A stretch of DNA of 64,000 nucleotides from Spirochaetae bacterium HGW-Spirochaetae-3 (GTDB taxonomy: Bacteria; Spirochaetota; Spirochaetia; Treponematales; UBA12059). Position numbers and translations under genes: made by a program. Positions 1-64,000 of this stretch are shown in pieces. Numbering within the stretch: the stretch's first letter is position 1; each line of letters opens with the position of its first letter. The DNA lies in contig PGXV01000006.1 in assembly GCA_002839315.1 (NCBI GenBank), forward strand, positions 311,176 to 375,175. Reading direction: 5' to 3'. Below the pieces are notes generated by a model. That model searched no databases, was not told where the DNA came from, and saw only the letters and a list, made by a program, of their open reading frames with translations.

Positions 1-189
1 GTAGTACCTGGATTCTTCGTCGACGAGCGAATCGAGGCCGACGGCGCGGGCTATCGCGTCCAGCTCGCCGGAGCTGATACCCTTTTCGGCCAGATCGACG
101 AAGTGGTAGCCGACGTCGCGGTCCTTGAAGAACCGCTCCGCCTTGCGGGTCGCCTGGCATTTACGAGTTCCGAAGATCTGTAGCGCCAT
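1..189 (-). CDS. ArsC/Spx-like thioredoxin-fold protein, 3' end cut by the window
   Basis: The visible 63 residues begin at an ATG at 189 with a good ribosome site (GGAGGTTC) just upstream. The protein opens with IFGTRKCQATRKAERFF, the pattern of the ArsC/Spx/YffB family: a short beta strand, a Cys in the first loop, then a basic helix. The Cys is followed by x-x-Thr, not the CxxC redox pair of Spx, and the arsenate-reductase CX5R loop is not seen, so true arsenate reductase activity is doubtful. Members of this family are small cytosolic proteins of about 110-120 residues; roughly half is present here. Family assignment is fairly secure, function is not. Confidence 0.75.
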   Translation of the reverse strand, partial: MALQIFGTRKCQATRKAERFFKDRDVGYHFVDLAEKGISSGELDAIARAVGLDSLVDEESRYY

Positions 190-222
190 AGTGAACCTCC
201 CCGGTCGGAATTCGAGATCCGT

Positions 223-251
223 ATAATACTACTACCGCCCGATTATTCCAA
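223..251 (-). promoter_or_regulatory. Possible sigma70-type promoter for the ArsC-like gene
   Basis: Read on the minus strand, TTGGAA and TATTAT are separated by 17 nt, about 35 nt upstream of the start codon at 189. The match is 4/6 and 5/6 to consensus. On the other strand the same AT-rich patch reads TATAAT but has no plausible -35. Confidence 0.35.
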
Positions 252-301
252 TCGACGAGCGAGGACCGTCGCCGCCGCTCGTAGCAGCACAGGCGTTTTC
301 C

Positions 302-633
302 ATGATCGGCTGCGAGAACATGAAACGGTCGACCAAGTCGACCGGTTCCGCGCAGGTCGCGTCCAGGGCCGTTTCCGGCATGCACGGCGGCATGACCGTT
401 GAAGTTACCCTTTCCGATAGAAGGATCGAGAAGGTCGTCGTCAAGGCCCAGAACGGGGCCTCCGGCGTTTCCGACACGGGCATCGCGCCATGGGCTGCCC
501 CGCGATTACCCCGAGGACCGAGATCCATGAAATCCGGGGCCAGGTTATTCCCGGGCTCTTCGCGGCCGGCGCGCACGGCTACATAGCCGGCCGGGTAGCC
601 GCCGACGGGGCTTTTATTCCTATGCGTATATAG
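302..633 (+). pseudogene. Remnant of an FMN/FAD fumarate-reductase-like flavoprotein
   Basis: Two pieces of one protein family lie in different frames. In frame from 302, residues around 380-480 read like half of an FMN-binding domain (GMHGGMTVEVTLSD, then KVVVKAQN and GVSDTGIA). From about 490 the next frame reads RGQVIPGLFAAG and GYIAGRVAADGA, the end of an FAD_binding_2 domain, stopping at 633. This order (FMN domain, then FAD domain) is that of flavocytochrome c / urocanate-reductase-like proteins, but some 400 residues of the FAD domain are missing and the usual glycine-rich stretch after FAAG is shortened. A frame change plus large deletions indicate decay. An expressed short protein from either frame cannot be excluded but seems unlikely. 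Confidence 0.6.
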
Positions 634-715
634 CTACGAAAAGCATGAGAAGCGTACTTCTCAAAAGATACACGGCGCGGTATTGTCCTGTGGAAATAAT
701 GAAAGGGAGTGGGAC

Positions 716-2065
716 ATGAGTACTGAGCTAAAGAAAAAATTCGGGCTCTTCACCGCTATAGCGATGGTAGTAGGAATCGTGATCGGCAGCGGCGTCTTCT
801 TCAAGGCCGAGAAGATACTGACCGCGACAGGCGGGAACCTGCCGCTGGGCATCCTCGCCTGGGTCATCGGCGGCATCATCATGATAGCCTGCGCGTATAC
901 CTTCTCGGTGATGGCGACTCGATACGAGCATATAAACGGTATCGTCGATTACGCCGAGGCGACGATGGGCAAGACCTACGGATACTACGTCGGCTGGTTC
1001 ATGGCCATAATCTACTATCCGACGCTGACGTCCGTCCTCGCGTGGGTATCCGCGCGCTATACGGCGGTGCTGTTCGGATGGAGCATCACGGGCGGAGAAT
1101 GCATGACGATCGCCGCCTTCTTCCTAACGGCGAGCTATGCCCTCAACGCGCTGTCTCCGACGCTCGCGGGCAAATTCCAGGTATCTACCACCGTCATAAA
1201 GCTCGTTCCGCTCCTGATCATGGCGGTCGTCGGAACCGTCGTCGGCCTCGGTAGCGGTATGATAGTACGGAATTTTACGACCGTCGTCTCGAGGGTCGAC
1301 ACGGCGACCGCTCTCTTTACCGCCGTCGTCGCGACGGCCTTCGCCTACGAGGGCTGGATCATCGCTACCAGCATCAACGCGGAGCTAAAGGATTCCAAGA
1401 AGAACCTGCCCATAGCGCTGGTGGTCGGAACCTTTACGGTGATGCTCGTATACATTCTCTACTACGTCGGCCTGTCGGGGGCCGTCGCCAACGAGACGCT
1501 GATGGCCGGCGGACAGGAAGGCGCCAGGCTCGCCTTCGAGACGCTGTTCTCCGGCCTCGGAGGAACCTTGATATTCGTATTCGTCATCATATCGTGCCTG
1601 GGTACCCTGAACGGATTGATGCTCGGTTGCACCAGGGGCGTCTATTCCATCGCCGCGCGAGGCAAGGGGCCCAATCCGTCCATGTTCAAGCAGGTAGACG
1701 CTGTTACCAACATGCCCACGAATTCGTCCGTCCTCGGTTTGTTGCTGTGCGGAGTCTGGCTTGCGTTCTTCTATGGCGCCAATCTCACCGCGCCATGGTT
1801 CGGTTTTTTCTGCTTCGATTCCTCCGAACTCCCGATCGTAACCATCTATGCCCTGTATATTCCCATCTTCATAATGCTGATGAGGAACGAGAAGGAGCTC
1901 CCGGCCTTCAAGCGATTCTTTATGCCCGTTCTAGCCATACTGGGCAGCCTCTTCATGATCGTCGCCGCCGTATTCTCGCATCGCATGGCGGTCGCGGCTT
2001 ACCTCATCGTATTCGCGGCGGTCATGCTCATCGGTTCCCTGTACTCGAAGGAGAAGGCGCGCTAG
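716..2065 (+). CDS. APC-family amino acid permease
   Basis: A 449-residue integral membrane protein. It begins with a short charged N-terminus followed by GLFTAIAMVVGIVIGSGVF, the classic first transmembrane helix of the amino acid-polyamine-organocation (APC) superfamily with its unwound G(S/T)G segment. About 11-12 hydrophobic helices follow, and the length is normal for the family. The start at 716 is chosen because GGGAG lies 7-12 nt upstream; an in-frame ATG at 683 has no ribosome site. It is expected to be a secondary transporter for an amino acid in the inner membrane; substrate cannot be read from sequence. It stands alone between a pseudogene and a sensor kinase, so context gives no substrate hint. 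Confidence 0.85.
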   Translation: MSTELKKKFGLFTAIAMVVGIVIGSGVFFKAEKILTATGGNLPLGILAWVIGGIIMIACAYTFSVMATRYEHINGIVDYAEATMGKTYGYYVGWFMAIIYYPTLTSVLAWVSARYTAVLFGWSITGGECMTIAAFFLTASYALNALSPTLAGKFQVSTTVIKLVPLLIMAVVGTVVGLGSGMIVRNFTTVVSRVDTATALFTAVVATAFAYEGWIIATSINAELKDSKKNLPIALVVGTFTVMLVYILYYVGLSGAVANETLMAGGQEGARLAFETLFSGLGGTLIFVFVIISCLGTLNGLMLGCTRGVYSIAARGKGPNPSMFKQVDAVTNMPTNSSVLGLLLCGVWLAFFYGANLTAPWFGFFCFDSSELPIVTIYALYIPIFIMLMRNEKELPAFKRFFMPVLAILGSLFMIVAAVFSHRMAVAAYLIVFAAVMLIGSLYSKEKAR

Positions 2066-2134
2066 CCGTATCCACGATACGGCTCTCCCTGCGAGATCGC
2101 GCGGGAGAGCCGGTCCGCGCTCGCGGTGACGAGC

Positions 2135-2164
2135 CTGGCAATACCGTTACCGGTCGACTATGCT
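2135..2164 (+). promoter_or_regulatory. Promoter placed for a leaderless sensor kinase transcript
   Basis: CTGGCA (2135-2140), an 18-nt spacer and TATGCT (2159-2164) end exactly 6 nt before the ATG at 2171. Each hexamer matches consensus at 4/6. No Shine-Dalgarno precedes the ATG. Confidence 0.4.
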
Positions 2165-2170
2165 AGTTCA

Positions 2171-4621
2171 ATGGCCGTATCGCGTTCGGAGTCGCGAAAG
2201 ATCGATCCTCTCCCGCCTCGTCCGCAGGCCGGGAAGCTGCGCCGTATAGGCTCCAGGCTGGTCGCGCTAGGCGTCGGAAGCGTTTTCGTTACCGCGATAG
2301 CGCTCGTCGTCATCGCCGTCCGCCTAAGCGCCTCTTACGCGCTTCTCGCGCGAGAAGAGGTCGATGCGCTGATACTCCAGGATCTCGACCACATCACAAC
2401 AGGAGTCTACAACCTCGTCAGCGCCGAGGGCGAAGCCTTCTCCGAGGAACTGCTTCGAAGCCTCGGCGTGGCCCGCGCGTTCCTGCGGCAATCTGGCGGC
2501 ATCGGATTCGGCGCGCCCCTCGTGCCATGGGAGGCCGTCGACCAATTCAGCGGTACATCCGCAACGATAGCGCTGCCGCGCATGCTGGTCGGAGGCGCGT
2601 GGCAAGGATACAGCGCCGACCCGGCGGTCTCGAGCCCCTTCGTCGACGCGACGGCCGGATTGCTGGGCGTCACGGTTACGCTCTTCCAGCGCATGAACGA
2701 GCGCGGCGACATGCTGCGAGCCGCGACGACCGTTCGGAAAGGCAATGGCACGAGAGCTATCGGCACCTATATACCTGCGGTCATGCCCGATGGTTCGAAG
2801 AACCCCGTGATCGCGGCCGTGATGGACGGCCGCGTCTTCTCGGGGCGCGCCGTCGTGGTCGACGACTGGTACCTCACGGCCTACGAGGCGCTCCGATCCC
2901 CGGAAGGGGCGATCGTCGGCATGCTCTACGTAGGGCAGCGTCAATCCGCCATAGAGTCCCGCGTACGCGCCGCGATCGTCGGTACCCGGATCGGAAAGAC
3001 GGGATACGTATACGTGCTATCGGGGAAAGGGGAGAATCCCGGGCGCTATATCGTCTCGCAGAACGGGGCCCGGGACGGCGAGATAATATGGGACCTCGTC
3101 GATCCGGACGGGCGGTATGTCACGCGGGACGTCGTCGACGCGGCTCTTCCGCTCAAGCCGGGAGAGTTGGCTACGATCCGCTACCGCTGGCTTAATCCCG
3201 GAGAGACGGAACCCCGATGGAAGATCGCGCGCCTGGCGTACTACGCGCCATGGGACTGGGTCATCGGGGCAAGCGCCTACGAGGACGAGCTGGGCGAATA
3301 CCGTACCGTGCTCGAGCGGGGCAGGATAGGGATGTCAATAGCCATGGCCGTCGCCGGACTGGCCATCATGATTCTCGGCGGGACCTCCTCGGGCTTCATC
3401 GCGAGGGGAATCGCCCGTCCTCTGGTCGCCTTGGCGGGATCGGCCAGGGCCTACGCGCGCGGAGAGGACTGGCTGCCGGTCGTCGTCGATACGTACGAAG
3501 AAGTCTCCGACCTCTCCTCTACGTTCGACGTGATGACGGGGCGCATCAAGGAGACGATGCGGAGCCTTCAGGATAGCGAGGAGAAATATAGGGGCGTCTA
3601 CGAGAACGCGCTGGAAGGAATATTCAGGACGAGCTTCGAAGGCGCGATACTTGATGCGAATCCAGCGATGGCCCGCATGCTCGGATACCCTGATGCTACG
3701 GCCCTCAAGGCCGCTGTCGGCGACGACGTAGCGTCGGTATACGCCAGGCGGGAGGATCGCGAGGCCTTGTTGATGGACCTTCGCGAGCGAGGCGTCTCGC
3801 TAGGCCGCGAGTTCCAATACCGCAGGGTAGACGGTTCCTTGCTGTGGGTTTCCGTGCATGCCAGAGAGATACGCGCCGAGGACGGATCGACCCTCGGCAT
3901 CGAGGGCCTCGTCACCGATATCAACGCCCGAAAGCGCTCCGAGATAATCCTGCGGGCGACCCTGGCCCAAAAGGATACGCTCCTCAAGGAAGTGCATCAC
4001 CGTGTCAAGAATAACCTGCAGATACTCGTCAGTCTCCTGGAGTTGGAGGCGAGCGAGCCCCACGACGACGAAGGCCTGACGATCCTGCGCGTTTTTTCGG
4101 ACCGGGTCCGGGCGATGGCCGATATTCACGAGATGGTCTACCAATCGAACGACATGAACAGCGTAGACATGGTGGCGTTCACGAGGAACGCGGCGGCGAG
4201 GCTCTATCGCACCTATCGAGACCGCTTCAGCGAGGCCGTGTTCCGTATCGACGGAACCGGTTTCTCCCTCGGGCTCGAACAAGCCATCCCGTGCGGCCTG
4301 CTCATTAACGAGATACTATCCAATTCGTTCCGTCACGCCTTCCCTAAGGACTCGATCGAGAGTGGTTCTATCCTTGTTCGCTTCGGGATCGCGGAGGACG
4401 GGCGGGTAGAGCTGCTATTGTCGGACGACGGCGTCGGGATGCCGGAAGGATTAGCGCTTCGCGCCGGCGCGAGGCTGGGTATAACGCTTATCGAGGTGCT
4501 ATCCGAGCAAATAGGAGCGAAGCTCGAAATCGGGCGCGCGTCGGGGACTAGCTATACGGTGCGCTTCACCCCGGCCCCCGACGCGTCAGCGTTGGCGCCC
4601 GGGCGCGCGCTATTCACCTAG
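2171..4621 (+). CDS. Membrane sensor histidine kinase (Cache, HAMP, PAS, HisKA_2)
   Basis: About 816 residues. One transmembrane helix lies near residues 25-50, then a periplasmic Cache_3/Cache_2-like ligand-binding region to about 380 (contains GKTGYVYVLSG and YYAPWDWVIGASAY, typical of Cache domains), a second helix near 385-405, a HAMP linker, a PAS domain at about 470-590 and a HisKA_2/HATPase kinase. The phospho-accepting His sits in KEVHHRVKNNLQILVSLLEL; the ATP site shows NEILSNSFRHAFP and DDGVGMP. It should autophosphorylate in response to a small molecule and pass phosphate to a regulator encoded elsewhere, since none is adjacent. An upstream GTG at 2126 is in frame, but the ATG at 2171 has a -10 box at the distance seen for other leaderless genes here. 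The 3' end overlaps the convergent neighbour by 12 nt. Confidence 0.88.
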   Translation: MAVSRSESRKIDPLPPRPQAGKLRRIGSRLVALGVGSVFVTAIALVVIAVRLSASYALLAREEVDALILQDLDHITTGVYNLVSAEGEAFSEELLRSLGVARAFLRQSGGIGFGAPLVPWEAVDQFSGTSATIALPRMLVGGAWQGYSADPAVSSPFVDATAGLLGVTVTLFQRMNERGDMLRAATTVRKGNGTRAIGTYIPAVMPDGSKNPVIAAVMDGRVFSGRAVVVDDWYLTAYEALRSPEGAIVGMLYVGQRQSAIESRVRAAIVGTRIGKTGYVYVLSGKGENPGRYIVSQNGARDGEIIWDLVDPDGRYVTRDVVDAALPLKPGELATIRYRWLNPGETEPRWKIARLAYYAPWDWVIGASAYEDELGEYRTVLERGRIGMSIAMAVAGLAIMILGGTSSGFIARGIARPLVALAGSARAYARGEDWLPVVVDTYEEVSDLSSTFDVMTGRIKETMRSLQDSEEKYRGVYENALEGIFRTSFEGAILDANPAMARMLGYPDATALKAAVGDDVASVYARREDREALLMDLRERGVSLGREFQYRRVDGSLLWVSVHAREIRAEDGSTLGIEGLVTDINARKRSEIILRATLAQKDTLLKEVHHRVKNNLQILVSLLELEASEPHDDEGLTILRVFSDRVRAMADIHEMVYQSNDMNSVDMVAFTRNAAARLYRTYRDRFSEAVFRIDGTGFSLGLEQAIPCGLLINEILSNSFRHAFPKDSIESGSILVRFGIAEDGRVELLLSDDGVGMPEGLALRAGARLGITLIEVLSEQIGAKLEIGRASGTSYTVRFTPAPDASALAPGRALFT

Positions 4622-5818
4622 CTTCCCCAATGCTTCCTCGTACATGTCCTCGACGGCCCACATCATACGGTATTCGGGGTAATCGCCCATAAGCCTCTCG
4701 CATATAGCCTTCATACCCTTCCAGTCTTCGCGCTCCCTTGATACGAACAGGCGCTGGTAAATAACCTCGGGCAGGAAGGCGTCGCCGGGATATCCCGACT
4801 CGGCCGCATCAGCCCATCTGAGTATCTCGTCGCGACAGCGGGCGGCGAGCGTCTCGTCGTCGAAGTACTCCTCTGCCTTGTCGCCTAATTCGCCGAGTAG
4901 GTTCTGCAGGTTCCATATCGCCTGAACGGGCGTTTCCCCGTTGAGTACGGCGGGTCTGGCGTTATAGAAGGCGGATACTTCCGCCGCGTCCTTCCAGCCG
5001 AATCGGGCCGGATCGGCGATAGCGTCGCCGAAGGAATAGAATACGGGAGCGGTGATGCGCCGACTCAAGTCCGCGATGTCGGCCGCCAGCGCGTTCATCT
5101 CGCGTCGGTATCGCTGACGCTTGAAATCCTTGAGGTAACGGTAGGCCTCCTCGAGTCCCTTGCCCGGCTTCAGGAATAGCGGGTCCTGTCGGCTCGACTG
5201 CCCGAAGAAATCCACTGCGTCGGCGTAGCAGCCGGCGTCCAGGTAATCGAGGCCCCTATAGTAGGATCTAGCCGCCGGCAAGGACTCTGTCGCTACGGTG
5301 AACCTGGCCGGGTCGGCGCCCAGGCCGCGGGCCAACGCGGCGGCGAGCTCGCGTTCGAGCGACAGCGCCGACTCGGGACGCCCCGTAACCGAAGCGGCGC
5401 AGAGGATCTTGCCGGATTCCGTTTCCACGGCCCTGGCGTCGGCGCGAAGCTCCGTTCCGCTAGCGGCGAAGGACCCGTAGACGAGGATACCGGCGCTCAA
5501 CAACCGGCCTATACGAGGCGCGCTTGAATCGTCGACCATGCCGGATAGCGAAAGCTCTTGCTCGCGGAATAGCCTCTCCAGCTCTTCCCGCTCGATTATC
5601 TGGAATCCCCCGGCGTTCGCCAGGTCCGTGACGAGCATGTCCGCGAGACCCTTGGATAGCCACGCAGAGTCGACGTCGCCGGTCGTGTTGGAGAAATACA
5701 GGACGGACAGCGTCCTGGCGGCTTCTTGCGCGAAGCCGCCGCTGACGGATACGGCGAAGAGGACTACCGCGAGCGAGGCTACGCGGCGGATGAGGCGCGG
5801 TGCTTTTTTCGTTGACAT
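4610..5818 (-). CDS. Exported CsgG/FlgO-like protein with tetratricopeptide-like C-terminus
   Basis: 402 residues with a signal peptide (RRVASLAVVLFAVSVSGGFAQ). Residues about 30-160 look like the CsgG/FlgO/TolB-N type alpha-beta domain found in spirochaete exported proteins: LSVLYFSNTTG, WLSKGLADMLVTDLA, IIEREELERLFREQEL and ILVYGSFAASG are its recurring blocks. The remainder is helical and contains repeats around AARSYYRGLDYLDAGCYADAV that resemble TPRs. It is probably periplasmic or on the inner face of the outer membrane; no enzyme motif is visible. It is the first of two CsgG-like proteins in the window (the other is at 17029). There is no ribosome site; the -10-like TATCAT ends 6 nt upstream of the ATG, suggesting a leaderless transcript. 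Confidence 0.75.
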   Translation of the reverse strand: MSTKKAPRLIRRVASLAVVLFAVSVSGGFAQEAARTLSVLYFSNTTGDVDSAWLSKGLADMLVTDLANAGGFQIIEREELERLFREQELSLSGMVDDSSAPRIGRLLSAGILVYGSFAASGTELRADARAVETESGKILCAASVTGRPESALSLERELAAALARGLGADPARFTVATESLPAARSYYRGLDYLDAGCYADAVDFFGQSSRQDPLFLKPGKGLEEAYRYLKDFKRQRYRREMNALAADIADLSRRITAPVFYSFGDAIADPARFGWKDAAEVSAFYNARPAVLNGETPVQAIWNLQNLLGELGDKAEEYFDDETLAARCRDEILRWADAAESGYPGDAFLPEVIYQRLFVSREREDWKGMKAICERLMGDYPEYRMMWAVEDMYEEALGKLGE

Positions 5819-5824
5819 GCCTAG

Positions 5825-5830
5825 ATGATA
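5825..5830 (-). promoter_or_regulatory. -10 element for a leaderless CsgG-like transcript
   Basis: On the minus strand TATCAT (5/6 match to TATAAT) ends 6 nt before the ATG at 5818. No convincing -35 is seen 17-18 nt further upstream, so the element is supported mainly by its position. Confidence 0.35.
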
Positions 5831-5890
5831 GCCGCCATACCGGCGCTCAGTATAGTCCGGAGGCGCTTTCCGCCTCGTCTCTGGGAAATA

Positions 5891-5919
5891 TTGTAAATCC
5901 GATGGATATTGGTTATTGT
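5891..5919 (+). promoter_or_regulatory. Promoter for a leaderless GntR transcript
   Basis: TTGTAA (5891-5896), a 17-nt spacer and TATTGT (5914-5919) end 6 nt before the ATG at 5926. This geometry recurs at other genes of the window that lack a ribosome site. Confidence 0.4.
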
Positions 5920-5925
5920 ATCACG

Positions 5926-6597
5926 ATGGCATTGCACGGTAACGGTCGGATCATATCGACGATCAAGGATCAGGTATATTCCGTCATCAAGGAAAATATC
6001 CTCAACGAGCATTTCAAGCCCGGGCAGCGGCTCCAGGAGCTCCAGATCGCGAAAGAGCTGAACGTCAGCCGCTCCCCGGTACGGAGCGCCATCAACGAGT
6101 TGATAGGCGAGGGCTTGCTCGAGAGCATCCCGAATAAAAGCGTCATGGTCAGGCGCCTCTCCGAGAAGGACATCGTCGACGCCTACGAGTTCCGCCTCAT
6201 CGTCGAGGGATTCGCCGTCCAGCGGACGATAGAACTGATGGATGGCGCCATAGCCGAGCGGCTTCGCACGTTCCGGAGCGATTTCGCGAGTCACGACGAC
6301 TTCGGCGCTATCCAGGAATACATAAAAATCGACACCGCGTTTCACGAATTCCTCGTGTCTACCGCGGGGAACGCTATCCTGATCGACTCGCTCGACAAGG
6401 TATCCATGCTTATTACTCCGTTCCGCGTTTTTTCCTTATCCAGCCAGCAGCGGTTCCTCGACTCGATCGATGAGCATACGGGCTTGATCGACGCGATACT
6501 CGATCGGGACGCGGTCCGCGCCGCGGATATCTGCACTGCGCACCTCCGTCTCGCTAAGGAAGAGATCATAAAGCATCTCCGCTCTGCCAACCTCTGA
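5926..6597 (+). CDS. GntR-family transcriptional regulator (FCD type)
   Basis: 223 residues from the ATG at 5926. The N-terminal winged helix shows ILNEHFKPGQRLQELQIAKE and VSRSPVRSAINELIGEGLLE, the hallmark of GntR proteins; the C-terminal two thirds is the helical FCD ligand domain (EFRLIVEGFAVQR, DTAFHEFLVSTAGN, DEHTGLIDAILDRD, and AADICTAHL), whose His/Asp residues usually bind a metal and a carboxylic acid. FCD regulators typically control organic-acid or sugar-acid genes, and it is followed, after its own terminator, by such genes, whose promoter carries a perfect palindrome. It is therefore very likely their regulator, probably a repressor relieved by the hydroxy-acid substrate (inference). 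An alternative ATG at 5902 adds eight residues. Confidence 0.9.
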   Translation: MALHGNGRIISTIKDQVYSVIKENILNEHFKPGQRLQELQIAKELNVSRSPVRSAINELIGEGLLESIPNKSVMVRRLSEKDIVDAYEFRLIVEGFAVQRTIELMDGAIAERLRTFRSDFASHDDFGAIQEYIKIDTAFHEFLVSTAGNAILIDSLDKVSMLITPFRVFSLSSQQRFLDSIDEHTGLIDAILDRDAVRAADICTAHLRLAKEEIIKHLRSANL

Positions 6598-6639
6598 CGC
6601 CGCTCGATATATATTCCGATAGTAGGCCGAGCGCCTTGA

Positions 6640-6670
6640 GAGCCATGCGTCTTCCGCATGGCTCTTTTTT
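6640..6670 (+). terminator. Intrinsic terminator of the GntR gene
   Basis: A perfect 10-bp stem (GAGCCATGCG / CGCATGGCTC) with a 5-nt loop is followed by six T. It separates the regulator transcript from the larA-like operon. Confidence 0.9.
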
Positions 6671-6671
6671 A

Positions 6672-6699
6672 TTGACATGACTCAATACCCGTGTATTAT
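6672..6699 (+). promoter_or_regulatory. sigma70-type promoter of the larA-like operon
   Basis: TTGACA (6672-6677), a 16-nt spacer and TATTAT (6694-6699) lie about 65 nt upstream of the larA-like start. The -35 is a perfect consensus and overlaps the end of the GntR terminator; the -10 lies inside the operator palindrome. Confidence 0.7.
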
Positions 6700-6712
6700 G
6701 TATACATAATAC
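6693..6712 (+). promoter_or_regulatory. Operator: perfect 20-bp palindrome over the -10 box
   Basis: GTATTATGTATACATAATAC is a perfect inverted repeat centred on ATGTATACAT, similar in core to operators bound by FCD-type GntR regulators (TTGTATACAA-like). A partial third half-site, ACATAATACC, follows directly. Its overlap with the -10 predicts repression, most likely by the GntR protein encoded upstream. Confidence 0.75.
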
Positions 6713-6765
6713 ATAATACCTAGTGTCGTTCTACATCGCCCGTTCGAGGGCAAAGGAGTGCAACG

Positions 6766-8034
6766 TTGTTCATTGATTTGCCGTATGATTCCGGCCGTAT
6801 ACAGCTGTCGATCGTCGACGAGCGGGTTGCCGGCATACTGACCGTACCTGGCCGCGGTACGACGGGCCGTTCGCAGGAAGACATCATCCGCGACGCGCTC
6901 CGATCGCCTATAGGCTCGAAGCCTCTATCCGAGCTGGCCGTAGGGAAAAACAAGGTCGTCGTCATCACGAGCGATCATACGAGGGCTGTCCCCAGCGCAC
7001 TGACTCTTCCCCTGCTGCTCGAGGAGGTACGCAAGGGGAATCCCGACGCCGATATCACCGTCCTCGTCGCCACCGGGCTGCACCGGGGCATGACGCCTGA
7101 GGAGATGAAAGCCAAGTTCGGCGAGGCCGTCTGCGCCAGCGAGCGTATCGTCAACCACGACGCGTACGATACGGACGGATTCGTCGACCTGGGCGTCCTG
7201 CCGTCGGGTAGCAAGTGCGAGATAAGCAGGCTGGCAACCGAGGCCGACCTGCTCGTCTCCGAGGGCTTCATCGAACCCCACTTCTTCGCCGGCTTCTCCG
7301 GGGGACGCAAGAGCGTGCTGCCCGGCGTCGCCTCCCAGGACTGCGTCAACATTAACCACAGCGCGAGCGCCATCCAGCATCCGCGGGCGGCTACCGGAGT
7401 CTTATCGGGTAATCCGATACACGAGGATATGATCAAGGCCGCCAGGATGGCGAACCTGGCGTTCATATTCAACGTGCTCCTCGACGAGGAGAAGCGCGTC
7501 ATAGCCGCGTTCTGCGGCGACGCCGACGCCGCGCACCGGGCCGGCTGCGAATTCCTCCTCGACCGGAGCGGCGTCGATCCCGTCAAGGCGGACATCGTCG
7601 TCACGACGAACGGCGGCTACCCCCTCGACCAGAACCTGTACCAGTGCCCCAAGGGCCTCGACGCGGCCCTTGCCTGCGTCAACGACGGCGGCGTGATCAT
7701 ACTCGTCGCGGCGTGCAAGGACGGCCTCGGCGGCGAGAATTTCGGCCGCATGATGCTCGAGGGAACGCCCCGGGAACTGCTCGACCGCATCCTGGCCACC
7801 GCGCCGGAGAAGACGGTCTCCGAGCAATGGTGCGTGCAGCGATTCGCCGACGCGCTGATCAAGTACAGGATCATCCTGGTGACGGCCGGCATTGACCGCG
7901 CCACCGTAGAGAGAATGAACTTCATATACGCGGAGACCGTCGACGAGGCCTTGTGCAAGGCGTACGAACTGACGGGTCCTCGATCAAAGGTCGCGATACT
8001 GCCGGACGGCGTCTCGGTTATCGTGAGGAGGTAG
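6766..8034 (+). CDS. larA: LarA-family nickel-pincer racemase/epimerase
   Basis: 422 residues, starting at a TTG with AAAGGAGTG 7 nt upstream. The family (lactate racemase, DUF2088) uses a nickel-pincer nucleotide tethered to a Lys to racemise 2-hydroxy acids by hydride transfer. The signature residues are present: SDHTRAVP, TGLHRGMTPEE (H106), EPHFFAGFSGGRKSVLPG (H172 and the cofactor Lys K182) and NHSASA (H198). These sit two positions below the catalytic His, cofactor Lys and nickel-ligand His I recall for Lactobacillus LarA. Family members act on lactate, malate, hydroxyglutarate, phenyllactate or gluconate, so the substrate is open; the neighbouring UxaA-like dehydratase and GntP permease favour a sugar acid. 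The cofactor genes larB, larC and larE are not in the window. Confidence 0.88.
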   Translation: MFIDLPYDSGRIQLSIVDERVAGILTVPGRGTTGRSQEDIIRDALRSPIGSKPLSELAVGKNKVVVITSDHTRAVPSALTLPLLLEEVRKGNPDADITVLVATGLHRGMTPEEMKAKFGEAVCASERIVNHDAYDTDGFVDLGVLPSGSKCEISRLATEADLLVSEGFIEPHFFAGFSGGRKSVLPGVASQDCVNINHSASAIQHPRAATGVLSGNPIHEDMIKAARMANLAFIFNVLLDEEKRVIAAFCGDADAAHRAGCEFLLDRSGVDPVKADIVVTTNGGYPLDQNLYQCPKGLDAALACVNDGGVIILVAACKDGLGGENFGRMMLEGTPRELLDRILATAPEKTVSEQWCVQRFADALIKYRIILVTAGIDRATVERMNFIYAETVDEALCKAYELTGPRSKVAILPDGVSVIVRR

Positions 8035-8038
8035 GAAG

Positions 8039-8353
8039 ATGGAAGATATGGCCAAGGCTATCCAGAATCACGAGTCAGACAACGTCGCCACGGTATTCGA
8101 CGTGGTCAAGGCGGGTTCCAGCGTCAGGGTATTCGACAAGAAGGGGAACACGACCGAGCTGGCGGTCTCGAGCGACATCCCGTACGGCCACAAAGTCGCC
8201 CTCGTCGCGATAGCCGAGGGCGAGCAGGTGACGAAGTACGGCGAGGAGATAGGCGTCGCTACAAAGGCTATCGAGCCCGGTCAGCACGTGCACGTCCATA
8301 ATATCGACAGCATACGCGGACGAGGCGACTGGGCCGCGAAGGAGGGCAAGTAA
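8039..8353 (+). CDS. UxaA-family dehydratase, small SAF-domain subunit
   Basis: 104 residues. The core is a SAF domain like the N-terminus of altronate/galactarate dehydratases (IPYGHKVALVAIAEGEQVTKYGEEIG, shown here as a pattern of fewer blocks: IPYGHKVALV, VTKYGEEIG, and HVHNIDS). In many bacteria this domain is fused to the catalytic part; here, as in sulfolactate sulfo-lyase (SuyA) and some UxaA homologues, it is separate. A strong GGAGG lies upstream, partly inside the larA-like gene, and the stop codon overlaps the next start (TAATG), implying coupled translation and a 1:1 complex with the large subunit. Confidence 0.85.
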   Translation: MEDMAKAIQNHESDNVATVFDVVKAGSSVRVFDKKGNTTELAVSSDIPYGHKVALVAIAEGEQVTKYGEEIGVATKAIEPGQHVHVHNIDSIRGRGDWAAKEGK

Positions 8354-9516
8354 TGGCCGCGTATCAGGGTTACGTCCGCAAGGACGGCAAGGCGGGCGCC
8401 AGGAATTATGTCGCTATCGTCCCTTCAGTGGTATGCGCCAACGAAGTCGTCGAGGCGATCGTCGCCAATACCGTCATGACTCAGGGCATCATCCATCACC
8501 AGGGCTGCTGCCAGACGCCCCCAGACCTCGATCGCATAACCGATTGCCTGATAAAGATATGCGAGAACCCGAATGTCGGCGCCGCGCTGATCGTCAGCCT
8601 CGGCTGCGAGGGCGTCGATACCGACCGCCTCGAGGCGGCCGCGCGCGCAACCGGAAAGCCGATTGAGCGCATAAACATCCAGGAGCTCGGAGGCACCAGC
8701 GCGTCTATCCAGGCCGGCATCGACGCGGCCCAACGCCTCGTGCTCGCTATATCCGGGCAGCAACGCGAGACGATAGACATGTCCAGGTTCGTCATGGGCA
8801 TTAAGTGCGGCGCCTCGGACACGACTTCGGGCGTGGCGTCCAACCCCGTGATAGGCTACGTCGCCGATAAGGTGGTGGACCTGGGCGGCACGGTTATATT
8901 CGGCGAGACGACCGAGTTCATAGGAGCCGAGCACATACTACAGCGGCGAGCCAAGAACCCGCACGTGGCGTCCGAGATCGCCAGGATAGTCACCGAGATG
9001 GAGAACCGTGCCAAGGCCATCGGCGTCGATATGCGCAAGGGCCAGCCGACCCCCGGCAACATAGAGGGCGGCCTGTCCACGATCGAGGAGAAGTCGCTCG
9101 GCGCCATCGTAAAGTCCGGCACGAGGACCATCGAGGGCGTCATCGGCTATACCGAGGCGCCCGCGGGCCCGGGCCTGTGGATCAAGGATTCCCCCGGGCG
9201 CGAGATAGAGCTGCTATCGGGCATGGCAGTCGGCGGGGCTCAGGTCATACTGTTCTCCACCGGCCGCGGCGCGCCTCAGGGCTTCCCCGTGGTGCCGGTC
9301 ATAAAGATATGCGGCAACCCGGTGACCTACGCGCGGATGGACAAGGACATGGACGTCAACGCCGGCCTTATCATAGACGGCGAGCGCTCCATAGAGGAAG
9401 TCGGGGAAGAGGTCTTCTGTCAGCTCCTTCGCGTCGCCTCCGGAGAGACGACCAAGGGCGAGTCGATCAAGTATACGAAATCAATGGATTTCTACTGCCT
9501 CGGGCCTGTTATTTAA
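8353..9516 (+). CDS. UxaA-family dehydratase, large catalytic subunit
   Basis: 387 residues matching the C-terminal catalytic region of altronate/galactarate dehydratases and SuyB. Recognisable blocks are GYVRKDGKAGARNYV at the N-terminus, HHQGCCQTP, LIVSLGCEGVD, FVMGIKCGASDTTSGVASNP, and VPVIKICGNP near the end; the conserved Cys and His residues are consistent with iron binding. The reaction is expected to be dehydration (or sulfite elimination) at a 2,3-dihydroxy or 3-sulfo-2-hydroxy acid in the cytosol. Its operon partners, a LarA-type racemase and a GntP permease, suggest uptake of a sugar acid, inversion at C2, then dehydration. SuyB activity is an alternative that sequence alone cannot exclude. 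Confidence 0.85.
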   Translation: MAAYQGYVRKDGKAGARNYVAIVPSVVCANEVVEAIVANTVMTQGIIHHQGCCQTPPDLDRITDCLIKICENPNVGAALIVSLGCEGVDTDRLEAAARATGKPIERINIQELGGTSASIQAGIDAAQRLVLAISGQQRETIDMSRFVMGIKCGASDTTSGVASNPVIGYVADKVVDLGGTVIFGETTEFIGAEHILQRRAKNPHVASEIARIVTEMENRAKAIGVDMRKGQPTPGNIEGGLSTIEEKSLGAIVKSGTRTIEGVIGYTEAPAGPGLWIKDSPGREIELLSGMAVGGAQVILFSTGRGAPQGFPVVPVIKICGNPVTYARMDKDMDVNAGLIIDGERSIEEVGEEVFCQLLRVASGETTKGESIKYTKSMDFYCLGPVI

Positions 9517-9519
9517 GAG

Positions 9520-9556
9520 AGCCTCACAACGCCGCGATCGTCGATCGAGGCTTTTT
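9520..9556 (+). terminator. Weak terminator or attenuator inside the operon
   Basis: AGCCTC pairs with GAGGCT across an internal GATCG-rich element and is followed by five T. It lies between the dehydratase and permease genes, so it may lower, not stop, transcription into the permease. Confidence 0.45.
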
Positions 9557-9583
9557 CTATCACGACTGAAGGAGCGAACGAAG

Positions 9584-10972
9584 ATGACTGACGTAAACGT
9601 CGCTAGAGTAGTCATCGGCCTTGTGGTCGCGATGGTGATAATCATCGTCGCGGTGACCAAGACCAAGATCCACGTATTCCCCGCAATGATCGTCGGCGCG
9701 CTAGCGGCCGGACTCGTCGCCGGGCTCGCGCCGAAGGACGTGCTCGCCAATATCGTCACCGGTTTCGGCGGCACCATCGGGAGCATAGGCATCATCATCG
9801 GCTTCGGCGTGATGATGGGCGCGATCTTCGAGGTGAGCGGAGCGGCCAAGCGCATGGCCCTGACGTTCATCAAGATGCTAGGCAAGGGCAAGGAAGACAT
9901 CGCTATGGCCATCACGGGATTCATCGTGTCTATCCCGGTGTTCTGCGATTCGGCCTTCGTCGTCCTCTCGCCGCTCGCCAAGTCCCTGGCCAGGAATACC
10001 GGCAAGAGCCTCATCACGATCAGCTGCGCCCTCGGCACGGCCCTCCTCGTGACGCACTCGCTCGTGCCGCCGACCCCGGGCCCGCTGGCTATCGTCAGCT
10101 TCTTCAAGGTCGACCTCGGCATGTTCATGATCTACAGTATTATCGCGTCGGTGTTCATCGCCCTCGGCGGCCTCGCGTACGCCCGCTGGGTGGGCAAGAA
10201 GCTGTTCAAGCTGCCCGACCCCAACGACTCGACCAAGCTCATAGACAGGCCGTACACCGCGGCGGAACTCGAGACCCCCGAGCAGCTCGTTCATGAGAAC
10301 CTGCCCGGTACCTTCATATCGTTCGCGCCTATCCTTATACCGATCGTGCTTATACTCCTTAATACCGTCTCGGGCGTTCTCGGAGCGACCGGTTCCGTCA
10401 AGACCCTGGCCGGGCTCTTCGGCCACCCGGTGGTCGCGGTAGGCATCGGCCTCATGATCGCCATATACGGCCTCGCGGGCAAGATGGATCGCAAGGTAGT
10501 CGTCGGGCTTCTCGACGATTCGATCAAGCAAGCCGGTATCATCGTCTTCGTGACCGGCGCGGGCGGGGCCCTGGGGCAGGTGCTCAAGGCTTCCGGAGCC
10601 GGCAACGCCATCGCCGAGGCGCTCGTCGCGGCTCATATCCCCGGTATCCTCTTGCCGTACCTGATGGCGTTCCTCCTGCGCATCGTGTCCGGTTCCGCGA
10701 CGGTCGGCATGCTGACCGCCGGCTCTATCACCGCGCCGATCATCCTGTCGATGGCCGGCGTCAACCCGTACATGGGCGCGCTGGCGTGCTGTATCGGATC
10801 GATCGGTATCACGAACCTGCACGACAGCTACTTCTGGGTCGTCAACCGTACGACCGGCCTCACCGACGTCAAGGAGATGTTCCTGCACTGGTTCGGCGCC
10901 GTCTGCGCGCTGTCGGCCACCGGCGCGGTCGTCCTGTTCGTGATGAACTTCATCGTAGGCAAGATCGCGTAA
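9584..10972 (+). CDS. GntP-family gluconate/hydroxy-acid permease
   Basis: 462 residues with about 12-14 hydrophobic segments, the size and pattern of the GntP family of proton-coupled gluconate and related sugar-acid importers. Family-like blocks are PGLAPKDVL-type glycine-rich loops near the N-terminus (AAGLVAGLAPKD, GFGGTIGSIG), PVFCDSAFVVLSPLAKSLA, THSLVPPTPGPLA and GSATVGMLTAGS. The start has AAGGAG 10-15 nt upstream. As the last gene of the operon it probably brings in the compound handled by the racemase and dehydratase. Gluconate, galactonate-like acids or glycerate are all possible substrates for this family. Confidence 0.88.
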   Translation: MTDVNVARVVIGLVVAMVIIIVAVTKTKIHVFPAMIVGALAAGLVAGLAPKDVLANIVTGFGGTIGSIGIIIGFGVMMGAIFEVSGAAKRMALTFIKMLGKGKEDIAMAITGFIVSIPVFCDSAFVVLSPLAKSLARNTGKSLITISCALGTALLVTHSLVPPTPGPLAIVSFFKVDLGMFMIYSIIASVFIALGGLAYARWVGKKLFKLPDPNDSTKLIDRPYTAAELETPEQLVHENLPGTFISFAPILIPIVLILLNTVSGVLGATGSVKTLAGLFGHPVVAVGIGLMIAIYGLAGKMDRKVVVGLLDDSIKQAGIIVFVTGAGGALGQVLKASGAGNAIAEALVAAHIPGILLPYLMAFLLRIVSGSATVGMLTAGSITAPIILSMAGVNPYMGALACCIGSIGITNLHDSYFWVVNRTTGLTDVKEMFLHWFGAVCALSATGAVVLFVMNFIVGKIA

Positions 10973-10982
10973 GCGACTCCCG

Positions 10983-11038
10983 CCCTTCTACGACGGCCGC
11001 CGGGCGTAATGCTCGGCGGCCGTCGTCGTAGAGAAGGG
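10983..11038. terminator. Long hairpin between convergent genes
   Basis: A 13-bp perfect GC-rich stem (10990-11002 with 11014-11026) is extended by CCCTTCT pairing with AGAAGGG. It lies between the permease and the convergent ankyrin gene and can act for both strands, although no clear T tract follows. Confidence 0.6.
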
Positions 11039-11086
11039 TAATCGGTAATCAGTAATCAGTGGAAGATACGCTATCTTGATCACAGA

Positions 11087-13213
11087 TCATTTCCGTAGCA
11101 ATGCTTTCCTGAGCAGTGTCGCGCACTCCACGTGGCCGTTCTCTATCGCCATCACGAGCGCGTCGTCGCCTATCCAGTCGGTCAGCCGCGGATCGGCGCC
11201 CTTCTCCAGGAGCGTTCGTAAGGCCTCCGCCCCGCCGCCGCGGGCCGCCGCCATCAGCGCGGTCTCGCCCCTGGCCTGGTAGAAGCCGCCGCTGCCGGGT
11301 ATAAGCACCTCCATGCGTACGTTCGGGTCGGCCCCGGCGTCGAGGATGAGGCGGACTATGTCGGCGTGCCCCTCCGCGGACGCGTAGTACAGCGGCGTGC
11401 GTCCCTCGAATCCGATGGCGCGCACGTCGGCGCCCATGCCGAGCAGGCGCCTGACCAAGGCCGTATGGCCGCCGCGGGCTGCGGCCATAAGCGGCGACAG
11501 CATAGGTCCGTGGATTAAGTACTTGTTGGCGAGCTTCGGGTTGGCTTGCGCGCCGCGATCCAGCAACATCGCGGCCAGAGCGTCGTGCCCGGCCACGGCC
11601 GCGTAGCCGAACAAGTCGTACATCTCGCCATTGATATAGGCGCCAGGATCGCCGCCATGGTCGAGTAGGAATTCGACTATGCGCCGCTTACCCGCCTTGA
11701 CCGCTTCCTTAAGCAGTTTCTCGGCGCCGTCGCTCGGAAGGGCGGAGTACTCAGCGTCCCAAACGGCGGCGAAGGCCTTCGCATCGTCGCGGGCGCTATG
11801 TAACCGCATCAGGTCCATGGCGGAGTAGTAGCCGTCGTCGATGAGCCTGAGCCCCTTCGACGATAGGTGCAGGAAGAGTTCGCCTTCGCCTGCCTTGGCC
11901 GCGCGCAACGCCGCCTTGACGTCGTTCGGGCTCAGGCGATCCTTCGCGTCGAGCAGCGCGTCTATAGTAGACTTGGACCCGGTGACGGCATGCCATTTGA
12001 CCGCTAGCGTCAGCGGATACACGGGCAACTTCTTCGTGCCGAGGAAATCCTCGAGGCGGGGCAGGAGCTTCCGTACCTCGGCGGCGTCTCCCGCGCATAC
12101 GGCGGTGATGAGCGGATTCTCCGGGACGCCCTTCCCGAGCAGTATGCGGCAGCTCTCGGCGTCCAGGTTCGTCCTCGCCGCGTCGAGGGCGGTCCATCCG
12201 TCGTCGTTGCTCGCCTTGGGATCGGCGCCCGCGTCGAGGAGGAGCCGTACCAGTTCCGGGTGCCCGCTCTCGGCGGCGAACATCAGCGGCGTACGCTGCT
12301 TAAGATCGGCTATCGTCCGCGTGAAGGACGATCCGTACGAGGTGAAGTCGGCGGTGAAGGCCGACGCGGACTTGGCGTTCACGTCGGCTCCCTTGGCGAT
12401 GAGAAGCGCGGCCAGGGCCTCGTCGCCGGACATGCACGCGAGCATCAGGGGCGTATACTTGTAGTTCTTGTCCCTGGCGTCGATGACGGCGCCCGATTCG
12501 ACGAGCAGCGCGGCGATATCGGACCTGCCGTACACGGCCGCCAGCCATAGCGGCGTCATGTTGATATAGCTATCGCTGTTCTGCGTGCCCTCGGTATCGG
12601 CGCCCCCGGCCAGGGCCGCCTCCACGAGCGGCCTCGACCCGAGCACTACCGCGTTGGGCAGGAACGGCCCTTTCTCATAGAACTTGATCTTGGCGCCCTT
12701 CTTGTTCAAGCTGAAGTTACGGTGCGGCGCGTCGAGGAGCAGTCGGTAGACCGCGGGATCCCCGCTCGCCAGCACCTCCTGGTAGACGGCGCTCGTCGAT
12801 CCTATCCGTACGCCGCGCTCTTTCAGGTAGTCGGCGATATCGGCGCGCCCGCCCTGGACGGCCCGTATCATCGCGTACTCGGCGGCTTCCGGTATATAGC
12901 CGCCCGCGTCAATAAGCGCCTTGACGAGATCCAGCCGGCCGTGCATGGCGGCCAGCTCTATGGGCGTCGACCCGATATCGAGCGGTAGCTCTTCGTCGAG
13001 CCCGACGCGCTTCCGAATCAATGCCGCGGCCTGATCGTACTCTTCTATGCGTATGGCGCGCGTAAGCGGGGGCGACGAGTCTATGGTAGCGGGCTCGCCG
13101 CGCCTGTCCGTCCCTATCAAGTCGGCCAAGCTGGCGCATGAAGAGAGAAAAAGAACAGAAGCGGATGAGACGACGATCGCGATACGCCGTAGCGAGGCTA
13201 CCTTGAATTCCAT
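11087..13213 (-). CDS. Ankyrin-repeat lipoprotein (first paralogue)
   Basis: 708 residues. The N-terminus is a lipoprotein signal (IVVSSASVLFLSSC, lipobox LSSC), so the mature protein should be anchored to a membrane and face the periplasm or surface. The body is built of ankyrin repeats: TPLWLAAVYGRSDIAALLVE, TPLMLACMSGDEALAALLI, TPLMFAAESGHPELVRLLL and several more near the C-terminus. A divergent middle region lacks clear repeats (about residues 380-500). The ATG is preceded by GAGGGAG. It is about the same length and architecture as the gene at 14134, including shared phrases such as IADLKQRTPL and TDWIGDDAL, so the two arose by duplication. Partners are unknown; ankyrin proteins bind other proteins. 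Confidence 0.85.
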   Translation of the reverse strand: MEFKVASLRRIAIVVSSASVLFLSSCASLADLIGTDRRGEPATIDSSPPLTRAIRIEEYDQAAALIRKRVGLDEELPLDIGSTPIELAAMHGRLDLVKALIDAGGYIPEAAEYAMIRAVQGGRADIADYLKERGVRIGSTSAVYQEVLASGDPAVYRLLLDAPHRNFSLNKKGAKIKFYEKGPFLPNAVVLGSRPLVEAALAGGADTEGTQNSDSYINMTPLWLAAVYGRSDIAALLVESGAVIDARDKNYKYTPLMLACMSGDEALAALLIAKGADVNAKSASAFTADFTSYGSSFTRTIADLKQRTPLMFAAESGHPELVRLLLDAGADPKASNDDGWTALDAARTNLDAESCRILLGKGVPENPLITAVCAGDAAEVRKLLPRLEDFLGTKKLPVYPLTLAVKWHAVTGSKSTIDALLDAKDRLSPNDVKAALRAAKAGEGELFLHLSSKGLRLIDDGYYSAMDLMRLHSARDDAKAFAAVWDAEYSALPSDGAEKLLKEAVKAGKRRIVEFLLDHGGDPGAYINGEMYDLFGYAAVAGHDALAAMLLDRGAQANPKLANKYLIHGPMLSPLMAAARGGHTALVRRLLGMGADVRAIGFEGRTPLYYASAEGHADIVRLILDAGADPNVRMEVLIPGSGGFYQARGETALMAAARGGGAEALRTLLEKGADPRLTDWIGDDALVMAIENGHVECATLLRKALLRK

Positions 13214-13286
13214 GGTTACGCTCCCTCGAGTGCTGGATGCATCGAGTCTGGGGCAGGATCGTCGTCGGGTATACTGTACGAAAGGG

Positions 13287-14027
13287 CTAAAACGCGCGGT
13301 GTACCAAGGCCACGAGCTCCATGCGGCTACGGCAGCCTGTCTTGTAGAATATCGACGTCAGGTGCGCCTTGACGGTCCGTTCGCTGACGAACAGGTTGGC
13401 CGCCAGAGCCTTGTTGGACAAGCCGTCGCACAGGCCTTCCAGGAGCTGCATCTCCCTCTCCGTCAGGTGGTAGCCGAGCCGTAGCGTTTCCTTGACTGCC
13501 GCCTTCTCGTCCGCTGGCGGGATGTCCGGAATTTCGCCGCGACGCGCGAGGAGCGTCAGGTAGTTATGGAAATGCCCGTTGATGATATCGAGTATCTCGC
13601 AATCGCGCTTAGTAAACGGAGCAGAATCCTTCGACCTCTGTACTGAGATATTAAGTGGCCATGCGGGACGGAACGGGCTGAGGCCCGAATCGAGGCCGAG
13701 CGGCCTGGCGAAATCCCTTATGAACTCCGAGTCGGGCATCTGGCCCCATTGGACTACGTCCTTGCCGCGCCTGGCTACGCCTCTCTCGTCGTAGAGTATG
13801 AACGGCACCTTGGAGTAGTAATGCGTGTTGTAATGCTCGAAGGTGCGGCGATCCCAGCCGCCGCAGGCGACGCAGCGTATGTCGCGATCGAATACGCCTA
13901 TGCCGACGTCCCAGGGGATGATATCGCCGATTCCGGTGAGCGCGCGGTCGAACAGGTCCTTCCTGTTCTCCGCGCCGCCGCTATAGAGCAAGAACGCGTT
14001 GATCTGATCCCAGGGCAAGGCAACCAT
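13287..14027 (-). CDS. LuxR-family transcriptional regulator
   Basis: 246 residues from the ATG at 14027, chosen because GAGGTG lies 6-11 nt upstream; a GTG at 14036 would add three residues. The C-terminus is a LuxR/GerE helix-turn-helix (LTEREMQLLEGLCDG, LSNKALAANLFVSERTVKAH). The first 170 residues form a GAF/PAS-like sensory region with no recognisable acyl-homoserine-lactone or phospho-acceptor signature; it is rich in aromatic residues (GIGDIIPWDVGIGVFDRD). It lies between two paralogous ankyrin lipoprotein genes on the same strand with its own promoter, so it may regulate them (inference). Confidence 0.85.
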   Translation of the reverse strand: MVALPWDQINAFLLYSGGAENRKDLFDRALTGIGDIIPWDVGIGVFDRDIRCVACGGWDRRTFEHYNTHYYSKVPFILYDERGVARRGKDVVQWGQMPDSEFIRDFARPLGLDSGLSPFRPAWPLNISVQRSKDSAPFTKRDCEILDIINGHFHNYLTLLARRGEIPDIPPADEKAAVKETLRLGYHLTEREMQLLEGLCDGLSNKALAANLFVSERTVKAHLTSIFYKTGCRSRMELVALVHRAF

Positions 14028-14084
14028 CAGCGACACCTCGTCGTAGGGATTCGCCTGCGAAAAGGCCGGCGCCGAACCGTCTAT

Positions 14085-14113
14085 AGTATTCCAGCGGCGC
14101 CGGTTCTTGTCAA
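14085..14113 (-). promoter_or_regulatory. Promoter of the LuxR-family gene
   Basis: On the minus strand TTGACA, a 17-nt spacer and AATACT lie about 58 nt upstream of the start. The -35 is a perfect consensus; the -10 matches 4/6, and TACTAT or TATAGA a few bases on are alternatives. Confidence 0.55.
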
Positions 14114-14133
14114 ATTCTGATCGAACGCGGGGG

Positions 14134-16275
14134 CTATGGATAGCGGCTACCCATAGCCGCGGTCAAGGCGCGTTCGGCCTCCCGCTTGCCTGACCTGTAG
14201 GCGATCAGGAGCGCGTCGTCCCCTATCCAGTCGGTAAACCTGAAATCGGCCTTGCGCTCGAGGAGCAGCGACAGCATCGCGACGGAATCGGCCTTGGCCG
14301 CCAGCATGAGCGGCGTCTCGCCGGTGTTCAGCTTCGTCGTGATAGAGCCCGGCACGAGCGGGGACATGCGCACATTGACGTCAGCGCCTGCGTCCAGCAA
14401 AGCGGAGGCCCGCGCAACGTCGCCGGAAAGCACCGCGTAGGCGAGGGCGGACCTGCCTTCGAACCCGATCTCGTTGACCGAGGCGCCTTTCCCCAGCAGG
14501 TACCGTACGATAGGCGCGTTTCCCGTCTCGGCCGCGGCCATCAGCGGGCTTATGAACGGATATACGACCCAGCCTATCTTGGAAAGCTTGGGATTGATCT
14601 CGGCGCCGTTGTCCGCGAGTAGTTTCGTCAGCTCCAGCGAACCGGTGGCGGCGGCCTTGCCGAGCAGGGACAGCCGGTCCTGGAACCAGTACGCGTTGGC
14701 GTCCGCGCCGCCGTCCAGCATGAATCGCGCCAGCTCGACGCTTCCCGCCGTAACCGCTGCCGATAGCAGCCTGTTTCTCTGGCCCGCGTCCAGGTCGGGG
14801 CTCGCCGTTTTCCACGCGGCCTTGAATCCGGCGGCGTCGCCCCGCCTCGCGAGCGCGCGCAGGATCTCGTAGCCCGAGTCGTACGTCGGAGTATTCAGCG
14901 CGAGCCCCTTGGCGTACAGGTATAGGAACAGTTCCTCGTCCTCGGAGCGCGCTATACGCAACGCTCTCTCGATATCGTACCCGCTGAGCTTGTCCTTGGC
15001 TTCGAGCAGCGCGTCGATGACCGCCTTGGATCCCGTGACCGAGTACCAGCGCACCGCCAGCTGGAACGGATAGACGGGGTGCTTCTTCGTTCCGGCGTAC
15101 TCGGCGAGACTCGGGAGCAGCGTCCGTACCGTCTTCTCGTTCCCGGCGCAGATCGCCGTGATGAGCGGGTTCTCCTCCACGCCCGCGGCGAGCAGCATCC
15201 CTGCCGAGACTGGGTCCATGTAGAGCCTCGCGGCGTCCATGGCCGACCAGCCTTCGTCGTTCCTGAACAGCGGGTCGGCGCCGGACGCGAGGAGTAGCCG
15301 CACCAGCTCGGGGCGACCGTTCTCCGCCGCCAGGATCAGCGGCGTCCGTTGCTTGAGGTCGGCGATGCTCACCGACAATACCTGCCTGGACTCGTTGAAG
15401 GACGCGCCCGCGAGGTACTTCGTAGCCGACTTGGCGTTGACGTCGGCGCCGGCCGCTACGAGCCGCTCGGCGGCCGTCAGGTTGCCGGTGATGCACGCTA
15501 CCATCAGCGGCGTGTACTTGTTGATCTTGTCCGTCGCGTCCGGTACCGCTCCCGCCGCGAGCAGGGCGAGCGCGGTCTCCGTCCGTCCGGCGGCCACGGC
15601 GAGCCAGAGCGGCCGCACGCCCTGGTATCCCAGGTACTCGAACGCCTTGGTCTCCAGCTTCGCCCCCGCGCCGAGGGCCGGCTCGATCAGGGGGGTAGCG
15701 CCGATGATGGCAATATTGGACAACAGCGTCCCCGGCGTCGGGTTGCCTTCGGTGAATACGGAATTCGCGTAGCCGTTGATCGAGAATTTAGGATGGGGAA
15801 CGCGCAGGAAGAGCTCGTAGGCTGCGGGGCTCTTCGTCGCCATGCCGTAGCGGTACGTCTCCAGCGATACGCCGGCCCTATAGCCCTTCCCGATCAGGTA
15901 CTCGACGATGGCCGCCTTGCCCGCCTGGGCCGCTCGCATCATCGCGATCTCTCCCTCGGCCTCGCCTATCCAGCCGGCTTCGACCAGCGCCTTCACCAGT
16001 TCGAGCCTGCCTTCGCCGGCCGCTATCTCGACCGGGCTGGAATCTACCGGTATCAGTATCCGTTCGCCGGCTCCGACGCCGCGCGCGATAAGGGTCGCCG
16101 CCCTGTCCCAGTCGTCGAAGCGCATCGCGCGTATAAGCGGCGGCGCGTCCGCGAGCGTTCCCGGCTCGCCCGCGGATACGCTCCACGACGACTCGAGACC
16201 CTTGGATATGCTGGAGCAGGCGGCCAAGGCGAGCAGGGCCATTGAAACCGCAAGGAAACGCAGTGCTTTGCTCAT
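14134..16275 (-). CDS. Ankyrin-repeat lipoprotein (second paralogue)
   Basis: 713 residues with a lipoprotein signal (FLAVSMALLALAAC, lipobox LAAC). Ankyrin repeats are visible throughout, for example RPLWLAVAAGRTETALALLA, TPLMVACITGNLTAAERLV, TPLILAAENGRPELVRLLLA and SPLMAAAETGNAPIVRYLL. It parallels the protein encoded at 11087 block by block, including SIADLKQRTPL, the diverged central segment (VYPFQLAVRW, SVTGSKAVIDALLEAKDKL) and the end TDWIGDDALL. GGAGAA precedes the ATG. The pair plus the intervening LuxR gene form a local duplication whose products are probably surface or periplasmic scaffolds. Confidence 0.85.
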   Translation of the reverse strand: MSKALRFLAVSMALLALAACSSISKGLESSWSVSAGEPGTLADAPPLIRAMRFDDWDRAATLIARGVGAGERILIPVDSSPVEIAAGEGRLELVKALVEAGWIGEAEGEIAMMRAAQAGKAAIVEYLIGKGYRAGVSLETYRYGMATKSPAAYELFLRVPHPKFSINGYANSVFTEGNPTPGTLLSNIAIIGATPLIEPALGAGAKLETKAFEYLGYQGVRPLWLAVAAGRTETALALLAAGAVPDATDKINKYTPLMVACITGNLTAAERLVAAGADVNAKSATKYLAGASFNESRQVLSVSIADLKQRTPLILAAENGRPELVRLLLASGADPLFRNDEGWSAMDAARLYMDPVSAGMLLAAGVEENPLITAICAGNEKTVRTLLPSLAEYAGTKKHPVYPFQLAVRWYSVTGSKAVIDALLEAKDKLSGYDIERALRIARSEDEELFLYLYAKGLALNTPTYDSGYEILRALARRGDAAGFKAAWKTASPDLDAGQRNRLLSAAVTAGSVELARFMLDGGADANAYWFQDRLSLLGKAAATGSLELTKLLADNGAEINPKLSKIGWVVYPFISPLMAAAETGNAPIVRYLLGKGASVNEIGFEGRSALAYAVLSGDVARASALLDAGADVNVRMSPLVPGSITTKLNTGETPLMLAAKADSVAMLSLLLERKADFRFTDWIGDDALLIAYRSGKREAERALTAAMGSRYP

Positions 16276-16350
16276 AGTGTTCTCCGTGACCGTATTCTAT
16301 CCGCTCGGCCGACGTTTCCTATTGTACCTTCGGGCAGTTCGACAGGGACG

Positions 16351-16908
16351 CTACTCGTCCCTGTCCGATTCCGAATAAAGGCTAAGGAGTAGGAACAGCC
16401 CTAGGTCTATCCGCACGCCCGCGACCAGCTGCAGCTCGTTGTTAAGGCCCAGGAATATCGAGTTCCTGCTGGAATAGTAGAAGTCTTCCATCTTGGCTTC
16501 CGGCATGAAGGAGAACTGCAGGCCGCCCTCGAAGTACGGCGCGAAATCCGCGTCCGTATAACCGAGCTCCGCCTTGCCGTATAGCGCCAGCGACAGCGGG
16601 TCGCGGCCGGCGAGCCGGACGTACGCCTCCAGCGGCAGCAGGGACGTGATGTCGTCGTCGTAATTGTCGCGCACCTTTATGAGCGAGACGGAGAGGCCGT
16701 AACCGCGCTCGACGTCGCGGAAGGCCACGTCGATGAACGACAGCGAAAACTGGTTGCTCGCGTCGAAGTCGTACGACTCGCCCCGCGCTACGGGCAGGCA
16801 ATCCCCGGCTATGTCGAAGGTGCCCAGGTTCCAGTTGACGAGCCAGTCCTGGGCGTTGGCCCCGGAGAGCGATAGCGAAAGGACCGCGAGGAGTATCGTC
16901 TTGCGCAT
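16351..16908 (-). CDS. Small exported beta-barrel-like protein
   Basis: 185 residues. An N-terminal signal peptide (MRKTILLAVLSLSLSGANA) is followed by alternating polar/hydrophobic strands rich in aromatic residues (FSLSFIDVAF, YGLSVSLIKV, LSLALYGKAELGY, FEGGLQFSF, LFLLLSLYSES), which suggests an outer-membrane barrel or lipid-exposed sheet. No named family is recognised. The ATG at 16908 has AAGGA 6 nt upstream; the in-frame ATG at 16914 directly abuts the ribosome site and is less likely. It is divergent from the CsgG/PEGA gene at 17029. Confidence 0.65.
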   Translation of the reverse strand: MRKTILLAVLSLSLSGANAQDWLVNWNLGTFDIAGDCLPVARGESYDFDASNQFSLSFIDVAFRDVERGYGLSVSLIKVRDNYDDDITSLLPLEAYVRLAGRDPLSLALYGKAELGYTDADFAPYFEGGLQFSFMPEAKMEDFYYSSRNSIFLGLNNELQLVAGVRIDLGLFLLLSLYSESDRDE

Positions 16909-16992
16909 CTTCATTCCTTGACTGACACAGGATGTCGAGCCCAATGCTACCATGGCGGCCGCGCGGCATCCAAGCGCGGCCCGGATCATCGC

Positions 16993-17022
16993 TTGACAAG
17001 GCCCGCGAGGCGCGCCGATTAT
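16993..17022 (+). promoter_or_regulatory. Promoter for a leaderless CsgG/PEGA transcript
   Basis: TTGACA, an 18-nt spacer and GATTAT end 6 nt before the ATG at 17029. The -10 region also reads GCCGATTA, resembling a flagellar sigma-28 -10, but no sigma-28 -35 (TAAA-like) lies 15-16 nt upstream. Confidence 0.55.
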
Positions 17023-17028
17023 GTTCGC

Positions 17029-18183
17029 ATGAATATACGAACGACGCTATGCCTCGGCGCGCTCGCCTTGTCGCTGGCCGCCCCGGTCGCGGCAGCGCCG
17101 CGCGTCGCGGTGCTTGCTCTGGAGAACCGGTCCGGCGACCCTCGCTACGACTATATAGGCGGCATAGCGCAAGGGCTCCTCCTGTACGACCTGTCATCGA
17201 GCGGATCGGTGGAGCTACTCGACAGGGGCGCTATAGACGCGTTGCTCGCCGAGCGAGAGCTGTCCCTGTCGGTTATCGCCACGGCTCCGACCAAGAGCTT
17301 CGAGGGCATATCGACGGCGGATTTTATTGTAGCCGGAGAATACGTCCTCATGGGCAGCGAGCTTCTGCTGACCCTCAAGCTGGTGGACGTGGCCAGCTCG
17401 CGCGTCGTGACTTTCTCCGACACCGGCGCTACCGAAAACCTGGTGCACGGCCTTGCCGAGGCCGTCGTGGAACGATTGACGGGCACGCGGCCATCGCTCC
17501 GCGAAGAGGGGCGTAGCCGCTCTATCCTGTCGCTACGCGACGAGACGCCCGGTTCGATCGCCCTGTTCTCGGGTCTGGTAGACGCGCGCGTCTTCCTGGA
17601 CGGCTCGTTCGTCGGCTATACGACCGGCGACCGGCGCGTCCCGTTGGTGCTCGACGCGCTCGATCCCGGCGTCCACGAGGTATCCACCGATCTAGGCAAT
17701 GACTTCGGGGTCGTAGGGCTACCGGCGATAACCTTCGGCCCGTGGAGGGAGCTCGTGCGCGTGCAGTCCGGCAAGCGGGCGGTCGCGGTCGATAAGAGCA
17801 CCCATTTCAACGAGGTGCTGTACCGCCTCAGGACGGTCTTCTCCGAGGACGCGACCGCGGTCTTCGACTCGGACGGCCGGTATTCCGTGGATCGATCGTT
17901 CTCGTTCGTGGACAGAGCGGGTAAGGAGCGGGCTGGCCGTATCGTCCTGGAATTGAAGGCGCCGTCCGACGGGGCAGGAGGCGGTAGCCTCGTCGCGGAA
18001 GCTGACGGTGGGCGCCAGAGCCTGCCGCTGGAATGGTCGCGGGACGCGGAGACCGAGTTCGGAACGACCGTCGGCATCGTGGAATTCTCGATCGTGGTGG
18101 ACGCGCGGTACGGACGCGTTACCGTAGAGATGGAAGCCGAGCGCTCAGACGTCGAGCAGGGGATGCACCGGGCCCAGCGCTGA
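17029..18183 (+). CDS. Exported CsgG/FlgO-like protein with PEGA-like domain
   Basis: 384 residues. A signal peptide (TTLCLGALALSLAAPVAAA) precedes a CsgG/FlgO-like domain: VAVLALENRSGDPRYDYIG, GLLLYDLSSSGSVELLDR, IDALLAERELSLS and FIVAGEYVLMGSELLLTLK match the blocks of the other CsgG-like protein at 4610. Around residues 180-240 there is a PEGA-like beta domain (ARVFLDGSFVGYTTGDRRVP, LDPGVHEVS). The remainder shows repeated strands (FSFVDRAGKERAGRIVLELK) without a known fold. It is likely periplasmic, possibly peptidoglycan-associated because PEGA domains are often linked to the cell surface. The start at 17029 is supported by the signal peptide; no ribosome site is present and a promoter ends 6 nt upstream. 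Confidence 0.75.
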   Translation: MNIRTTLCLGALALSLAAPVAAAPRVAVLALENRSGDPRYDYIGGIAQGLLLYDLSSSGSVELLDRGAIDALLAERELSLSVIATAPTKSFEGISTADFIVAGEYVLMGSELLLTLKLVDVASSRVVTFSDTGATENLVHGLAEAVVERLTGTRPSLREEGRSRSILSLRDETPGSIALFSGLVDARVFLDGSFVGYTTGDRRVPLVLDALDPGVHEVSTDLGNDFGVVGLPAITFGPWRELVRVQSGKRAVAVDKSTHFNEVLYRLRTVFSEDATAVFDSDGRYSVDRSFSFVDRAGKERAGRIVLELKAPSDGAGGGSLVAEADGGRQSLPLEWSRDAETEFGTTVGIVEFSIVVDARYGRVTVEMEAERSDVEQGMHRAQR

Positions 18184-18206
18184 AAGACCCTGGGTTCGGG
18201 CTTTCG

Positions 18207-18800
18207 CTAAGCGCGGAGGCCTTCCATAAGGATCCTCATGTCGCGGAGCGTATCCTCGAGGGAAATATTGCCGTAGAGTATGCTATTCACCGTCGCCGCC
18301 TCGACGAAGGAGAACAGCGTGAACGCCATGGACTTCGGGTCCAGCGGCCGTATCTCGCCCGCGTCTATCCCGATAGTCAGTATCCGTTCCAGCCCGACGC
18401 GTAACGCTCGGACGTGTTCCTGAACGTTGAAGCCGACGCCGGGCATCTCCCTGTTAGGATGGAGCAGGAAGTCGAGGACGAGTATCATCGATTCCTTGTC
18501 GAGGATCGCTACGCGTTCCAGGTAATCCATGATCCGCAGGAGCTTGTCCGTGGGCTTGATACCCTGGTCATGGGTTACCGCGTCTATCTCCGCGTTGAGC
18601 GTCCGGAATACGTCGGCTAGCGCGAAATCGATTATTTGTCCAATGTTCCTGAAATACTGGTATATCGTCGTACGGCCTATTCCGCATAGATCCGCTACCT
18701 TGCCCAGTTTCAGTTCCCGAAAGCCGTCGCGTACTAAGACGGCGACGGTCTTTTCTGCGATCTCCTTACGGCGCGCATCGTAATCGACTATTTTCGGCAT
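18207..18800 (-). CDS. TetR-family transcriptional regulator
   Basis: 197 residues. The N-terminal helix-turn-helix is clear (KEIAEKTVAVLVRDGFRELK, then VADLCGIGRTTIYQYFRNIG). The C-terminal ligand domain is unclassified. GAGGT lies 8 nt upstream of the ATG. It is convergent with the CsgG/PEGA gene (23 nt apart) and upstream of nothing obvious on its own strand, so its targets are not apparent. TetR proteins are usually repressors responding to small hydrophobic ligands. Confidence 0.85.
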   Translation of the reverse strand: MPKIVDYDARRKEIAEKTVAVLVRDGFRELKLGKVADLCGIGRTTIYQYFRNIGQIIDFALADVFRTLNAEIDAVTHDQGIKPTDKLLRIMDYLERVAILDKESMILVLDFLLHPNREMPGVGFNVQEHVRALRVGLERILTIGIDAGEIRPLDPKSMAFTLFSFVEAATVNSILYGNISLEDTLRDMRILMEGLRA

Positions 18801-18856
18801 GGATTAACCTCGATGGAACGTAGTATACGACCGCCGGGACGGAGTTTTCAATAAGC

Positions 18857-18884
18857 GTTCGCGGACCATGGCCGGCCCGCGAAC
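18857..18884 (-). terminator. Hairpin downstream of the barrel gene
   Basis: GTTCGCGG pairs with CCGCGAAC around a GC-rich loop, about 22 nt beyond the stop of the gene at 18907 and upstream of the TetR gene. There is no strong T tract, so efficiency is uncertain. Confidence 0.45.
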
Positions 18885-18906
18885 GATGCTCGGGATTATT
18901 CCATGG

Positions 18907-19446
18907 CTACAGGTTCTCGAGAGCTACCTTGCCTCCGATGTAGTATACGAAGCCGAAGCCTTCCGTCGTAATATCCGGCATATACAGGCCCATGGCTCCG
19001 AGTCCCAGCCGGAACGACTGCTTCTTCCCCAGCTTGTACCAGATGGAGATATCGGGGAAGAAATATGCGCCCGCTTCAATCGAGTTGTAGAGTCCTATCA
19101 GGCCGAAGAGGCCGCCTCCGACCTGCGCCTCCAGCGCTACCCGGCCCAGGTTGAGCTCGGCGAACGCGTTCGGCCAGATGATCGTCTCGAGGATGAAGGT
19201 ATAGGCGCGCGCGCCGATGCCCAGCTTCACGATGTCGAGGTCGAACTGGTAATAGAACGCGGCCTCGGGGAACGGGATGAAGTAGGTGTTGAAGAAGTCC
19301 ACCGTCTCTTGGGATATCTCCGCGGAGCCGTTGAACGCCGCGCCTATGCCCCGCGGGACGTCGGCCCCGATATCGATGCGCATCTGGGAGAAGGCCGGAG
19401 CGACCATTGCAACGATGATAAGCAGTACGAGTACCATACGTTTCAT
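18907..19446 (-). CDS. Small outer-membrane barrel-like protein
   Basis: 179 residues from the ATG at 19446, which lies 6 nt from a perfect AGGAGG; the adjacent ATG at 19449 is only 3 nt from it. A signal peptide (RMVLVLLIIVAMVAPAFSQ) is followed by about eight amphipathic strands such as FYYQFDLDIVKLGIGAR, ALEAQVGGGLFGLIGLY, FRLGLGAMGLYMP and GFVYYIGGKVAL, ending in a strand-like C-terminus (KVALENL). This is the look of an eight-stranded outer-membrane barrel. No specific family is recognised. It has its own ribosome site and is the last of three exported-protein genes on this strand. Confidence 0.65.
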   Translation of the reverse strand: MKRMVLVLLIIVAMVAPAFSQMRIDIGADVPRGIGAAFNGSAEISQETVDFFNTYFIPFPEAAFYYQFDLDIVKLGIGARAYTFILETIIWPNAFAELNLGRVALEAQVGGGLFGLIGLYNSIEAGAYFFPDISIWYKLGKKQSFRLGLGAMGLYMPDITTEGFGFVYYIGGKVALENL

Positions 19447-19537
19447 CATGAACCTCCTGGAGGGAATCGTTGTCCGACGCCCCTTCTCGACATTATAAAC
19501 CCTTTTGCGGCGATATTCACGAAAAGAATCCGGGTCG

Positions 19538-20416
19538 TCAAATGCTCCTCGCTAGCCGTACCCACAGGTTCCACGCTGCCCTGGCCTTCTGGTTGGCGTT
19601 GAGCGGCAGCGAGTGCGCGGAGCCGCAGGCCCACCAGTCGGCGCCTTCCTGATGCGAATCCTGCCAGTCGGCCGCCCAGTTGCGGTCCCCGCCCGAGGGG
19701 CCCGACTCGGTACCCTCCGTCGCTCCATCCCCGTCATAGTCGTAGTTGCACGCGTCGCTAACGCGCTTGTCGCCGTAATAGGCTCCGTCGGGGTCGTAGC
19801 ACTCGATGTCGTAGAAGTCGTACAGCCACTTGCCGTTGGCCTCGCAGTAGTCGCGTATCTGCAGGTTCCGAAGATGGAGGTTGCCGGTCAGTCCCGTTCC
19901 GTCGGCGTGGCCGGTCATATAGACGAAGCGGACTTCGGGATACGACTCTTCCAACGAGGCCATGCGGGCGAGATACTCGGCTATGGAGCCTTCCGTCGCG
20001 TCGCTGACTTGCCCGCACCAAGACCAGACGACGACGTTGACCGCTGGACGCGCGCGTAGCCAATCACTGGTCCTCGTATCCCAGTCCGGATCGCTTCCCA
20101 GGTCGCACTCGTAATGGTCGTCGAAGCGGAGATAGCCGATTCCTGCGTCCGCCCCGCCGATGGCATAGAGCCCCGAGCCGCCGTAGAACGCGTCCATGCC
20201 CGCCATGCCGTCTGAGATCTGGCTGCCGTGGGAGGTGTGCCAATAGACGATGCGGAGCGTTTCCTTGGCGTGGGCGATAGACGCTTCCGTAAGGCCGGCG
20301 ACGCTCGTAGCCTCATGGTCGATGATGGTGCCCGGGACTTCCGTGCCGATGACCCAGTCGCAGGACGACAGGATCATGGCGATAACGAGGGCGCTCGCGA
20401 CCCGATGCCGATTCAT
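19538..20416 (-). CDS. Lipoprotein of unknown function (SGNH-like features)
   Basis: 292 residues with a lipoprotein signal (ALVIAMILSSC). The body contains LRIVYWHTSHGSQISDGM, VNVVVWSWCGQVSD, VRFVYMTGHADGTG and WLYDFYDIE: parallel beta-strand ends followed by short catalytic-looking loops, reminiscent of SGNH/GDSL hydrolases, although the usual GDS block is not present. The motif DYDGDG near residue 235 resembles a calcium-binding loop. I do not recognise the family. It ends 12 nt after the stop of the barrel gene at 20429 starts its own, is preceded by GGAGGTAG, and is probably co-transcribed with that gene, which suggests the two act together at the outer membrane. Confidence 0.6.
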   Translation of the reverse strand: MNRHRVASALVIAMILSSCDWVIGTEVPGTIIDHEATSVAGLTEASIAHAKETLRIVYWHTSHGSQISDGMAGMDAFYGGSGLYAIGGADAGIGYLRFDDHYECDLGSDPDWDTRTSDWLRARPAVNVVVWSWCGQVSDATEGSIAEYLARMASLEESYPEVRFVYMTGHADGTGLTGNLHLRNLQIRDYCEANGKWLYDFYDIECYDPDGAYYGDKRVSDACNYDYDGDGATEGTESGPSGGDRNWAADWQDSHQEGADWWACGSAHSLPLNANQKARAAWNLWVRLARSI

Positions 20417-20428
20417 GGCTACCTCCGT

Positions 20429-20953
20429 CTAGAAATATACGATGAATCCCAACTGGGCCGAGTCTTCGCCGCCCAGCGATACGCTGAAGCCGTCGACGTC
20501 TACGGACGCGAGCATGTTGTACTCGGCGTATAGGCTGACGTTTTCCCAGAATGCCAGCTCGACGCCGCCGAGGCCTCCGAAGTACAGGTCTATGCGGTTC
20601 TCCGCGGCCATCGTGGCGCGCGCGCCCAGGAAGCCTCCAAGGTACGGAGACGCCTTGCGCCGCGCCGGATGCCACTCGCAGGCAGCCGATAGCCCCCATG
20701 CGGAGCTCGACTCGCCGTCGATCGCGTTGTACGCGACGCTCGCAAGCCCGCGTAGCGCCAGGCTATCCTCGAACCACCATTTTTTGCCTGCTCCCGCCTG
20801 GTATCCGTCCTCGTAGGACCCCACGGTCTCGAGGAAGCCCTGGAAATCGAAGACGAGTCCGATGCCCCGACCGACGCCGGCCTTCGCCGGTTCGGCTACT
20901 GAGAATTGCGAGGCCAGGAGAGCTATCGCCAGCGCCAGGAACGTTTTTTTCAT
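20429..20953 (-). CDS. Outer-membrane beta-barrel-like protein
   Basis: 174 residues. The signal peptide (KKTFLALAIALLASQFSVA) is followed by strands typical of small OmpA/OmpW-like barrels (GIGLVFDFQGF, LRGLASVAYNAI, WGLSAACEWHP, LGGFLGARATM, VSLYAEYNMLASV) and a C-terminal aromatic strand ending in FIVYF, a classic barrel-assembly signal. GAGGAG precedes the ATG by 6 nt. It is followed at 12 nt by a lipoprotein gene. A pore, adhesin or structural role are all possible. Confidence 0.7.
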   Translation of the reverse strand: MKKTFLALAIALLASQFSVAEPAKAGVGRGIGLVFDFQGFLETVGSYEDGYQAGAGKKWWFEDSLALRGLASVAYNAIDGESSSAWGLSAACEWHPARRKASPYLGGFLGARATMAAENRIDLYFGGLGGVELAFWENVSLYAEYNMLASVDVDGFSVSLGGEDSAQLGFIVYF

Positions 20954-21014
20954 GCATGGCTCCTCTACGTAATGATATCACGCGATCCGCATGGCTCCCT
21001 CTCTGGCCATTCCG

Positions 21015-21050
21015 AAAAAAAAGGCGAGAAGGGATGCTTCCCTTCTCGCC
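21015..21050 (-). terminator. Strong intrinsic terminator of the OYE/aconitase X operon
   Basis: A perfect 12-bp stem (GGCGAGAAGGGA / TCCCTTCTCGCC) with a 4-nt loop is followed on the minus strand by eight T. It starts about 22 nt after the stop of the flavoenzyme gene. Confidence 0.93.
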
Positions 21051-21072
21051 GTGCATCGTTGCGCCTGTATGT

Positions 21073-23343
21073 CTAGAGGGCGGTAGCCACGGCGTACGCC
21101 GCCTTGGTCGCCTCGAATACGCGGCCCAGGCTGAACGAGTCGCCGAGGTTGCGGATATCCGGCGCGGCTAACGCCTCTACGCAGGAACGGTACAGCTCGT
21201 CATCCGGGCGGGCGCCAGCGGCGAGCAGTACGAGGTCCGCCTCCATCTCCTCGTCGCGCTCCTCGATCTTGATCCTCGGCGCGAAGGGGTTCTCGATGTT
21301 CTCGGGCAGGAGCGGCGTCCACGTCACCTTGGGGTCGGGTACGGATTTGGATACGTTGCGGCGTACCGTTACCGAGCTCGGCCTTACCGCCGTCAGCTTC
21401 GCGCAGTTGTACATAGCCACGCCGCGCTCCTCGAGGTAGTGGAGGAGCCAGCCGCGGTTGGCCGTGCAGACGCCCTTCATGAAGGCGGGTAGCATCTCGA
21501 CGACGGTCACGTCCTTGCCCTTTTCGTGGGCCAGCCAGTACGCGGTCTCGCAACCTACGACGCCGCCGCCGACGATGACGATCTTCTTGGCCTCGTCGGC
21601 CAGCGACGGATCGCGAAGCACGTCTACGGCGAGTAGCACGCCCGCCGAGTCTATGCCGGGCACGGGCGGCCTGGCCTGCTTCGATCCGGTCGCCGCGACG
21701 ATGACGTCGTACTTGCCCTTCTTGAGCTCGGCGGCGCTCGGCGCCTTGCCTAGCTTGACCTTGAGCTTGTGTTCCTTCTTCGTGGACTCTACGTCGTGCC
21801 TCAGGTGCTCGAGGTAGTTGACGATGTCGAATTTGATGGCCGGGCGCGATCCGGGGACGAGCATTCCGCCTAGCTCGTCGCGGGCCTCGAACAGCGTGAC
21901 GTCATGACCGCGGCGTGCCGCGATGACGGCGCACTGCATGCCGCCCGGGCCGCCTCCCACGACCGCGACCTTCTTGGTGACCGCGGCCGGAGCGAGCTCG
22001 GAGCCGTCGAGTATGTCCTCGAAGCCGGTCCGCGCGTTGACGGCGCACTGGGGGTGGCCGCCCTCGACGAACTCGTTGATGCAGCCTTCCTGGTCGCCGA
22101 TGCACGGCACTATATCCTCTACCTTGCCGGCGAACGCCTTGTTGGGCCATTCGGGGTCGGCGAGCAGGGGGCGGCCGAGCATCACCATGTCGCAGTCCCC
22201 GTCGCGCAGGGCCTTCTCCGACAGGTCCGGGTAGCCGAGCTTGCCGACCGCGACGACCGGTACCGGCATGCCGGCGTTGGAGAGTATCTTCTTCCCGGCG
22301 AAGTGCTCCTTGACGATGCGCGACACCTCGAGATAGCAACCGGGACCCATCGACGACGGCGGGTGGGGTAGCCACCAGTTGTCGTAGCAGCCGAGGTCGA
22401 CGTCGAAGAGGTCGACGCCGGACCGCACGAGGGCCTCCATGTACTCGAGGGTCTGCTCGGGCGTGCGGCCTCCCTTGAACTTCTTGAGGCCAGCTACCGT
22501 ATTCATGCGCTCGCCGTACGTCTCCTCGAGCGCGAGCGACAGGTCTATGCGGTACATGATCGGATAGTCGGGGCCGACGCGGCGCCTGATCTCCTCGACC
22601 ATCTTGACGCCGAAGGCCTTCCAGTCGGCGAACGCGCCTATCTTCCGCCTGTTGAAGGCGGGGTTGGTCATCTGCTCGAGGAGGTAGCCTTCGTGGCCGT
22701 GGAGGTAGACGCCGTCTATGGTGGCGGCCTTGGAATCGGCGGCGGCCTGTCCGGCGTTCTTGATGATGCGCTTGGCCTGTCCGTCGGTCAGAGGGCGGCA
22801 CGGCAGGGCCGGCATGTAGAAGTTGGGGTTCCATGAGGCCGATACCGGCAGCTTCTTCTTGTTGATCAGGCACTCGGGGGAGCCTACGCGCCCGAGTCCG
22901 GGCGTCAGCTGGATGAAGAAGCGCGCGCCGTTAGCGTGGCAACGCTCCGCGATGTCGCGCCAGCCGGCGAACACGGAGCGGCTACGGTCGATGCGGGGGA
23001 AGTAGGATAGGTCGCCGAGCTCGGTAACGGTCGGGTCTACGCCGTGGCTTATCGGGATGAGCCCCGACGTTATGAGGCCGACGCCGCCGCGCGCGCGCGC
23101 GGTGAAGTACTCGATCATCTTGGTATTGGGCCTGCCGGTTTCCTCTGACATGCTGACGTTGCCCATCGGCGCCATCACGAGCCGGTTCTTGATGGTCAGC
23201 CGATTGACCCGGATAGGCGAGAACATGGCGGTATAGGGGTGGAGGTTCTTCGTCATCCTGCCCGCGGCGAGGCATCCTGGCTTCTCGTACCAGGTGCCTA
23301 CGCTCGCTACGAGCGCGGCGACTCTTTCATGCGCAGTATTCAT
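21073..23343 (-). CDS. OYE/FadH-type NAD(P)H:flavin oxidoreductase with altered Fe-S site
   Basis: 756 residues. Start chosen at 23343 (AAGGAG 7 nt upstream). Residues about 35-400 form an old-yellow-enzyme barrel (FSPIRVNRLTIKNRLVMAPM, HGHEGYLLEQMTNP, DMVMLGRPLLADPEWP). Residues 410-435 correspond to the [4Fe-4S] site of 2,4-dienoyl-CoA reductase and related enzymes: C414, C421 and C433 are kept, but the second ligand is Asp417 instead of Cys (CIGDQEGC). Two nucleotide-binding folds follow (VVGGGPGGMQC, IVIVGGGVVGCETAY). The enzyme should pass electrons from NAD(P)H through FAD and FMN to an unsaturated substrate. It is the third gene of an operon with aconitase X subunits, so the substrate may be their dehydration product (inference). 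Confidence 0.85.
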   Translation of the reverse strand: MNTAHERVAALVASVGTWYEKPGCLAAGRMTKNLHPYTAMFSPIRVNRLTIKNRLVMAPMGNVSMSEETGRPNTKMIEYFTARARGGVGLITSGLIPISHGVDPTVTELGDLSYFPRIDRSRSVFAGWRDIAERCHANGARFFIQLTPGLGRVGSPECLINKKKLPVSASWNPNFYMPALPCRPLTDGQAKRIIKNAGQAAADSKAATIDGVYLHGHEGYLLEQMTNPAFNRRKIGAFADWKAFGVKMVEEIRRRVGPDYPIMYRIDLSLALEETYGERMNTVAGLKKFKGGRTPEQTLEYMEALVRSGVDLFDVDLGCYDNWWLPHPPSSMGPGCYLEVSRIVKEHFAGKKILSNAGMPVPVVAVGKLGYPDLSEKALRDGDCDMVMLGRPLLADPEWPNKAFAGKVEDIVPCIGDQEGCINEFVEGGHPQCAVNARTGFEDILDGSELAPAAVTKKVAVVGGGPGGMQCAVIAARRGHDVTLFEARDELGGMLVPGSRPAIKFDIVNYLEHLRHDVESTKKEHKLKVKLGKAPSAAELKKGKYDVIVAATGSKQARPPVPGIDSAGVLLAVDVLRDPSLADEAKKIVIVGGGVVGCETAYWLAHEKGKDVTVVEMLPAFMKGVCTANRGWLLHYLEERGVAMYNCAKLTAVRPSSVTVRRNVSKSVPDPKVTWTPLLPENIENPFAPRIKIEERDEEMEADLVLLAAGARPDDELYRSCVEALAAPDIRNLGDSFSLGRVFEATKAAYAVATAL

Positions 23344-23369
23344 ATCGTTGCTCCTTACTCGTATTTCAC

Positions 23370-23819
23370 TCAGGGCGTTTCTATCGTTACCGCGCCGTCG
23401 GGCGTTATGGAGACGGCGCATCCGTTCTTAACGGCGGCGAGGAATTCGTCGCCGAGACCGTCGACGGTGACGATATCGCGATCGTTCCAGACCTTCGCGA
23501 GTATCACGCCGCCGGCGGCGAGCGAGTCTATCGGCTCGGCGAAAAGCAGCGCCAGAGGGGCGACGCCGAGCGCGGCGGCGGCCTGGAGTATCATGCCTCC
23601 GGTCGTCGATCCTATGGTCTTCGGGAGGCATAGCACCTTGCCGGAGATGACCTGGTTGAAGATATCCGGATTATTCTGGTCGGAGCATCGGACCTCTGGT
23701 TTCTTGCCCATGATGTCGCGCTGGAGCGACGCGAGGATGTTGAATCCCTGCTTCGAGACGACCGCCTCGCCGATCGCCGCGCCCGCTACTACCGGGCGTC
23801 CCTTGAATGTCTTCTTCAT
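23370..23819 (-). CDS. Aconitase X small (swivel) subunit
   Basis: 149 residues, matching the DUF126 swivel domain of aconitase X: KGRPVVAGAAIGEAVVS, FNQVISGKVLCLP, and IGSTTGGMILQ are its conserved blocks, with the GST-like loop at the substrate site. The ATG overlaps the large-subunit stop (ATGA), so the two are translated together. In bacteria aconitase X enzymes dehydrate cis-3-hydroxy-L-proline; in archaea a two-subunit form dehydrates mevalonate 5-phosphate. The split layout alone does not decide between these or another hydroxy acid. Confidence 0.85.
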   Translation of the reverse strand: MKKTFKGRPVVAGAAIGEAVVSKQGFNILASLQRDIMGKKPEVRCSDQNNPDIFNQVISGKVLCLPKTIGSTTGGMILQAAAALGVAPLALLFAEPIDSLAAGGVILAKVWNDRDIVTVDGLGDEFLAAVKNGCAVSITPDGAVTIETP

Positions 23820-25108
23820 GCCCGGCCTCCCGAGACTATAGCCAGTATTTCCGCGTCGGTATAATAGCGGGCCTTCGTATAGGTCCGCAGCTTGTTGGAG
23901 TTGGTTATCACCGGCTTCTTGCCGCATAGCGGATTGTTCATGTACATCAGCGGGCATATCGACGACAGCGTGGCGCCGGTCGCCTTGAGCCTGGCCGCCG
24001 CCTGGGCGTCGGCGCGGAACGCCGCTTCTACGTCGGGCGCCGTGGTCAGCACGGTCGGTACCGCGACGCGCTTACGGCCGGCGGCCTTCAGGGAGGCTTC
24101 CAGCCTGTCGACCCAGCCGTAGAGCTGCGACCGCGAAAGGTGCGGGCATCCTACGAAGCAGCGCGTCGGCTTGGCGTCGGCGTCCTTCCACATCATCGGG
24201 TAGCCGGCCTTTATCCTGGCGATCTCCGCATCGTCTATGACGTATACCTTGGCGTCCTTGCGTACGAGGGCCTTGCCCTTGTCCTTCGCTTCCGGAGTCA
24301 GGCCCTCTACGTGGTACAGTCCGACGGCGCCGTTGGATGCCGTCGCCGCGCCCATGTCCTTGAGGTAATCCCTGGCCCTGTCGTCGAGCTCCCCGCCCAG
24401 ATACCTGTCGAGGCCGCGGATGTAGGGGACGTCCTCTATCACCTTCATGCCTATGGCGCTACCGAGGAGCTGGGCCTCGGGGCAGACCGTCGTGTTGAGC
24501 TCGATGACCCAGGAGGCCGCGCGCCCCTCGTCGGTAAGGAAGCCGAAGCGCGGCGCCTTGCCTACGATGCCGCACATCAGCTCGAGGACGCCGGAATTGC
24601 GGTTGCTGCGGGCCCCGAGCACCGAGTTGGCGTAAACGACGGCCGACGATTCGGCCCACGCGAGCATGGCGCCGCGGGCGGGGATATTGCCTACCTCGTC
24701 GAAGTAGCACGCGCAGGTGAACGCGCGATCGTTCTTGAGCCCTACCTTCTTGAGCTGCCCCTCGTAGTCCTCCTGCCTGGAGTACATCACCTTCCTGAAG
24801 ATCAGCTTCTCTATGGGCCCGACCGGCACGTTCGCGAAATCGTAGGGCCGTGGGTCGACGGTGAACGGTTCCGGCGTCTTGAGCCCGGAGGCTATGAGCT
24901 CGTCCATGATATCGAAGACAGGGCCGAGGAGGGGGATGCCGAAGGACGTGACGAGGTGGACGCCGTGATCGAGGTCTACGAGGCTGTCGGCGCCGAAAAC
25001 GTCGCCGAAGCGTACGATCGATTCCATAGCCTTGCGGAGCGTATCGCCGCGCTTGCCCGCGAGGATATCCTCTTCCTCGGCGTTCAGGCGCATCGAGTGG
25101 GAATACAT
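23816..25108 (-). CDS. Aconitase X large catalytic subunit
   Basis: 430 residues, the usual size of the DUF521 large subunit. Recognisable blocks are MRLNAEEEDILAGKRGDTLR, YANSVLGARSNRNSG, CFVGCPHLS, SSICPLMYM and a final SNKLRTYTKARYYTDAEIL; conserved Cys and Ser residues in these lines contribute to the cluster and substrate site in characterised members. GGAG lies 6 nt upstream of the ATG at 25108. It heads an operon with the small subunit and an OYE-like flavoenzyme, behind a palindrome shared with a divergent TetR gene. Expected reaction: dehydration of a cyclic or linear hydroxy acid in the cytosol. Confidence 0.88.
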   Translation of the reverse strand: MYSHSMRLNAEEEDILAGKRGDTLRKAMESIVRFGDVFGADSLVDLDHGVHLVTSFGIPLLGPVFDIMDELIASGLKTPEPFTVDPRPYDFANVPVGPIEKLIFRKVMYSRQEDYEGQLKKVGLKNDRAFTCACYFDEVGNIPARGAMLAWAESSAVVYANSVLGARSNRNSGVLELMCGIVGKAPRFGFLTDEGRAASWVIELNTTVCPEAQLLGSAIGMKVIEDVPYIRGLDRYLGGELDDRARDYLKDMGAATASNGAVGLYHVEGLTPEAKDKGKALVRKDAKVYVIDDAEIARIKAGYPMMWKDADAKPTRCFVGCPHLSRSQLYGWVDRLEASLKAAGRKRVAVPTVLTTAPDVEAAFRADAQAAARLKATGATLSSICPLMYMNNPLCGKKPVITNSNKLRTYTKARYYTDAEILAIVSGGRA

Positions 25109-25156
25109 GCGTATCTCCTTCTCTCAGATATGAAGATAGTAAAATAAATAATATTA

Positions 25157-25174
25157 CACCGACTATAGTCGGTG
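25157..25174. promoter_or_regulatory. TetR operator: perfect 18-bp palindrome
   Basis: CACCGACTATAGTCGGTG is a perfect inverted repeat in the divergent intergenic region between aconitase X and the TetR gene. Size and position fit a TetR dimer site controlling both directions. A TATACT box at 25184-25189 just downstream could be the TetR gene -10. Confidence 0.75.
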
Positions 25175-25271
25175 AAAATAGTCTATACTGCTTTCCCGAC
25201 GAGCGCAAGGAAAATACGGCGGAGTGACGATTGGACGCCGCTCGAATCTTCGATTGATCGAGGCAGACAGC

Positions 25272-25883
25272 ATGCGGATGGCATTACCTAACAGAGTACC
25301 GACGAGCCGGGACGTACAGGCTCGGGAAACGCGAGCGCGCATATACGAGGCGGCCTGGCAGCTCATCGGCGCCGAGGGTTTCGCCAAGGTCTCGGTAGAT
25401 CGAATCTGCGGGCGCGCAGGAGTCGCCAAGGGGTCGTTCTACCACCATTTCAAGAGCAAGGCGGACCTGATAGTCGAAGGGTATTCGCTCTGCGACCGCT
25501 ACTTCGAGGAGGAGGTCGCTGGCCGGCTCTCGGCGCCGGACGCGCCGGGCCGTATAGTCGAATTCGTATCGCACCAGATGCGCTATGCCGTGCGTATGGG
25601 CCTGGACCTGATACGCCAGGTGTATATGAGCCAGCTGGAGAACGGCACCCGCTTCTTCGTCTCGTCGGAGCGGTCGTTGCCGCGGATACTCAAGGGCGTA
25701 ATAGTCGAAGGGCAGGCCGCGGGTGAGATCGCGCGCGACGTCGACGCCGACTACGTCACCGGGTTCGTGCTCCGATTCTCTCGCGGGACCATATACGATT
25801 GGTGCCTGCGCGAAGGGTCGTACGACCTCGAGGCCGTAGCTTCGGAGGCGTGCCGCCGTCTCGTCTCGGTTTTCGAGCCTTAA
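25272..25883 (+). CDS. TetR-family regulator of the aconitase X operon
   Basis: 203 residues from the ATG at 25272 (GAGG 9 nt upstream); a GTG at 25224 is an in-frame alternative. The DNA-binding domain is typical: RARIYEAAWQLIGAEGFAKV, VDRICGRAGVAKGSFYHHFK. The C-terminal domain (LDLIRQVYMSQLENGTRFF) belongs to the TetR type that often responds to carboxylic or aromatic ligands, but no ligand can be named. Divergent orientation and the shared palindrome make it the likely repressor of the aconitase X/OYE operon and of itself. Its last 4 nt overlap the convergent methyltransferase gene. Confidence 0.88.
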   Translation: MRMALPNRVPTSRDVQARETRARIYEAAWQLIGAEGFAKVSVDRICGRAGVAKGSFYHHFKSKADLIVEGYSLCDRYFEEEVAGRLSAPDAPGRIVEFVSHQMRYAVRMGLDLIRQVYMSQLENGTRFFVSSERSLPRILKGVIVEGQAAGEIARDVDADYVTGFVLRFSRGTIYDWCLREGSYDLEAVASEACRRLVSVFEP

Positions 25884-26515
25884 GTCCGGCGTACGAGGAC
25901 CGCGCGGTCGGGATCCTCCAGTAGCGCCGTCCTCAGGCCGAGCCTCGAACCGAGCCGCTCGAGGCTGCGCGCGGCGAAGAATCCGACATGGGTCTCGTCC
26001 ATTCTATAGCGCCACCGGCTAAATGCCTCGCGGCCTTCCGGAGGGAACCGGGTACGGACGCACAGGGCGCCGCCGGGCGAGAGCAGGGCGGCCAGTTCGG
26101 TAAAGACCGCTCGGGGATCGGCCAGGTGCTCGGCGACCTCGTGCACGAGTATCGCGTCCCAGCGCGCGTTCCTCCACGCGTCGCCGGGCGCGAAATAAGG
26201 GTCGTAGACGCTTACCGCGCAACCGCGTTCCCGCAGTAGCATCGCGGGTACCGGCTGTGGGCCGGAACCGAAGTCGAGCACCGTAGCGCCAGGAGGCAGG
26301 TACTCGGCGACGGCGTCGAGGTATTCGGCTATCCATGACGTATAGCGTTCGTCCTCATACGAATTCCTGTGCAGCCGGTACCGTCTCTCCTCGGCCTCGG
26401 GAGTCGGGATCCGCCCCTGTTCGATGCCGACGTACCCGCATTCAGGGCATTCGGCGTAGACGGCGTCGCCAGCCAGGAAATCGGCGGCCGACGCGCCGCA
26501 CAGTCTGCAATCCAT
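25880..26515 (-). CDS. Class I SAM-dependent methyltransferase with N-terminal zinc ribbon
   Basis: 211 residues. The first 30 residues carry two Cys pairs (CRLCG and CPECG) that should bind zinc. The rest is a Methyltransf_23-like Rossmann domain: VLDFGSGPQPVPAML is motif I, VSVYDPYFAPGD motif II and WDAILVHEVAEHLADP the motif IV/V region; LLSPGGALCVRTRF completes the fold. Methyl acceptor unknown. There is no ribosome site; TACTAT ends 7 nt before the ATG, so the mRNA is likely very short-leadered. No functional link to the neighbours is evident. Confidence 0.78.
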   Translation of the reverse strand: MDCRLCGASAADFLAGDAVYAECPECGYVGIEQGRIPTPEAEERRYRLHRNSYEDERYTSWIAEYLDAVAEYLPPGATVLDFGSGPQPVPAMLLRERGCAVSVYDPYFAPGDAWRNARWDAILVHEVAEHLADPRAVFTELAALLSPGGALCVRTRFPPEGREAFSRWRYRMDETHVGFFAARSLERLGSRLGLRTALLEDPDRAVLVRRT

Positions 26516-26581
26516 GGCGACGATAGTACGCCGAACGCATCGGTCGTTACCAGCGGCGCGCGTCGCACGACGCGAAACTAC

Positions 26582-26610
26582 TTGACATAGCCGGCCGAGG
26601 TGCGTAACTT
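26582..26610 (+). promoter_or_regulatory. Possible promoter of the ECF transporter operon
   Basis: A perfect TTGACA is followed after 17 nt by a weak TAACTT. It would give a leader of about 80 nt containing two stem-loops before the start codon at 26700. Confidence 0.35.
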
Positions 26611-26679
26611 CGGATCGAACGCTTGGATCCGGAAAACGGACCGAGACGCGAGGTGCATACGATGGATGTTCTCACCTGC

Positions 26680-26699
26680 GCGCGCCGTTCGAGGCGCGC
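26680..26699 (+). promoter_or_regulatory. Hairpin abutting the ECF ATPase start codon
   Basis: GCGCGCC pairs with GGCGCGC around a 6-nt loop, and the stem ends at the base before the ATG. The only Shine-Dalgarno-like GAGG lies at the loop/stem junction, so folding could limit initiation. Confidence 0.35.
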
Positions 26700-28379
26700 A
26701 TGGCTATCATAGGGATCGACTCCCTTGGATATACCTATCCCGGCTCGTCCGAGCCGGCGCTCTCCGATATAAGCCTGGATATAGACGAAGGCGACTATGT
26801 CGCCATTGTCGGCGCCAACGGCTCCGGCAAGAGTACCCTCGTCCGCTGCCTCAACGGGCTCCTGCAGCCGGAGCCGGGGACCGTCCGCGTCGCGGGCGCC
26901 GATCCCTCCGACCCGAAGGGCCGCGTCGCCGCCCGCAAGGCGCTATCGCTCGTGTTCCAGTCGCCTCCCGACCAGATCGTCGCCTCGGTCGTCGAGGAGG
27001 ACGTGGCGTTCGGGCTCGAGAACCTCGGCGTGCCCAGGCCGGAGATGCGCGAGCGCGTACTCGAGGCGCTCGACCGGGTCGACCTGCTCGCGGAGCGCGC
27101 CAGAGCGCCGCGCTTCCTGTCGGCCGGCCAGCAGCAGCGGCTCGCGGTAGCCGGCGCTATAGCGATGCGCCCGAGGATCGTGGCCTTCGACGAGGCTACC
27201 TCCATGATAGACCCCGTCGGCCGCAAGGACGTGCTCGCGCTGATGGACGACCTCGTCGCGAGCGGCATCGCGGTGATCCACGTGACTCACGACATGGACG
27301 AGGCGGCCAGGGCGCGACGCGTCGCCGTGCTGTCGGAAGGACGGCTCGTCTTCGTGGGAACGCCGGCCGAACTGTTCGCGTCGGATAGGCTCGACGGCCT
27401 GCGGCTCGGGAGGCCCCGGTCGTACGCCGCGGCGTTGCGGCTCGGTATCGAGCCGATCGTCGGGGAGGATGCCGCGGCCCTCGGCGCGCGCGCGGTTCGG
27501 GTCCTCGGGGCCGCTATCACGGTAGCAGTATCGGAGAAAGCCTCGGCCGGCGGACATGCGACCGGAGGAGACCCGATCGCCCTGGCCGATGAGGCCGGCG
27601 CCGCGTTCTCTCTCCGCGACGCCTCGATGAGCTATTCCAACGGCGCCGAGAATCAATGCCGGGCCGTCGATTGCGTATCGATGGACGTACCGGCGGGAAC
27701 GGTGGTAGCGCTCGTCGGCAAGACGGGCTCCGGCAAGTCGAGCCTGCTTCAGCTCCTCGACGGCCTGGCGCTACCGGATTCCGGCTCCGCGCTGTCGTTC
27801 GGCGTCGACACCGCCGGTCGGAAGGCCGACCTGCGCACCGTGCGCATGCGCGCTCCGCTGGCGGTACAACGCCCCGAGAGCGCCATATTCGAGCCGTATT
27901 CCGGGGATGAGGTCGCCTTCGGACCTCGCAACCAGGGCCTGTCGGGGGAGCGCCTCGTTGAAAGGGTCCGCGCGGCGATGGACGCGGCCGGGCTGCCGTT
28001 CGACGAATACCGTGACAAGCCGTCTCGAACCCTCTCCGGGGGACGCAAGCGACGCCTCGCGATCGCGTCGATACTATCGCTCGACCCGGACGCGCTACTG
28101 CTCGACGAGCCTACCTCCGCCCTCGATCCGGCCTCGCGCGACGATATGCTGCGACTGATACGGGGCTACGCGTCCGGGGGGCGCACCGTCGTCATGTCGA
28201 CTCACTCGATGGACGAGGCCGCGTCGGCCGACCGTGTAGCCGTCATGCGAGACGGCCGCCTCGAGGCGTACGGCCCGCCCGACTTCGTGTTCGGGACCGG
28301 ATGGGACAGCTCGTGGGGCATCGAACGGCCGTTCGCCTTCGAGCTGGACGAGGCCTTGATCGCGGGGGGGCGAGCGTGA
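26700..28379 (+). CDS. ECF transporter ATPase, two EcfA domains in one chain
   Basis: 559 residues holding two complete ABC ATPase domains. Domain 1: Walker A GANGSGKST, Q-loop FQSPPDQI, signature LSAGQQQRL, Walker B IVAFDEATS, switch THDMDE. Domain 2 (from about residue 300): GKTGSGKSS, QRPESAIF, LSGGRKRRLAIAS, ALLLDEPTSALDP, STHSMDE. PPDQ and PESA correspond to the Q-helix of EcfA and EcfA'. In most ECF transporters these are separate proteins; here they are fused, giving an obligate heterodimer equivalent. It powers uptake of a vitamin with EcfT and the S component encoded next. The stop overlaps the ecfT start (GTGA). Confidence 0.92.
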   Translation: MAIIGIDSLGYTYPGSSEPALSDISLDIDEGDYVAIVGANGSGKSTLVRCLNGLLQPEPGTVRVAGADPSDPKGRVAARKALSLVFQSPPDQIVASVVEEDVAFGLENLGVPRPEMRERVLEALDRVDLLAERARAPRFLSAGQQQRLAVAGAIAMRPRIVAFDEATSMIDPVGRKDVLALMDDLVASGIAVIHVTHDMDEAARARRVAVLSEGRLVFVGTPAELFASDRLDGLRLGRPRSYAAALRLGIEPIVGEDAAALGARAVRVLGAAITVAVSEKASAGGHATGGDPIALADEAGAAFSLRDASMSYSNGAENQCRAVDCVSMDVPAGTVVALVGKTGSGKSSLLQLLDGLALPDSGSALSFGVDTAGRKADLRTVRMRAPLAVQRPESAIFEPYSGDEVAFGPRNQGLSGERLVERVRAAMDAAGLPFDEYRDKPSRTLSGGRKRRLAIASILSLDPDALLLDEPTSALDPASRDDMLRLIRGYASGGRTVVMSTHSMDEAASADRVAVMRDGRLEAYGPPDFVFGTGWDSSWGIERPFAFELDEALIAGGRA

Positions 28380-29218
28380 AGGGGCTGGAATTCTGGAAGA
28401 ACGTGTCGATAGGACGCTACGTCGAATCCGACTCGCCTGTCCACAGGCTCGCGCCCGCGACGAAGTATCTCTGGCTGCTGGCGATCATGATTCCCGTCAG
28501 CTCGTCGCGCAGCGCCGTCGTCGTCTGCGCGTCGGCGTTGCTGCCCCTGGTCTTCGCCGTCCTGGCTCGCGTGCGGATACGCTTCCTGTTGCGCGGGTTC
28601 CTGCCGGTGCTGCCGTTCATAGCGCTGGCGGCGACGTTCCAGGTGTTCCTGTCGTGGCCGGGTGACGCGAGCCCGGTGCTCGCGGCCGTAGGGCCGGTGT
28701 CCCTTAGCCTCAGGGAAGCCGTGGCGGTAGTTATGATGGCCGTGCGCTTCGCCGCGATGATGCTGGCGATAGGGCTGTTCACGTCGGTGACGAACGAGGG
28801 GGATACCGCCAGGGGCGTAGAGGACCTGTTCTCGCCGCTTGCCAGGATAGGGTTCCCCGCTCGCTCGCTGGCGCTGACGATAGCCGTGGCCTTCCGGTTC
28901 ATCCCTATCGTCGCAGGCGAGTTCGAATCCGTCGTCAAGGCTCAGGCGGCGCGGGGCGCCGACTTCGGGACGGGGAGCAGAGGCCCTATACGCAAGGCCA
29001 AGGCGTACCTGCCGCTCATCGTGCCGGTGACCGTACGCGCTCTGGAGCGCGCGGAATCGCTCGCCGAGGCCATGGAGGCCCGTTGCTACGGGTCGGGGCC
29101 CGCTACGCGCTACGTGGATTCGGGCGGCGTCGCCACCGACGCCGTGGCGAGGATAGCGGCGATCGCCTGGATCGTCGCGGCGTTCGTCGCGCCCGCCCTG
29201 ATCGCCTCGGTTTCGTGA
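28376..29218 (+). CDS. ecfT: ECF transporter transmembrane protein EcfT
   Basis: 280 residues starting at a GTG that overlaps the ATPase stop. About five to six membrane helices are followed by two cytoplasmic coupling helices carrying the family Ala-Arg-x motifs: KAQAARGADFG and AEAMEARCYG (the second ends in Cys instead of Gly). EcfT links the ATPase to the substrate-binding S component. A C-terminal pair of hydrophobic segments completes the protein. Confidence 0.9.
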   Translation: MKGLEFWKNVSIGRYVESDSPVHRLAPATKYLWLLAIMIPVSSSRSAVVVCASALLPLVFAVLARVRIRFLLRGFLPVLPFIALAATFQVFLSWPGDASPVLAAVGPVSLSLREAVAVVMMAVRFAAMMLAIGLFTSVTNEGDTARGVEDLFSPLARIGFPARSLALTIAVAFRFIPIVAGEFESVVKAQAARGADFGTGSRGPIRKAKAYLPLIVPVTVRALERAESLAEAMEARCYGSGPATRYVDSGGVATDAVARIAAIAWIVAAFVAPALIASVS

Positions 29219-29305
29219 CCGATCGCGGGCATCGCCCGCGTTGATCGATAGCTAAGAGGACGCGACCGCCGGCAAGGCGGCGCGTACCGGTATTGGGAGG
29301 TTTCT

Positions 29306-29914
29306 ATGGAAAGATCAAACGTTCGGCGCATCGTGGTTTCCGGCGCGCTCGGCGCCGTCTCGGCGGTCATGGCGATAACGCCGCTCGGCTATCTGCCGTG
29401 GTTCGGCGGCGCTTCGCTGACCATCATGCATATTCCCGTCATAATAGCCGCCGTGCTCGAGGGGCCCATCGCCGGCTCGGCCGTAGGCCTCATCTTCGGC
29501 GTCACGAGCCTCGTCAAGGCCGCTACCGCGCCGGTCGGGCCTCTTGATCCGTTGTTCGTCAATCCGCTCGTGTCGGTCCTTCCTCGCCTGGCCATCGGCT
29601 TCGCCGCGTGGGGCGCGTTCAAGCTGTTCCGGGGACGCTTCCTCCCGCTGGCGGCCGGCGTCGCCGGAGCGGTCGGTAGCATCGCCAATACGGCCCTCGT
29701 CCTCCTCGCCCTCGGCCTGACCGCCTCCGCGCAGCTGTCCGGAGCGTTCGGCGTAGAAGTTAGCGCGTTACCCGCGGTGCTCGCGACCCTGGCCCTGTCC
29801 AACGGACTCGTCGAAGCCGCCGCGGCCGCCGTGTTCACGAGCTCGGTGATAGGCGCGTGGAAGGGCATAGAGACGGCCCGTGGCCGCTCCAAGCTTTCGG
29901 GCGAAGGGCGCTGA
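29306..29914 (+). CDS. ECF transporter substrate-binding (S) component, probably for pantothenate
   Basis: 202 residues with about six transmembrane helices. It follows ecfT after an 87-nt gap containing two GC-rich hairpins and has a strong GGGAGG ribosome site. The helix 1 block (RRIVVSGALGAVSAVMAITPLGYLP shown in part: RIVVSGALGAVSAVMA) and the loop MHIPVIIAAVLEGPIAG are typical of ECF S components. Such proteins bind vitamins at high affinity. Pantothenate is inferred from the downstream CoaX gene, with which it appears to share an operon; riboflavin or another vitamin remains possible. Confidence 0.82.
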   Translation: MERSNVRRIVVSGALGAVSAVMAITPLGYLPWFGGASLTIMHIPVIIAAVLEGPIAGSAVGLIFGVTSLVKAATAPVGPLDPLFVNPLVSVLPRLAIGFAAWGAFKLFRGRFLPLAAGVAGAVGSIANTALVLLALGLTASAQLSGAFGVEVSALPAVLATLALSNGLVEAAAAAVFTSSVIGAWKGIETARGRSKLSGEGR

Positions 29915-29918
29915 GGCC

Positions 29919-30692
29919 GTGCTGCTGGCCCTGGATGTACGGAATGACGGCATCGTCGTCGGGTTCCGCTCGGGCGAGGACTGGACTACCATAGTCCGCC
30001 TGGGAGCGGACAGGAGCGCCGACGAACTAGGCATACTGCTGGAGGCATGCGCCAGGCGCGCGGGAATCGAGCCGGGCATGGCCTTCGACGAAGCCTGGAT
30101 ATCGAGCGTCGTGCCTGCACTTACTCCTCGGGTAGTCGATGCCATATCGTCCACTTTCGGGTTGACCGCGTCGGTGGTCGGCCCCGGCACCAGGACCGGC
30201 ATCAAGATCCGTACCGATACGCCGTCGGAGCTCGGTAGCGATATCGTCTGCGCCGCCGTCGCCGCGCGCGCTATAAGCGATGATCGGAGCGAAGCTACGG
30301 TCATCGTTGATTTCGGCTCCGCTCTCGTCCTCACGGCCGTCAACGCGTCGGACGAGCTGCTCGGCGTCTCGATCGCCCCCGGCATCGAGACGGCGGCCCG
30401 TTCGCTACGCTCCTCCACTGCGCAGATACATCAGGTTCGGCTCGACGCTCCGGGCAGGGCCATCGGCCGAAATACCGCGCAGTCCATCCAGTCCGGCATC
30501 CTGCTCGGCTATAGGGGGTTGATACGCGCGCTCGTAGGGTCGATGACGGACGAGATGGGCGAAACCGCGATGGTGCTCGGTACCGGCGACGAGTCCGGTC
30601 GGGCCGTGATGGAGGGCGCCGGTTACCCGAGGTTCGAGCGTCACCTGGCGCTTGACGGTCTGGCGATCATCGCCGAAAGGAATAGGCGATGA
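29919..30692 (+). CDS. coaX: Type III pantothenate kinase CoaX-like, with altered active-site motifs
   Basis: 257 residues from the GTG at 29919 (AAGGGC 9 nt upstream), 4 nt after the S-component gene. The fold and blocks fit CoaX/Baf: LLALDVRND, SSVVPALT, IVDFGSALVLTAV, SIAPGIETAARSL and NTAQSIQSGILLGYRG. CoaX phosphorylates pantothenate, the first step of CoA synthesis, using the DxGNT and GxDR motifs. Here they read D6-V-R8-N9-D10 and G106-S-D108-I109, so Gly, Thr and the Arg of GxDR are replaced. It may be a weak or altered-specificity kinase, or a regulator like the Baf subset. Context with an ECF transporter still points to pantothenate handling. Confidence 0.78.
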   Translation: MLLALDVRNDGIVVGFRSGEDWTTIVRLGADRSADELGILLEACARRAGIEPGMAFDEAWISSVVPALTPRVVDAISSTFGLTASVVGPGTRTGIKIRTDTPSELGSDIVCAAVAARAISDDRSEATVIVDFGSALVLTAVNASDELLGVSIAPGIETAARSLRSSTAQIHQVRLDAPGRAIGRNTAQSIQSGILLGYRGLIRALVGSMTDEMGETAMVLGTGDESGRAVMEGAGYPRFERHLALDGLAIIAERNRR

Positions 30693-30719
30693 TCATCCTT
30701 CGCTCGAAGCGTCGGCGGT

Positions 30720-30748
30720 TGACAAAAGGCGCGCCGTTCTGTATAAAG
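30720..30748 (+). promoter_or_regulatory. Strong sigma70-type promoter of the tRNA gene
   Basis: TTGACA, a 17-nt spacer and TATAAA lie 18 nt before the tRNA 5' end. This is the best consensus promoter in the window. Confidence 0.85.
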
Positions 30749-30766
30749 GCCGGGCGTCAGGAAATG

Positions 30767-30839
30767 GCGGCGTAGCTCAGTCGGTAGAGCAAACGGCTCA
30801 TATCCGTTGTGTCGAGGGTTCAATCCCCCCCGCCGCTAT
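30767..30839 (+). tRNA. tRNA with CAU anticodon (elongator Met or Ile2)
   Basis: A full cloverleaf can be folded: acceptor GGCGGCG with CGCCGCT (one G-U), D-arm GCTC/GAGC, anticodon stem AACGG/CCGTT with loop CTCATAT (anticodon CAT), five-base variable loop, and T-arm with the TTCAATC loop and one A-C mismatch. The CCA end is not encoded. The anticodon stem lacks the three G-C pairs of initiator tRNA, so it is elongator tRNA-Met or a lysidine-modified tRNA-Ile; sequence alone does not decide. It has its own promoter and terminator. Confidence 0.9.
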
Positions 30840-30850
30840 AGAATTGAAAA

Positions 30851-30878
30851 GGTCGTCCCGCGGGGCGACCTTTTTTTT
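30851..30878 (+). terminator. Intrinsic terminator of the tRNA transcript
   Basis: GGTCG/CGACC extended by CCC/GGG with a short loop, followed by eight T, 12 nt after the tRNA. Confidence 0.92.
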
Positions 30879-30928
30879 ATCTGACCGGATCGGATTCGAT
30901 CCGCGACCCTCGTTGAACGGGAGAGAAC

Positions 30929-31189
30929 GTGACGTCGACCGACTGGAAAGAAACCGCGTACGACGATAATTACGAGAAGACGCTCGTCAGCCTGGAACGG
31001 CGGCGGGCCGACGATACGGCGTTCTCCATCGCGGACGCCGAGGGCGTACTCAAGCACCTGTACGCGCAGGACGGCAACGATTGGGTAGGGCGGGGGGAGC
31101 TTCAGGATATCGTGATGCAGGCGACGATCGACGCCTACGAGCGCTTCGTCGGGGATTGGAAGAAAGCCGCCGGGCGCGATAGGCCCTAG
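30929..31189 (+). CDS. Small soluble protein of unknown function
   Basis: 86 residues starting at GTG with GGAGAG 5-6 nt upstream. The sequence is charged and mostly helical (YEKTLVSLERRRADDTAF, VLKHLYAQDGNDWVGRGEL, IDAYERFVGDWKKA) with no membrane segment or known motif. It sits alone between a tRNA terminator and the convergent HD-GYP gene, overlapping that gene by 4 nt. No function can be assigned. Confidence 0.6.
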   Translation: MTSTDWKETAYDDNYEKTLVSLERRRADDTAFSIADAEGVLKHLYAQDGNDWVGRGELQDIVMQATIDAYERFVGDWKKAAGRDRP

Positions 31190-32274
31190 GCCTGGTCGTA
31201 CCGCTCCCGGAATATCTCGTCGAAATCACGGCCGATCGACTTGAATACCCCTATGAGGGCCGGGTCGAAATGCGTGCCGCCGTCGGCGACTATGAGGAGC
31301 GACGCGCGCGCGTGGTCGAACGGCATCTTGTAGCTGCGTTTCATGCGCAACGCGTCGTATACATCCGCCAGAGCGACGATGCGGGCGGGTAGAGGGATCA
31401 TCTCCCCGACCAGATTATAAGGATACCCGGTGCCGTTCCACCATTCATGGTGCGACTGGGCTATCTGCTTCGCCATGGGATTGGGATAGCTCGACAGGAT
31501 GAAGGCGCCGTTGATCGTGTGCTCCTTCATGATATTCCATTCGAATTCGTCCAGCGGGCCCTTCTTGTTCAGGATGTCGTCCGGGGTGCCTATCTTGCCT
31601 ACGTCGTGCATCGCCGCGAGGAAACCGATGTTCTCGACGAAATCGATATCGACCTCGGGCCATTCGCCGCGGTTGTACAGCTCCTTGGCGAGGCGCTCGG
31701 TATAGAGATTGACGCGCTCGATGTGCCTGCCCGTATCGTTGTCCTTGAGCTTCGACGCCTCGAGTAGGCTCGTGAACAGGCCGTGCAGGAAGCCGTTGCG
31801 CTCCGCCGTGACGTCGTCGAAGCATGCCACCCAAGCCCGAGGCGCGCTTTCGTCGGGTTTGATCGGCATGATGGTCACCTTGGCGAGTACGCTGCTGGAA
31901 TCCTTGGCCTTGAGCCGTATCTGGCCGCTCCAGCAGTACCCCCGCTTGGGGGACTTGAGGCTTTGGTATAGGTCCCGGGCGGTCGCGGAGTCGAGGAACC
32001 TGCCGATCGCGCCTAGCAGCGACGTCTTGTTGGTCGCGTGGAACGAGCGCAAGAGGTCGGCGAACGGCTTGTTCTTGTAGAGGAAGGACAGTGACGCGTC
32101 CAGTATCGATATCGGAATGGGTACGATCGAATACGAGGATACCAGGTTCTTGTAGAGGTCTTCGGGAATCGTGGAGGCGGACGTTATCTCGCAGGGTGCG
32201 TCGATCTCCTCGACGGATTCCACCGATTCGAGTTCTTCCAACGTCTCGTCATCATGTTTCCCGTATCTATTCAT
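31186..32274 (-). CDS. PAS/HD-GYP cyclic-di-GMP phosphodiesterase-like protein
   Basis: 362 residues. An acidic N-terminus and a PAS-like segment (VPIPISILDASLSFLYKNKP) precede an HD-GYP domain with its metal and substrate motifs: GRHIERV, AAMHDVGKIGTPDDILNK, HTINGAFIL, QIAQSHHEWWNGTGYP and IVALADVYDAL. The usual HHExxDGxGYP has Asn in place of the Asp, which occurs in some active members. Expected role: hydrolysis of cyclic-di-GMP, in the cytosol. The ATG overlaps the tsaB stop (ATGA), and a PilZ receptor gene lies upstream on the same strand, so the locus may join c-di-GMP signalling to the flagellar cluster (inference). Confidence 0.87.
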   Translation of the reverse strand: MNRYGKHDDETLEELESVESVEEIDAPCEITSASTIPEDLYKNLVSSYSIVPIPISILDASLSFLYKNKPFADLLRSFHATNKTSLLGAIGRFLDSATARDLYQSLKSPKRGYCWSGQIRLKAKDSSSVLAKVTIMPIKPDESAPRAWVACFDDVTAERNGFLHGLFTSLLEASKLKDNDTGRHIERVNLYTERLAKELYNRGEWPEVDIDFVENIGFLAAMHDVGKIGTPDDILNKKGPLDEFEWNIMKEHTINGAFILSSYPNPMAKQIAQSHHEWWNGTGYPYNLVGEMIPLPARIVALADVYDALRMKRSYKMPFDHARASLLIVADGGTHFDPALIGVFKSIGRDFDEIFRERYDQA

Positions 32275-33026
32275 GGCGAACCGGCCTCGCGCGCTGCGTT
32301 TTCCTCGGCGTCGCTGGCGCGTAGATAGGCGAGCCCGGCGTCTGACGGGCTCGGTCCGTGTCGTTCGAATATCGCTACAGCGAGCCGCGCCATCGCCGTT
32401 ATGGGCGACCGTCTACGTTCGGTCGCTATCCTGAATCCGGAACGCTCTTCGGCGGTGGACTCGACGAGGTCGGCGTCCGGGCCGACGAACAGGACGTCCG
32501 GGTAGGACTGCGTTACGGCTATCAGCTTCTCCAGGCCGTCGTCGTAGGGACCGGCGACGAGCCTGCCTCCCTCGTATACGGCGAAATAGAACCGGGAGCG
32601 CTTCGCGTCCAGTACGGGCACGATCGCCCCTGGGGCGCCTTCCCAGTCGGCGGCGATCGCGTCGAGCGTCGGAACGGTCACGAAGGGCTTCCCGAGGCCG
32701 AGGGACAGGCCCTTGACGGTCGCCATGCCTATGCGAAGGCCGGTAAACGAGCCGGGGCCGCCCGAGCAGGCTAGCAGGTCGAGGTCCGCGGGGACGATGC
32801 CCGCCTCGGCGACGCAATACTCTATCGCGTTCATCACGCGCTCCGCGTGCCTGAAGCCGGCGTCGATGGTCACACCTATGAATCCCGGTCCCGCCGCGAG
32901 GCCGTGTCCCTTTTCCTCGCGGTACGGGTGCTTGGGGGATCGCGGGCCGCGTCCTTCGGACCCCGCGCCGCGTCCGACGCCTACGGACAGCAAATCGCCC
33001 GAGCAATCGACGGCCAGCACGTTCAC
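32271..33026 (-). CDS. tsaB: tRNA threonylcarbamoyladenosine modification protein TsaB
   Basis: 251 residues, from a GTG overlapping the tsaE stop (GTGA). It has the ASKHA-type fold of TsaB: VLAVDCSGDLLSVGV near the start and LLACSGGPGSFTGLRIGMAT in the middle, the most conserved family block. TsaB pairs with TsaD and TsaE to place threonylcarbamoyl on A37 of ANN-decoding tRNAs. A Gly/Arg-rich insertion at about residues 20-45 is longer than usual. Confidence 0.9.
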   Translation of the reverse strand: MNVLAVDCSGDLLSVGVGRGAGSEGRGPRSPKHPYREEKGHGLAAGPGFIGVTIDAGFRHAERVMNAIEYCVAEAGIVPADLDLLACSGGPGSFTGLRIGMATVKGLSLGLGKPFVTVPTLDAIAADWEGAPGAIVPVLDAKRSRFYFAVYEGGRLVAGPYDDGLEKLIAVTQSYPDVLFVGPDADLVESTAEERSGFRIATERRRSPITAMARLAVAIFERHGPSPSDAGLAYLRASDAEENAAREAGSP

Positions 33027-33460
33027 GACAACGCCTCCTCGATCGCCCGGCCCGAGACCTGTACGAGCCGGGATCCGTCCGGCATCGGCTCTATCTGGAC
33101 GACGACCGCGTCGTCCGGCATCGCGTCGGCTACGCGCTCGCTCCATTCCACGGCGCAGACGCCGTCGCCGTAGAAGTATCGTACGGCGTCCAGCTGATCG
33201 AGATCCTCGGCCGAGGCCAATCGGTACGCGTCGAAGTGATAGAACGGCAAGGAGCCGTCGTACTCGTTTATGATGGTATAGGTCGGGCTGGTGACGGGTT
33301 CCTTGACGCCCAGGCCTCGGGCTATCCCTCGGCACATGACCGTCTTGCCGGCGCCGAGTCCGCCGCGGAAGGCTATTACGGTGCGCGCGGCGGCGGCTCG
33401 GCCGATCCGCTCGCCCAGGGCCTCCGTCTCCGCGACGTCCGCGCAGACGACGCGTATCAG
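33023..33460 (-). CDS. tsaE: tRNA threonylcarbamoylation ATPase TsaE, with non-standard start codon
   Basis: 145 residues. The frame contains the full TsaE pattern: AFRGGLGAGKTVMCRGIARG (Walker A), TSPTYTIINEY, FYHFDAYRL and VEWSERV. The first ATG in frame (33337) lies inside Walker A and cannot be the start. Upstream to the previous gene no ATG, GTG or TTG occurs in frame; a GAGGGGAG ribosome site lies 7 nt before a CTG at 33460 (ATA at 33457 is next), giving a normal length. The start would overlap the stop of the 86-residue gene at 33457. TsaE is an essential ATPase of the t6A complex. Confidence 0.85.
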   Translation of the reverse strand: MIRVVCADVAETEALGERIGRAAAARTVIAFRGGLGAGKTVMCRGIARGLGVKEPVTSPTYTIINEYDGSLPFYHFDAYRLASAEDLDQLDAVRYFYGDGVCAVEWSERVADAMPDDAVVVQIEPMPDGSRLVQVSGRAIEEALS

Positions 33461-33717
33461 GGGAGTGCTCCCCTCTTGTCTAGTTCCGCTATGAATGCCT
33501 TGAGCTTTGATACGAAAGGCATGACCGGATAGTCGAGGCCCTCGACGATGGTGGCGCTGACGTCCACGCTTCCCGTCGGCTTATGTTCCAGCACGAATTC
33601 CACCGGAACTGACTTGGTCTGGTCCATGATCTCGAAGACCGCGTCCGCCCGGAATTCCCTGCGGTAATAGATATGCGTATCCTTACGCAGGATATTCGTG
33701 AGGTCGACTATCTTCAT
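33457..33717 (-). CDS. Small conserved-looking protein in the tsa operon, function unknown
   Basis: 86 residues with mixed alpha/beta pattern (VDLTNILRKDTHIYYRREF, DAVFEIMDQTKSVPVEFV, SATIVEGLDYPVMPFVSKL). No motif is recognised. A near-perfect promoter (TTGACC, 17 nt, TACAAT) ends exactly 6 nt before the ATG, so it opens a leaderless transcript that continues through tsaE, tsaB and the HD-GYP gene. Its conserved position suggests a link with one of these processes, but nothing in the sequence defines it. Confidence 0.7.
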   Translation of the reverse strand: MKIVDLTNILRKDTHIYYRREFRADAVFEIMDQTKSVPVEFVLEHKPTGSVDVSATIVEGLDYPVMPFVSKLKAFIAELDKRGALP

Positions 33718-33723
33718 GGTTAA

Positions 33724-33752
33724 ATTGTAAAGGCCCGGTCGATCCGGGTCAA
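33724..33752 (-). promoter_or_regulatory. Promoter of the tsa/HD-GYP operon (leaderless)
   Basis: TTGACC, a 17-nt spacer and TACAAT end 6 nt upstream of the ATG at 33717. This is the clearest example of the leaderless geometry in the window. Confidence 0.75.
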
Positions 33753-33766
33753 GTAAGGACGCCCGG

Positions 33767-34870
33767 TCAATCGTAGCCGTAGACTACGGCACGTATCTCG
33801 TTGACGGTCTTCCGCGACGCGCGCACGAATTTCATGTGCATGAGCGCGCTGTTCCGCGTCTTGCTGACCCTGATTACCGTAGCGTATGCGGACAGGGCTC
33901 CCGAGCCCAGGTCGAACTCTATCTTGACGAATTCGCCGGCGTTGGCCGGGCTCATCGTCTGCATCGACAGGCCGCCGCCCGACAGGTCGGTGATGATACC
34001 GGCCACCGCCGCCCGCTCGACCTGGACGGTCTTGACGACCTTGCCCTTGTCGCGCGCGGCGTGCACGTGGACGAGGTAGAAGCGCCCCGTGATTCGAACC
34101 TCGCTGCGCTGATTCCGCCTGGCGGGCAAAGGCTTGATCTTGTCGCTATGGGATACGGACAGGAATTTCTTGCCGTCTATATCGACCATGCCGCGGGACC
34201 TCGACTGGAAGCTGTATCCGACGTGGCTGCCCGAATAGAAGTACAGGGTCAGCTTCGCTCCTAACGGGAAGCGTATCGGAGACCCGAACGCGTCCAACGC
34301 CGGTTCCAGGTACATCGCCTTCGATTCGTTGACGACGAGGATCGACGAGTAATGGGATTCCTTGGCCGTGACGATGGACAGCGGGGTCTTGGGCTTGAGC
34401 TGACGCGTCGAGCGTATCGCGACGCCAGAATTGGACCTGGCGCCGAGCGCCTCCCTGATTGAAAACAGCCGGTGCTTCTGTTCCTCGGCCAGTTCCTCGG
34501 TCTCCGCGTGCCGCTCGATGTACTTGAAGGCGTTGCGCATGAACGAGTCGAGCTGCGCCTTGCTGCCGAAAACCGTCTGGGGACTGGTGGCCCCGAGCTT
34601 CCTCGCGTAGAACTCGAGGAATTCGGCCTCTCCGCTGGAGAACCCGTGCTCCTCGGCCCTGCGACGGAACGCGCTTCCGCTGAGGCCCTTGGCCCGAGGC
34701 TCTCCCAGCGTTATTCCCTTGCCCGAGGCCAGCCGCTTTATCAGCGAGTAGGCGATCGCTATCAGGATGATGCTCCCGACGATTATGAGGAAATTCCTCG
34801 CGTCCGCGGGATCGTTCTGCTTCCAGTACGTCTGCGCCAACAGGGCGCGCCCGTCGAGGCCCGCCGTCAT
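33767..34870 (-). CDS. PilZ-domain membrane-anchored cyclic-di-GMP receptor
   Basis: 367 residues. One transmembrane helix (FLIIVGSIILIAIAYSLI) lies near the N-terminus, a helical segment follows (FSSGEAEFLEFYARKLG), then a YcgR-N-like region and a C-terminal PilZ domain with its ligand motifs ARRNQRSEVR (RxxxR) and ITDLSGGGLSMQT (DxSxxG). PilZ proteins of spirochaetes (PlzA-like) bind c-di-GMP and alter motility. It follows fliD and a conserved hypothetical in one unit (ATGA overlap with the gene at 34867), consistent with a flagellar brake function (inference). Confidence 0.85.
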   Translation of the reverse strand: MTAGLDGRALLAQTYWKQNDPADARNFLIIVGSIILIAIAYSLIKRLASGKGITLGEPRAKGLSGSAFRRRAEEHGFSSGEAEFLEFYARKLGATSPQTVFGSKAQLDSFMRNAFKYIERHAETEELAEEQKHRLFSIREALGARSNSGVAIRSTRQLKPKTPLSIVTAKESHYSSILVVNESKAMYLEPALDAFGSPIRFPLGAKLTLYFYSGSHVGYSFQSRSRGMVDIDGKKFLSVSHSDKIKPLPARRNQRSEVRITGRFYLVHVHAARDKGKVVKTVQVERAAVAGIITDLSGGGLSMQTMSPANAGEFVKIEFDLGSGALSAYATVIRVSKTRNSALMHMKFVRASRKTVNEIRAVVYGYD

Positions 34871-35733
34871 GGGGCGCCAGCCGCCGACCTGACGGCGGAG
34901 TAGAACGATTCGAGCCTGGGGCGTATCTCGTATTCGGCCAGATCCCCTATGAGCACGCCGTCCTTGTTCTCGAATGCCTGGGCCAGCTCTCGCAGTACGC
35001 CGTTGAGCGCGCCGTAGAACTCGGGCATCGCCGTGCCGTCGACCTCCGTCGGGACCGTTACCGCCGTCCGGACGTATTCGGGCATGATCCTGACGGTCTT
35101 GTTGATCAGCTCGACGGCCACGACCATGGTCCTCATCGCTTCGGCGTCCTTGCCCGTCTGTAGCCGTACGGGCACCTCGGAGAGGTCGTCGCGTATAGCG
35201 TCGAACACGCGCGCGGCCGCCATCATCGCGGCGGAAGGATCCCGTAGCTCCGCGAGTCGCTCGCCGAAGAACGCCGACATGCTCTCGGCGATGCGGGGTA
35301 TGCCGGGCGAGCCCGCATCCCCGTCGAGTTGCTGGCCGAACGCATCGATGAAGGAGGCCTCCTCGGCGGAGAACAGGCCGCCGAAGGCTCTGCTGTACGA
35401 GCCCCAGGCGCCGCGAGCCGCGTCCAGGGACTCGGCGTCGCCCGACGCGGCGGCTTCAGACGCGGCGCGCACCAGATCCAGCAGCGTCTCGAGCCCGCGG
35501 GACTTGAGGTCCGCCGCCGGTTCGGCGACGAGGTCCACGGTGCCCTCGCCTGCCGCGTCTCGGGCGGAGGCCTCGGCTAGCTCGTCGGGGCTCAGCGCGC
35601 GGCCGTCGACGGCGACCTCGACGATGATGCTTCCCATCGCCTCGGCGCGTTCGTCGAGCTCGGCGAGCGCGTCGCCTATGGTTCGGGCCCCGGGGGTCAC
35701 GAGGGCCGTCGTTCCGTTCATGGTAAAGATCAT
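34867..35733 (-). CDS. Conserved-looking flagellar-locus protein, function unknown
   Basis: 288 residues, Ala/Glu-rich and predicted largely helical (ALAELDERAEAMGSIIVEVA, LETLLDLVRAASEAAASGD, MMAAARVFDAIRDDLS). No signal peptide or catalytic motif is seen. The ATG at 35733 has AGGAG 7 nt upstream; the stop overlaps the PilZ start. Position between fliD and pilZ suggests a role in flagellar assembly or its control, but this is only context. Confidence 0.7.
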   Translation of the reverse strand: MIFTMNGTTALVTPGARTIGDALAELDERAEAMGSIIVEVAVDGRALSPDELAEASARDAAGEGTVDLVAEPAADLKSRGLETLLDLVRAASEAAASGDAESLDAARGAWGSYSRAFGGLFSAEEASFIDAFGQQLDGDAGSPGIPRIAESMSAFFGERLAELRDPSAAMMAAARVFDAIRDDLSEVPVRLQTGKDAEAMRTMVVAVELINKTVRIMPEYVRTAVTVPTEVDGTAMPEFYGALNGVLRELAQAFENKDGVLIGDLAEYEIRPRLESFYSAVRSAAGAP

Positions 35734-35757
35734 CGTACGCTCCTAAAGATCCGCGAT

Positions 35758-37761
35758 TCATTTTCCTTGGCTGTTGCCGAAACTGTCCCAGGCGCTCGAA
35801 GAGCTCTCCATCTGCCCGAGCGCGCTTTCCATGAGTCCGTACTTGCGCTTGAGGTCGTCTTCCTTCCTCGCGAGCTGGGTTTCGAGGTTCTCTATGTCCT
35901 TCTTCTGCCTGGTTATCTGATTATCGATGGTCTGGGTCCTGATGTTGACGATTCCCCCGGTCTCGACATAGGCCTTCATCATCGCGTCGAGCTTGAAGGC
36001 GGCGCCCGCGTCGGTAAGGAGGTCTCCGTCGGTATCGAATCCGAACAGATCCTTGACCCCGGAGAAATTATCGAGCAAGGCCTTGTCGAGCGCGGTCTCG
36101 TCTATCTCGAGGTATCCGCGGAGGCGCGAGGCGTCGTACGAGCCGCCCCTGCGCGAGTCCGTGGAGATACCGAATTCCGCCAGCTGATGCGGTCCCGACG
36201 TGGTAGGGTAGGCGTCCATCATGGTGCGCTGGAGGCTCGACCGCAACTGTGACAGCGTCGTGTCGCCCTGGAAGAGCCCGAGCCGTTCCGTATACTTCTT
36301 CTTCTCGTCGTCGGTGAAATACTCGATCTCGTCGAGGATCTTCTCATCGGGCCTGGCGACGATGTTCAGCTCCGCCAGGAGCCTGTTGTAATTGCCGACG
36401 AGCTCTATGAGCGATTCCTTGGCCGCTTCCCTGTTGGGTTCTATCTTCAGCTTGACCGGCTTGTCGGATTCCTGCCACAGGTTGACGGTCAGGCCGGGCA
36501 CGAGGTCGGATATCGCGTTGTCGGGACGCGTAACCTCTATGCCGTCCATCACGACGACGGCGTCGCGCGCCGTCTGGACCGGGTTCTTTGGGCGCATGCC
36601 CGCCGTCTCGGTGGGGTCGTAGACGCGCGCGGCCCTGACGCGGAGGTCGCGGCCGGTATTTCCGTTCCGTACGCCGATCCCCGTGAACGTGTCCATGTAG
36701 ACAGGCAACGGGACGCTGATCGTCTTGAATCCCGCGCCCGCGGCGACGGCGGGAAGCGCCGTGCTCCTTCCCGATCCGTCGATGAGGTATAAGGGGGAGA
36801 AGTCGTCGCGCGTCGATGGCGCGGGCGGAGGCGCCCATTCCGGCAGTATCGCCTCCGACGGGGCGCTGTCTATCCTGATGCCTTCGTATTCCATAGCTCC
36901 GGTAGCCGGGATGGCCGGTCCCGACGGCGGACCGTCCGCTACGGGGTCCGACGCGGGCCGATCGCTCAGCTCGACCTCTAGCTCGAGCACCAATCCGGAG
37001 GTCGATACGGGGGATGGAAGCTTGAGCGCGGCCTCGGCCCCGGGACCGACGAACAGGACGTCTTCCTTGCTCAGTACCTTGGCCGTATCGAGAGGTCTCT
37101 CGAAGCGAGCGGGGGCGTCGACGGGGAGGTTCCTGAGCGTGGAGCTCGCCTTCTCGACGAGGCCGAAAGACAGGGCGAAGTCCTCGGCGGCCCCGGAGAA
37201 ACCGAGGCGGTTGGCAGCGCCCGTCTTAAGCGATTCGATGACGAGCACGCGCGCGTCGGAACGCACGGCGACGAGCTGGGCCCGTACGGTATCCGCGCCC
37301 TTGCGGTTGATAGCGTCGACGAAGTCCTTGAGCGAGCCGCCGCCGTACGACAGCTTTATAGCCTTCTCTCCGACGGAGAACACGTAGTCGCCCTTGGGGA
37401 CCTTGGCGTCTGCGGCGATGGAGTCCGACATGAAACGGTCGGCCGAGGCGATGCGCTTGACGAGGAAGCTCTTCGTCTCCTCTATCGCCTCGCGCGTAGC
37501 GGTGCCGGTGATGACAGCCTCGTCGGTCGACGACGCCACCCGTTCGTTGAAGGGGTTCTGGAAGGAGAAGAGGGCTCTGGAGCTTTCCCTGAGCGATGAT
37601 AAACGGCGGTTAAGGTCGAGCCACGTCGTGCGTTGGAGCTGCATTTCCTTGAGACGCTCTTCGGCGCGCGTCTTCGGTATGCGCTCGACGGCCATAAGGC
37701 CTTCGATGAGCTTCTCGGTATCGTACTTGCTCTTGACGCCGGGTATGCTGATGTCCGACAT
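35758..37761 (-). CDS. fliD: Flagellar filament cap protein FliD
   Basis: 667 residues, the size of spirochaete FliD. The N-terminal FliD_N domain begins SDISIPGVKSKYDTEKLIEG and LMAVERIPKTRAEERLKE; the C-terminal domain includes RLGLFQGDTTLSQLRSSL, FGISTDSRRGG and a coiled coil near the end (ITRQKKDIENLETQLARKED). FliD caps the periplasmic filament and helps flagellin polymerise. A Pro/Asp-rich spacer at about residues 270-330 is unusual in composition. It is followed by the gene at 34867 and preceded by flaG. Confidence 0.92.
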   Translation of the reverse strand: MSDISIPGVKSKYDTEKLIEGLMAVERIPKTRAEERLKEMQLQRTTWLDLNRRLSSLRESSRALFSFQNPFNERVASSTDEAVITGTATREAIEETKSFLVKRIASADRFMSDSIAADAKVPKGDYVFSVGEKAIKLSYGGGSLKDFVDAINRKGADTVRAQLVAVRSDARVLVIESLKTGAANRLGFSGAAEDFALSFGLVEKASSTLRNLPVDAPARFERPLDTAKVLSKEDVLFVGPGAEAALKLPSPVSTSGLVLELEVELSDRPASDPVADGPPSGPAIPATGAMEYEGIRIDSAPSEAILPEWAPPPAPSTRDDFSPLYLIDGSGRSTALPAVAAGAGFKTISVPLPVYMDTFTGIGVRNGNTGRDLRVRAARVYDPTETAGMRPKNPVQTARDAVVVMDGIEVTRPDNAISDLVPGLTVNLWQESDKPVKLKIEPNREAAKESLIELVGNYNRLLAELNIVARPDEKILDEIEYFTDDEKKKYTERLGLFQGDTTLSQLRSSLQRTMMDAYPTTSGPHQLAEFGISTDSRRGGSYDASRLRGYLEIDETALDKALLDNFSGVKDLFGFDTDGDLLTDAGAAFKLDAMMKAYVETGGIVNIRTQTIDNQITRQKKDIENLETQLARKEDDLKRKYGLMESALGQMESSSSAWDSFGNSQGK

Positions 37762-37786
37762 GGGGCCTAAAGGCCCTCCTTCCAGT

Positions 37787-38116
37787 TCACGCCCTCTCGT
37801 CGAACAGGATGCCGATCACCTCCCTGATACGCTCGTGGACGTGTTGTAGCTCGGCGGGCGGTATTTCCCTGATTACTTTATCGGTATCGGTGTCGATTAC
37901 CTTGACGACGACCTGATCGAGCTTCTCGTTGAGGCTGAAGGATAGCCGCTTGTTGAACGCGGCGCTCACGTCGACGAGCTCGGCGAGGATAGCGTCCATC
38001 GATACGGGCGGCTCGGTCTTCATGACGTCGCCTCGCTTGACCCGGAGGGCCGCCTGTTCCTGTTGAACGGCGGTCGTCCCCGAGTACCCTACTACGGTAG
38101 AAACGTCGATTGACAT
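37787..38116 (-). CDS. flaG: FlaG family flagellar protein
   Basis: 109 residues from the ATG at 38116 (perfect AGGAGG, 6 nt). The C-terminal half is the FlaG domain: RLSFSLNEKLDQVVVKVID, then DKVIREIPPAELQ. FlaG influences filament length. It lies directly upstream of fliD and downstream of the flaB genes, each set apart by a terminator. Confidence 0.88.
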   Translation of the reverse strand: MSIDVSTVVGYSGTTAVQQEQAALRVKRGDVMKTEPPVSMDAILAELVDVSAAFNKRLSFSLNEKLDQVVVKVIDTDTDKVIREIPPAELQHVHERIREVIGILFDERA

Positions 38117-38186
38117 ACGTTTCCTCCTATTGGAATAGCCGCTCCTCGAAGACGCCACGGCGTCTGGGCGGGACGGCCCGTCTCGT

Positions 38187-38221
38187 AAAAATGAAGGGGG
38201 GAGGGCGCGATCTCCCCCCTT
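38187..38221 (-). terminator. Intrinsic terminator of the first flaB gene
   Basis: A perfect 10-bp stem (AAGGGGGGAG / CTCCCCCCTT) is followed on the minus strand by CATTTTT. It isolates flaB transcription from flaG and fliD. Confidence 0.88.
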
Positions 38222-38292
38222 CCGATCGAAAGACCCGTCGCGGAAAGACGACGTCCAGGAAGCTCTCCGCTACGAATATCAGAACGGTTTCG

Positions 38293-39144
38293 TTAACCTA
38301 ACAACTGCATGACCGACTGCGTCCTGGTGTTGGCCTGGGCGAGCATCGCTCCGCCGGCCTGCGACAGGATCTGGTTCTTCACGTAGTCGACCATCTGGGA
38401 GGCCATGTCGGTGTCGCGGATGCGGCTCTCGGCGGCCTGGAGGTTCTCGGCGGCGATCGCTACGCCCTTGGAGGCCATCTCGAAACGGTTCTGGTAGGCG
38501 CCGAGGTCGGCGCGCTGCTTCGAAACCATCTTGAGGGCGGCGTCGAGGTTGCCGATGGAGGCGTTGGCCTTCTCCGGATCCTCTATGGATATCGTCCCCT
38601 CGGTCGCGCCCTGGGCTCCCTGAAGGCCGAGCGCCGTCGCGGTCATGGTGCCGATGAAGACCCTCTCGTTCTGGTCCATGTTGGCGCCGACCTGCAACTG
38701 CATGACCTGTCCGCCCTCTTTGGCGAAGCGACCGGTCAGGATGTTCATGCCGTTAAACTGGGCGTGGCTCGCGATGCGGTTGATCTCGTCGACCAGCTGC
38801 GAAACCTCGACCTGGATCTGCATGCGGTCTTCGGCGGTATAGATGCCGTTGGACGACTGGACTGCCAGCTCGCGCACGCGGTGCAGGATATCCTGCGTCT
38901 CCTGGAGGTAGCCCTCCGTGGTCTGTATGAAGGAAACGCCGTTCTCGATGTTCCGCTGAGCCTGGTTGAGGCCGCGGATCTGTCCGCGCAGCTTCTCTGA
39001 GACCGCGAGGCCGGAAGCGTCGTCCCCGGCGCGGTTGATCCGCTGACCGGAAGCGAGCTTCTCCATATTCTTGTTGAGCTCGTTCGCCGTGACGCCCAAG
39101 GACCTGTTAGCGTACATCGCGCTCATGTTGTGGTTAATTATCAT
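38293..39144 (-). CDS. flaB: Periplasmic core flagellin FlaB (first copy)
   Basis: 283 residues. The ends are fully typical of spirochaete Fla[19 protein letters not shown] at the start and [14 protein letters not shown] at the end, with the conserved core [29 protein letters not shown] and [20 protein letters not shown]. FlaB builds the core of the periplasmic filament. AAGGAGGG precedes the ATG; a sigma-28-like promoter is found upstream. It is about 70% identical by eye to the second copy at 39391. Confidence 0.96.
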
Positions 39145-39255
39145 ATGACCCTCCTTGCAGGACTTACACGCGGCATTCCTTGCCGCGCGTCCAGCGCGCA
39201 TGGCTATGGGGCCGGGAATTCGAAGTCTCGCGCCCGTTCCCGTCCGTTCATGCTC

Positions 39256-39283
39256 CATACGGCGGGGAAACCAGTCCCGTTTA
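39256..39283 (-). promoter_or_regulatory. Sigma-28-type promoter of the first flaB gene
   Basis: TAAA and GCCGTATG are separated by 16 nt on the minus strand, about 112 nt before the start codon. This fits the TAAA-N15/16-GCCGATAA pattern of flagellar sigma factors, with two mismatches in the -10. Confidence 0.5.
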
Positions 39284-39338
39284 TGGGGCTGGCGTCTCCA
39301 CCGGCATACGCACGAGGGTATTTGTCAAAGATCGATAG

Positions 39339-39369
39339 ACGGCGTCGAGCCCCGAAGACTCGACGCCGT
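39339..39369 (-). terminator. Hairpin after the second flaB gene
   Basis: An 11-bp perfect stem (ACGGCGTCGAG / CTCGACGCCGT) lies 22 nt beyond the stop of the gene at 39391. There is no long T tract, only TATCGATCTTTG downstream. Confidence 0.65.
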
Positions 39370-39390
39370 ATCACTACTCAGTATACTGCC

Positions 39391-40251
39391 TTACTGTAGC
39401 AACTGCAAGACAGAAGCGGTTTTCTGATTGGCCTGGGCGAGCATCGCGCTCGACGCCTGGACGAGGATGCGGTCCTTCGTGTACTGGACCATCTGGGAGG
39501 CCATGTCGGTGTCGCGGATGCGGCTCTCGGCGGCCTGGAGGTTCTCGGCGCCGATGTCGATGCCTCGGACGGCGTGCTCGAGCCTGTTCTGGTAGGCTCC
39601 GAGGTCCGCGCGCTGCTTGTTGACCTTCTTGAGCGCCTCGTCGAGAACGCCTATCGTCCTGTTCGCGCCGTCGGGGGACGCGAGCGATACGATCTCGCCC
39701 GAGCCGGTTTGCTTGACGCCGAGTCCGAAGGCGGTCATCGTACCGATGTACACGCGCTCCCGCTGGTCCATGTTGGAGCCGATATGGAACCACATGGAAC
39801 CGGTGACGAGGTTCTCCCCGTCCTCGCGGGCGAAGCGGCCGGTCAGCAGGTTCATGCCGTTGAACTGGGCGTGGCTGGCGATGCGGTCGATCTCGTCGAC
39901 GAGCTGGGACACCTCTACCTGGATCTGCATGCGATCCTCGGCGGTATAGATGCCGTTGGCGGCCTGGATGGACAGCTCCCTGAGCCTCTGGAGTATGTCC
40001 TGGCTCTCCTGCAGGTAGCCTTCCGTGGTCTGGATGAACGACACGCCGTTGGCGGCGTTCTTGGAGGCCTGGTTCAAGCCGCGGATCTGCGACCGCATCT
40101 TCTCGGATACGGCTAGCCCGGAGGCGTCGTCGCCGGCGCGGTTGACGCGCATGCCCGAAGACAGCTTCTCCATGCTCTTGTCTACGGCCATGCCGTTGAC
40201 GCCGAGCTGGCGGTTGGCGTACATCGCGCTGATGTTGTGGTTGATGATCAT
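39391..40251 (-). CDS. flaB: Periplasmic core flagellin FlaB (second copy)
   Basis: 286 residues with the same framework as the first copy: [58 protein letters not shown] and [19 protein letters not shown]. It carries the FlaB-specific block [19 protein letters not shown] in full, which is shorter in the first copy, so the two probably fill different positions in the core. AAGGAGG precedes the ATG. No flagellar promoter facing this way was found in the 338 nt upstream, which otherwise hold only the opposite-facing sigma-28-like site and the hydrolase promoter. Confidence 0.96.
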
Positions 40252-40383
40252 AAATTCCTCCTTGAATCTTGGAGCGAGGCGTCCTTGTCTCGCTTTTCGA
40301 TACCGTTCCCGGCTTTCGTCGCCTTTCGTTCCTCCTCTCGCCGTTCGGCGACCTTCCCGCGCGTCCCGCCTTTCGGTTTGCGC

Positions 40384-40410
40384 TCAAGTAATTCCGGCCG
40401 GAGCCGATTA
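40384..40410 (+). promoter_or_regulatory. Sigma-28-like promoter facing away from flaB
   Basis: TCAA, a 15-nt spacer and GCCGATTA follow a GTTTGCGCTCAA block that is identical for 12 nt to the one at 56996-57007. It points to the plus strand, toward the hydrolase gene or an untranslated RNA in 40417-40590, not to flaB. Confidence 0.5.
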
Positions 40411-40555
40411 TCGTAGAGTAGGGTACGAAGGCGATAACCCTCGGCCGCGCAAGCGGCGGAACCCGTCTCCTCTTCATCTATCGGCAGGCCCGACCTGAAT
40501 CTTGAGCGACAAATCGACTACCGACGCGCGATTCCGTACCGGTCCTCGTTCGCGT

Positions 40556-40584
40556 TTGCGCGCTCGCTAGAGCGGGTGTATACT
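40556..40584 (+). promoter_or_regulatory. Promoter of a leaderless hydrolase transcript
   Basis: TTGCGC, 17 nt and TATACT end 6 nt before the ATG at 40591. The -10 is strong, the -35 keeps only TTG. Confidence 0.45.
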
Positions 40585-40590
40585 CGCCTC

Positions 40591-41511
40591 ATGAAAACCG
40601 AAGAATTTTCCTTTATTTCCGATGACGGAAAGAGCGTCCACGTATACCATTGGTCCCCTGAATCGGCTGCAAAGGCATGCGTCCTCATAGCGCACGGCAT
40701 GGCGGAGCACGCGGCCCGCTATACGCGCTTCGCGGAGCGGCTGACCGCGGCCGGATACGAGGTCTGGGCTCCCGATCATCGGGGACACGGGAAGACCGCC
40801 GCCGAGGGAGAGCTGGGCTGGCTCGCCGAGCGCGACGGGTTCAGGCGGGTGATCGAGGATCTCCACGGCCTGTCCGTGAGGATCAAGGCCGATCGGCCAG
40901 GGAAGAAGCTGTTCCTGTTCGGCCATTCATGGGGCTCGTTCCTGTCGCAGGGCTTCATATTACTGTACGGTTCGGACCTCGCCGGCTGTGTATTGTGCGG
41001 TACGGCCGGGGACGGCGGGGCCGTTATCAAGGCGGGCAGGGCCATAGCCGCCATCGGTTGCGCGCTCAAGGGCCAGCGCAGCAAGGCGCCCCTGATGAAC
41101 TCGATGAGCTTCGGCTCATATAACAAGGCGTTCATGCCCGTCCGGACGGAGTTCGACTGGCTGTCCCGCGACCCGGCCGAGGTCGATAAGTATATAGCGG
41201 ATCCGCTGTGCGGCTTCCTGTGCACCTACGGGTTCTTCCGGGACCTGCTCGGCGGCTTCGCGTGGATACATTCGCCCGAAGCGATGTCGAACATACCGAA
41301 GAGCCTGCCTGTCTTCATGATAGCCGGGCAGAAAGACCCCGTCGGCGCCGCCGGTGGCTCCTTCGGTTGGCTCTACGACAGGTACGTCGCGCTCGGGGTC
41401 TCCGATATCGGCAAGAAGCTCTATCCCGACGGACGGCACGAAGTGCTCAACGATACCTGCAGGGACGAAGCGTCGGGTGACGTGATCTCCTGGTTCGACG
41501 CCCGCGCCTGA
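40591..41511 (+). CDS. Monoacylglycerol-lipase-like alpha/beta hydrolase
   Basis: 306 residues. The serine hydrolase fold is clear: CVLIAHGMAEHAARY forms the oxyanion-hole HG motif, LFLFGHSWGSFLSQGF is the nucleophile elbow GHSWG, and the acid and His are likely in IAGQKDPVG and DGRHEVLND. The pattern matches bacterial monoacylglycerol lipases/lysophospholipases. The ATG lacks a ribosome site and sits 6 nt after a TATACT box. The final codons and stop lie in the first copy of a 20-bp tandem repeat. Substrate is not defined. Confidence 0.85.
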   Translation: MKTEEFSFISDDGKSVHVYHWSPESAAKACVLIAHGMAEHAARYTRFAERLTAAGYEVWAPDHRGHGKTAAEGELGWLAERDGFRRVIEDLHGLSVRIKADRPGKKLFLFGHSWGSFLSQGFILLYGSDLAGCVLCGTAGDGGAVIKAGRAIAAIGCALKGQRSKAPLMNSMSFGSYNKAFMPVRTEFDWLSRDPAEVDKYIADPLCGFLCTYGFFRDLLGGFAWIHSPEAMSNIPKSLPVFMIAGQKDPVGAAGGSFGWLYDRYVALGVSDIGKKLYPDGRHEVLNDTCRDEASGDVISWFDARA

Positions 41512-41580
41512 GCGGGCGAACCCGCGCCTGAGCGGGCGAACCCGCGCCTGAGCGGGCGAACCCGCGCCTGAGCGGGCGAA
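41501..41580 (+). repeat. Four exact tandem copies of a 20-bp hairpin unit
   Basis: CCCGCGCCTGAGCGGGCGAA is repeated four times without change. Each unit holds CCCGC pairing with GCGGG, so four small stem-loops follow each other. The first copy encodes the last residues and stop of the hydrolase; the others extend it as non-coding DNA before pcnB. Copy number is likely variable. Confidence 0.95.
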
Positions 41581-41660
41581 AGGAGTATAGTGAAGAGTCC
41601 GCAGAGTCGTCAGGCGACGATCACGCGGATCGATCCCCATGTCAATAATCAGAGGGAAAA

Positions 41661-42803
41661 TTGCTCGTAAGATACCAGAACGGGCCGGATGGTAAACCGG
41701 TCAAGAAAGCCATAGTCTATACGGAACGGGAGCACGGCATCGATCCGGGCGCCGTCGATCCCGACGCCGTCAGGATAGTGGATCGCCTAAGGCGTTCCGG
41801 CTATTCCGCCTATATTGTCGGAGGTGCCGTCCGGGACCTCGTCTTGGGCCGGACGCCCAAGGACTACGATATCGTCACCGACGCCGAGCCTCCGCGCATC
41901 AAGAAGCTTTTCTACCGGAGCCGAATCATCGGCAAGCGCTTCAGGCTGGTGCACGTATACGTCGGAGAGCATATCTATGAGGTTTCTACATTCCGTTCCA
42001 TCGCCAACGGTACCGTGGGTAATACCTACGGCACGATAGACGAGGACGCGAGACGGCGGGATTTCACCATGAACGCGCTGTACTTCGATCCCCTGGAACG
42101 TAAGCTCGTCGATTACGTCGGCGGGCTCAAGGATATGCGCGCCAGGCGAATCGTGCCGGTCATACCGCTCAAGACCATATTCGCGGAAGACCCGGTTCGC
42201 ATGATACGCGCCGTGAAGTACGCCGAGGCGACGGGATTCGTTATCCCGCTCCTTACCCGGCTCGCTATCAAGCGCCACGCGCACCTGCTCGCCGGCGCGT
42301 CGGTCAGCCGGCTCGGTGAAGAGGCCGCGAAGATACTCTATTCTGGCCACGCGCGCGGAATCGTGGGCTCGCTTCAGCGTTTCGGCCTGCTCTCGGCGAT
42401 ACTGCCCGGCGTCGAGTCGGCGCTGCTCTCCGGCCCGGGACCGGCAGCGTCGATGCGCGTGGCCCTTACGGCGCTGGACGGATACGTCGTCGAGACCGGC
42501 GACAAGACGCTCGGGGCCCTGCTATCCTTCATCGTCAAGGACACGGTCGAGGCGGCTCAGGCCTTGCCCGCCGAAGACGCGCAGGCGGCGTACCATAACG
42601 CGCTCGACGCAGCCAGGGAATTCCTGGCGCCCTTGACCATGCCTCGCGTAGAAGTCGAATCCGCGGTACGCGCTGTTTTTACCGCGCCCGAGCCCAAGCA
42701 GAAGCCGAAGCGACCGCGGCGCCGGCGGCGGAGAAAGGCTCCGTCGAGCTCCGGAGAACCTTCCGCGCGCGGCGGCGCGGATATTCCCCGCGATGGCGAG
42801 TAG
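41661..42803 (+). CDS. pcnB: Poly(A) polymerase / CCA-adding-type nucleotidyltransferase
   Basis: 380 residues, start TTG with GAGGG 4-5 nt upstream. The class II nucleotidyltransferase signature is complete: YIVGGAVRDLVLGRTPKDYD with the two catalytic Asp, followed by YEVSTFRS, RRRDFTMNALYFDP and FAEDPVRMIRAVKYA. The C-terminus ends in a very basic tail (KPKRPRRRRRRK), as in bacterial PcnB poly(A) polymerases, which favours that over a CCA enzyme. It adds A tails to RNA for turnover. The fourfold repeat lies just upstream. Confidence 0.85.
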   Translation: MLVRYQNGPDGKPVKKAIVYTEREHGIDPGAVDPDAVRIVDRLRRSGYSAYIVGGAVRDLVLGRTPKDYDIVTDAEPPRIKKLFYRSRIIGKRFRLVHVYVGEHIYEVSTFRSIANGTVGNTYGTIDEDARRRDFTMNALYFDPLERKLVDYVGGLKDMRARRIVPVIPLKTIFAEDPVRMIRAVKYAEATGFVIPLLTRLAIKRHAHLLAGASVSRLGEEAAKILYSGHARGIVGSLQRFGLLSAILPGVESALLSGPGPAASMRVALTALDGYVVETGDKTLGALLSFIVKDTVEAAQALPAEDAQAAYHNALDAAREFLAPLTMPRVEVESAVRAVFTAPEPKQKPKRPRRRRRRKAPSSSGEPSARGGADIPRDGE

Positions 42804-42832
42804 GCTATATCGGGCGCGTTACGGCCGAAGGC

Positions 42833-42862
42833 TTGACACGGCGCCGCGAATTCTCGGATGAT
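42833..42862 (+). promoter_or_regulatory. Promoter of a leaderless DUF4912 transcript
   Basis: TTGACA, an 18-nt spacer and GATGAT end 6 nt before a GTG at 42869. The TTG within the -35 is also in frame but would place the start inside the promoter. Confidence 0.55.
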
Positions 42863-42868
42863 GCCACG

Positions 42869-43570
42869 GTGAATGTAGAACGCCTTAATGGATTGTCAAT
42901 TGACGCCTTATATGCCCTAGCGGACAAGATGGGGCTCGATCTGCCATTGGAACTAGAACGGGTCTTCATCGTCGAGGCGCTCCTCGAGGCGTTCGAAGAG
43001 GATAGCGAAGACCGCAAGGCGACCGGCGACGCCGTCCATATCGAAGAGAAGAAGTATTCCGGATCCGAGCTGGACGAGATCGACGCGTCGATCGACGCCG
43101 GCCCGTGCATAGAATGCAGGTATAACGAGACGGTCGTGCACGTCATAGCGCGCGACCCGGAGTGGGCCTTCGTGTTCTGGGATATTCGGGATGAAGAGAT
43201 GGATGAGCTCCATGCTTCCGACGCGTTCTCGTGCCTTTTCCTTCGGGTCCTGAAGGAACCGGGATACGACGGCAAGGCCTCCGCTTCCTTCGAGGTCGTA
43301 GTCGGCGACGAGGACGATCACTGGTATCTTCATCTTCCAGAGGAAGATCGCGCCTATAGGGTTGATTTATACGCGAGGATCGGTTCCAAGGCGCGATTGC
43401 TGGCTCATTCACCGACTATACGGACGCCGAGGGCGTTGATGGCCGACTCGCTCGCAGATCTCGATCCAGACGCCGCGGAATTGGCTGCCCTTTCCGGACT
43501 CGCGAGCCTCGAGATCGTACCGGCGCCCGAGCACCATCCGTCTCGTATTCTCGGCGGGTTCGACGAGTAA
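42869..43570 (+). CDS. DUF4912 domain protein
   Basis: 233 residues from the GTG at 42869. An N-terminal helical Rho-N-like segment (VERLNGLSIDALYALADKMG) is followed by an acidic linker and a DUF4912 domain: VHVIARDPEWAFVFWDIRDE, WYLHLPEEDRAYRVDLYAR. DUF4912 proteins of spirochaetes and Firmicutes occur beside GH57 enzymes, as here, and probably belong to a shared glycan pathway, though the domain has no proven activity that I know of. The start 36 nt downstream of the TTG at 42833 is preferred because of the promoter position. Confidence 0.82.
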   Translation: MNVERLNGLSIDALYALADKMGLDLPLELERVFIVEALLEAFEEDSEDRKATGDAVHIEEKKYSGSELDEIDASIDAGPCIECRYNETVVHVIARDPEWAFVFWDIRDEEMDELHASDAFSCLFLRVLKEPGYDGKASASFEVVVGDEDDHWYLHLPEEDRAYRVDLYARIGSKARLLAHSPTIRTPRALMADSLADLDPDAAELAALSGLASLEIVPAPEHHPSRILGGFDE

Positions 43571-43582
43571 CGGAGGATTTCG

Positions 43583-45172
43583 GTGGATAGCGGATTCGTA
43601 GCGCTCGTACTCAACGCGCATCTGCCGTTCGTTCGGCAACCTGATTATCCTCGATTCCTCGAAGAGCGATGGCTTTTCGAATCGTTGTCTGAGACTTATC
43701 TACCGCTCCTCAGGGTGTTCGCGAAGCTGGAATCGGACCGGGTGCCGTGGAAGATAAGTCTCGCCCTCTCGCCGACCCTCGAGGCTATGCTCGGCGATAC
43801 GCTGCTCGGCTCACGTTACGCCGCGTGGCTCTTGACGCAAGTAGAGCTTGCGAATAGGGAAGTCGCCAGGACCAAGAACGATCCGGCCTTCGCCGGCCTG
43901 GCCTCCATGTACCTGGACCTCTACCAGAAGGACTACGACGACTTTACCGTCCTATACGGCGGCAATATACTCGGCGCGCTGGACTTCTACTTCAAGAAGG
44001 GCCGTATAGATCTTCTGACGAGCGGCGCGACGAACGCTTTCATGCCGATCTACCGCAATTATCCTGAGGCGACGACTGCGCAGATCGAGGCGGCCGTCGT
44101 ATCGTTCCGCGCGACGTTCGGGCGCTCTCCTTCCGGGTTCTGGATGCCCCAGCTCGGCTGGTATCCCGGCGTCGAGGAGACGCTCAGCGCCTATGGCCTG
44201 CAGTATAGCGTCGTCTCGACGAGGGGCGCCCTGCTCGGCGATCCGACTCCGCGATTCGGCTCCTACGCGCCTGTATCCTGCCCCAATGGATTTACGACCT
44301 TCATCCGCGACGTCGCGGCGACCGATGACGTCTGGTCCGAGACCGAAGGCTATCCGGCGGATCCCGTTTACAGGGATTTCTACCGCGATATCGGATTCGA
44401 CCTGCCGCTCGACTATATCGGGCCCTATATCGAGCAGAACCAGATCAGGACCTTTACCGGCTTCAAGTACTGGGCGATAACCGGTGACAGCGACCAGAAG
44501 GTTCCGTACTCGCCCGAGGTCGCGTCGGCGAGGGTAGCGGAGCACGCCGAGCTTTTCCTCAAGGATCGCAAGGCGCAGGCCCTCGCCGCCGCCCCCCATA
44601 TGGCCGGCCGCCCCCCGTTGATGGTCGCGCCATACGACGCCGAGCTGTTCGGGCACGGCTGGTTCGAGGGACCCCAGTGGATAGAGACGCTGTTCCGGAA
44701 GGCCCAGGGGAACGACGAGCTTCGCTTCATAACGCTTTCGGAGTACCGGCGCGCGTATCCGGACAATTTCGAGTCCGTTCCCGAGTACGCCTCGTGGGGA
44801 GACGGCGGCTACGGCAGCGTCTGGCTAGAGAAGTCTAACGACTGGATATACCGCCACGTGTTCAAGATGATAGAGCGCATGGTCGAGCTGGCGGAGCGTT
44901 TCCCCAACGAGAGCGGGCTCCGGGAGCGCGTGCTCAATCAGGCCGCCCGCGAGGTCATGCTGGCCCAGGCGTCGGATTGGCCGTTCCTCCTGCGCGCCGG
45001 CAAGTCGGGTTCCTTCGCCCGCAAGCAGATCGAGGACGCGGCGACCAACTTCAACCGTATCTACGAGATGCTCTGCGCCAATACCGTCGGTACCGAATGG
45101 CTGACGAAGCTCGAGAAGCGGAACAACATCTTCCCCGATATCAATTACCGGATCTTCCGGCGCAAGCGCTAG
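43583..45172 (+). CDS. GH57/DUF1957 alpha-glucan branching enzyme-like, nucleophile replaced
   Basis: 529 residues, GTG start with GGAGG 6 nt upstream, 12 nt after DUF4912. It has the GH57 (beta/alpha)7 barrel with NAHLPFVR at the first motif and APYDAELFGHGWFEGP at the fourth (D352, acid/base), followed by the DUF1957 helical region. In known branching enzymes the third motif is GFWLPECGY with Glu as nucleophile; here it reads GFWMPQLGWYPG, so position 190 is Gln. The protein may have lost hydrolytic/transfer activity or use another residue. Its pairing with DUF4912 suggests a common function in glycogen-like polymer handling. Confidence 0.85.
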   Translation: MDSGFVALVLNAHLPFVRQPDYPRFLEERWLFESLSETYLPLLRVFAKLESDRVPWKISLALSPTLEAMLGDTLLGSRYAAWLLTQVELANREVARTKNDPAFAGLASMYLDLYQKDYDDFTVLYGGNILGALDFYFKKGRIDLLTSGATNAFMPIYRNYPEATTAQIEAAVVSFRATFGRSPSGFWMPQLGWYPGVEETLSAYGLQYSVVSTRGALLGDPTPRFGSYAPVSCPNGFTTFIRDVAATDDVWSETEGYPADPVYRDFYRDIGFDLPLDYIGPYIEQNQIRTFTGFKYWAITGDSDQKVPYSPEVASARVAEHAELFLKDRKAQALAAAPHMAGRPPLMVAPYDAELFGHGWFEGPQWIETLFRKAQGNDELRFITLSEYRRAYPDNFESVPEYASWGDGGYGSVWLEKSNDWIYRHVFKMIERMVELAERFPNESGLRERVLNQAAREVMLAQASDWPFLLRAGKSGSFARKQIEDAATNFNRIYEMLCANTVGTEWLTKLEKRNNIFPDINYRIFRRKR

Positions 45173-45185
45173 GATACCTCCCCCT

Positions 45186-45650
45186 GTGACGACAAACGCG
45201 CTCAGGATAGTCCGCTCGCTCGGGATAGCGGTCGAGACGCTGGAGTACGATTGGTCGGAAGAGGACCTGTCGGCGCAGGCGGCCGCCTCCAAGCTCGGGC
45301 TTGACCCCGATAGGGTGTTCAAGACGATCGCCGTCCGGGGCGCCACTACGGGCCCCTTCTTGTGCGTCGTGCCGGGATCCGCCGAGGTGGACCTAAAGAA
45401 GGCCGCGAAGGCGGCCGGCGACAAGTCCGTAGAGCCGTTGCCCCTGAAGGAACTGGAGCCGCTTACCGGCTACCGGCGGGGAGGCTGCTCTCCCGTCGGT
45501 ACCAGGAAGCCCCTCCCCGTATTCATAGACGAGACCGCGTGCCTGTGGGAGACCATCTCCGTGAGCGCCGGCGCGCGCGGCCTTCAGATGGTTATGCCGC
45601 CCTCCGACCTGGCGCGCGCCGCCAAGGCGACCTTCGCTGACCTTGTCTGA
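45186..45650 (+). CDS. YbaK/EbsC-family aminoacyl-tRNA deacylase
   Basis: 154 residues, GTG start, 13 nt after GH57. The fold blocks of Cys-tRNA(Pro) deacylases are present: AQAAASKLGLDPDRVFKTI with the catalytic Lys after VF, FLCVVPGSAEVDLKKAAKA, and GYRRGGCSPVG. It removes Cys mis-charged to tRNA-Pro, acting in the cytosol. It is probably transcribed with the upstream GH57 gene, but no functional link is evident. Confidence 0.88.
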   Translation: MTTNALRIVRSLGIAVETLEYDWSEEDLSAQAAASKLGLDPDRVFKTIAVRGATTGPFLCVVPGSAEVDLKKAAKAAGDKSVEPLPLKELEPLTGYRRGGCSPVGTRKPLPVFIDETACLWETISVSAGARGLQMVMPPSDLARAAKATFADLV

Positions 45651-45701
45651 GCCTCATATACGAACCTGAACGCAGAGGATTAGAGCATACGAGGCGAGAA
45701 T

Positions 45702-45740
45702 GAGAAGGATGCTTATCGGCCCTCCTTCTCTTCTTCTCTT
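45702..45740. terminator. Terminator-like hairpin between convergent genes
   Basis: GAGAAGGA pairs with TCCTTCTC around a 13-nt loop, followed by a pyrimidine run. It ends the ybaK-side transcript and may serve the M16 genes from the other side. Confidence 0.6.
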
Positions 45741-45755
45741 CGTTCGAGTTCTTAT

Positions 45756-47270
45756 TTACTCTATCGTGCCGGTGAAGGTCGCGAATTTCGTCTCGTCGAC
45801 GCTAGACAGAGCGGCCTGGTCGGCTACGACTATCCAGCTTATCGGGGCGTCGACTACGTAGGCCTTTACGACCGCGACGACGTCTTCGGGGCGTATCGCG
45901 TTGATCTTGTCGATGAAGCGCAGGTACTCCAGATGGTCGCCCGAGTAGATGTAGCCTGACGCGAGCTGGGCCGCCGTATCGGCGTTCGTCGCCTGATCGC
46001 CGAAGAACGAGTTGACGTATTTGGCCTTGTACGCCTCTATCGTAGACGCGATCGGCGCGTACTTGTCTTCGCCGCCCTTGATGTTGAGCGTCTTGCCCGA
46101 CGCCAGCAGCGCTATCGCCTCGTCGACCCAGGCCTTGGCGTCGCTCGGCCTGTCGGTCTTGTAGACGACCAGCGAGCCGTACGCGCCGTAGAAGCCGAAC
46201 GCGCGCGACCATACCGAGTAGCAGGCTCCGTGATCGGTCCGGACGATGCTGAAGAGGAGCTCGTCGAGCATCTTATAGGCGAGCTGCAACGTGACGAAGT
46301 CCGGGCTGCGCGGATCGGCTATCGGGTAATCGCCGCGCACGTAGGCGACGCCCTGGGCCTTGCTGAATTCCTCGAGATACAGCGTCCTCCTGGGCTCGAA
46401 GGCGCCGGCCTCGGGAACCGCTATGCCTTTCCGGGCCATCGCGCCGATAGTCGCATCGAGCGAGGCGGCCAGCGAGTCTGCGTCGAGGTTCCCGACCGCG
46501 ACGACGACCATGCGCTCCGGGGCGAACGTGTCGCCGTAGTACGCCTTGACGTCGTCGAGCGTGATCGCCGAGACGGACGCCGCGGTACCGGCAAAGTCGG
46601 CCGCGTAAGGATGCCCCGCGAACATGTTTTCGTGGAGCCTGGAGACGGCGAAGCTGTACGGGTCGGCCATGGCCTTCTGGAGGCTTACCTTGAAGTCGTT
46701 CTGCACCTCGGTGAACTGGGCGGGATCGAACGCGGGATCGAGGACGCAGTCGATGAAGACGGCGAACATCTCGTCCCAGTACTTGTCGATGGTGTTGAGG
46801 TCGAAGCTTGCCCAATCGTAGTTCGCGGCGCTGTACCCTATCGAGCTCGACCGTTCGTACTGCAGGCGCTGGATCTCGGCGTACGGATGGCGTACCGAGC
46901 CGCGGGCCAGCATGGCGAGCGTCATCGCCTCGATGCCGGCCTTCTGGGGCGTCGTCATCGCCGAGCCCCCGCGAAGGGCGATCTTCATCGTGAATACGCG
47001 GTTCGCGGGATTCTTCTTTACTATAAGCGTCATCCCGTTCGATAGCGTACGCGTCTCTATGGTCGGCAGGTTGGCATTCATGAAGGCGCTCGGCGTCGAC
47101 GGCGCCTTCCATGTAGATACCGGCTCGCGAGGCAGGCTCCATGCCGCTTCGGTTTCTGGGGACTCCGGTTCCGGGGCGCTCGCGCACGACGCGGCTATGG
47201 CGGCCGCGAGGACCGTCGCGACGATGACGCGGGACGCGGGGCTTCTATCGCTGTATTTCCTGAGGCTCAT
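45756..47270 (-). CDS. M16-family peptidase homologue, probably non-catalytic partner (lipoprotein)
   Basis: 504 residues with lipobox AASC near residue 35. It carries the M16 fold (TRTLSNGMTLIVKKNP, then SVRHPYAEIQRL and FSKAQGVAYVRGDYP), but where catalytic members have HxxEH it reads GIEAMTLAMLARGS, without the zinc-binding His pair. It is encoded directly after the catalytic member at 47270 (stop and start overlap as TAATG), the arrangement seen in paired M16 proteases in which one subunit carries the metal and the other forms the closing half. Being a lipoprotein, it works in the periplasm or at the outer membrane. Confidence 0.85.
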   Translation of the reverse strand: MSLRKYSDRSPASRVIVATVLAAAIAASCASAPEPESPETEAAWSLPREPVSTWKAPSTPSAFMNANLPTIETRTLSNGMTLIVKKNPANRVFTMKIALRGGSAMTTPQKAGIEAMTLAMLARGSVRHPYAEIQRLQYERSSSIGYSAANYDWASFDLNTIDKYWDEMFAVFIDCVLDPAFDPAQFTEVQNDFKVSLQKAMADPYSFAVSRLHENMFAGHPYAADFAGTAASVSAITLDDVKAYYGDTFAPERMVVVAVGNLDADSLAASLDATIGAMARKGIAVPEAGAFEPRRTLYLEEFSKAQGVAYVRGDYPIADPRSPDFVTLQLAYKMLDELLFSIVRTDHGACYSVWSRAFGFYGAYGSLVVYKTDRPSDAKAWVDEAIALLASGKTLNIKGGEDKYAPIASTIEAYKAKYVNSFFGDQATNADTAAQLASGYIYSGDHLEYLRFIDKINAIRPEDVVAVVKAYVVDAPISWIVVADQAALSSVDETKFATFTGTIE

Positions 47271-48736
47271 TATTTTCCGTCCTTCCACCAGAACGCGTTG
47301 TCCGGGCTCACGATCCTGAATCCAGCGGCGGCCAGCGAGTCTGCTTCTGCGGTATAATCGGCGGGATTGAGCCGTATAGCGACCACCGGGACGTTCGAAA
47401 CCACGAATTTGTCCAGGAACGCGCCGATGTCCCGCCGCTGTACCTTCTTCATGTTCGGTACGTAATCGAAGAAATAATCGGTAGAGGCTACCGACCACCA
47501 GAACGACAGGGTCGAGATGAATCGATCGGGAGTCTCGAGATCGAGTATCTGCTCGTCCTCGATCTTACGCTTGACGACGTCGAATTCCGCGTCCGAGAAG
47601 TACGCGGGGTCGGCCGTCATGGCCCGTATCTCCCCCAGGGCGACCGCGTCCTTGAAGGCCTTCCCGGCCCTGTCGGCGAGGGGAAGGGCCGGGTCGACGA
47701 AGCAGTAGGTATAGAACGATACCTGCCCGCCATCCCGCTGGGTAAAGTAATAACCCCCGATATAATCCTTGTCGTATAGGGCCGGTACCTCGTTAAAGAG
47801 GTTCGTCTTGAAGCGGCCGTCGGGGGCCCCGATGAGATAACCCCACACGTCGGCCGCGTAGGTCGGCTCCGGTTCCGAGAGTACGTCGGGGCCCCGGTAC
47901 CGGGTCTCTATATAGGCGATGCCCTCCGGTAGCGAATCGTCGGGGTAGGCGAGGTAGGCGGGCGCGTCGACGCCCGGCATCGGGTGGGCCGGCGCCGGCG
48001 ACTCCCACGGGTCGGGGCCTTCCTTCCATTCGCCGTACCATTTCTTGGCCATCGCATAGACCTTGTCCGGATCGACGTCGCCGCCGACGAACAACGCCGC
48101 GTTGTTCGGCACGTAGTACGTTGACTGTATCGACCGGAGCGACCCGACGGTCGCGGAGCGGACGACCGCTTCGTTGCCGCCTATATCGCGGCGCCATGGA
48201 TACGCGGAGAAGAGCGCCTTGTCCATCGCGGCCGAGTAGACGTGGTCCGGATCGGATAGATAGCCGTTGATCTCGTTGGACACGACGCCTTGTTCTATCG
48301 TCAGCTCCTCGTCGTCGAATAGCGGTTCCCTCATCGCGTACGACCAGAACTCCAGCCCCGCCTCGGTCTTGTCGGACGGGACCGTGAAGTAGTAGCTGAC
48401 GTATTCGGTGGAGGTGCCGCCGTTCCATTCGGCGACGCCCAGATCGGTCATCGCCGCCGAGAATTCGGTTTCCGTCCTATAACGTGAATTGCCCTTGAAA
48501 AGCATGTGCTCGTACAGATGGAAGAGGCCCGCCGTTTCAGGCGTCTGGGCGATCGATCCGCAACGGAAGGTAATCTGTACCTTCGCGAGCGGTACGGTAT
48601 GGTTCTCGAGCACGAACAATTCCAGGCCGTTGTCCAGTCGGTACCGATGAAGCCCCGGAATGGGCGTCTCGTCGGAATACGACGGCATCGTGGCCGCGAT
48701 AGCCATCGCCACCGCTATCGCCAGTAGTCTTCTCAT
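47270..48736 (-). CDS. M16-family zinc peptidase, catalytic partner
   Basis: 488 residues. The start MRRLLAIAVAMAIAATMPSYS is a signal peptide, with AAGGAGG 8 nt upstream of the ATG. HLYEHMLFKG supplies the HxxEH zinc motif (H73, E76, H77) and ELTIEQGVVSNEI about 72-78 residues on supplies the third ligand. The C-terminal half is the inactive M16 domain. It should degrade peptides or process proteins in the periplasm with the lipoprotein encoded downstream. An upstream ATG at 48790 is in frame but lies upstream of the ribosome site and inside the promoter. Confidence 0.88.
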   Translation of the reverse strand: MRRLLAIAVAMAIAATMPSYSDETPIPGLHRYRLDNGLELFVLENHTVPLAKVQITFRCGSIAQTPETAGLFHLYEHMLFKGNSRYRTETEFSAAMTDLGVAEWNGGTSTEYVSYYFTVPSDKTEAGLEFWSYAMREPLFDDEELTIEQGVVSNEINGYLSDPDHVYSAAMDKALFSAYPWRRDIGGNEAVVRSATVGSLRSIQSTYYVPNNAALFVGGDVDPDKVYAMAKKWYGEWKEGPDPWESPAPAHPMPGVDAPAYLAYPDDSLPEGIAYIETRYRGPDVLSEPEPTYAADVWGYLIGAPDGRFKTNLFNEVPALYDKDYIGGYYFTQRDGGQVSFYTYCFVDPALPLADRAGKAFKDAVALGEIRAMTADPAYFSDAEFDVVKRKIEDEQILDLETPDRFISTLSFWWSVASTDYFFDYVPNMKKVQRRDIGAFLDKFVVSNVPVVAIRLNPADYTAEADSLAAAGFRIVSPDNAFWWKDGK

Positions 48737-48761
48737 GGTATGAGCCTCCTTGGGCCGGTAC

Positions 48762-48790
48762 AGCGTAGGAGAGGCAGAACGGCCTGTCAA
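48762..48790 (-). promoter_or_regulatory. Promoter of the M16 pair
   Basis: TTGACA, a 17-nt spacer and TACGCT on the minus strand lie about 25 nt before the ATG at 48736. The in-frame ATG at 48790 falls inside this promoter. Confidence 0.65.
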
Positions 48791-48901
48791 GAAGTTGCGC
48801 TCGGGCGGGACTGCAATCTATTCATGTCTTTGCTTCGAAATGGTTCGGTATGTCGCTGTCCGCGGCTAAGATCTAGGCTCTTGATACTGAAATAGTGTAG
48901 G

Positions 48902-49780
48902 ATGCCTTCGATGATAACCGTATTGTACGACAGGGCGATCGCGCGCGCCGTCATGGCGATGAGGCGCGACGCGTCGCTTCTGGTCGAGCCTCCAATCGCC
49001 AAGCGAGCCCGAAGGCCCCGCTCTCCAGAGGTCCCGATACCGCCGACGAGGAGCCTGCCCCTCGTCGACAGGCCACCGCGAAGAACTTTCGCGGAAGCGA
49101 TGCGCTTCATGCTACGCGCTTCCCCCAAGGCGCTCCTGCGCGCCTTCGTCCTGTTCCATCTCTGGTATATCGGCGTAACGACCATCCTGGTAGCCTGTTT
49201 CGCGTTCGTCGATCCCGCGGCCACGACGCTGTCCGTATACCGCAAGTACGTCGATGGCTGGACTATCGTCCAGCCCGTTCCGACGAGGCTCGAACGAATA
49301 CCGAAGCTGGCGCAGCGTATGCTCGTGTCCATCGAGGATTATAAATTCTACGACCATCACGGAGTCGATTTCGAAGCCTTCGCCCGCGCCTACGAGGTGA
49401 ACCAGAAGATCGGGCGCCCCATGTACGGCGGTTCGACGCTGACGATGCAGACCGCGAGGACGCTGTTCCTCGTGCCGTTCAAGAGCTACGTCAGGAAATA
49501 CCTGGAGGTCATCGTCGCGCTAGAGCTGGAGGCGATGCTGCCGAAGGAGCGAATCCTGGAACTGTACTTCTCGTGGGCGGAATGGGGAAAGGGCGTCTTC
49601 GGCATAGAGGCCGCGTCGAAGAAGTATTTCCAGACGTCGGTAGCCAGGCTCGGCTCGTCCCAGACGGCGCGCCTGATGGCCGTGCTATCGTCGCCCATAC
49701 GCTATACGCCGTCGACGCTCGCCAAGAGCGCCCTCCTCGCGTGGCGATACGATTTCCTCCTGAAGCGCTACGTCCGCTGA
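48902..49780 (+). CDS. mtgA: Monofunctional peptidoglycan transglycosylase (GT51)
   Basis: 292 residues. A basic cytoplasmic tail of about 75 residues is followed by one transmembrane helix (IGVTTILVACFAFV) and a GT51 domain with all five family motifs visible: SIEDYKFYDHHGVDFEAFAR with the catalytic Glu, GGSTLTMQTART, RKYLEVIVALELE, KERILELYFSWAEWGKGVFG and QTARLMAVLSSP. No transpeptidase domain follows, so it polymerises glycan strands only. The long N-terminus is unusual and the start (48902) lacks a clear ribosome site; later Met residues could be used. The end overlaps the convergent DUF188 gene by 13 nt. Confidence 0.85.
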   Translation: MPSMITVLYDRAIARAVMAMRRDASLLVEPPIAKRARRPRSPEVPIPPTRSLPLVDRPPRRTFAEAMRFMLRASPKALLRAFVLFHLWYIGVTTILVACFAFVDPAATTLSVYRKYVDGWTIVQPVPTRLERIPKLAQRMLVSIEDYKFYDHHGVDFEAFARAYEVNQKIGRPMYGGSTLTMQTARTLFLVPFKSYVRKYLEVIVALELEAMLPKERILELYFSWAEWGKGVFGIEAASKKYFQTSVARLGSSQTARLMAVLSSPIRYTPSTLAKSALLAWRYDFLLKRYVR

Positions 49781-50292
49781 GCCGTGAGCGCCGCGCGTAT
49801 CGCCTTGTCCAACGCGTCGGCGAAGGCCTTTACGTCCTTGGGCCCGAACCCCCGGCCCTTGGCCAGCGGCGGGGCGGTCCCCAATTCTCGTAGAGCCGCC
49901 ATATGGTCGCGCAGTGACAATCGCTCCCGTACCGTGTCGGCCGTCCATAGCGCGCCCCTATCGTTAAGGGCGACGAGGCCATGGTCGATGGCCCGTGCCG
50001 CTAGCGGAATATCCCTGGTAATGAGAACGTCTCCCGGGACAGCCGACGCGATGATGTAGTCGTCGGCGTTATCCCACGCGGCTTGCTTCGCGCCGTCCGG
50101 CGCCGTCCTCGCGCTCGCGCCGGCCGGCCCGACGATGACGGCCTGCAGGTTCTTACCCGGCGGTAGCGGAACCGGCCGGTTGGCGACGAATACGGCCCTG
50201 ATGGGAAAGCCGCCGTTTGACGAGCCGGCGCGGCGTCCGATTAGTTCCTTCACCTCGCGCGGCAGCGAGTCGGCGTCGGCCCAGAGCGTCAT
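49768..50292 (-). CDS. YaiI/YqxD-family (DUF188) protein
   Basis: 174 residues. Conserved blocks of the family: TLWADADSLPREV at the start, AVFVANRPVPLP, DNADDYIIASAVPGDVLITR and DIPLAARAIDHGLVALNDRG. The fold resembles PIN/FEN-type nucleases with clustered Asp residues, though activity is unproven. The ATG overlaps the manA stop (ATGA), so the two are coupled. Confidence 0.88.
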   Translation of the reverse strand: MTLWADADSLPREVKELIGRRAGSSNGGFPIRAVFVANRPVPLPPGKNLQAVIVGPAGASARTAPDGAKQAAWDNADDYIIASAVPGDVLITRDIPLAARAIDHGLVALNDRGALWTADTVRERLSLRDHMAALRELGTAPPLAKGRGFGPKDVKAFADALDKAIRAALTAQRT

Positions 50293-51512
50293 GCCGGGAC
50301 GCCCGCCCTGAATACCGTACCGTCTCCGGACAGCGAGTACTCGCCCTCGTCGGCCGTCACGAAAACCGACGAGCCCCTGGACAGCGATGCGCTCGAACCG
50401 TCTGCGCCTACGATACGGAGAGCGCCCTCGGTGCAAAGCAGTATCTCGGGGCCTGGAGCGCGCCGCGACGTCTTTAGCTCGCCATCGATCGCGGCCTTCG
50501 AGATGGCATAATCGGGAATGTCGCAACGATAGGGGCGGAATCCGTCGGTAGGGGCGCCTGCTTCCATCGCCTGAACCGATACGGTATCGAAATTCAGCGC
50601 GGAGATGAATTCCGGAACGTCCATGTACTTACTGGTTAGGCCCCCGCGCAATACGTTGTCGGAATTGGCCATTATCTCGACCGCTGTGCCGCACATATAG
50701 GCGTGCGCCTCTCCGGTCTGGAGGTTGAGCGCCTGTCCCGGCTCGAGCCTGAATAGGTTGAGGACCAGGGGCGCCAGGGCTCCGACGTCGCCGGGGTGGG
50801 AGTCCATCAGCTTGAGTACCCACGAGAAGGTCCGCCATACCGGGCTGCTCGGAGGCTCGGCGGCGACTATGGCTTCGCTTCTGTCGCGGGCGATACGGAG
50901 GAGTTCCGTCTTCGAATGGCTCTCCATCGAGATCAAGGAGTAGAAGAATACCGACAGCTCCAGCTTCCCCGGATTGCTCTCCATGCGGTCCGCCAAGCGC
51001 TCGAGCTGGTCGGAAGCGAGCGTCTTGACGTTATCTACGATCTCGTCGATAGGCCTGAACCCGCAGAGTCCTTCGAATTCGGTCAGCGCGACGACTGTCT
51101 CGGGCTTGTGGTTCGGATCCTTGTAATTGCGCTCGGGCGCGTCTATCGGAATGCCCTTGAACTCCTCGCGCTTGAAGCCGTGCTCGGCCTTGAGCTTAGA
51201 AGGGTGCGCCTGTATCGATAACGGCTTGGAAGCCGACAGGATCTTGAGCAGGAAGGGCAGGGATCCGCCGAACCTCGAAGCCGTCGGAGCGCCGAGCATC
51301 CCGGCCGGATCGAGGGCGATGAGGCGGTCCAGAGGCTCTCGGCTTCCCGTAGCCGGATCGACGGCGAGCGAGGGCGCCTTGGGATGGGCGCCCATCCATA
51401 GCTCGGCCCATGGCTCTCCCGTCGGGTTCTCCATGCCGAGCAGCAGCGGCAACGCTGTAGGTGAGCCCCAAGCGTATTTTTGTATGGAGTTCTCAAGTTG
51501 ATAGATCGCCAT
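50289..51512 (-). CDS. manA: Mannose-6-phosphate isomerase, class I
   Basis: 407 residues, the usual length. Zinc-binding and active-site blocks are SIQAHPSK, NHKPETVVALTEFEGLCGF and GEAHAYMCGTAVEIMANSDN; LRGGLTSKYMDVPE and the C-terminal cupin half complete the family pattern. It interconverts mannose-6-phosphate and fructose-6-phosphate for mannose use or for GDP-mannose in surface glycans. The start has no ribosome site but a TACAAT ends 6 nt upstream. It is followed by the coupled DUF188 gene. Confidence 0.92.
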   Translation of the reverse strand: MAIYQLENSIQKYAWGSPTALPLLLGMENPTGEPWAELWMGAHPKAPSLAVDPATGSREPLDRLIALDPAGMLGAPTASRFGGSLPFLLKILSASKPLSIQAHPSKLKAEHGFKREEFKGIPIDAPERNYKDPNHKPETVVALTEFEGLCGFRPIDEIVDNVKTLASDQLERLADRMESNPGKLELSVFFYSLISMESHSKTELLRIARDRSEAIVAAEPPSSPVWRTFSWVLKLMDSHPGDVGALAPLVLNLFRLEPGQALNLQTGEAHAYMCGTAVEIMANSDNVLRGGLTSKYMDVPEFISALNFDTVSVQAMEAGAPTDGFRPYRCDIPDYAISKAAIDGELKTSRRAPGPEILLCTEGALRIVGADGSSASLSRGSSVFVTADEGEYSLSGDGTVFRAGVPA

Positions 51513-51518
51513 TGGCGT

Positions 51519-51547
51519 ATTGTATCCGTTGCGCCGATCAGGGTCTA
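51519..51547 (-). promoter_or_regulatory. Promoter of a leaderless manA transcript
   Basis: TAGACC, a 17-nt spacer and TACAAT on the minus strand end 6 nt before the ATG at 51512. It lies within the last codons of the dinG-like gene. Confidence 0.55.
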
Positions 51548-53973
51548 GCGACGAATTCCCGCAACCCGGCGGCCAGTTCCGCGAGCGGCTTGAAGCACGT
51601 ATTGGTTTTCGGCAACGACGATACGAATACCCGGCCGTAGCGCTTGGCAAGCAGGCGAGAGTCGAGCACGACGACGGCGCCACGATCCTCGGAATGGCGT
51701 ATGAGCCGCCCGAAGCCCTGCTTGAAGCGTATGACCGCCTCCGGAAGAGACAGGTCCATGAACGAGTTGCCTCCGCGACGTTCCACCGCCTCGGCTCGGG
51801 CCTTCTGCACGGGATCGGTCGGAACGCGGAACGGTAGCTTGGTGATGATAACGAGCTGCAGCGTCTCGCCGGGCGCGTCGACGCCTTCCCAGAACGAGTC
51901 CGTAGCGAACAGCACGCTCGATACGTCCGCTACGAATGCGTCCATGAGCCTCGAACGCTCGTCGTCGCCCTGACGGAAGGCCGTTATGCCCAGAGCGTCC
52001 AGGCGCGGCTTGACCGCGTCCCATGCCGACCGTAGCGCCGTATACGACGTGAACAGCACGAGCGCCTTGCCTCCTGACGCTTCCACGAGCGTATAGATCG
52101 CCTCGTTTATCCATGCCTGCCACTCGGGCGAGGTGGGGTCCGGCGCGTCGTCGGGCGCGCCGAGAAGGGCGTTGCGATCGAAGGGGAAGGGGGACGGGAA
52201 CGCCATGCACTCGGCTCGCGCGCCGGTATTGGACAATCCGACGCGCCGTTTCCAGAATTCGAACGAATCGCCGACCGAGAGCGTCGCCGACAGACAGACG
52301 ACCGCGCGGAACTGGTCGAACACCGCTTCGTTCATCGTATCGGAGATGTCGAGAGGCGTGACGCAGAAGCGGGCGAACGCCTCTCCCTGACTCGTCTTGC
52401 CGCGGTCGAGCCAGTATACGTTAGCGGGGTCCTCGTCAAAGCCCTGGAAACGGGCGCAGACGGCCGCGAGCGACGACAGCCGGGCCAGGGCCAGCTCGGC
52501 CTCGCGGACCGACTGGTCGCCTTCGACCTCTTCGGGCACGTCGTCGAGCGCGTCCTTGATAAGTTCGGCGATAGACAGTATCGCCCGTTCCACTCCCACG
52601 AGCGGCTTGAGGACGGACGCCTCTATGGCCGGGCTCCTTGCCGCGAGCCTGAAATTCATGGCCGGGCCGATGAGCGCCAAGGCCGCTGCGTCGGCCGTAT
52701 CCATGGCGGCGAACAGCGCGTCCGCGGCGTCGGGAAACCGCTTGAGCACGCCGGGCGGCAGTCCCTTGAGGTTCTGCAACTTGACGATAACGCCGAACTT
52801 TCTGCCTCTCCGTTCCCTGTACAGCCTGGAACTCTGCTTGAGTACGGAGAATTTGGTCAGCTCGTCGGAGAAGAAACTCGTCGCGCTCGACTCTATCGCA
52901 TGGGCCTCGTCGAATATGATGGTACCGTACGGAGGAAGCACCGCCGTCGATTCGTAGCCGGCGCCGCCCGATCGCGCGGCCAAGTCGCTGAATAGTATAT
53001 GGTGGTTCGCCACGATCAGGTCGGCGTCGGCCGCGTCGCGCTTGACCTTGAGCACGAAGCACGACTCTCGGAACGGGCAACGCATGTTCAGGCAATCGTC
53101 GGCCTCCGAGCGGACGCGCGACCACAGCGATTCCTCGGGCCAGAAAGACAGGTCCGAGCGGTCGCCCGTCGCGCTGGTCTCCGCCCACGCGGCTATACGG
53201 CGGAGAGGATGCTCGTCGTCCGCGAACAGGCCTTCCTCCTCTATCGCTTCCTGAAGCCGTGTCCGGCACAGGTAGTTGCCTCGTCCCTTGACGAGTACGG
53301 CCTTGAGACTCTTCTTGAAGATCGACGCGACGAGCGGAATGTCCTTGTCCATCAGCTGGCGCTGCAGGTTTATGGTGGCGGTGGATACGACGACGCGCTC
53401 CTTGTTGCGGGCGGCCCACGCGAAGGACGGTATCAGGTACGCGAACGACTTCCCGACGCCGGTCCCGGCCTCGGCCGCCAGCACGTAACCGCCGTTCATC
53501 GCCTCGGCGATGGAGCGCACGAGGTCTATCTGGCTCCGCCTCGGCTCGTAGTCCGGCAGGCGCGCGGCAAGCTTCCCGCCTTTTTCCAGCACGCCGGCCA
53601 GCTCGTCGGGGTCTATGGCGACGAGAGCCCTCGCCCTGACCGGCTCGGCGATGACGTAGACGTTCCGGACGTCGCCGTCGACGATATACGAACCGACGCC
53701 GTTCTCGCCGACGCGGGACGCCACGGCGAGGTCCGCGTCGCTAGGCTCGAGGATGCCCGAGGGGTGATTGTGTATCAATACGTCGCCGCGGTCCAGGAAC
53801 CCCGCGATAGCGGGTACGCTCGAGACGCCGCCGCGGGCGCCGACGACGATCTCGAAGACGAGGCCCCTCTCGTCGAGCCTGCCTGCGGCGAATACCTCGT
53901 TGTAGCCCGCGTCCGCTATCGCGTCCCTGAGTTGCGCCGTCGCCTCTTCGGTGAACCGTTCGCCCGCCCGCAT
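51538..53973 (-). CDS. JAB-domain/DinG-type helicase fusion
   Basis: 811 residues from the ATG at 53973 (GAGG 9 nt upstream). The first 120 residues form a RadC/JAB-like metalloprotease fold: AAGRLDERGLVFEIVVGARG, VLIHNHPSGILEPSDADLAV (the HxHPSG...PSxxD signature) and VGSYIVDGDVRNVYV. The rest is a DinG/XPD-type superfamily 2 helicase: Walker A AEAGTGVGKSFAY, an Fe-S domain with C in NYLCRT and DDCLNMRCPFRESC, DEAH box IIFDEAHAIE, and QGFGRLIRHSED at the end. DinG unwinds R-loops and D-loops. The fused JAB domain is not part of E. coli DinG and may recognise a partner or cleave a modifier-like tag; RadC-type JAB domains are often non-proteolytic. Confidence 0.87.
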   Translation of the reverse strand: MRAGERFTEEATAQLRDAIADAGYNEVFAAGRLDERGLVFEIVVGARGGVSSVPAIAGFLDRGDVLIHNHPSGILEPSDADLAVASRVGENGVGSYIVDGDVRNVYVIAEPVRARALVAIDPDELAGVLEKGGKLAARLPDYEPRRSQIDLVRSIAEAMNGGYVLAAEAGTGVGKSFAYLIPSFAWAARNKERVVVSTATINLQRQLMDKDIPLVASIFKKSLKAVLVKGRGNYLCRTRLQEAIEEEGLFADDEHPLRRIAAWAETSATGDRSDLSFWPEESLWSRVRSEADDCLNMRCPFRESCFVLKVKRDAADADLIVANHHILFSDLAARSGGAGYESTAVLPPYGTIIFDEAHAIESSATSFFSDELTKFSVLKQSSRLYRERRGRKFGVIVKLQNLKGLPPGVLKRFPDAADALFAAMDTADAAALALIGPAMNFRLAARSPAIEASVLKPLVGVERAILSIAELIKDALDDVPEEVEGDQSVREAELALARLSSLAAVCARFQGFDEDPANVYWLDRGKTSQGEAFARFCVTPLDISDTMNEAVFDQFRAVVCLSATLSVGDSFEFWKRRVGLSNTGARAECMAFPSPFPFDRNALLGAPDDAPDPTSPEWQAWINEAIYTLVEASGGKALVLFTSYTALRSAWDAVKPRLDALGITAFRQGDDERSRLMDAFVADVSSVLFATDSFWEGVDAPGETLQLVIITKLPFRVPTDPVQKARAEAVERRGGNSFMDLSLPEAVIRFKQGFGRLIRHSEDRGAVVVLDSRLLAKRYGRVFVSSLPKTNTCFKPLAELAAGLREFVARP

Positions 53974-53987
53974 CGCCGTCGCCAGCC

Positions 53988-56789
53988 TCAGTACGATACG
54001 GCGAGCATGAACGCTACGCCGTGGTTGGGGGCCTCCGCATCCGGCAGGTCCGGCCGATACCAGAATTCCAGGTATGATACCGGGTGGAACGATGCGAGCG
54101 CTCCCCGGGCCGGAGTCCAGGTAAGGCTGGCGCGTCCGAATACCGACCACCCCGTATCCGAGGCTCCGTTGTCGATGTCCGGTCCGGATGCGAGGTACCC
54201 GCGGCCGCCGGCCCGTATGGACAGTCCGTTGGCGTAGAATATTCCGGCGCCGCGCTGGATGCGCGTACCGAGTAGCCGTAGGCTCGCCTCTCCCTCGGCG
54301 AACCAGGCTCCCGCGGCGCCTCCGTCGAATTCGGCCCAGACGGGGTATGAGGCGGCGATGGTTGCCCCGGAGGCGTATCGTCGGCCTTCGGGGCCGTAGG
54401 CTATCCCGTCGGTCGCCGCGACCGCCGCGTACGCCGAGGCGGCGATGGCCCAGGGGCTTAGGTATCCGTCCAGCTCTAGCTCGACGCCGAACGTCGGGGA
54501 CGACAGGGCCGGGTAGACCGGCGTATCGATCCGCGCCTTGGCTGCGGCGCCGTATCCCGTGGCGGCTTCGACGTCATCCAGGGGCGACCGCCTATCGGTC
54601 CGTCGGGCTGAAACCTCGACTGCCGCCTGAGCCGACTGCCAAGGGGCATAGGGCGATGCCCCCGCGACGGTTAAGGCCGAGCCCCGGAGGGCCGTCTGGG
54701 CGCTCCACGATAACGATCCGCCGGAGAACGGATACGCAGCGCCGGAAATTCCCAGGGTCGCCGCTGAAATCCTCGTCGTATAGTCCGAACCCGACCGCTT
54801 GAAGGTATCCTCGAATCCCATGTTGACGGGCGTCGAGAAACGGGACCACGACGCCTCTAGCTCGACGTCGGCGGCTTCCGCACGGAAATTCCAGTCGGCG
54901 CCGACCATGAGACTGAAGCGCTCTGCGGGGTCCTCTATGAACGATACGAAACCCAGCGTCTCCAATCCGTCGGCGCTGACGGATCCGATGGGTAGCCAGA
55001 ACCGAGGCGCCAGCCAGCGGTACGCGCGATACGGCCCCGCGATTAGCCTCGGCCGGGCGTCGTAGACCGAAACCGCCGAAAGCAGTTCCGGCGCGGCCTC
55101 CCACACGACCGCCGCCTCTACGAAGCCCAGCCGGGACCGATCCTCGGGGAACGCGCACGGCGCTATGCCGCCGGAGAAGCGTCCCAGGTAATAAACGCGA
55201 CCGGCGGCCTCGACCGGCTCGTGGACGCCGCCCGTAACGGGCACGGTCTGATACCGTAGCGAGTCGCCGTCGAGCTCGGCGACTCTGTAGAACGAGTCGT
55301 CGTCCCACGAGAACCTGAGGACTCCGCTTCCGTCGAGCGACAGGTACCGTACCCATGTCACCCCGTCAGGTAGCCTCAGCCTGTCGACCGAAGCGACCTG
55401 CCCGTCCTGGCCTTCCGATACGACGCGGATTATCGACGCCTTCCCGGATTCCTTCGCGATCGCGTACAGGGTCCTGCCGTCCGTCGCCGCGACGGGAGAA
55501 GAGTAGGCCAGGCTTTCGGTTCCGGAAAGCAGGGTATAGGTCTCGTCTCCCTGCAGCATGACCAGGTCCGTCTGATACCCGTCCACGGCTATGCCGACGA
55601 TCGCCTTCGGTCCGGGCAGGTAGCACGCGTCTCGGACCTCGCTCGCCGCCAGGTCGTAAAGCCGTTCGGACGCCGCGTCCCATTCCTTGAGGACGAGCCT
55701 CGGGAATCCGGATTCATGGCGGATCGTCGAGAGGAGCAGCCTCGAGCCGTCGTATGAAGCGTCGATGCGCGAAACCTCAAGGCCCGCGCGGAACAGCGCC
55801 CGCTCCTGCCCCGATGCCGGGTCGTAGGCGTATACCTTCCCGTCGGCGCGGTCGGCGTAATACAGACTCGAGCCGCGCGCGGAGAGCGCCGTGACGCGGG
55901 ATAACTCGCGAAGGGGCTCTGTCGCCGTGTATACGGGCGCTCGCAGCGTCATTGATTCCTTGAAATCGTCCCATGCCTCCGATAGTCCCGTCTCGTAGAT
56001 CCGGTAGAATCGCCCTCGACCCAGGAGCCCGTCGTCCAGGCCGCGGAACGCCGAGCCGGCGCCGAAGCGGCGCCATAATTCGGCATAGGCCGCCATGCCG
56101 TAGCGTTCCTGCAGGTAACGCGAGAAATAGCCGCCGTAGAGATAGTAGAGGCTTCGGTCCGGGTAGAGATCGTATGCGCCGGAGGCCTGGGCGAAGGTCT
56201 TCCATCTGCCTTCTACGATATCCTGGCGCAGTACGGCGCCGGCCAACGGATCGACGGCCCTTCCATGGCCGTCGAGACTCTCGAAGGACACGGTCACGCC
56301 CTCGACGAAGGATAGCGGCGCTAGGTACGGCGAGACGCCGAGCGGCGAGCCGAAGATCCCGACGACGGCGTCCTCTAGTTCCGATCGGATCGAAAGCGAG
56401 ACCGCGTGCGTCAGTTCGTGGTAGAACAGGGAGCGAAGATCGTCCCGGAACGATCCCAGCGACGAGTCGGCGTCCGTCGGCGCCTGGTACAGGACGATAC
56501 GGGGATATGGCGTCCACGTGTAGTATCCGTTGGCCAGTTCCGAATCGGGCGTCAGCACTACGGGTAGGCGTCGGCCCGGGACGGTCCTCAGCAATGATGC
56601 GATCTCGCGGTAGGCATCGTCGGCGAACGAAGCGAGGTACTCCGCCGCCGGCCCGGACTCCGCGGCGAATATGATCGAGAAGTACTCGGTCTCGAGGATG
56701 TTGAGCGGCCTGTCGGGGGAGAAGAGATCGGCCGTCGCTGAACAGACGGCGATGGCGGCCATTCCGGCCGCCATTAGCATGCGCTTCAT
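53988..56789 (-). CDS. Secreted gluzincin-like metalloprotease with propeller and outer-membrane barrel
   Basis: 933 residues, start with GGAGG 6 nt upstream and a signal peptide (MLMAAGMAAIAVCSATA). Residues 30-250 resemble the peptidase-MA domain: FYHELTHAVSLS gives HExxH (H124, E125, H128), and FVEGVTVSFES supplies the likely third ligand (E163) 35 residues on. Residues about 300-640 show TolB/WD-like blades (YADRADGKVYAYDPASGQE, YAIAKESGKASIIRVVS). The last 280 residues are alternating strands (FSLMVGADWNFRAEA, FGVELELDGYLSPWAIA) ending in FMLAVSY, like an outer-membrane barrel. The protease would be held at the surface or periplasmic face by the barrel. It is encoded upstream of the dinG-like gene, 14 nt apart. 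Confidence 0.8.
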   Translation of the reverse strand: MKRMLMAAGMAAIAVCSATADLFSPDRPLNILETEYFSIIFAAESGPAAEYLASFADDAYREIASLLRTVPGRRLPVVLTPDSELANGYYTWTPYPRIVLYQAPTDADSSLGSFRDDLRSLFYHELTHAVSLSIRSELEDAVVGIFGSPLGVSPYLAPLSFVEGVTVSFESLDGHGRAVDPLAGAVLRQDIVEGRWKTFAQASGAYDLYPDRSLYYLYGGYFSRYLQERYGMAAYAELWRRFGAGSAFRGLDDGLLGRGRFYRIYETGLSEAWDDFKESMTLRAPVYTATEPLRELSRVTALSARGSSLYYADRADGKVYAYDPASGQERALFRAGLEVSRIDASYDGSRLLLSTIRHESGFPRLVLKEWDAASERLYDLAASEVRDACYLPGPKAIVGIAVDGYQTDLVMLQGDETYTLLSGTESLAYSSPVAATDGRTLYAIAKESGKASIIRVVSEGQDGQVASVDRLRLPDGVTWVRYLSLDGSGVLRFSWDDDSFYRVAELDGDSLRYQTVPVTGGVHEPVEAAGRVYYLGRFSGGIAPCAFPEDRSRLGFVEAAVVWEAAPELLSAVSVYDARPRLIAGPYRAYRWLAPRFWLPIGSVSADGLETLGFVSFIEDPAERFSLMVGADWNFRAEAADVELEASWSRFSTPVNMGFEDTFKRSGSDYTTRISAATLGISGAAYPFSGGSLSWSAQTALRGSALTVAGASPYAPWQSAQAAVEVSARRTDRRSPLDDVEAATGYGAAAKARIDTPVYPALSSPTFGVELELDGYLSPWAIAASAYAAVAATDGIAYGPEGRRYASGATIAASYPVWAEFDGGAAGAWFAEGEASLRLLGTRIQRGAGIFYANGLSIRAGGRGYLASGPDIDNGASDTGWSVFGRASLTWTPARGALASFHPVSYLEFWYRPDLPDAEAPNHGVAFMLAVSY

Positions 56790-57003
56790 CGAGAACCTCC
56801 GCGCGGAGAACGCCCGGGCGCCCGCGCGGCGATTATAAGGAGTAATATCCCGGACGCGCAACGACCGGAGCCGACTTTACCCGCCGCTCCTGTGTTTCCT
56901 GTCTTCCAGTGACAGGCTCAATATACTCTGGAACGCTCGACCTAGTCGCGTTGCGTCGATGAAGTATATTATTATACGGATGTAAGCCCAAGCTCGTTTG
57001 CGC

Positions 57004-57031
57004 TCAATTTAGAGGCCGTCGGGGCCGATAA
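57004..57031 (+). promoter_or_regulatory. Sigma-28-type promoter of the Glu-rich sensor
   Basis: TCAA, a 16-nt spacer and a perfect GCCGATAA lie 26 nt before the ATG at 57057. The 12-nt block GTTTGCGCTCAA at the -35 side is identical to that at 40376-40387. Confidence 0.65.
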
Positions 57032-57056
57032 TGAACTGAATAGGTATGAAGTTAGG

Positions 57057-59858
57057 ATGGCGATGACCGTAGGACAGAAAGCCACCGTTAGTCTACTCGC
57101 CTCGACGCTCCTGGCCGCCGGCTTTGCCGCGCTGGCCTATTCCGGTTTATTCTCCGTCATAGAGACCAGGTTCTTCGATGAGCGCGTCAAGCGATCGGTA
57201 GAGTCCTCGGTCGAGGCCCTGTCAGCGTCGGCGGACGCCTACCACGCGCTCAACGCGGATCGATTCTCCGGCATCCTCGGGAACGACTACGTGCGGAGGA
57301 GCTTCCTGCCGAACCAGAGCGCTCAGGACGCGTTCGACAGGACCAGGACTTTCGGCCTCCTCGCCGAGGAGACGCCGGGGTTGCTCGGCGTCCGGTTCGT
57401 CGACCTGGATGGCAAGCGCATCCACTTCAGCACCTTCCCCGGCGACGTAATCCGTTCGGAATCGCTCAGGATCGTCTACCGTAACTATGGCGAGCCCGGA
57501 GATGAGCCGTACGTCGACATAGAAGGCGCCGAAGGATCGAAGGTGACGGTCTCGGCGCTGCCTTCCAGGCGCGCCTTCGCCTATCGGTTCCCCTTCATGG
57601 ACGGATTCGGGGTCTATCGCGGCAGCGCCGTCTTCTACGTAACGTTTACCGGATTCCTGCAGCGATTGATCCAGGATGGCCGCATCGCGCTCGGCGACGA
57701 TATCGTCGCGGTCGGAACGCAGGGCGTCCTGGCCGGCGCGCCGGCCTGGGGCGGCGAGGAACTCCTGTCGCGCATAGCGTCGATATGGGCTTCCGGGCCC
57801 AACGCCGAGCCCGTCGTCGTCGGCTCGTCCGAAGCATCTGGCTCGTTCATGCTGTTTACCGTTCGCGGCGAGGCTGGACTCGTCGGTCGGCTCGTCCCAT
57901 CTTCGTGGTTCGAGATGCCCGACTCGTTCCGTTGGCTCCTCCTGACCGCCTTCTTCATTACCGTGTACCTTTCTCTGTTCCTCGTCCTGAACCTGAGGCA
58001 GGATCGCTTCGCCGTGCTCGCCACGCGGATCAAGCGCTTCCAGATAGAGCTTCTAGAGGAATATCTGGAGCGCAAGGGCGACATGGACGTAGAGCGGTGG
58101 AAAGGCGAGCTGGAAGCGCGCCGGGGAGAGACGCGGGAGCGTATACGCAAGAGCGCCGGCAGGTTGGCCAAGAAGCGCGCCTCAGACATCGATGCGCTTA
58201 TAGATAAATCATGGGACGAGATAATCGCCGTCATGACGTCGCGGGGTGAGCGGCCCGGCGGCGTCGACATGGCGAGGTTCGAGGCCCTGCTCAAGGAAGC
58301 CTTGAGCAAGGGATCCTTCGTGATAGGGGCCTCCCAATCGGATACACCTCGACTCGTGGCTCCCGCGCCTTCGGTGGTCACCAGCGCGCGCGTAGAACCC
58401 GAGACCATCGAGGATGTTGAAGAGTTAGCTGAGCTCGATGAAGCCGAAGAGCTTGAAGAATTAGAAGAGATCGAAGCAGCCGAGGAAGCCGAGGAACCGG
58501 CGGAGGCGGAGGCAGAGCTAGCCGAGGACGTGGAAGAGCTCGCCGAGCTAGAGGAAGCGGAAGAGGCAGCCGAGGAAATCGAGGAACCAGTAGAGGCAGA
58601 GGCAGAGCTAGCCGAGGACGTGGAAGAGCTCGCCGAGCTAGAGGAAGCGGAAGAGGCAGTCGAAGAAGCCGAGGAACCGGCAGAGGCAGAGCTAGCCGAG
58701 GAAACCGTTGAGCCGGCAGAGGCAGAGCTAGCCGAGGACGTGGAAGAGCTCGACGAGCTAGAGGAAGCGGAAGAGGCAGTCGAAGAAGCCGAGGAACCGG
58801 TAGAGGTAGAGGTAGAGGTAGAGGCAGAGCCAGCCGAGGACGTGGAAGAGCTCGCCGAGCTAGAGGAAGCGGAAGAGGCAGCCGAGGATATTGAAGAACT
58901 GGAAGAACTCGAGGAATTGCCTGAAACTGCTATCGCCGAGACACTGGAATGGGGAAGTCTGTCGGCGGAGGCTCTGGCCTTGGCTATGGACGACGAGGAC
59001 GATCTGCCGATCATCCCCGAGAGTCTCGGCCTCGAGCTCGTCGAGGAAACCGACCTGGCCGATATCATAGGATACCTGGATTCCGGTTCAAAGGACAGCA
59101 GGGCCGTAACCGAGGATGGCGTCTGGGCGGAACGGCCCATGCTTGAAGAAGCGAATTCGAGCGACGACGAGGCGATGACGAAGCTCGTTTTCACCTCTCC
59201 GCTGGAAGAACTCGCGGAGACGGTCCTCGAATTGGACGATGACCCGGATCTGCCGACTGATACAGTCGAGGTTATCCAGTCGCTGGAAGAGAAAGAATCC
59301 GTAGAAGCGTCCGAGACGGCCATGTACGAGCTCCTCGAAGAGGTCGAATTCGACTTATTCCTGAACGCTCTCGACCTGAGCGGACTCGACGGCTATAGCG
59401 ACGACGACGGATTCCTCGAGCTGGACGACTCCAGTTTCTCTAAGATGATAGGCGAGCCGATCCCCGCGCCCGACTATTCCGTTGAAGATCTCGGAGACGA
59501 GATATCCATGCTGTCAGACGAGCAGCGAGAGCGCATAGAAGAACTTCAGCCGGTCGAGATAGAAGACTCCGAGGCTACCGACGTCGAACCCTTGATAGGA
59601 TCCGGCTACCGGCAGATACTCAGCGCTATTTCGTATCATCGCCGCGATATGCCGACCTCCGCGATCGAGGAATTACCGATAGTCGCGGAAACCGAGCCCG
59701 ATGAGGCCCTCCCGGTCGAGGAACGCGAATCAAGCGACGTCATCGTGATGGTAGACGGAATCTATACCATCAACCGCGAGGGGATCGCGGACTGTAGCCC
59801 CGAGGATCGATCCCTGAAGGCCCTGGCCGATTCCGTGCTGGCCCACCGCGGCGCTTGA
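57057..59858 (+). CDS. Membrane sensor-like protein with long Glu-rich repeats
   Basis: 933 residues. A transmembrane helix lies at 10-32 (VSLLASTLLAAGFAALAYSG) and another near 300 (WLLLTAFFITVYLSLFLVLN); between them is a periplasmic region resembling Cache domains (FGLLAEETPGLLGVRFVDLD, AYRFPFMDGFGVYRGSAVFY). The cytoplasmic part has a coiled coil (IELLEEYLERKGDMDVERW), then about 170 residues that are almost pure Glu/Ala/Leu/Val repeats (EDVEELAELEEAEEA), then an acidic tail with no kinase, HAMP or MCP signalling domain. The sigma-28-type promoter suggests a motility-linked role. The acidic region could act as a spacer, cation buffer or docking scaffold; none is proven. Confidence 0.75.
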   Translation: MAMTVGQKATVSLLASTLLAAGFAALAYSGLFSVIETRFFDERVKRSVESSVEALSASADAYHALNADRFSGILGNDYVRRSFLPNQSAQDAFDRTRTFGLLAEETPGLLGVRFVDLDGKRIHFSTFPGDVIRSESLRIVYRNYGEPGDEPYVDIEGAEGSKVTVSALPSRRAFAYRFPFMDGFGVYRGSAVFYVTFTGFLQRLIQDGRIALGDDIVAVGTQGVLAGAPAWGGEELLSRIASIWASGPNAEPVVVGSSEASGSFMLFTVRGEAGLVGRLVPSSWFEMPDSFRWLLLTAFFITVYLSLFLVLNLRQDRFAVLATRIKRFQIELLEEYLERKGDMDVERWKGELEARRGETRERIRKSAGRLAKKRASDIDALIDKSWDEIIAVMTSRGERPGGVDMARFEALLKEALSKGSFVIGASQSDTPRLVAPAPSVVTSARVEPETIEDVEELAELDEAEELEELEEIEAAEEAEEPAEAEAELAEDVEELAELEEAEEAAEEIEEPVEAEAELAEDVEELAELEEAEEAVEEAEEPAEAELAEETVEPAEAELAEDVEELDELEEAEEAVEEAEEPVEVEVEVEAEPAEDVEELAELEEAEEAAEDIEELEELEELPETAIAETLEWGSLSAEALALAMDDEDDLPIIPESLGLELVEETDLADIIGYLDSGSKDSRAVTEDGVWAERPMLEEANSSDDEAMTKLVFTSPLEELAETVLELDDDPDLPTDTVEVIQSLEEKESVEASETAMYELLEEVEFDLFLNALDLSGLDGYSDDDGFLELDDSSFSKMIGEPIPAPDYSVEDLGDEISMLSDEQRERIEELQPVEIEDSEATDVEPLIGSGYRQILSAISYHRRDMPTSAIEELPIVAETEPDEALPVEERESSDVIVMVDGIYTINREGIADCSPEDRSLKALADSVLAHRGA
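58512..58880 (+). repeat. Imperfect tandem repeat of about 90 bp encoding Glu-rich segment
   Basis: The block GCAGAGCTAGCCGAGGACG recurs at 58512, 58602, 58722 and (with one change) 58824, so units are 90, 120 and 102 bp; a partial copy begins at 58687. A GGTAGA hexamer is further amplified around 58799-58822. The pattern indicates recent slippage within the coding frame. Confidence 0.85.
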
Positions 59859-59892
59859 CAGCTCTACCGGCACGATCGTACCTTACATTTAC

Positions 59893-60645
59893 ATGAGTCG
59901 AACAAACTACGTATTTATCCTTGGTCGCGACGATCCCGTTGTTTTACATCCCTTCAATTCGGCCGAGGCCTTCGATGCGTCCGAAACGGTAGCTATTCTA
60001 GGGAGGTACGGCTCCGGAGACTCTCCGAGAGACGCTGAATCCATCCGGGCGGATCTATATGCCGCGATGGAGAAGGGTACGAGACGTTTTTTCCTGGCTA
60101 AGGGGTATTATCTACGTCTCGCTGTCGCGACGGTTTCCTTCATCGCCGTCTATTTATTCTTCTCGATATTGATCAGGGACCCAGTGCCGTTGATCGACGA
60201 GCTCTTGCTCGGCACCCTTGCCGCTGCCGCCGTATTCTTGGTGAGCGAGCGAAGGGCCCTGTCGTCGCCGGCCCATCTCGAGGCTCTCCTCCGCCTTAGG
60301 AAGGCGATCGACGGCGCTTATTTCTCGGAGAGCCGCGTCGTGGACCTCGTGGAGTCGTGGCGGGATCAGGCCCTCGCGCTCGGGCCCGCCGCGTTCTATA
60401 AGATAGATGCGGAGCAACCCACGCTCAGCGACAGTGAACGTGACGAGGCCTCGGCACTATGCTCCATGCTGGCTAGCCGTTGGAAGACAAAGCCTATCGT
60501 CGCCGAACTATACGACTCGGCGGCGAGGGGGCGGGTTCCCGGCGGCTTGCTCGATAAGCTGTCGAGGCGCCTCGGCCTCGCTGAATGCGCCCTGGCCCTC
60601 TCCTATATACGCTTGATTCCTCTGGTCATCGAGTTTAAAGAATGA
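59893..60645 (+). CDS. Two-helix membrane protein, function unknown
   Basis: 250 residues. A pair of hydrophobic helices (LRLAVATVSFIAVYLFFSI, LLLGTLAAAAVFLVSE) lies near residues 75-115; the flanks are soluble, with C-terminal helices (HLEALLRLRKAIDGAYF, VPGGLLDKLSRRLGLAEC). No family is recognised. There is no ribosome site; a TTGACA at 59855-59860 with weak -10 sequences in between suggests a short or absent leader. The last codons overlap the next small gene. Confidence 0.7.
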   Translation: MSRTNYVFILGRDDPVVLHPFNSAEAFDASETVAILGRYGSGDSPRDAESIRADLYAAMEKGTRRFFLAKGYYLRLAVATVSFIAVYLFFSILIRDPVPLIDELLLGTLAAAAVFLVSERRALSSPAHLEALLRLRKAIDGAYFSESRVVDLVESWRDQALALGPAAFYKIDAEQPTLSDSERDEASALCSMLASRWKTKPIVAELYDSAARGRVPGGLLDKLSRRLGLAECALALSYIRLIPLVIEFKE

Positions 60646-60878
60646 ATCGCGGCCGGGCGGCCCTGAGAGGCGTCCTCCTGTCGCTCCTCGGCGCCGTAGC
60701 GGTCGCGATAGCGGCCGTCGGCGTGGTGTGGCCGATATGGTACCTGGCTACAGCCCATACAGGCGTCTATACCCTGCTGTGCCTGGTAGCGGCGGGCGCT
60801 GGTCTCTCATGGACCCTGATAGGCAAGGGCAGACGACGACGACGCGCGCGAGCGGCGGAAGCGCCTGCCTCGCCATGA
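60642..60878 (+). CDS. Small two-helix membrane protein
   Basis: 78 residues with two transmembrane helices (GVLLSLLGAVAVAIAAVGVV and TLLCLVAAGAGLSWTLI) and a very basic C-terminal tail (KGRRRRRARA), so the tail should face the cytoplasm. ATG overlaps the previous stop, and its own stop overlaps the M23 start (ATGA). No family recognised; the position suggests it works with the adjacent envelope proteins. Confidence 0.7.
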   Translation: MNRGRAALRGVLLSLLGAVAVAIAAVGVVWPIWYLATAHTGVYTLLCLVAAGAGLSWTLIGKGRRRRRARAAEAPASP

Positions 60879-61798
60879 GGCTCCCGTTCCTCGCTCTCGC
60901 CTGCGCGGCCGCGGCAACCCTGGCCTCCGCGCAGGGAGCGGGGACGAAGACGAGCGAGTATCCGCCGATCGGGCGGCTGTCGCCGCGCGACCTGGTATTC
61001 AAGCAGGTGCAGGATTCACTGTCGCAGGGATATCAAGCCGAGAAGAACGCGGGGGAGTACCCCGACCTTTTCATCTGCCGTTGGACCGCAGTCGGCGGAG
61101 AGGATTTCTTCTCCGTGGCCGCCCGGCTATCCATCCCGTACGAGACGCTCGCGACGCTTAACGGCCTGGGTAGGCCTCGGGAATTCGCTCCGGGAGAAAC
61201 CGTCCTCGTACCATCGGTGGCCGGGCTGTTCGTGCCCGACGCGCCGCGTACCGACCTCGACATGCTCCTCTCGGCCCGGTCTCATGACCCGACGGCGCAA
61301 TCGAAGCGGATCTCCTTGATAGTGGCTGGCAGGGAAACGCTATTCTCGTTCTACCCCGGAGCCAGATTATACCAGACCGAGCGATCGTTCTTCCTGAACG
61401 TCGGCTTTCGTATGCCGTTGCCCGAAGGGGTGTTCACGAGCGGCTACGGATTCCGACGAAGCCCGATAGACGGGCACGACCGCATGCATGAGGGGATAGA
61501 CCTCGCGGCTCCGTACGGTACCGACGTGATGGCCGCCCGAGAGGGAATCATCGAGGCGGTCGGCGAGGATCCTACGCTCGGAATGCGCGTGATCATAGAC
61601 CACGGCGGTGGAATACGGACGATATACGGACATCTTTCAAGCGTTTCTATCGAGTTGAACCAAACGGTTCGATCGGGTACAATACTAGGAGCCGTCGGTT
61701 CTTCCGGCTTGTCTACCGGCCCGCATCTGCATTTTGAGATACGGCTCAGCGGTAAGGCCAGGGATCCTTCGAGTTACCTACCCGGGTTGAAGCCATGA
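60875..61798 (+). CDS. M23-family peptidoglycan endopeptidase with LysM-like segment
   Basis: 307 residues. A signal peptide (LPFLALACAAAATLASA) is followed by a LysM-like segment (FSVAARLSIPYETLATLNGL) and a LytM/M23 domain: DGHDRMHEGIDLAAPYGTDV gives the first His and Asp ligands, VIIDHGGGIRTIYGHLSSV the strand and His, and SSGLSTGPHLHFEIRLSG the final HxH. It should cleave peptide cross-links in peptidoglycan, or act as a regulator of amidases. Overlapping start and stop with its neighbours place it in a four-gene cluster with the PEGA protein downstream (ATGA). Confidence 0.9.
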   Translation: MRLPFLALACAAAATLASAQGAGTKTSEYPPIGRLSPRDLVFKQVQDSLSQGYQAEKNAGEYPDLFICRWTAVGGEDFFSVAARLSIPYETLATLNGLGRPREFAPGETVLVPSVAGLFVPDAPRTDLDMLLSARSHDPTAQSKRISLIVAGRETLFSFYPGARLYQTERSFFLNVGFRMPLPEGVFTSGYGFRRSPIDGHDRMHEGIDLAAPYGTDVMAAREGIIEAVGEDPTLGMRVIIDHGGGIRTIYGHLSSVSIELNQTVRSGTILGAVGSSGLSTGPHLHFEIRLSGKARDPSSYLPGLKP

Positions 61799-62781
61799 AG
61801 CGTTTGCTGCGATTCGTTTGCATACTTTCGATCGCCTCCTGGACGCCGGTCTTTTCGCAAGGACTAAGGACGACCATGTCCGCGGTGGTTGCGATATCGT
61901 CCGAGAAGAGCGATGGAGAAACGGTATCCTTGCGATACAACGAGGCCGTCGCGATTCTGTACCCCGCCGATCCGACCTTCATACAGGGACTCGAATTCGA
62001 GCTGCGCATACCCAAGGCTTTCCAGGGATCGGAATCGTCCGTCGCGTGGTCCGTCTACTCCAGCATTACTCCCCGGCCAGCTACCGACAGGCTCGATTAC
62101 TACGGCGACCTCGTCGCCACCCAGCCATTGCCGGCCCGCGTATCGATGAACCTTATCCTGCCCACCGCCGACAGGCACGGCATCAAGAGCGGCCCGTTCG
62201 CGAGCCTCATCCCGATGGTCGTCGGCGAGGATAGATTCCCGCTCGTATTCAAGCTCTCGCCTATCGGCAAGGGCCTCCAGCCCGCTATGGAATCGGCGGA
62301 ATTCAAGCTGACGATACGGCCGGTGCTCCGCGACGAGGGCGGTATCAGGGTGAGCGTCTCGTATTCCGATGGTACGGAACATCCCGGGACATCAGTCTTC
62401 GTCGACGATAGACGAGTGGAGGACCCGCACTCGCTCATCCTCGCCAAGAAGGGCGCGCGCGTCGTCAGGGTCAGCGCCGAGGGGTATAGCGAGGAGGTCA
62501 TCACCGTCGCGGTCGAACCGGGGAAGATCGTGCCCCTGAACGTCGCCATGACTCCCAACGCTCCTCTCCTCATCATCCAGGCCCCGTCGGGAGCATTCGT
62601 CTCCATCGATGGCCAGACCGTTCCACAGGCCGAACTATCGGGGCTGGCCGTGGATCCCGGCGAGCACACCCTGCTCTTCAGGATAGGGGACTATTCGATG
62701 ACAAGGAAATTCATGGCCTTGCGCGGCAAGGTCTATCGCGTCGTCCTTTCGGTCGAACTCGATATACTGACGTCGCCTTGA
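61795..62781 (+). CDS. Exported PEGA-domain protein
   Basis: 328 residues. Signal peptide (RFVCILSIASWTPVFSQ), a beta-rich domain of unknown type (SLRYNEAVAILYPADPTFIQ and FELRIPKAFQ), then PEGA-like repeats: ARVVRVSAEGYSEEVITVAV and LLIIQAPSGAFVSIDG followed by LAVDPGEHTLLFRIGDYS. PEGA domains are surface beta modules; with the M23 peptidase encoded immediately upstream, a role in cell-wall organisation is likely. Confidence 0.8.
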   Translation: MKRLLRFVCILSIASWTPVFSQGLRTTMSAVVAISSEKSDGETVSLRYNEAVAILYPADPTFIQGLEFELRIPKAFQGSESSVAWSVYSSITPRPATDRLDYYGDLVATQPLPARVSMNLILPTADRHGIKSGPFASLIPMVVGEDRFPLVFKLSPIGKGLQPAMESAEFKLTIRPVLRDEGGIRVSVSYSDGTEHPGTSVFVDDRRVEDPHSLILAKKGARVVRVSAEGYSEEVITVAVEPGKIVPLNVAMTPNAPLLIIQAPSGAFVSIDGQTVPQAELSGLAVDPGEHTLLFRIGDYSMTRKFMALRGKVYRVVLSVELDILTSP

Positions 62782-62834
62782 TCGCGCGGCGACGAACGAG
62801 CGCTAATACTAGGTTTACAGGTACGGAGCATCGC

Positions 62835-63617
62835 ATGACCACACTCGCATCATGGAACGTCAATGGAATCCGCTCGGCGGCGACCAAGGGTTTCTTCGAA
62901 TGGCTGGCGTCCGAGTCGGCGGACGTCGTCTGCGTCCAGGAGACTAAGGCCGATCCGTCGCAGCTCGGCAAGGAGTTCTTCGAGGCCGCCGACGCCGATG
63001 GCCGCCCCTTTACGGCGTTCTGGTCAAGCGCCAAGCGTCGAGGCTACTCGGGCGTCGCGATCTATACCCGGAAGACTCCGCGAGGCGTCAGGACGCTCGG
63101 CATAGACGAATTCGACGACGAAGGCCGTTACCTGGAGGCGGATTTCGGCGATTTCGTCGTCGCCAGCGCGTATTTCCCCAATTCACAGGAGGCGGGGGCC
63201 AGGATCGACTATAAATTGAGGTTCTGCGACGCCGTCCTGGCTCGATGCGACTCTGTCGTCGCCGAAGGCAGGCATATCGTAGTCGCCGGCGATTATAACA
63301 TCGCGCACGAACCGATAGACCTGACGTACCCCAAGGCCAACGAGGGCAATCCCGGATACCTGCCCGAGGAACGCGCCTGGCTGACGAAATTTCTTTCCGC
63401 GGGATATTCCGACACCTTCAGGCGTCTGCACCCCGGCGTGCCCGGGCAGTACAGCTGGTGGAGCTATCGCATGAAGGCCCGCGAGAAGGACATAGGCTGG
63501 CGCCTCGACTACCATTGCGTCGACGAGGGACTCTCGCCGGCGGTCAGGTCCGCGTCCATCAGGAAAACGGTAACCGGGTCCGACCATTGCCCCGTGACGC
63601 TCGAGCTCGATATATAA
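62835..63617 (+). CDS. xthA: Exodeoxyribonuclease III / AP endonuclease
   Basis: 260 residues. All motifs of the Mg-dependent exonuclease III family are present: LASWNVNGIRSA, CVQETKADPSQL (metal Glu), GYSGVAIYT, ASAYFPNSQEAG, VVAGDYNIAHEPIDL (catalytic Asp/Asn) and TGSDHCPVTLEL (general base His). It repairs abasic sites and trims 3' ends. GGAG lies 6-7 nt upstream. It is followed 13 nt later by a rhomboid gene. Confidence 0.95.
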   Translation: MTTLASWNVNGIRSAATKGFFEWLASESADVVCVQETKADPSQLGKEFFEAADADGRPFTAFWSSAKRRGYSGVAIYTRKTPRGVRTLGIDEFDDEGRYLEADFGDFVVASAYFPNSQEAGARIDYKLRFCDAVLARCDSVVAEGRHIVVAGDYNIAHEPIDLTYPKANEGNPGYLPEERAWLTKFLSAGYSDTFRRLHPGVPGQYSWWSYRMKAREKDIGWRLDYHCVDEGLSPAVRSASIRKTVTGSDHCPVTLELDI

Positions 63618-63630
63618 CCAGGAGACGACG

Positions 63631-64000
63631 ATGACGATACGATATAACGCGCCGACGACGCTGACTTTCACGTTCATTTGCGCCGTCGTGCTGCTACTTA
63701 ATACGATTTTCCCCGGGCTGAACGCAGCCTGGTTCTCGGTGCCGGGCCGCGGAGGCTTCGATCCCCAGTCCTTCCGTGATTACGTCCGCCTGTTCGCGCA
63801 TATCTTCGGCCATGCCGATATAAATCATTTCCTGTCCAATTTCTCGTTCATCCTGCTGCTCGGACCGATCCTCGAGGCGACCTACGGTTCTGGCGGCATC
63901 GCTATCATGACCGTCATCACGGCGCTCGTCACCGGCCTCCTCAACATACTCCTGTTCCCCACCGGCCTGATGGGCGCGAGCGGCATCGTCTTCATGATGA
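63631..64000 (+). CDS. Rhomboid-family intramembrane protease, 3' end cut by the window
   Basis: The first 123 residues are visible, from an ATG with AGGAG 6 nt upstream. A transmembrane helix (TFTFICAVVLLLNTIFP) is followed by a loop and the Asn/His element (FGHADINHFLSNF), then more helices and LMGASGIVFMM, the GxSG motif with the catalytic Ser. It cleaves membrane-embedded segments of other proteins. The catalytic His helix lies beyond the window. Confidence 0.9.
   Translation, partial: MTIRYNAPTTLTFTFICAVVLLLNTIFPGLNAAWFSVPGRGGFDPQSFRDYVRLFAHIFGHADINHFLSNFSFILLLGPILEATYGSGGIAIMTVITALVTGLLNILLFPTGLMGASGIVFMM

Follow-up and report, generated by a model that had tools for sequence, protein, structure and literature searches.

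A divergent, Pfam-invisible peptidase MA-propeller-Omp85-like protein found across most of the Spirochaetota, with an orthologue in Treponema pallidum

Proteins in which a beta-propeller precedes an Omp85-type barrel were described by Heinz and Lithgow in 2014 as the 'WD40-Omp85' subfamily, a class without POTRA whose description, in the passages devoted to it, names the propeller and the barrel and mentions no peptidase domain (PMC4104836). An enzyme placed N-terminal to a 16-strand outer-membrane barrel is known from PlpD, a type Vd patatin-Omp85 protein of Pseudomonas aeruginosa whose enzyme domain had long been regarded as displayed on the surface until it proved to be periplasmic only (PMC11116518). 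Two further systems resemble single parts of the protein analyzed here, i.e. TolB, a soluble protein that contains a six-bladed propeller together with a TolB_N domain, and BepA, an M48 protease of outer-membrane assembly that works periplasmically at the outer membrane through a HExxH motif and bears a TPR domain and no barrel. Pfam family PF00149 is a phosphoesterase family. It is under this family that Heinz and Lithgow, in the corresponding part of their text, discuss metalloproteins in another Omp85 class (PMC4104836).

The window (the whole stretch of 64,000 nucleotides of Spirochaetae bacterium HGW-Spirochaetae-3 that was analyzed) contains a gene encoding a 933-amino acid protein, whose features are collected in Table 1. 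Like the WD40-Omp85 class the protein has no POTRA, and it carries a metalloprotease and a propeller where PlpD has a patatin lipase and POTRA. The first-pass annotation had placed it correctly at 53988-56789, and the frame is that of the minus strand: in the reverse complement it runs uninterrupted from an ATG at 56789 to a stop at 53988, and the plus strand across the same interval contains many stops. No direct family match was obtained with the 933-amino acid protein against Pfam, NCBIfam or PHROGs. An AlphaFold2 model of the whole chain, a check that the annotation had proposed, was built from a 61-sequence alignment and reached a pLDDT of 92 and a pTM of 0.92; a single-sequence model was discarded for its pLDDT of 34. 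The model consists of an alpha/beta N-terminal domain, about 24 short propeller strands and 16 long C-terminal strands, and this high-confidence three-part architecture supports the earlier proposal that a single polypeptide combines protease, propeller and outer-membrane barrel. Residues 1-19 have low pLDDT in the model, and the homologues have a hydrophobic N terminus.

Table 1. Features of the 933-amino acid protein gene and its downstream neighbor (positions in the window)
Feature	Coordinates	Strand	Basis
Complete gene, ATG to stop, 933 aa	53988..56789	-	homologues keep the frame without stops
Probable signal peptide, residues 1-20 (MKRMLMAAGMAAIAVCSATA)	56730..56789	-	read from sequence, pLDDT, homologues
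Gluzincin-like (peptidase MA clan) domain, residues 27-285	55935..56711	-	profile match and model
HELTH, residues 124-128: two predicted metal ligands and the catalytic Glu	56406..56420	-	invariant
E163, putative third metal ligand, in VEGVTVSFES, next long helix	56301..56303	-	invariant
Six-bladed TolB-type beta-propeller, residues 287-554	55128..55931	-	model, VIA-align, profile matches
Propeller-barrel linker, residues 555-596; 32-91 aa in homologues	55002..55127	-	model
Predicted 16-stranded outer-membrane beta-barrel, residues 597-933	53991..55001	-	model, dyad hydrophobicity, beta-signal, first-strand alignment
Longest barrel loop, residues 792-828, strands 11/12	54306..54416	-	model, loop analysis
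C-terminal beta-signal, residues 922-933, last residue Tyr	53991..54026	-	homologue C-termini
DinG-like helicase, begins about 10 nt downstream, start approximate	51538..53977	-	reading frame

The HExxH motif (H124-H128) with a glutamate 35 residues on, from which a metalloprotease had been proposed, is present as HELTH with E163 exactly 35 residues after H128. The four residues H124, E125, H128 and E163 do not vary among 27 or among 61 homologues with overall identities as low as about 20%, nor in an alignment extended to two non-spirochaete relatives, and since the ligand set is invariant across relatives the HExxH is not a chance motif. In the model the HExxH lies on helix 117-131 and E163 on helix 159-170, which is the gluzincin arrangement of a HExxH motif and a conserved Glu on the following helix. 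Profile-profile comparison of the peptidase domain with Peptidase_MA_2-bearing proteins gave an E-value of 6.5e-26 (reversed control, 0.44), and E163 aligned with the glutamate of WFVEGLAEYES in the latter. Judged from its sequence profile, the 933-amino acid protein is homologous to the Peptidase_MA_2 proteins despite the absence of a direct Pfam match, and it is predicted to bind a metal and to be proteolytically active.

The propeller-like blades recognized earlier correspond to a TolB-type propeller of six four-stranded blades, with a VIA-align Z of about 22 over residues 287-554; in the comparison of this segment of the model with TolB and designed 'Pizza6' propellers, Z was 20-22. At the sequence level the propeller gave profile matches to 1l0q, Lp49 and TolB, and its comparison with the Peptidase_MA_2-PD40 proteins gave a profile E-value of 5e-10 (reversed control, 0.5). 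The match lists of Foldseek and VIA-align with the whole model were filled by the propeller, and a search of a viral library was uninformative. Unlike TolB, which is soluble and has TolB_N, the 933-amino acid protein holds its propeller between peptidase and barrel, and no TolB_N domain was found in this genome.

The C-terminal strand-rich region was modeled as 16 strands (residues 597-930) of alternating hydrophobicity: with strand boundaries taken from the AlphaFold2 model, the in/out alternation was 0.325, compared with 0.146 +/- 0.026 in the controls (1000 shuffles, same profile). The aromatic tail is a feature of the family, the last residue being aromatic in 57% of the 61 homologues versus a background of 13%. 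Positions -1, -3, -5, -7, -9 and -11 of these 61 C termini are 77-85% hydrophobic and the intervening ones 16-30%, except for position -6 (51%), a pattern that fits the outer-membrane beta-signal. Sixteen strands are also the number found in Omp85 barrels, and the longest loop (median of 35 residues) lies between strands 11 and 12. Loop L6 of Omp85 barrels sits between strands 11 and 12. By inspection, this loop has no conserved instance of the (V/I)RG(F/Y) motif of Omp85 L6, and POTRA is absent before the barrel, the region there being propeller in the model. The barrel alone had no match in Pfam (including PF01103) or among PDB sequences, and no significant match to distant Omp85 homologues by profile comparison. 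Because no Omp85 sequence hallmark was found, the barrel is not filed as a proven Omp85 member.

The link to Omp85 came from relatives. When public genomes were scanned with the family alignment, 70 loci were recovered, almost all of them from spirochaetes and two from outside. The first-pass annotation had proposed a search for the same domain order in other spirochaetes, and this order is found through most of the phylum. The claim that this order was undescribed did not hold, because the two non-spirochaete proteins (L099 and L100) show the same order in Pfam terms (Peptidase_MA_2 - PD40/DPPIV_N - Omp85) and L109 and L115 nearly the same, and because the propeller-Omp85 class had been published in 2014; relatives in the genomes of L099 and L100, or in related ones, are organized alike or nearly so. 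Among the spirochaetes, a second subfamily (L118-L120 and L122-L124) has HEYTH in place of HELTH and a Pfam-recognizable PD40, with Omp85 in two members. In these two, L120 and L122, Pfam finds PD40-Omp85 after the HEYTH peptidase-like region.

The HEYTH homologues matched the family of the 933-amino acid protein over the full length, extending into the first barrel strands (E 4e-49), and when the barrel part alone was compared with them its first strands aligned (E 4e-4; reversed control, 0.45). The barrels of the HEYTH homologues themselves matched Omp85 barrels with a profile E-value of about 2e-9, and those of L120 and L122 pass the Pfam Omp85 cut-off. The HEYTH subfamily appears as the evolutionary bridge between the Pfam-visible and the Pfam-invisible forms, and because it spans the gap, by the first-strand match on one side and its own Omp85 barrels on the other, we read the barrel of the 933-amino acid protein as strongly diverged Omp85-type, i.e. 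'Omp85-like, divergent', short of a proven member. With the Peptidase_MA_2 - PD40 - Omp85 proteins it shares the order of parts, a length of about 930-1020 amino acids, a C-terminal barrel with beta-signal, and a colinear profile match through peptidase and propeller; it differs from them in having no Pfam-scoring domain and a barrel too divergent to be recognized alone. On these comparisons, the 933-amino acid protein represents a branch of the peptidase MA - propeller - Omp85-like class that has diverged beyond recognition by Pfam.

A homologue is present in 48 of 59 close relatives, as a rule one per genome. In a sample of 197 genomes of the Spirochaetota, 141 gave matches, mostly one or a few each. 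The family occurs in host-associated spirochaetes and, commonly, in environmental, apparently free-living ones. It is absent from every listed member of a small-genome spirochaete family (f7, 1.0-1.8 Mb), which is probably Borrelia, and thus the protein is dispensable in some spirochaetes. Homologues of the DinG-like helicase lie near the gene in 15 further loci with no evident functional link, and the gene neighborhood was rejected as a clue to function because it holds housekeeping neighbors only (the DinG-like helicase, and mutL and pyrG in T. pallidum). The wide retention of the gene together with its housekeeping neighbors suggests a housekeeping or general envelope role.

Several other genes of the window were recorded. 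The divergently transcribed upstream neighbor (57057-59858, plus strand), whose product combines a hydrophobic N-terminal segment with a long repetitive stretch rich in Glu and Ala (EEAEEPAEAE...), remains beside the gene in close relatives. At 60728-61798 on the plus strand, inspection by eye revealed a LysM-like and M23-type peptidase frame, a second envelope hydrolase nearby, and at 45759-48790 on the minus strand lie two adjacent, mutually related genes, a probable M16 peptidase pair, the second of which carries HLYEH (HxxEH, M16 peptidase-like). Residues 1-344 of the 933-amino acid protein are encoded with 100% identity at 6001-7032 of a contig (L033, PHBR01000023.1) from the metagenome-assembled genome 'Chloroflexi bacterium HGW-Chloroflexi-9'; that contig also bears the upstream neighbor and is apparently a spirochaete contig binned or labeled as Chloroflexi.

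We consider it rather probable that the 933-amino acid protein is a secreted, outer-membrane-anchored zinc metalloprotease of the envelope, a branch of the peptidase MA - propeller - Omp85-like class that cleaves periplasmic envelope substrates. The C-terminal 16-stranded barrel would be inserted by BAM through its beta-signal and would anchor the chain, the TolB-like propeller on the periplasmic face would serve as a docking platform, and the gluzincin domain (H124, E125, H128 and E163) would cut envelope substrates in the periplasm. These substrates would most likely be exported proteins, of the outer membrane or others, that are misfolded or immature, in a quality control or processing role similar to that of E. 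coli BepA; the likeness to BepA, as a periplasmic HExxH protease at the outer membrane, is one of function and not of homology.

The same architecture could belong to a barrel-centred assembly or transport factor, BamA/TamA-like with a BamB/TolB-like propeller and the peptidase as an accessory, which is the kind of role that Heinz and Lithgow proposed for WD40-Omp85 in the part of their article on that class (PMC4104836). Such a role would be in agreement with the existence of the propeller-Omp85 class, with the 16 strands and the long loop between strands 11 and 12, and with the alignment of the first strands to Omp85-type homologues, but the long loop has no conserved (V/I)RG(F/Y), and conservation falls from the catalytic domain, whose catalytic residues vary least of all, to the barrel, which varies most, whereas a barrel-centred function predicts the reverse. 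This gradient speaks for a membrane-held protease and against a transport barrel to which the protease would be an accessory. Moreover, a separate BamA-type Omp85 is encoded in the genome, which argues that the 933-amino acid protein is not the assembly factor itself, and we hold the assembly role to be doubtful.

The first-pass annotation had suggested a surface protease carried by its own barrel, different from autotransporters with a beta-helix passenger. The difference stands, since the model has a propeller and a 16-strand barrel rather than the 12-strand barrel of type Va autotransporters, and surface exposure is unsupported. A barrel that has an even number of strands and closes with a beta-signal keeps its two termini in the periplasm, and the peptidase and propeller would by default be periplasmic unless they are actively threaded through. 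The closest analogue studied by experiment, PlpD, likewise has a periplasmic enzyme domain (PMC11116518). The loops predicted to be extracellular have a mean length of 9.8 (sd 2.6) compared with 6.0 (sd 1.2) on the other side, a gap that comes mostly from one loop and agrees weakly with this orientation. By the barrel topology and the PlpD analogy, the most likely place of action of the protease is the periplasmic face of the outer membrane.

A self-displaying surface protease, with peptidase and propeller threaded or carried by the barrel and acting outside the cell, would accommodate the signal peptide, protease and barrel in one chain and the relatives in host-associated spirochaetes, and if true it would represent a new kind of self-displaying protease. 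However, the barrel follows about 530 residues taken up by the folded peptidase and propeller, it is Omp85-like by strand number and position of its longest loop, no autotransporter-like 12-strand barrel appears in the model, and environmental spirochaetes that seem to be free-living commonly have the protein too. Surface display of the peptidase is unlikely, and the complete scenario is distinctly improbable. That the C-terminal region folds into a soluble domain rich in beta-sheet and no membrane barrel, an outcome that the first-pass annotation had named against itself, would suit the absence of any sequence match of the region alone to known barrel families but is extremely improbable, given a strand alternation far beyond that of shuffles, the beta-signal in 61 homologues, the 16 consecutive long strands at high confidence and the Pfam Omp85 matches of homologues at the equivalent place.

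The family extends to the syphilis spirochaete. In a T. pallidum-like relative (G032), the orthologue (L101:2086-5205) sits between mutL and pyrG, which is the gene order of TP0303-TP0305. Published coordinates put TP0304 at the matching position (PMC7112178), the family profile covered positions 9-908 of 911 of TP0304 with HELTH intact (single-target E-value, 8e-129), and the barrel profile alone matched it with a single-target E-value of 1.7e-9. TP0304 is thus the T. pallidum orthologue of the 933-amino acid protein. TP0421, annotated as a TPR protein, was rejected as the counterpart. TP0304 is annotated as hypothetical, was once named 'Peptidase MA' in an annotation survey (PMC4403809), is used for typing, has short repeats that are reported to vary (PMC2408589, PMC10499264) and is unmentioned in the text of a structural survey of the outer-membrane proteins of T. 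pallidum (PMC8407342). It differs from the 933-amino acid protein by a Gly/Asn/Cys-rich insert (CANGGGNGNCCGNNGGQQCCACNGQ) in the predicted barrel loop between strands 7 and 8. This insert would be extracellular given the default orientation, and is possibly the site of the reported strain variation; no tandem repeat was found. As to the broader proposal of spirochaete-wide self-displaying metalloproteases with surface-exposed peptidase and propeller, among which TP0304 would be an unrecognized surface protease of the syphilis spirochaete, we regard it as very improbable.

Taken as an outer-membrane-anchored envelope protease, the 933-amino acid protein would join the short list of enzymes fused to Omp85-like barrels, and it defines a conserved, unannotated outer-membrane protease family, as predicted here, for most Spirochaetota. 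The significance lies mainly in this breadth within the spirochaetes and in the connection to TP0304, a hypothetical protein that gains a fold, catalytic residues open to testing and a predicted place in the outer membrane.
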